From NCBI GenBank assembly GCA_030052355.1, contig JASIGS010000342.1:1-7733 (forward strand): 7,733 nt of DNA. Direction: 5' to 3'. The notes under the pieces were generated by a model. It was not told where the DNA came from and did not search any database. It was given only the letters and a program-made list of their open reading frames with translations. This document shows, piece by piece, positions 1-7,733 of the stretch. Each line of letters begins with the position of its first letter. Positions within the stretch are counted from its first letter, which is position 1. Source of the DNA: Streptosporangiaceae bacterium. Lineage in GTDB: Bacteria > Actinomycetota > Actinomycetes > Streptosporangiales > Streptosporangiaceae. A program made the translations under genes and the position numbers.

Positions 1-720
1 CTGCTGGCCTGGGCGAAGGCGGCAGCCGCGCGGCTGTCCGAGCTCGACAGCGACGAGGACAGGATCGGCGAGCTCGGCCGGCAGGAGGCCGAGCTGGCCG
101 CGACGGTCGCCGACCTGGCCGGCCAGCTGACGGCCGCCAGGACGCAGGCAGCCAAGCGGTTCGCCGACGAGGTCACGGACGAGCTGACCGCGCTGGCCAT
201 GCCGCACGCGCGGGTCAGCGTGGCCGTCACGCCGGCCCCGTCCTTCGGGCCGCACGGCGCCGACGAGGTCGAGATACGGCTAGCCGCGCACCCGGGAGCG
301 CCCGCGCTGCCATTGCACAAGGGCGCGTCCGGCGGTGAGCTGTCCCGCGTCATGCTGGCCATCGAGGTCGTGTTCGCCGGCGCGGACCCGGTGCCCACGT
401 TCGTGTTCGACGAGGTGGACGCCGGCGTGGGCGGCAAGGCGGCGGTCGAGGTCGGCCGCAGGCTCGCCAGGCTCGCGCGGCTCGCCCAGGTCATCGTGGT
501 AACCCACCTGCCGCAGGTCGCGGCCTTCGCGGACACGCACCTGGTCGTAGAGAAGGCGAGCGACGGGACCGTCGTCCGGAGCGGGATCACCCGGCTCGAC
601 GACGCGGGCCGGGTGCGCGAGCTGTCCCGGATGCTGGCGGGCCTGGAAGACTCGGAGTTCGGCCAGGCACACGCCAGCGAGCTGCTGACCGCGGCCTCGG
701 CAGAGCGCGCCGGCCGGTAG
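1..720 (+). CDS. recN: DNA repair protein RecN, C-terminal part (5' end outside window)
   Basis: RecN is a cytoplasmic SMC-like ATPase that acts early in recombinational repair of double-strand breaks. The frame is open from base 1, so this is the last 239 residues of a protein usually about 560-590 long. Visible residues 1 to about 60 are Ala/Glu/Leu/Arg-rich and helical, fitting the returning arm of the coiled coil. The C-terminal ATPase lobe follows: the ABC signature SGGELSR at visible residues 110-116, the Walker B/D-loop FDEVDAGVGG at 136-145, and the H-loop segment VTHLPQVAA at 167-175. This order and wording are diagnostic of RecN. The Walker A half is upstream of the window. No defect is visible. 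The TAG stop lies inside the left arm of a hairpin. steA follows after 88 bp, the order also seen in Mycobacterium. Confidence 0.96.
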   Translation: MLAWAKAAAARLSELDSDEDRIGELGRQEAELAATVADLAGQLTAARTQAAKRFADEVTDELTALAMPHARVSVAVTPAPSFGPHGADEVEIRLAAHPGAPALPLHKGASGGELSRVMLAIEVVFAGADPVPTFVFDEVDAGVGGKAAVEVGRRLARLARLAQVIVVTHLPQVAAFADTHLVVEKASDGTVVRSGITRLDDAGRVRELSRMLAGLEDSEFGQAHASELLTAASAERAGR

Positions 721-751
721 CAGCCGTGGTTCCGGCCGGGCTGCCACCGGC
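713..751 (+). terminator. Hairpin overlapping the recN stop codon, possible terminator
   Basis: The arms at 713-725 and 739-751 are inverted repeats able to form 13 base pairs with one A-C mismatch (719 against 745), closing a 13-nt loop. The mismatch becomes a G-U wobble if the other strand is transcribed. The stem is strongly GC-rich and contains the recN TAG (718-720). No T-run follows, as is common for actinobacterial hairpins, so termination is inferred from position between recN and steA. It could instead be a 3'-end stabiliser or a chance structure in GC-rich sequence. Confidence 0.4.
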
Positions 752-808
752 GGACAAGTTCCTGACGTGCTGCATTGCCTGCCATAGCACAAAGCCTGGT
801 CTGGCACA
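752..808 (+). promoter_or_regulatory. Leader between the recN hairpin and steA, likely to hold the operon promoter
   Basis: This is the only non-coding stretch before five abutting genes, so a promoter for the steA operon would most simply sit here. It is visibly less GC-rich than its surroundings. The best sigma70-like pair I can draw is TTCCTG (759-764) with CATAGC (783-788) at an 18-bp spacing, but the second box lacks both terminal T residues of the consensus. A real promoter may instead lie inside recN. No strong Shine-Dalgarno sequence precedes the ATG at 809. Confidence 0.2.
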
Positions 809-2014
809 ATGGCAAGGCACATGAAGGCGCCAAACCGGAATTTCATCGCTGCGCGCCGAGCCAGGTCAAGGGAACCGGCCGGTGTGACGGGCACGGCACG
901 GCTCGACCGCCGGACCAAGGACCTGGTCAAGCGGCTGAAACCCGGCGACGTCGCGATCATCGACCACGCCGACCTGGACCGGGTGGCTGCGGATTCGCTG
1001 ATCAGGTGCCAGGTCTGCGCCGTGGTGAACGCGGCGCAGAGCATCAGCGGCAGGTATCCGAACCCGGGCCCCCAGCTGCTCGTCGAGGCGGGCGTGCCGC
1101 TGGTCGACGACGTCGGTCAGGACGTATTCGAGCAGGTACGCGAGGGTCAGCAGGTCAGGGTCGACGGCGACACGCTGTACCTGGCGGACACCGTGGTCGC
1201 CAAGGGAACCAAGCAGGGTGCCGATACGGTCGCGCGCGACATGGCCGCCGCCAAGGAGGGCATCGCAGACGAGCTCAGGGCGTTCGTCGTCAACACGTTC
1301 GAGCACATCAACCGCGACTCGGACCTGCTGGTCGAGGGCATCAAGATCCCTGAACTCCGCACGAAGCTGGCGGGCAGGCACGCGCTCGTAGTCGCCAGGG
1401 GCGTTCACTATCACGAGGACCTGCAGACGCTGCGGGCCTACATCCGGGAGTTCAAGCCCGTCAAGATCGGCGTGGACGGCGGCGCGGACGCGCTGATCGA
1501 GGCGGGGTACTGGCCGGACATGATCGTCGGGGACATGGACTCGGTGTCCGACCAGGCGCTGCTGCATAGCGGCGCCGAGGTCGTCGTGCACGCCTACCGG
1601 GACGGGCAGGCGCCCGGCCTGACCCGGGTGCAGGAGCTGGGCATCGAGCCCGCCGTCTGTCCCGCCGCCGGCACCAGCGAAGACGTCGCCGTGCTGCTGG
1701 CGGACGAGGCCGGAGCCGGCCTGATCGTCACCGTGGGCATGCGATTCGGGCTGGTAGAGTTCCTGGACAAGGGCCGTTCCGGCATGGCCAGCGCCGTGCT
1801 CACCCGGATCAGGGTGGGCGACAAGATCGTCGACGCCAAGGGCGTGAGCCGGCTGTACCAGAGCCGGATTTCCGGCCGGGCGCTGCTGCTGCTGGCGGCC
1901 GCCGCGCTGCTGCCGGTGATCGCGCTGGCGCTGACGCCGGCCGGCAAGCTCTATCTCGGATACCTGGGCCTGGCTTTGCGCCAGGTGTGGGACTGGCTAA
2001 CTGGACTGACTTAG
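809..2014 (+). CDS. steA: SteA, thiamin-pyrophosphokinase-like cell-separation protein with C-terminal membrane anchor
   Basis: The 401-residue product matches the Rv1697/SteA family, which in Corynebacterium works with SteB in septal cell separation. A basic N-terminus leads into the family motif TARLDRRTKDLVKRLKPGD (residues 29-47) and AAQSISGRYPNPGP (75-88). A TPK-like catalytic fold follows, with GVDGGAD (221-227), PDMIVGDMDSVSD (236-248) and SEDVAVLLA (290-298). One hydrophobic helix at about 356-376 puts the bulk in the cytoplasm if the family topology holds. The usual thiamin-binding half of TPK is replaced by the anchor, so thiamin pyrophosphorylation is not predicted. The start is uncertain. 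ATG 809 and ATG 821 both keep the basic stretch seen in relatives but have weak ribosome sites. GTG 884 has AAGGGA upstream at a long spacing but would remove that stretch. The stop shares one base with the steB start. Confidence 0.93.
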   Translation: MARHMKAPNRNFIAARRARSREPAGVTGTARLDRRTKDLVKRLKPGDVAIIDHADLDRVAADSLIRCQVCAVVNAAQSISGRYPNPGPQLLVEAGVPLVDDVGQDVFEQVREGQQVRVDGDTLYLADTVVAKGTKQGADTVARDMAAAKEGIADELRAFVVNTFEHINRDSDLLVEGIKIPELRTKLAGRHALVVARGVHYHEDLQTLRAYIREFKPVKIGVDGGADALIEAGYWPDMIVGDMDSVSDQALLHSGAEVVVHAYRDGQAPGLTRVQELGIEPAVCPAAGTSEDVAVLLADEAGAGLIVTVGMRFGLVEFLDKGRSGMASAVLTRIRVGDKIVDAKGVSRLYQSRISGRALLLLAAAALLPVIALALTPAGKLYLGYLGLALRQVWDWLTGLT

Positions 2015-3048
2015 TGATCGATTTCAGGTATCACCTGGTCTCCATGATCGCGGTGTTCCTGGCCCTGGCCGTGGGCCTGATCGTGGGCGTCACGGCGCTC
2101 AGCGGCCCGGCGCAGAACATCCTGAACGGCGAGCTGAACAGGGTGCGGGGGACCAACAACACGCTCGTCAAGGACAAGCAGGATCTCAACAACGAGCAGA
2201 ACGCGAACCAGTCGTTTGCGCAGGCCAGCGCCCCGCTCCTGCTCGACCACCTGCTTACCGGGCAGAACGTGGTTCTGGTCCAGGCTCCTAACCCCGACCC
2301 CGCGGTGACCAACGGGGTCATGGCCGCGCTCAAGCTGGCCGGCGCCAATATAACCGGCGAGGTCAACCTCAGCACGAAGTTCATGGACACCAACGTGGCG
2401 ACGGAAGACTCCCTGACCTCTCTCGCGACACCGGTGGCCTCGACGGCCGGGGTGAGCCTGCCCAGCCAGTCGTCGGACCCGGCCGTGTCGGGACAACAGG
2501 ATGCCGCGGCTGTCATCGCCGCTGCCATCCTGGACACGGACGGGACCGGTCTTAAGACCAGTGTCAGCGAGACCGTACTGTCGCCGTTCCTCAGCGGGAA
2601 CTATCTCTTGTTCTCCAACCTGCCGGGCAGTGCGCAGGTTCCGCCGCCCGCCACCATGGCCGTGCTGGTGATCCCGGGTGGTACGGCGCCCACGAGCAGT
2701 GACGGAGCCGACCAGGTGCTGACGGCCGTCGCGCAGGAGCTCAAGGCTTACGGCGAGGCCACCGTCATGGTCGGCCCGGCGATCGGCATCGGGTCTGGCA
2801 GCGCGATCAGCGCTGAGAACAGCGCCCCTACCGCCGGGCAGGTCTCCACGGTCGACTTCGCGGACACCGAGGCCGGTCAGATCCAGGCCGTGCAGGCGCT
2901 TGCGCTGGCGCGCGACGGACAGCCGGCGAAGGCCTACGGCGTGGAGTCGGGCGTGGCGCCGAGCCCTGCTCCCACCCCGTCCTCGTCCACGACCACCACC
3001 ACGCCGCCCGCCACCACCACCAAGAAGGGTGGGGCGAAGAAGAAGTGA
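2014..3048 (+). CDS. steB: SteB / MctB-family protein (annotated copper transporter), bitopic membrane protein
   Basis: The 344-residue product begins with IDFRYHLVS, the canonical N-terminus of the Rv1698 (MctB)/SteB family (PF11382). That fixes the start at GTG 2014, overlapping the steA TAG by one base. An upstream in-frame GTG at 1987 would add nine residues before this motif and is not favoured. One membrane helix spans about residues 8-30. A polar Asn/Gln/Lys-rich predicted coiled coil follows at about 34-72, then an exported alpha/beta domain containing NVVLVQAPNPDP and LAGANITGEVNLS. Known family roles conflict: Rv1698 was described as an outer-membrane copper efflux protein, while SteB acts with SteA in cell separation. 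The adjacent steA favours the latter. The C-terminus (about 318-344) is a Pro/Ser/Thr-rich tail with two Thr runs, ending in a lysine-rich tip. I see no metal-binding Cys or His cluster. Confidence 0.92.
   Translation: MIDFRYHLVSMIAVFLALAVGLIVGVTALSGPAQNILNGELNRVRGTNNTLVKDKQDLNNEQNANQSFAQASAPLLLDHLLTGQNVVLVQAPNPDPAVTNGVMAALKLAGANITGEVNLSTKFMDTNVATEDSLTSLATPVASTAGVSLPSQSSDPAVSGQQDAAAVIAAAILDTDGTGLKTSVSETVLSPFLSGNYLLFSNLPGSAQVPPPATMAVLVIPGGTAPTSSDGADQVLTAVAQELKAYGEATVMVGPAIGIGSGSAISAENSAPTAGQVSTVDFADTEAGQIQAVQALALARDGQPAKAYGVESGVAPSPAPTPSSSTTTTTPPATTTKKGGAKKK
2986..3045 (+). repeat. ACC-triplet-rich low-complexity tract encoding the SteB Thr/Lys tail
   Basis: Near-repeated ACC/ACG codons give two Thr runs (T326-T330 and T334-T336) split by Pro-Pro-Ala, followed by AAG-rich codons for the lysine tip. 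The tract is in frame and could vary in length between strains by slippage. The AAGGGTGGGG within it (3025-3034) is also the best candidate ribosome site for the next gene, whose GTG starts at 3045. Confidence 0.6.
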
Positions 3049-4016
3049 GCCGACGTGCCGGGAACCGGAGAGCGGGCCCTTCGGGCGCGCTGTGTTCTGC
3101 CGTGCTGGCCGCCGGAGCGGCCAGGGTCTCCTATGCCGTGCTGACCAAATGCCCGCCGGGTGGAGACAAGACCTGGACGCGGACCAACCACCGGGGCGAG
3201 ACCGTCACGCTGCTGGCCGGGCCCGCGGTGACGATCGGCGCGGTCGCCGGTGCGGCGGCGACCGGCCTGAGCCCGCGCTGGCGTGCCGCGATGATGGTGG
3301 CCGGGACCGGGGCTGCAGCATTCGGCGGGTACGACGACCTAGCGGGTGACGGCTCGAGCCGCGGGTTCCGCGGCCACATCGGAGCGCTGCGCCAGGGCCA
3401 GGTGACCACCGGCGCGGTCAAGCTGGCCGGCATCGGCACTACGGGGCTGGCCGCCGCCGTCCTGGCGGGGGGTGAGCGGCCCGCCGACGTGATCATCGAT
3501 GCCGGGCTGATCGCGGGCGCGGCGAACCTCATCAACTTGTTTGACCTGCGGCCCGGCCGGGCGATCAAGGCGGCTTTGGCCGCTGGACTGATGCTCTCTG
3601 CACCGCCCGGCTGCGCCGCGCCGCTGGCCGCCGCCGCGGCGCTGCTGCCCGAAGACCTCGGCGAGCGCGCGATGCTCGGCGACGCCGGGGCCAACGCGGT
3701 AGGAGCGATGCTCGGGGTGGCGGCCACCGCACTGCCGAGGCGTGCCCGGATGGCCGCGCTCGCCGGAGTCGTCGGCCTGACGGCGGCGAGTGAGCTGGTG
3801 AGCTTCACCAAGGTCATCGAGCGGACTCCGGCGCTGCACTGGCTGGACATGCTGGGCCGCAGGCCCGCCGGGGACGCCGCGAGGAGCGGGGTCTCCGAGC
3901 CAGCCGTGGCGGCGCCGTCCAGCCGGGGGACGGCGCCCCCAGCCCCGATGGCCGGAACCGCTGGAGCCGCCGGTCTGCCGCCGCAGCCGCCGGCCGCGAC
4001 CACCGGGCGGCGGTGA
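3045..4016 (+). CDS. Divergent MraY/WecA-family polyprenyl-phosphate sugar-1-phosphate transferase
   Basis: Family members (PF00953) move a sugar-1-phosphate from a UDP-sugar onto polyprenyl phosphate at the inner face of the membrane. Of 323 residues, about 272 form a multi-spanning core. The markers appear in the expected order: TNHRGETV (47-54), the catalytic Asp pair in GGYDDLAGD (94-102), RGFRGHIGALRQG (106-118) with TTGAVK (121-126), NLINLFDLRPGR (161-172), LGDAGANAVG (211-220), and TPALHWLDMLGR (261-272), which occupies the place of the MraY HHH or WecA His loop. The usual NxxNxxDGxDG motif is altered to end in DLRPGR, and only one His remains, so substrate cannot be assigned and it is not the housekeeping MraY. 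GTG 3045 overlaps the steB stop as GTGA. Residues about 273-323 are a Pro/Ala/Gly-rich, apparently disordered tail. The following flippase and glycosyltransferase support a lipid-linked glycan role. Confidence 0.82.
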   Translation: MSRRAGNRRAGPSGALCSAVLAAGAARVSYAVLTKCPPGGDKTWTRTNHRGETVTLLAGPAVTIGAVAGAAATGLSPRWRAAMMVAGTGAAAFGGYDDLAGDGSSRGFRGHIGALRQGQVTTGAVKLAGIGTTGLAAAVLAGGERPADVIIDAGLIAGAANLINLFDLRPGRAIKAALAAGLMLSAPPGCAAPLAAAAALLPEDLGERAMLGDAGANAVGAMLGVAATALPRRARMAALAGVVGLTAASELVSFTKVIERTPALHWLDMLGRRPAGDAARSGVSEPAVAAPSSRGTAPPAPMAGTAGAAGLPPQPPAATTGRR

Positions 4017-5662
4017 CCGGCCCCGCTGTCCAGGTCGCGCGGGACGACCAGGACCCATCGACACAGCAGCCGGCCGGCACCGGCATCGGCAGGGCCGCCG
4101 CGCTGATCGCGGCGCTGACCGTGGTCGCGAGGCTGCTCGGGCTGGTGCGGACCCTGGCGTTCGCGCACACCGTGCAGGCGAGCTGCCTGGGCACCGCCTA
4201 CGTCACCGCGAACGAGCTGCCCAACATCGTCTACGACATCGTCCTCGGTGGCGCGCTGACCAGCATCATGGTGCCGGTGCTCGCCAGGCCGGCGCAGCGG
4301 TCGGGCACCGACCCGGTGGCCGCCAGCGAGGTCAGCCAGACCTCGTCCGCCCTGCTGACCTGGACGATCCTGATCCTGGTGCCGGTCAGCGCCGTCATCG
4401 CGGTCGCGGCCGGCCCGCTCGCCGGGCTGCTCAACCCGCGCAACAGCGCGGTTGTCTGCCCGCATGACGCGCTGGTCGGCACCACGGCGCAGATGATCAC
4501 GGTATTCGCGCCGCAGGTCGTGCTGTACGGGCTGGCCGTGGTGCTGTACGGAATCCTGCAGGCGCACCGCCGGTTCACCGCTCCCGCGGTCGCGCCGGTG
4601 GTCTCGAGCCTTGTCGTGGTTGCCGCCTACGTGGCGTTCACCCCGCTCGGCGGCTCGTACCGTAACCACCTCGGCGGGCTGCCGCTGTCGGCGGAGCTGG
4701 TGCTGTCGGTGGGCACCACGGCCGGGGTCGCCGCACTCGTGCTGACGGCGCTGGTGCCGGCCTGGCGGCTCCGGTTGCGGCTGCGCCCGACGCTGCGGTT
4801 CCCGCCGGGCGTGGGCCGGCGGGCTGTCGGGCTCGCCGGCTACGGCGTCACCGCGCTGGTCGCGCAGGACGCCGCGCTGCTGGTGGTGATCCTGCTGGCC
4901 AACGGGCACGGGACGCAGGCCGCCGTCGTTCTCTACAACTACGGCTGGCAGGTGTTCGAGGCGGCCTACGCGGTGCTGGCGATCTCGATCGCGGTCAGCG
5001 CGTTCCCCGTGCTGTCTGCCCGCGAAGGCGATGAGTTCGACCAGACAGCGTCAGAGTCGGTGCGCGCGGTGCAGCTTATGTCGTTCCTCGGCACCGCGGC
5101 GATGCTGGCGATCGCCGCGCCCGCCTCGCACCTGTTCGGTGCCGGCTCGCAGCTCGCGATCGGGCTGGCGTTCTTCGCTCCCGGCCTGGCCGGATACGGC
5201 ATGGTCGCCTGCCTTTCCCGGGTGCTGCTGGCCACCGGGCGGAGCCGGGTGGCGGCGGCGGCCGTCGCGGGCGGCTGGCTGCTGGTGATCGCCGTCGATG
5301 TCGCTGCGGTGCTGATCGTTCCGCCGCGATGGGTGGTGGGCGCGCTCGGCCTCGGCAACACCGTCGGGCTGACGGCCGCGGGGATCGCGCTCCTGGTGGC
5401 CGTGCACCGCGAGCGCGGCGCCGGCGCGCTGCGCGGCATCCGCGGCACCGCGATCATGGGCGTCGTGGCCGGCGTCGTCGGTGCAGGCGTCGGCGCTGCC
5501 GTGGCGTTCGTGCTGCCCTCGGGCGGGACGATCGAGGAGGGCGGCATCGCGGTGCTGGCAGGCTGCTGTGCGGTGGCCGCGTTCAGTGCCGTCGCCTACG
5601 CGCTGGACCGCGGGGAACTACGGGCGGCGGTCGCGCGGGCCCGCCGGGCGGTCCTGCGGTGA
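4013..5662 (+). CDS. murJ: MurJ/MviN-family lipid-linked oligosaccharide flippase, paralog-like
   Basis: This 549-residue, very hydrophobic protein fits the MurJ branch of the MOP flippase superfamily, which moves lipid-linked saccharides across the inner membrane. After about 25 polar residues, the N-terminal signature runs ARLLGLVRTLAFA (39-51), ELPNIVYDIVLGGAL (68-82) and VPVLA (87-91). A second marker is LYNYGWQVFEAAYAVLAISI (307-326) ending in AFPVLSA (330-336). About 13-14 membrane segments can be drawn, the family norm, and the length is close to the usual 510-550. Compared with E. coli MurJ as I recall it, R18 and R24 are kept (R40, R46), but D39, R52 and R270 align with T61, Y74 and Q313. 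Those cavity residues matter for lipid II transport, so the cargo may differ. The GTG start overlaps the previous stop as GTGA, with only a weak GGGCGG upstream, so coupled translation is likely. Confidence 0.87.
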   Translation: MTGPAVQVARDDQDPSTQQPAGTGIGRAAALIAALTVVARLLGLVRTLAFAHTVQASCLGTAYVTANELPNIVYDIVLGGALTSIMVPVLARPAQRSGTDPVAASEVSQTSSALLTWTILILVPVSAVIAVAAGPLAGLLNPRNSAVVCPHDALVGTTAQMITVFAPQVVLYGLAVVLYGILQAHRRFTAPAVAPVVSSLVVVAAYVAFTPLGGSYRNHLGGLPLSAELVLSVGTTAGVAALVLTALVPAWRLRLRLRPTLRFPPGVGRRAVGLAGYGVTALVAQDAALLVVILLANGHGTQAAVVLYNYGWQVFEAAYAVLAISIAVSAFPVLSAREGDEFDQTASESVRAVQLMSFLGTAAMLAIAAPASHLFGAGSQLAIGLAFFAPGLAGYGMVACLSRVLLATGRSRVAAAAVAGGWLLVIAVDVAAVLIVPPRWVVGALGLGNTVGLTAAGIALLVAVHRERGAGALRGIRGTAIMGVVAGVVGAGVGAAVAFVLPSGGTIEEGGIAVLAGCCAVAAFSAVAYALDRGELRAAVARARRAVLR

Positions 5663-6885
5663 GGACGGCGTCTGCGTCCGGCCCGCAGCCGCGGGCCCAG
5701 CCGGCCCGGGCGAGTAAGGCACGGGCGATTGAGGCACGGGCCGGGCGCGCGCAAGACCGGCCGACACGAGTCGCATTCGTGGTCGGCACGGCGTCCGGCG
5801 GCACCGCCCGGCACGTGGCCACGCTCGCGGCAGGCTGCCGGGACGCGGGGCTTCAGGTGATCGCGCTCGGCCCGTCACGTGATCAGTTCGGCGCCGGCGT
5901 CGAGTTCGAGGCGGTGGCGGTCGGGCATCGTCCGCGTGTCGGCGATGCGGCGGCCATCGTGCGGCTGCACCGCACGCTGCGCGCCTGGCAGCCCGACATC
6001 GTGCACGCGCACGGCGTGCGAGCTGGCGCGTTCGCCACTCTGGCCCTGCTCGGCTGGCCAGTGCGCTCCCGCCGGCCGACGCGCAGGCCCAGTTGCCTGG
6101 TGGTCACCGTCCACAACGCGCCGCCGCCCGGACACCTCGCCAGGCTGGCCCACCTGGTGCTGGAGCGGGTGTGTGCCCGGGGCGCGGACGAGGTGCTCTG
6201 CGCGTCGCAGGATCTGGCGGGGCGGATGCGCAAGCTGGGCGCCGCCCGGGTTGCCCAGGTCGACGTGGCCGCCGCCGCTGGAGCGCCGCCGTCGGCGGAA
6301 GCGATCGCCAGGGCCAGGGCAGACATCGGCGCGGGAAGCCGGCCGGTCGTGCTGAGCGTCGGCAGGCTGACCGCGCAGAAAGGCTTCGACGTCCTGGTGG
6401 CCGCGGCGGCGCGATGGCGCGACCGCGACCCGGCACCGCTGGCCGTGATCGCGGGGGACGGCCCGCTGGCAGCCGGGCTGCGCGTCCAGGCCAGGCACGC
6501 GGGTGCGGACCTGCTGCTGCTGGGCCACCGCGACGACGTTCCCGCTCTCATGGCCGTGGCGGACGTGGTCGCGGTGCCGAGCCGGTGGGAGGCGCGCGCG
6601 CTGGTCGTCCAGGAAGCAATGCGGGCGGGCAGGCCGGTCATCGCGACGCGTGTCGGCGGCACTGCCGACCTGGCCGACGACGGCACGGCCTTGCTGATAC
6701 CACCGGACGACCCGGCTGCCCTTGCCGCCGCGGTCACGGAGGTGCTCGACGACCCGCCCCTCGCGGCCGGGCTCGGCCGGGCGGCAGCGGCCCGGAGCGG
6801 CACGTTCCCTACCGAGGCGGACACGGTGAGGACAGCGCTGGAGTTGTACCGGCGGCTGGCGGGAGCACGCGCGGCCGACCACTAG
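5659..6885 (+). CDS. GT4-family (GT-B fold) glycosyltransferase
   Basis: The 408-residue product is a retaining GT-B glycosyltransferase, expected in the cytoplasm or at the membrane surface and using a nucleotide-sugar donor. The N-terminal lobe has TRVAFVVGTASGGTARHVATL (36-56) and PDIVHAHGVRAG (112-123). The C-terminal donor lobe has VLSVGRLTAQKG (231-242, with R236 and K241 in the phosphate-binding positions), VIAGDGPL (263-270), LLGHRDDVPALMAVADVVAVPS (287-308), the EX7E pair E311/E319, and RPVIATRVGG (325-334). The first 36 residues are Arg/Ala/Pro/Gln-rich and probably disordered. The start is GTG 5659, a GTGA overlap with the flippase stop; the open frame extends further upstream but only inside the flippase gene. 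Sugar and acceptor cannot be read from sequence. Context suggests extension of the lipid-linked product of the MraY-like enzyme. The stop overlaps the convergent oxidoreductase stop by 4 nt. Confidence 0.9.
   Translation: MRTASASGPQPRAQPARASKARAIEARAGRAQDRPTRVAFVVGTASGGTARHVATLAAGCRDAGLQVIALGPSRDQFGAGVEFEAVAVGHRPRVGDAAAIVRLHRTLRAWQPDIVHAHGVRAGAFATLALLGWPVRSRRPTRRPSCLVVTVHNAPPPGHLARLAHLVLERVCARGADEVLCASQDLAGRMRKLGAARVAQVDVAAAAGAPPSAEAIARARADIGAGSRPVVLSVGRLTAQKGFDVLVAAAARWRDRDPAPLAVIAGDGPLAAGLRVQARHAGADLLLLGHRDDVPALMAVADVVAVPSRWEARALVVQEAMRAGRPVIATRVGGTADLADDGTALLIPPDDPAALAAAVTEVLDDPPLAAGLGRAAAARSGTFPTEADTVRTALELYRRLAGARAADH
6882..6885. other. CTAG palindrome shared by two convergent stop codons
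   Basis: The four bases CTAG read TAG on both strands, ending the glycosyltransferase (+) at 6885 and the oxidoreductase (-) at 6882. The two genes overlap tail to tail by 4 bp and no hairpin-plus-T-run is visible between them, so transcripts from both sides should overlap. Confidence 0.95.
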
Positions 6886-7733
6886 AAGCGGCTGAGGGCG
6901 AAGCGCTCGGGCGGGGGGCTGTAGCCGCCGGCGGCGAGGCCGGCGAGCCACTCGCCGAGCAGCGGGCCGAACTTGAACCCGTGGCCGGACGTGCCGCAGC
7001 CGACGACGACGTTGCCCACCCGGTCAAGGACGAAGTCCTCGTCAGGCGTGTTGTCGTAGATGCAGCGCTCCGCTATGCCGCGACCCACGGCGTAGCCGGG
7101 CAGGTACCGGCTCGCCGCCGCGACCACGCGGCCGAGCAGCTCGTCGTCTGGCGCCTGGGTCTGAGCGTCCGGATTCACGGCCGGGCCGCTGTGGTGGATG
7201 CCGATCTTGTAGAGGTCCGTCCCCGGCACCGGCAGCCCGTACGGCTCGGGTGCGCCGTGACAGATGAAGATGGGCGCGGCCGGGCCGTCGCCGTCCAGCG
7301 GCCGGACGTACGCCACCTGTTCCAGGGTCGCCCGGGCAGGCAGGTCGATGCCGCACCCGGCCAGCAGGGCGCCGGTCCACGGGCCTGCCGTCAGCACGGC
7401 GACCCGCGCCGTCAACGGATCGCTGCTGGTCCGCAGCGTGACCTGCCTGCCGTCGTCCGCCAGCCCGGTGACCCGCAGGCCGGTGCGGAGGTCCGGCACC
7501 GCCGCCGCCAGCGCGACGAGCGCCTGGCCGGCCGCGATGACGGCGGAGTCCGGCTCGAGCAGCGCCGGGCCGCCGACCGCGATGGCCGGGAACCGGGACG
7601 CTGTCTCGTCGGGGGAGAGCAGTTCGCACGGCGCACCCGCGTGGGTCATGGCCTCCTGCACATCGGCCATCTGCGTGCCGAACGTGAGCTGCGGCGTCGG
7701 CAGCAGCAACGACCGGCCGGACTCCGACTCGAG
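6882..7733 (-). CDS. FAD-dependent amine oxidase, monomeric sarcosine oxidase/SolA type (N-terminus outside window)
   Basis: The last 283 residues are visible. The frame stays open to base 7733, so the start and the N-terminal GxGxxG dinucleotide fold are missing. An internal TTG at 7709 is not a credible start. The family oxidises N-methyl or secondary amines such as sarcosine or N-methyl-tryptophan using O2, releasing H2O2. From the window edge, it begins LESESGRS, typical of the segment after the FAD fold. YKIGIHHSG (codons near 7188-7212) keeps the Lys and the His four residues later that match MSOX K265 and H269. ERCIYDNTPDEDFVLD carries a Cys (codon 7062-7064) at the position of the covalent FAD attachment in MSOX (C315). 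CGTSGHGFKFGPLLGEWLAGL is the C-terminal family signature. The substrate is not assignable. The gene converges on the glycan operon with a 4-nt stop overlap and is probably functionally unrelated to it. Confidence 0.9.
   Translation of the reverse strand, partial: LESESGRSLLLPTPQLTFGTQMADVQEAMTHAGAPCELLSPDETASRFPAIAVGGPALLEPDSAVIAAGQALVALAAAVPDLRTGLRVTGLADDGRQVTLRTSSDPLTARVAVLTAGPWTGALLAGCGIDLPARATLEQVAYVRPLDGDGPAAPIFICHGAPEPYGLPVPGTDLYKIGIHHSGPAVNPDAQTQAPDDELLGRVVAAASRYLPGYAVGRGIAERCIYDNTPDEDFVLDRVGNVVVGCGTSGHGFKFGPLLGEWLAGLAAGGYSPPPERFALSRF

Follow-up and report, generated by a model that had tools for sequence, protein, structure and literature searches.

Genes and features of the window

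The window, that is the whole stretch of 7733 nucleotides that was analysed, carries the end of recN followed by five tightly packed genes, as follows.

1..720, forward strand: recN, 3′ end (TIGR00634, 250 bits, fragment residues 2–230), the upstream neighbour and a conserved anchor of the locus
809..2014, forward strand: steA, encoding a cytoplasmic protein of 401 aa that is anchored in the membrane and has a TPK-type pocket (NF040608, 486 bits)
2014..3048, forward strand: steB, MctB-type bitopic protein (PF11382, 195.7 bits, cut-off 25.6), with a TAGTG overlap at the steA stop
3045..4016, forward strand: divergent PNPT (mraYL), 323 aa (profile match to MraY, AF2 model, Foldseek)
4013..5662, forward strand: MurJ-like flippase (PF03023, 129 bits)
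5659..6885, forward strand: GT4 glycosyltransferase (PF00534, 109.6 bits; PF13692, 107.8 bits)

Gene order and the absence of spacers were as described in the sequence-only reading, with overlaps of 1–4 nt at each junction. The steB start is probably the GTG at 2014 (TAGTG; the mechanical ORF runs from 1987). The starts of the PNPT, MurJ-like and GT4 genes each sit in a GTGA overlap.

SteA was identified with the equivalog NF040608 (486.1 bits, curated cut-off 150) and with the C-terminal SteA-like domain PF12555 (44.8 bits, cut-off 26.4). Pfam TPK_catalytic (PF04263) was matched at 33.4 bits, barely above its cut-off of 30.7. Identity as a thiamine pyrophosphokinase was rejected, with TIGR01378 at 35.5 bits under a cut-off of 76.4. 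The SteA profile matched MptE (E 3e-8) and, weakly, TPKs across the DGGAD/GDMDS-type motif. SteA shares the DGgA...GDmDs motif with thiamine pyrophosphokinases, MptE and Maf glycosyltransferases, and a His after the motif with MptE, but it has additional sequence at the N terminus and a membrane anchor at the C terminus; the profile matches are partial only and a thiamine role is not indicated. The pocket set was K37, R197, DGGAD, GDMDS, H261, TSED and K321. The pocket features lie at the following positions.

914..919, forward strand: SteA T36-K37, N-terminal residues lost along with the pocket
1475..1543, forward strand: SteA pocket motif 1, DGGAD (1475–1489) and GDMDS (1529–1543)
1589..1591, forward strand: SteA H261
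1673..1783, forward strand: SteA pocket motif 2, TSED (1673–1684) and DKGRSG (1766–1783)

All 29 scored pocket letters matched in the window SteA, whereas the pocket is degraded (GDPDQ/PADADG and GNPTG) in the SteA structures solved from M. tuberculosis (9HMY) and C. glutamicum (9HMZ), whose chains (9hmy, 9hmz) are the closest solved ones to it.

The PNPT matched no Pfam or NCBIfam family. Its family profile matched MraY chains (E 6e-8). When its AF2 model (pLDDT 93.1, residues 12–297) was searched with Foldseek, the top 31 of the 50 matches listed were all MraY/DPAGT1 (probability 0.99–1.00) and the remaining listed matches had probabilities of 0.10 or less. Residues were counted on an alignment confined to copies above 200 bits.

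3333..3377, forward strand: PNPT motifs D97-D98 and GFRGH (3363–3377); D97, D98 and H111 in 91/92 SteA-linked copies
3525..3569, forward strand: PNPT motif NLINLFDLRPGRAIK; N164, D167, P170, R172 and K175 in 92/92 SteA-linked copies
3672..3695, forward strand: PNPT motif MLGDAGAN; M210, G212, D213 and G215 in 92/92
3834..3860, forward strand: PNPT C-terminal motif LHWLDMLGR; D268 and G271 in 92/92 SteA-linked and 0/9 SteA-less copies

The fold and the DD, NxxNxxD and GDxG catalytic-type motifs (91–92 of 92 copies), which align to MraY, are shared with MraY, WecA, TagO and DPAGT1. MraY carries a C-terminal triple-His (HHH) loop motif; the window protein differs from these enzymes in lacking a triple-His and in having its own C-terminal motif, and from MraY in carrying RPGRxxK in place of the DGLDG segment. 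MraY proper was rejected as an identity, given the absence of a family match and of a conserved C-terminal His triplet. By its profile, motifs and modelled fold the protein is assigned to the PNPT superfamily, and it is very probably active on polyprenyl phosphate. The label 'MraY/WecA-like' proposed earlier was right as to the superfamily (profile, fold, motifs) and looser than stated as to the family, none being matched in Pfam or NCBIfam.

The MurJ-like protein (PF03023, 129.1 bits, cut-off 27.4; family profile to MurJ 7waw, E 1.6e-60) did not qualify as the MurJ equivalog (TIGR01695, 128.3 bits, cut-off 235.55). It resembles the lipid II flippase in sequence family and differs from it in falling below the equivalog cut-off and in usually being a second copy in relatives: a higher-scoring MurJ was found elsewhere in 17 of the 18 genomes with MurJ in the SteA locus or the equivalent of L001. 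According to the accessible part of PMC9973255, the cavity of E. coli MurJ contains the essential arginines R18, R24 and R270. The R18 equivalent was kept in 25 and the R24 equivalent in 26 of the 27 MurJ-like copies, so these residues were not accepted as evidence that the substrate differs. The GT4 protein was also above the cut-offs of PF13579 (65.7 bits) and PF13439 (54.7 bits), as it was for the two families given above, and far under those of all 25 NCBIfam families listed.

Distribution of the PNPT beside SteA

In a phylum sample of 198 Actinomycetota genomes, SteA was found in 90, the PNPT in 84 and both in 81 (Fisher p 6e-41, a descriptive value only because the genomes are related). 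All 75 pairs on the same contig had the PNPT downstream of steA, on the same strand and within 15 kb. PNPT genomes also had SteA in 28/28 cases in an order sample and in 93/106 in a class sample. The association read from the window is thus beyond chance, and the coupling of SteAB to the PNPT is spread over the phylum.

PNPTs were scored with a profile (A1) built from SteA-linked copies only, so unlinked relatives score lower. Linked copies mostly exceeded 186 bits (partial ones 139 and 154), SteA-less copies scored 98–180 bits (245 for G180, whose contig is cut) and the lowest listed matches, taken as ordinary PNPTs, 41–51 bits. The line for a 'strong' PNPT in the phylum sample was 130 bits, chosen after the score gap had been seen. 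In the class sample at most eight first-look candidates per genome were scored, which makes PNPT absence less sure there. A scan of viral contigs with the PNPT alignment found no relative.

The order steA-steB-PNPT-murJ-gt4 was found in 16 further loci, counted on profiled families, and recN was present in 66 of 82 SteA loci. Of the 65 PNPT loci, at least 52 had a GT2 or GT4 gene on the same strand and at least 14 had a MurJ gene; these counts were made via domain coordinates and are slight undercounts (SteB 76 versus 80 loci; GT4 missed in L079, L081 and L092). Four loci (L099, L104, L107, L108) read steA(-steB)-PNPT-pyrG, and a GT was not found between these genes. Of the 'prime, extend, flip' cassette suggested earlier, the PNPT stood as a near-constant partner; MurJ and the glycosyltransferase proved optional, so the cassette is one variant. 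An M23-type gene was present in 17/82 SteA loci, between recN and steA in those drawn; the three copies scored gave 22.7–24.9 bits, all below the Pfam cut-off of 28.7. It was counted in favour of the model given below, as a link to a hydrolase.

Streptomyces-like genomes had the PNPT and GT4 without SteA, so the PNPT can work alone; 13 of the 106 class-sample PNPT genomes were without SteA. The inconstancy of the MurJ and GT genes and these SteA-less PNPTs were counted against the model. The nine SteA-less loci that were read belong to a single clade. Their PNPTs kept the catalytic Asp residues and had lost N161, K175, N217 and the C-terminal motif, a reciprocal change counted in favour of the model.

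The window resembles the Corynebacteriales loci (C. glutamicum SteA/SteB; M. tuberculosis Rv1697/Rv1698, TapA/MctB) in its families, steA-steB order and membrane anchoring, whereas Mycobacterium-like loci are without the PNPT cassette. These recN-steA-steB-pyrG loci look like PNPT losses. The choice left by the sequence-only reading, an addition here or a loss there, came out as loss, in the Mycobacterium-like group and several other lineages, when genomes with SteA or the PNPT were placed on a tree rooted at its midpoint.

SteA pocket and PNPT retention

The SteA pocket was intact in 109/109 proteins from PNPT-bearing genomes versus 2/62 from PNPT-less ones, and in 0/56 of the PNPT-less loci where pyrG was seen downstream and the profiled cassette genes were undetected. 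D223, D242, D244 and S245 were present in 109/109 SteAs with a PNPT; without it, S245 was kept in 4/62. The corresponding counts were 109/109 and 13/62 for H261, 107/109 (one R, one gap) and 3/62 for K321, and 107/109 (two gaps) and 6/62 for K37. Residues of the scaffold, P181, G310 and R333 among them, were kept in 62/62 PNPT-less SteAs. Key pocket residues were also kept in G425, where the PNPT was not found, and in G339, where only a degenerate PNPT remnant remains; both were counted against the model.

The PNPT-less set included 32 loci from the class sample, also read as DNA, and pyrG was in view in 56 of the 62. Five SteA-only genomes whose contig ends right after steA or within the cassette (G129, G140, G159, G175, G315), all with intact pockets, were set aside as ambiguous, and G283 and G326, whose loci are cut and whose pockets are degraded, went into the PNPT-less group. 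With all seven counted as PNPT-less the proportion intact was 7/67, and with all excluded 2/60. The pocket counts left out 22 of the 63 SteA-only class-sample genomes, including the weak SteA matches G257, G282 and G297, as well as G078 (SteA and PNPT, phylum sample) and those genomes with a PNPT that only the class sample had added.

Independent contrasts were taken on supported branches of RecN + PpnK + PyrG trees, which held SteA- or PNPT-bearing genomes only (the 105/198 with neither were absent) and from which the long-branch genomes G182, G161, G005 and G113 were dropped. The identity of the ppnK and pyrG families was checked on one copy each. RecN-only trees had been replaced because they gave only three supported contrasts, too few for a sign test. 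Six contrasts were obtained, of which 5.8 on average over random pairings were concordant and 0 opposite (p 0.031–0.0625, at the edge of significance with six events only). After PNPT loss, 13/68 near-invariant SteA positions were retained in less than 50% of proteins, versus 0/40 in RecN, 0/20 in PpnK, 0/152 in PyrG and 0/8 in SteB, the last control having just eight scorable positions. Conservation of the pocket almost only together with the PNPT speaks for a functional link rather than for adjacency alone, and SteA and the PNPT are very probably coupled in function.

SteAB and a proposed lipid-linked saccharide pathway

In the available text of PMC6705760, C. glutamicum SteA is recruited to the septum and acts with SteB on a hydrolase. 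In a 2026 structural paper (PMC12977500), C. glutamicum SteA was stabilised by GDP and UDP and not by ADP or triphosphates, nucleotide tests on M. tuberculosis SteA were inconclusive, and the SteA ligand was left as an open question. The stabilisation by GDP and UDP was counted in favour of the model. That the C. glutamicum protein binds them in spite of its degraded motif was counted against it, as was the report, from the portion of PMC12338722 at hand, that mycobacterial TapA/SteA acts through MtrAB without a need for MctB/SteB. Our literature search found no paper describing SteAB-PNPT coupling with SteA pocket decay.

The reading towards which we lean as a whole is that the five genes represent one form of an ancient module of actinobacteria, in which SteAB, the regulator of a septal hydrolase, is joined to a pathway for a lipid-linked saccharide. 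The PNPT would transfer a sugar-1-phosphate from a nucleotide sugar to polyprenyl phosphate, the GT4 (GT2 in other loci) would extend the lipid-linked sugar, and the MurJ-like protein, where present, would flip the product. The SteA pocket would bind one of the pathway's compounds (its nucleotide sugar, its nucleotide product or a lipid-linked intermediate) and may also process it. Its state would be passed through the SteA-SteB membrane bundle to a septal peptidoglycan hydrolase, so that separation would be licensed by the glycan. Once the pathway is lost, SteA would keep a scaffold role only and its pocket would decay. That the pocket ligand comes from the PNPT pathway is probable; that the ligand controls hydrolysis could go either way. 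Synthesis and export of the saccharide at the division site, as proposed earlier, would be an analogy drawn from the localisation of SteAB in C. glutamicum.

SteA might instead take part in the pathway as an enzyme, namely a transferase of TPK/Maf type that would use a nucleotide-activated donor on the PNPT product or on a precursor, with SteB as a septal anchor only and the mycobacterial SteA as a pseudoenzyme. The complete DGGAD/GDMDS/TSED-type motif, with invariant Asp, Arg and His and a near-invariant Lys, the profile matches to MptE and TPKs and the four loci with no GT found before pyrG agree with this. So does a TPK-type domain in a putative Maf flagellin glycosyltransferase, together with the resemblance of CstII to TPK, both from the part of PMC3426422 available. 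The usual presence of a GT2 or GT4 near the PNPT argues against it, and the SteA homologues studied are scaffolds or activators. We know of no enzymatic activity of SteA, and hold this alternative to be unlikely.

Both pocket and PNPT could also decay when some lineages replace a third factor, for example a wall polymer or a type of hydrolase, with SteA using nothing from the PNPT pathway. The envelope of the Mycobacterium-like group does differ, and the loss there coincides with that difference; losses are clustered on the tree, and the M23-type gene lies beside steA in some loci and not in others. Against this stand the same link in six separate supported contrasts, an adjacency specific to the PNPT and the lack of parallel decay in SteB (at its eight scorable positions), which leave a third factor improbable. 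Hitchhiking of steAB and the glycan genes within a conserved recN-pyrG neighbourhood, whose recN and pyrG are likewise conserved without an obvious functional link, is very improbable, as it predicts no residue-level co-decay and yet SteA positions decay while those of RecN, PpnK, PyrG and SteB do not.

Under the model of a glycan-licensed SteAB, the PNPT, near steA in most SteA genomes (present in 81/90 of the phylum sample, and in 75 on the contig that carries steA), names a source for the SteA ligand, and the locus hints that a lipid-linked saccharide not yet described is to be found close to the division machinery. We give an even chance to the view that ancestral SteA was a functional enzyme or sensor, dependent on a nucleotide sugar, within a glycan pathway that starts with the PNPT and licenses separation, and that the mycobacterial and corynebacterial SteAs, from which the published models consulted were drawn, are pocket-degraded remnants after pathway loss. 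A degraded pocket is a possible reason for the unclear nucleotide binding of M. tuberculosis SteA, and the cassette-bearing SteA is the one to study. What is new here is that SteA pocket retention tracks PNPT retention, a pattern suggesting that the mycobacterial form, although the better studied one, descends from a fuller system and has been pared down.

Gene content of the window and identity of the transferase

The genes of the window were placed as follows:

1-720, 3' end of recN
809-2014, steA
2014-3048, steB (2014 being its probable start)
3045-4016, 323-aa membrane protein, the predicted transferase (PNPT)
4013-5662, MurJ-like protein
5659-6885, GT4 glycosyltransferase
6882-7733, minus strand, 3' part of a DAO-family FAD oxidoreductase gene (SoxA/N-methyltryptophan-oxidase-like, under the cut-offs of those models)

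From steA through GT4, the junctions consist of TAGTG once and of a GTGA overlap three times, which bears out the five genes without spacer described in the sequence-only reading. The oxidoreductase gene is convergent with GT4 and overlaps its stop codon. pyrG, the customary neighbour of steAB loci, was not found within the 7,733 nt.

The product of the third cassette gene had no match in Pfam or NCBIfam. A profile was built from an alignment of 40 locus-linked homologues, using only SteA-linked copies; it matched MraY chains (E 6e-8) with the GxxDD, NxxNLxD and GDxGxxxLG motifs aligned. An AF2 model of residues 12-297 (pLDDT 93.1, pTM 0.90) was submitted to Foldseek, and the top 31 matches were MraY or human DPAGT1 entries without exception. 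D97, D98, N164, D167 and D213 (numbering of the window protein) are conserved in 91 or 92 of the 92 SteA-linked copies. Profile and model identify the protein as a predicted divergent MraY/WecA-type phosphosugar transferase, and a chemically active one would be the natural reading. Among the 120 matches listed, the best homologue showed 99% identity across 94% of the query. In named records, two relatives of the MurJ-like protein were found, one at 56% in a Streptosporangiales MAG and one at 62% in an Actinomycetota MAG.

Linkage of SteA and the PNPT in Actinomycetota

The phylum sample was an even draw of 198 genomes, many of them fragmentary assemblies. SteA scored above the cut-off in 90 and a strong PNPT was present in 84; both occurred in 81, SteA alone in nine, the PNPT alone in three and neither in 105. 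The two genes share a contig in 75 of the 81 genomes (separate contigs in the other six), and in all 75 the PNPT lies downstream of SteA and co-directional, at 923 to 14184 bp. In the order sample, the PNPT was found in 28 of 61 genomes, all 28 with SteA, and SteA alone in 30. In the class sample (296 genomes), SteA accompanied the PNPT in 93 of 106 genomes and stood alone in 63. The coupling of steAB to glycan genes proposed from the window thus held in the neighbourhood survey (81/84 PNPT genomes with SteA, 75/75 pairs co-directional) and extends across the phylum. No published description of a steAB-PNPT cassette was found in the literature searched, whose coverage left out most subscription papers.

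Eighty-two SteA loci (the window and 81 relatives) were classified by family profile. The most frequent order was recN-steA-steB-GT2-PNPT-pyrG; the order of the window, steA-steB-PNPT-murJ-gt4, was found in 17 loci including the window, counting profiled families. A same-strand GT2 or GT4 is present in at least 52 of 65 PNPT loci, MurJ in at least 14 and c19, a 745-aa protein family, in at least 19. The cassette MurJ is an additional copy: a higher-scoring MurJ lies elsewhere in 17 of the 18 genomes carrying one, the exception being G001, whose assembly yielded no SteA either.

Downstream of steAB in L060, L062, L065, L094 and L102, flippase genes lie on the opposite strand, accompanied in L094 and L102 by GT4 and c19; in the four of these loci showing a PNPT, the flippase precedes it. 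At such loci the cassette may have been inverted locally or re-assembled. c19 (e.g. L043:4355-6580:-) gave 34 rows in all, two of them overlapping re-fetched loci. The copies tested had no Pfam or NCBIfam match. The AF2 model (pLDDT 85.5) comprises an alkaline-phosphatase-superfamily ectodomain and a multi-helix membrane part, an architecture that would be fitting for a protein modifying a glycan after its export; c19 is absent from the window. An M23-type (LytM) gene was found in 17 of the 82 loci, between recN and steA in those drawn (e.g. L046:8530-9309:+). Three copies tested scored 22.7-24.9 bits, under the Pfam cut-off of 28.7; this gene is a possible SteAB-controlled hydrolase beyond the mycolate bacteria.

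Loss of the PNPT and of the SteA pocket

The C-terminal part of SteA carries a thiamine-pyrophosphokinase (TPK)-type motif. Its pocket residues (window numbering) were scored in 109 SteAs of PNPT-bearing genomes (80 of the 81 of the phylum sample, 28 of the order sample and the window) and in PNPT-less genomes (Table).

Table. Pocket residues of SteA with the PNPT (K37 and K321, scorable sequences only) and in the first 30 SteAs without it
Residue; with PNPT; without PNPT
S245; 109/109; 0/30
H261; 109/109; 6/30
R197; 109/109; 10/30
K37; 107/107; 2/29
K321; 107/108; 1/30

Other residues, among them P181, V195, P217, G310 and R333, are kept in all of these 30. A pocket was considered intact when S245 and at least three of K37, R197, H261 and K321 were present. 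Adding 32 SteAs from the class sample to the first 30 gave 62 without the PNPT: the pocket is intact in 109/109 SteAs with the PNPT versus 2/62 without. Fifty-six of the 62 loci have a same-strand pyrG downstream and no profiled cassette gene detected, and none of these has an intact pocket. Both exceptions come from genomes that are sisters on the tree and lie close to the Streptomyces-like clade. In G339, GT4 looks intact and a degenerate remnant of the PNPT is left (22 bits, L245:3302-4030:-); G425 retains only GT4 of the cassette, and D244 and G345 of its SteA are already gone. Both PNPT losses look recent. Five contig-cut genomes were kept out of the comparison; their pockets are intact in 5/5.

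A tree of RecN+PpnK+PyrG was computed by a quick search with SH-aLRT support and rooted at the midpoint; it was restricted to genomes bearing SteA or the PNPT, 146 in all. Supported branches yielded six independent pairs in which one genome has the PNPT and the other lacks it. Over random pairings, the pocket differed in the same direction in 5.8 and in the opposite direction in 0, with no difference in 0.2 (median p 0.031, range 0.031-0.0625), a test resting on six events. With the two exceptions removed, 6.0/6 went in the same direction (p 0.031, the minimum possible for six pairs). The RecN-only tree gave only three pairs, below the number needed. As a decay control, positions at least 97% conserved with the PNPT were scored if kept in fewer than half of the PNPT-less genomes. 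PNPT-less lineages are not merely divergent at the steAB locus, because 13/68 such positions decayed in SteA versus none in RecN (0/40), PpnK (0/20), PyrG (0/152) and SteB (0/8). The SteA pocket is retained or lost together with the PNPT.

On the same tree, the PNPT is present in all lineages of known state beyond one large clade, and its presence changes at least eight times, at least six of them forced by supported branches. Loci of recN-steA-steB-pyrG type (4/82 of the first sample) were taken as Mycobacterium-like from their architecture. The sequence-only reading had allowed either an addition in the window lineage or a loss in M. tuberculosis; with the midpoint root, loss stands and addition does not, the PNPT having been lost repeatedly in lineages of this type and other PNPT-less lineages.

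Nine Streptomyces-like loci (L114, L115, L265-L271) have the order recN-PNPT-GT4, and pyrG can also be seen in one of them; steA and steB were looked for in them and not found. SteA-less PNPTs keep D97, D98, D167 and D213; N161, K175 and N217 are substituted, and the C-terminal L264/D268/G271 motif, which 90 to 92 of the 92 SteA-linked copies have, is missing. The change is suggestive only, since it is a single evolutionary event in one clade. The motif at the C-terminus is a candidate for contacting SteA.

A possible role for SteA

Co-localisation of steAB with the PNPT, the fold and motifs of the latter and its co-retention with the pocket were observed. The PNPT would prime a polyprenyl-linked saccharide, GT4 or GT2 would extend it, and the MurJ-like protein, where present, would flip it. 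SteA may read or process a nucleotide-linked or lipid-linked intermediate, and SteB may pass the state of SteA on to a septal hydrolase. The canonical SteA profile matches MptE and, weakly, TPKs over the TPK-type motif. A putative Maf flagellin glycosyltransferase has a TPK-type domain and CstII resembles TPK (described in PMC3426422), so there is precedent for a site of this type acting in glycan transfer. That SteA is an enzyme of the PNPT pathway is considered rather unlikely, and we lean towards a sensor-regulator.

SteA and SteB were identified as ethambutol-sensitivity genes with a cell-separation role in C. glutamicum (PMC6705760). The M. tuberculosis work of 2026 provides a SteA structure and describes a conserved phosphonucleotide-type pocket, its ligand being left open there; GDP/UDP stabilised C. 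glutamicum SteA, and the M. tuberculosis protein gave inconclusive results (PMC12977500). The SteAs solved there (9HMY, 9HMZ) have degraded pocket motifs in our alignments. According to a preprint, mycobacterial SteA (TapA) works via MtrAB, with separation independent of MctB/SteB (PMC12338722). Such action would be compatible with prior loss of the original input of SteA.
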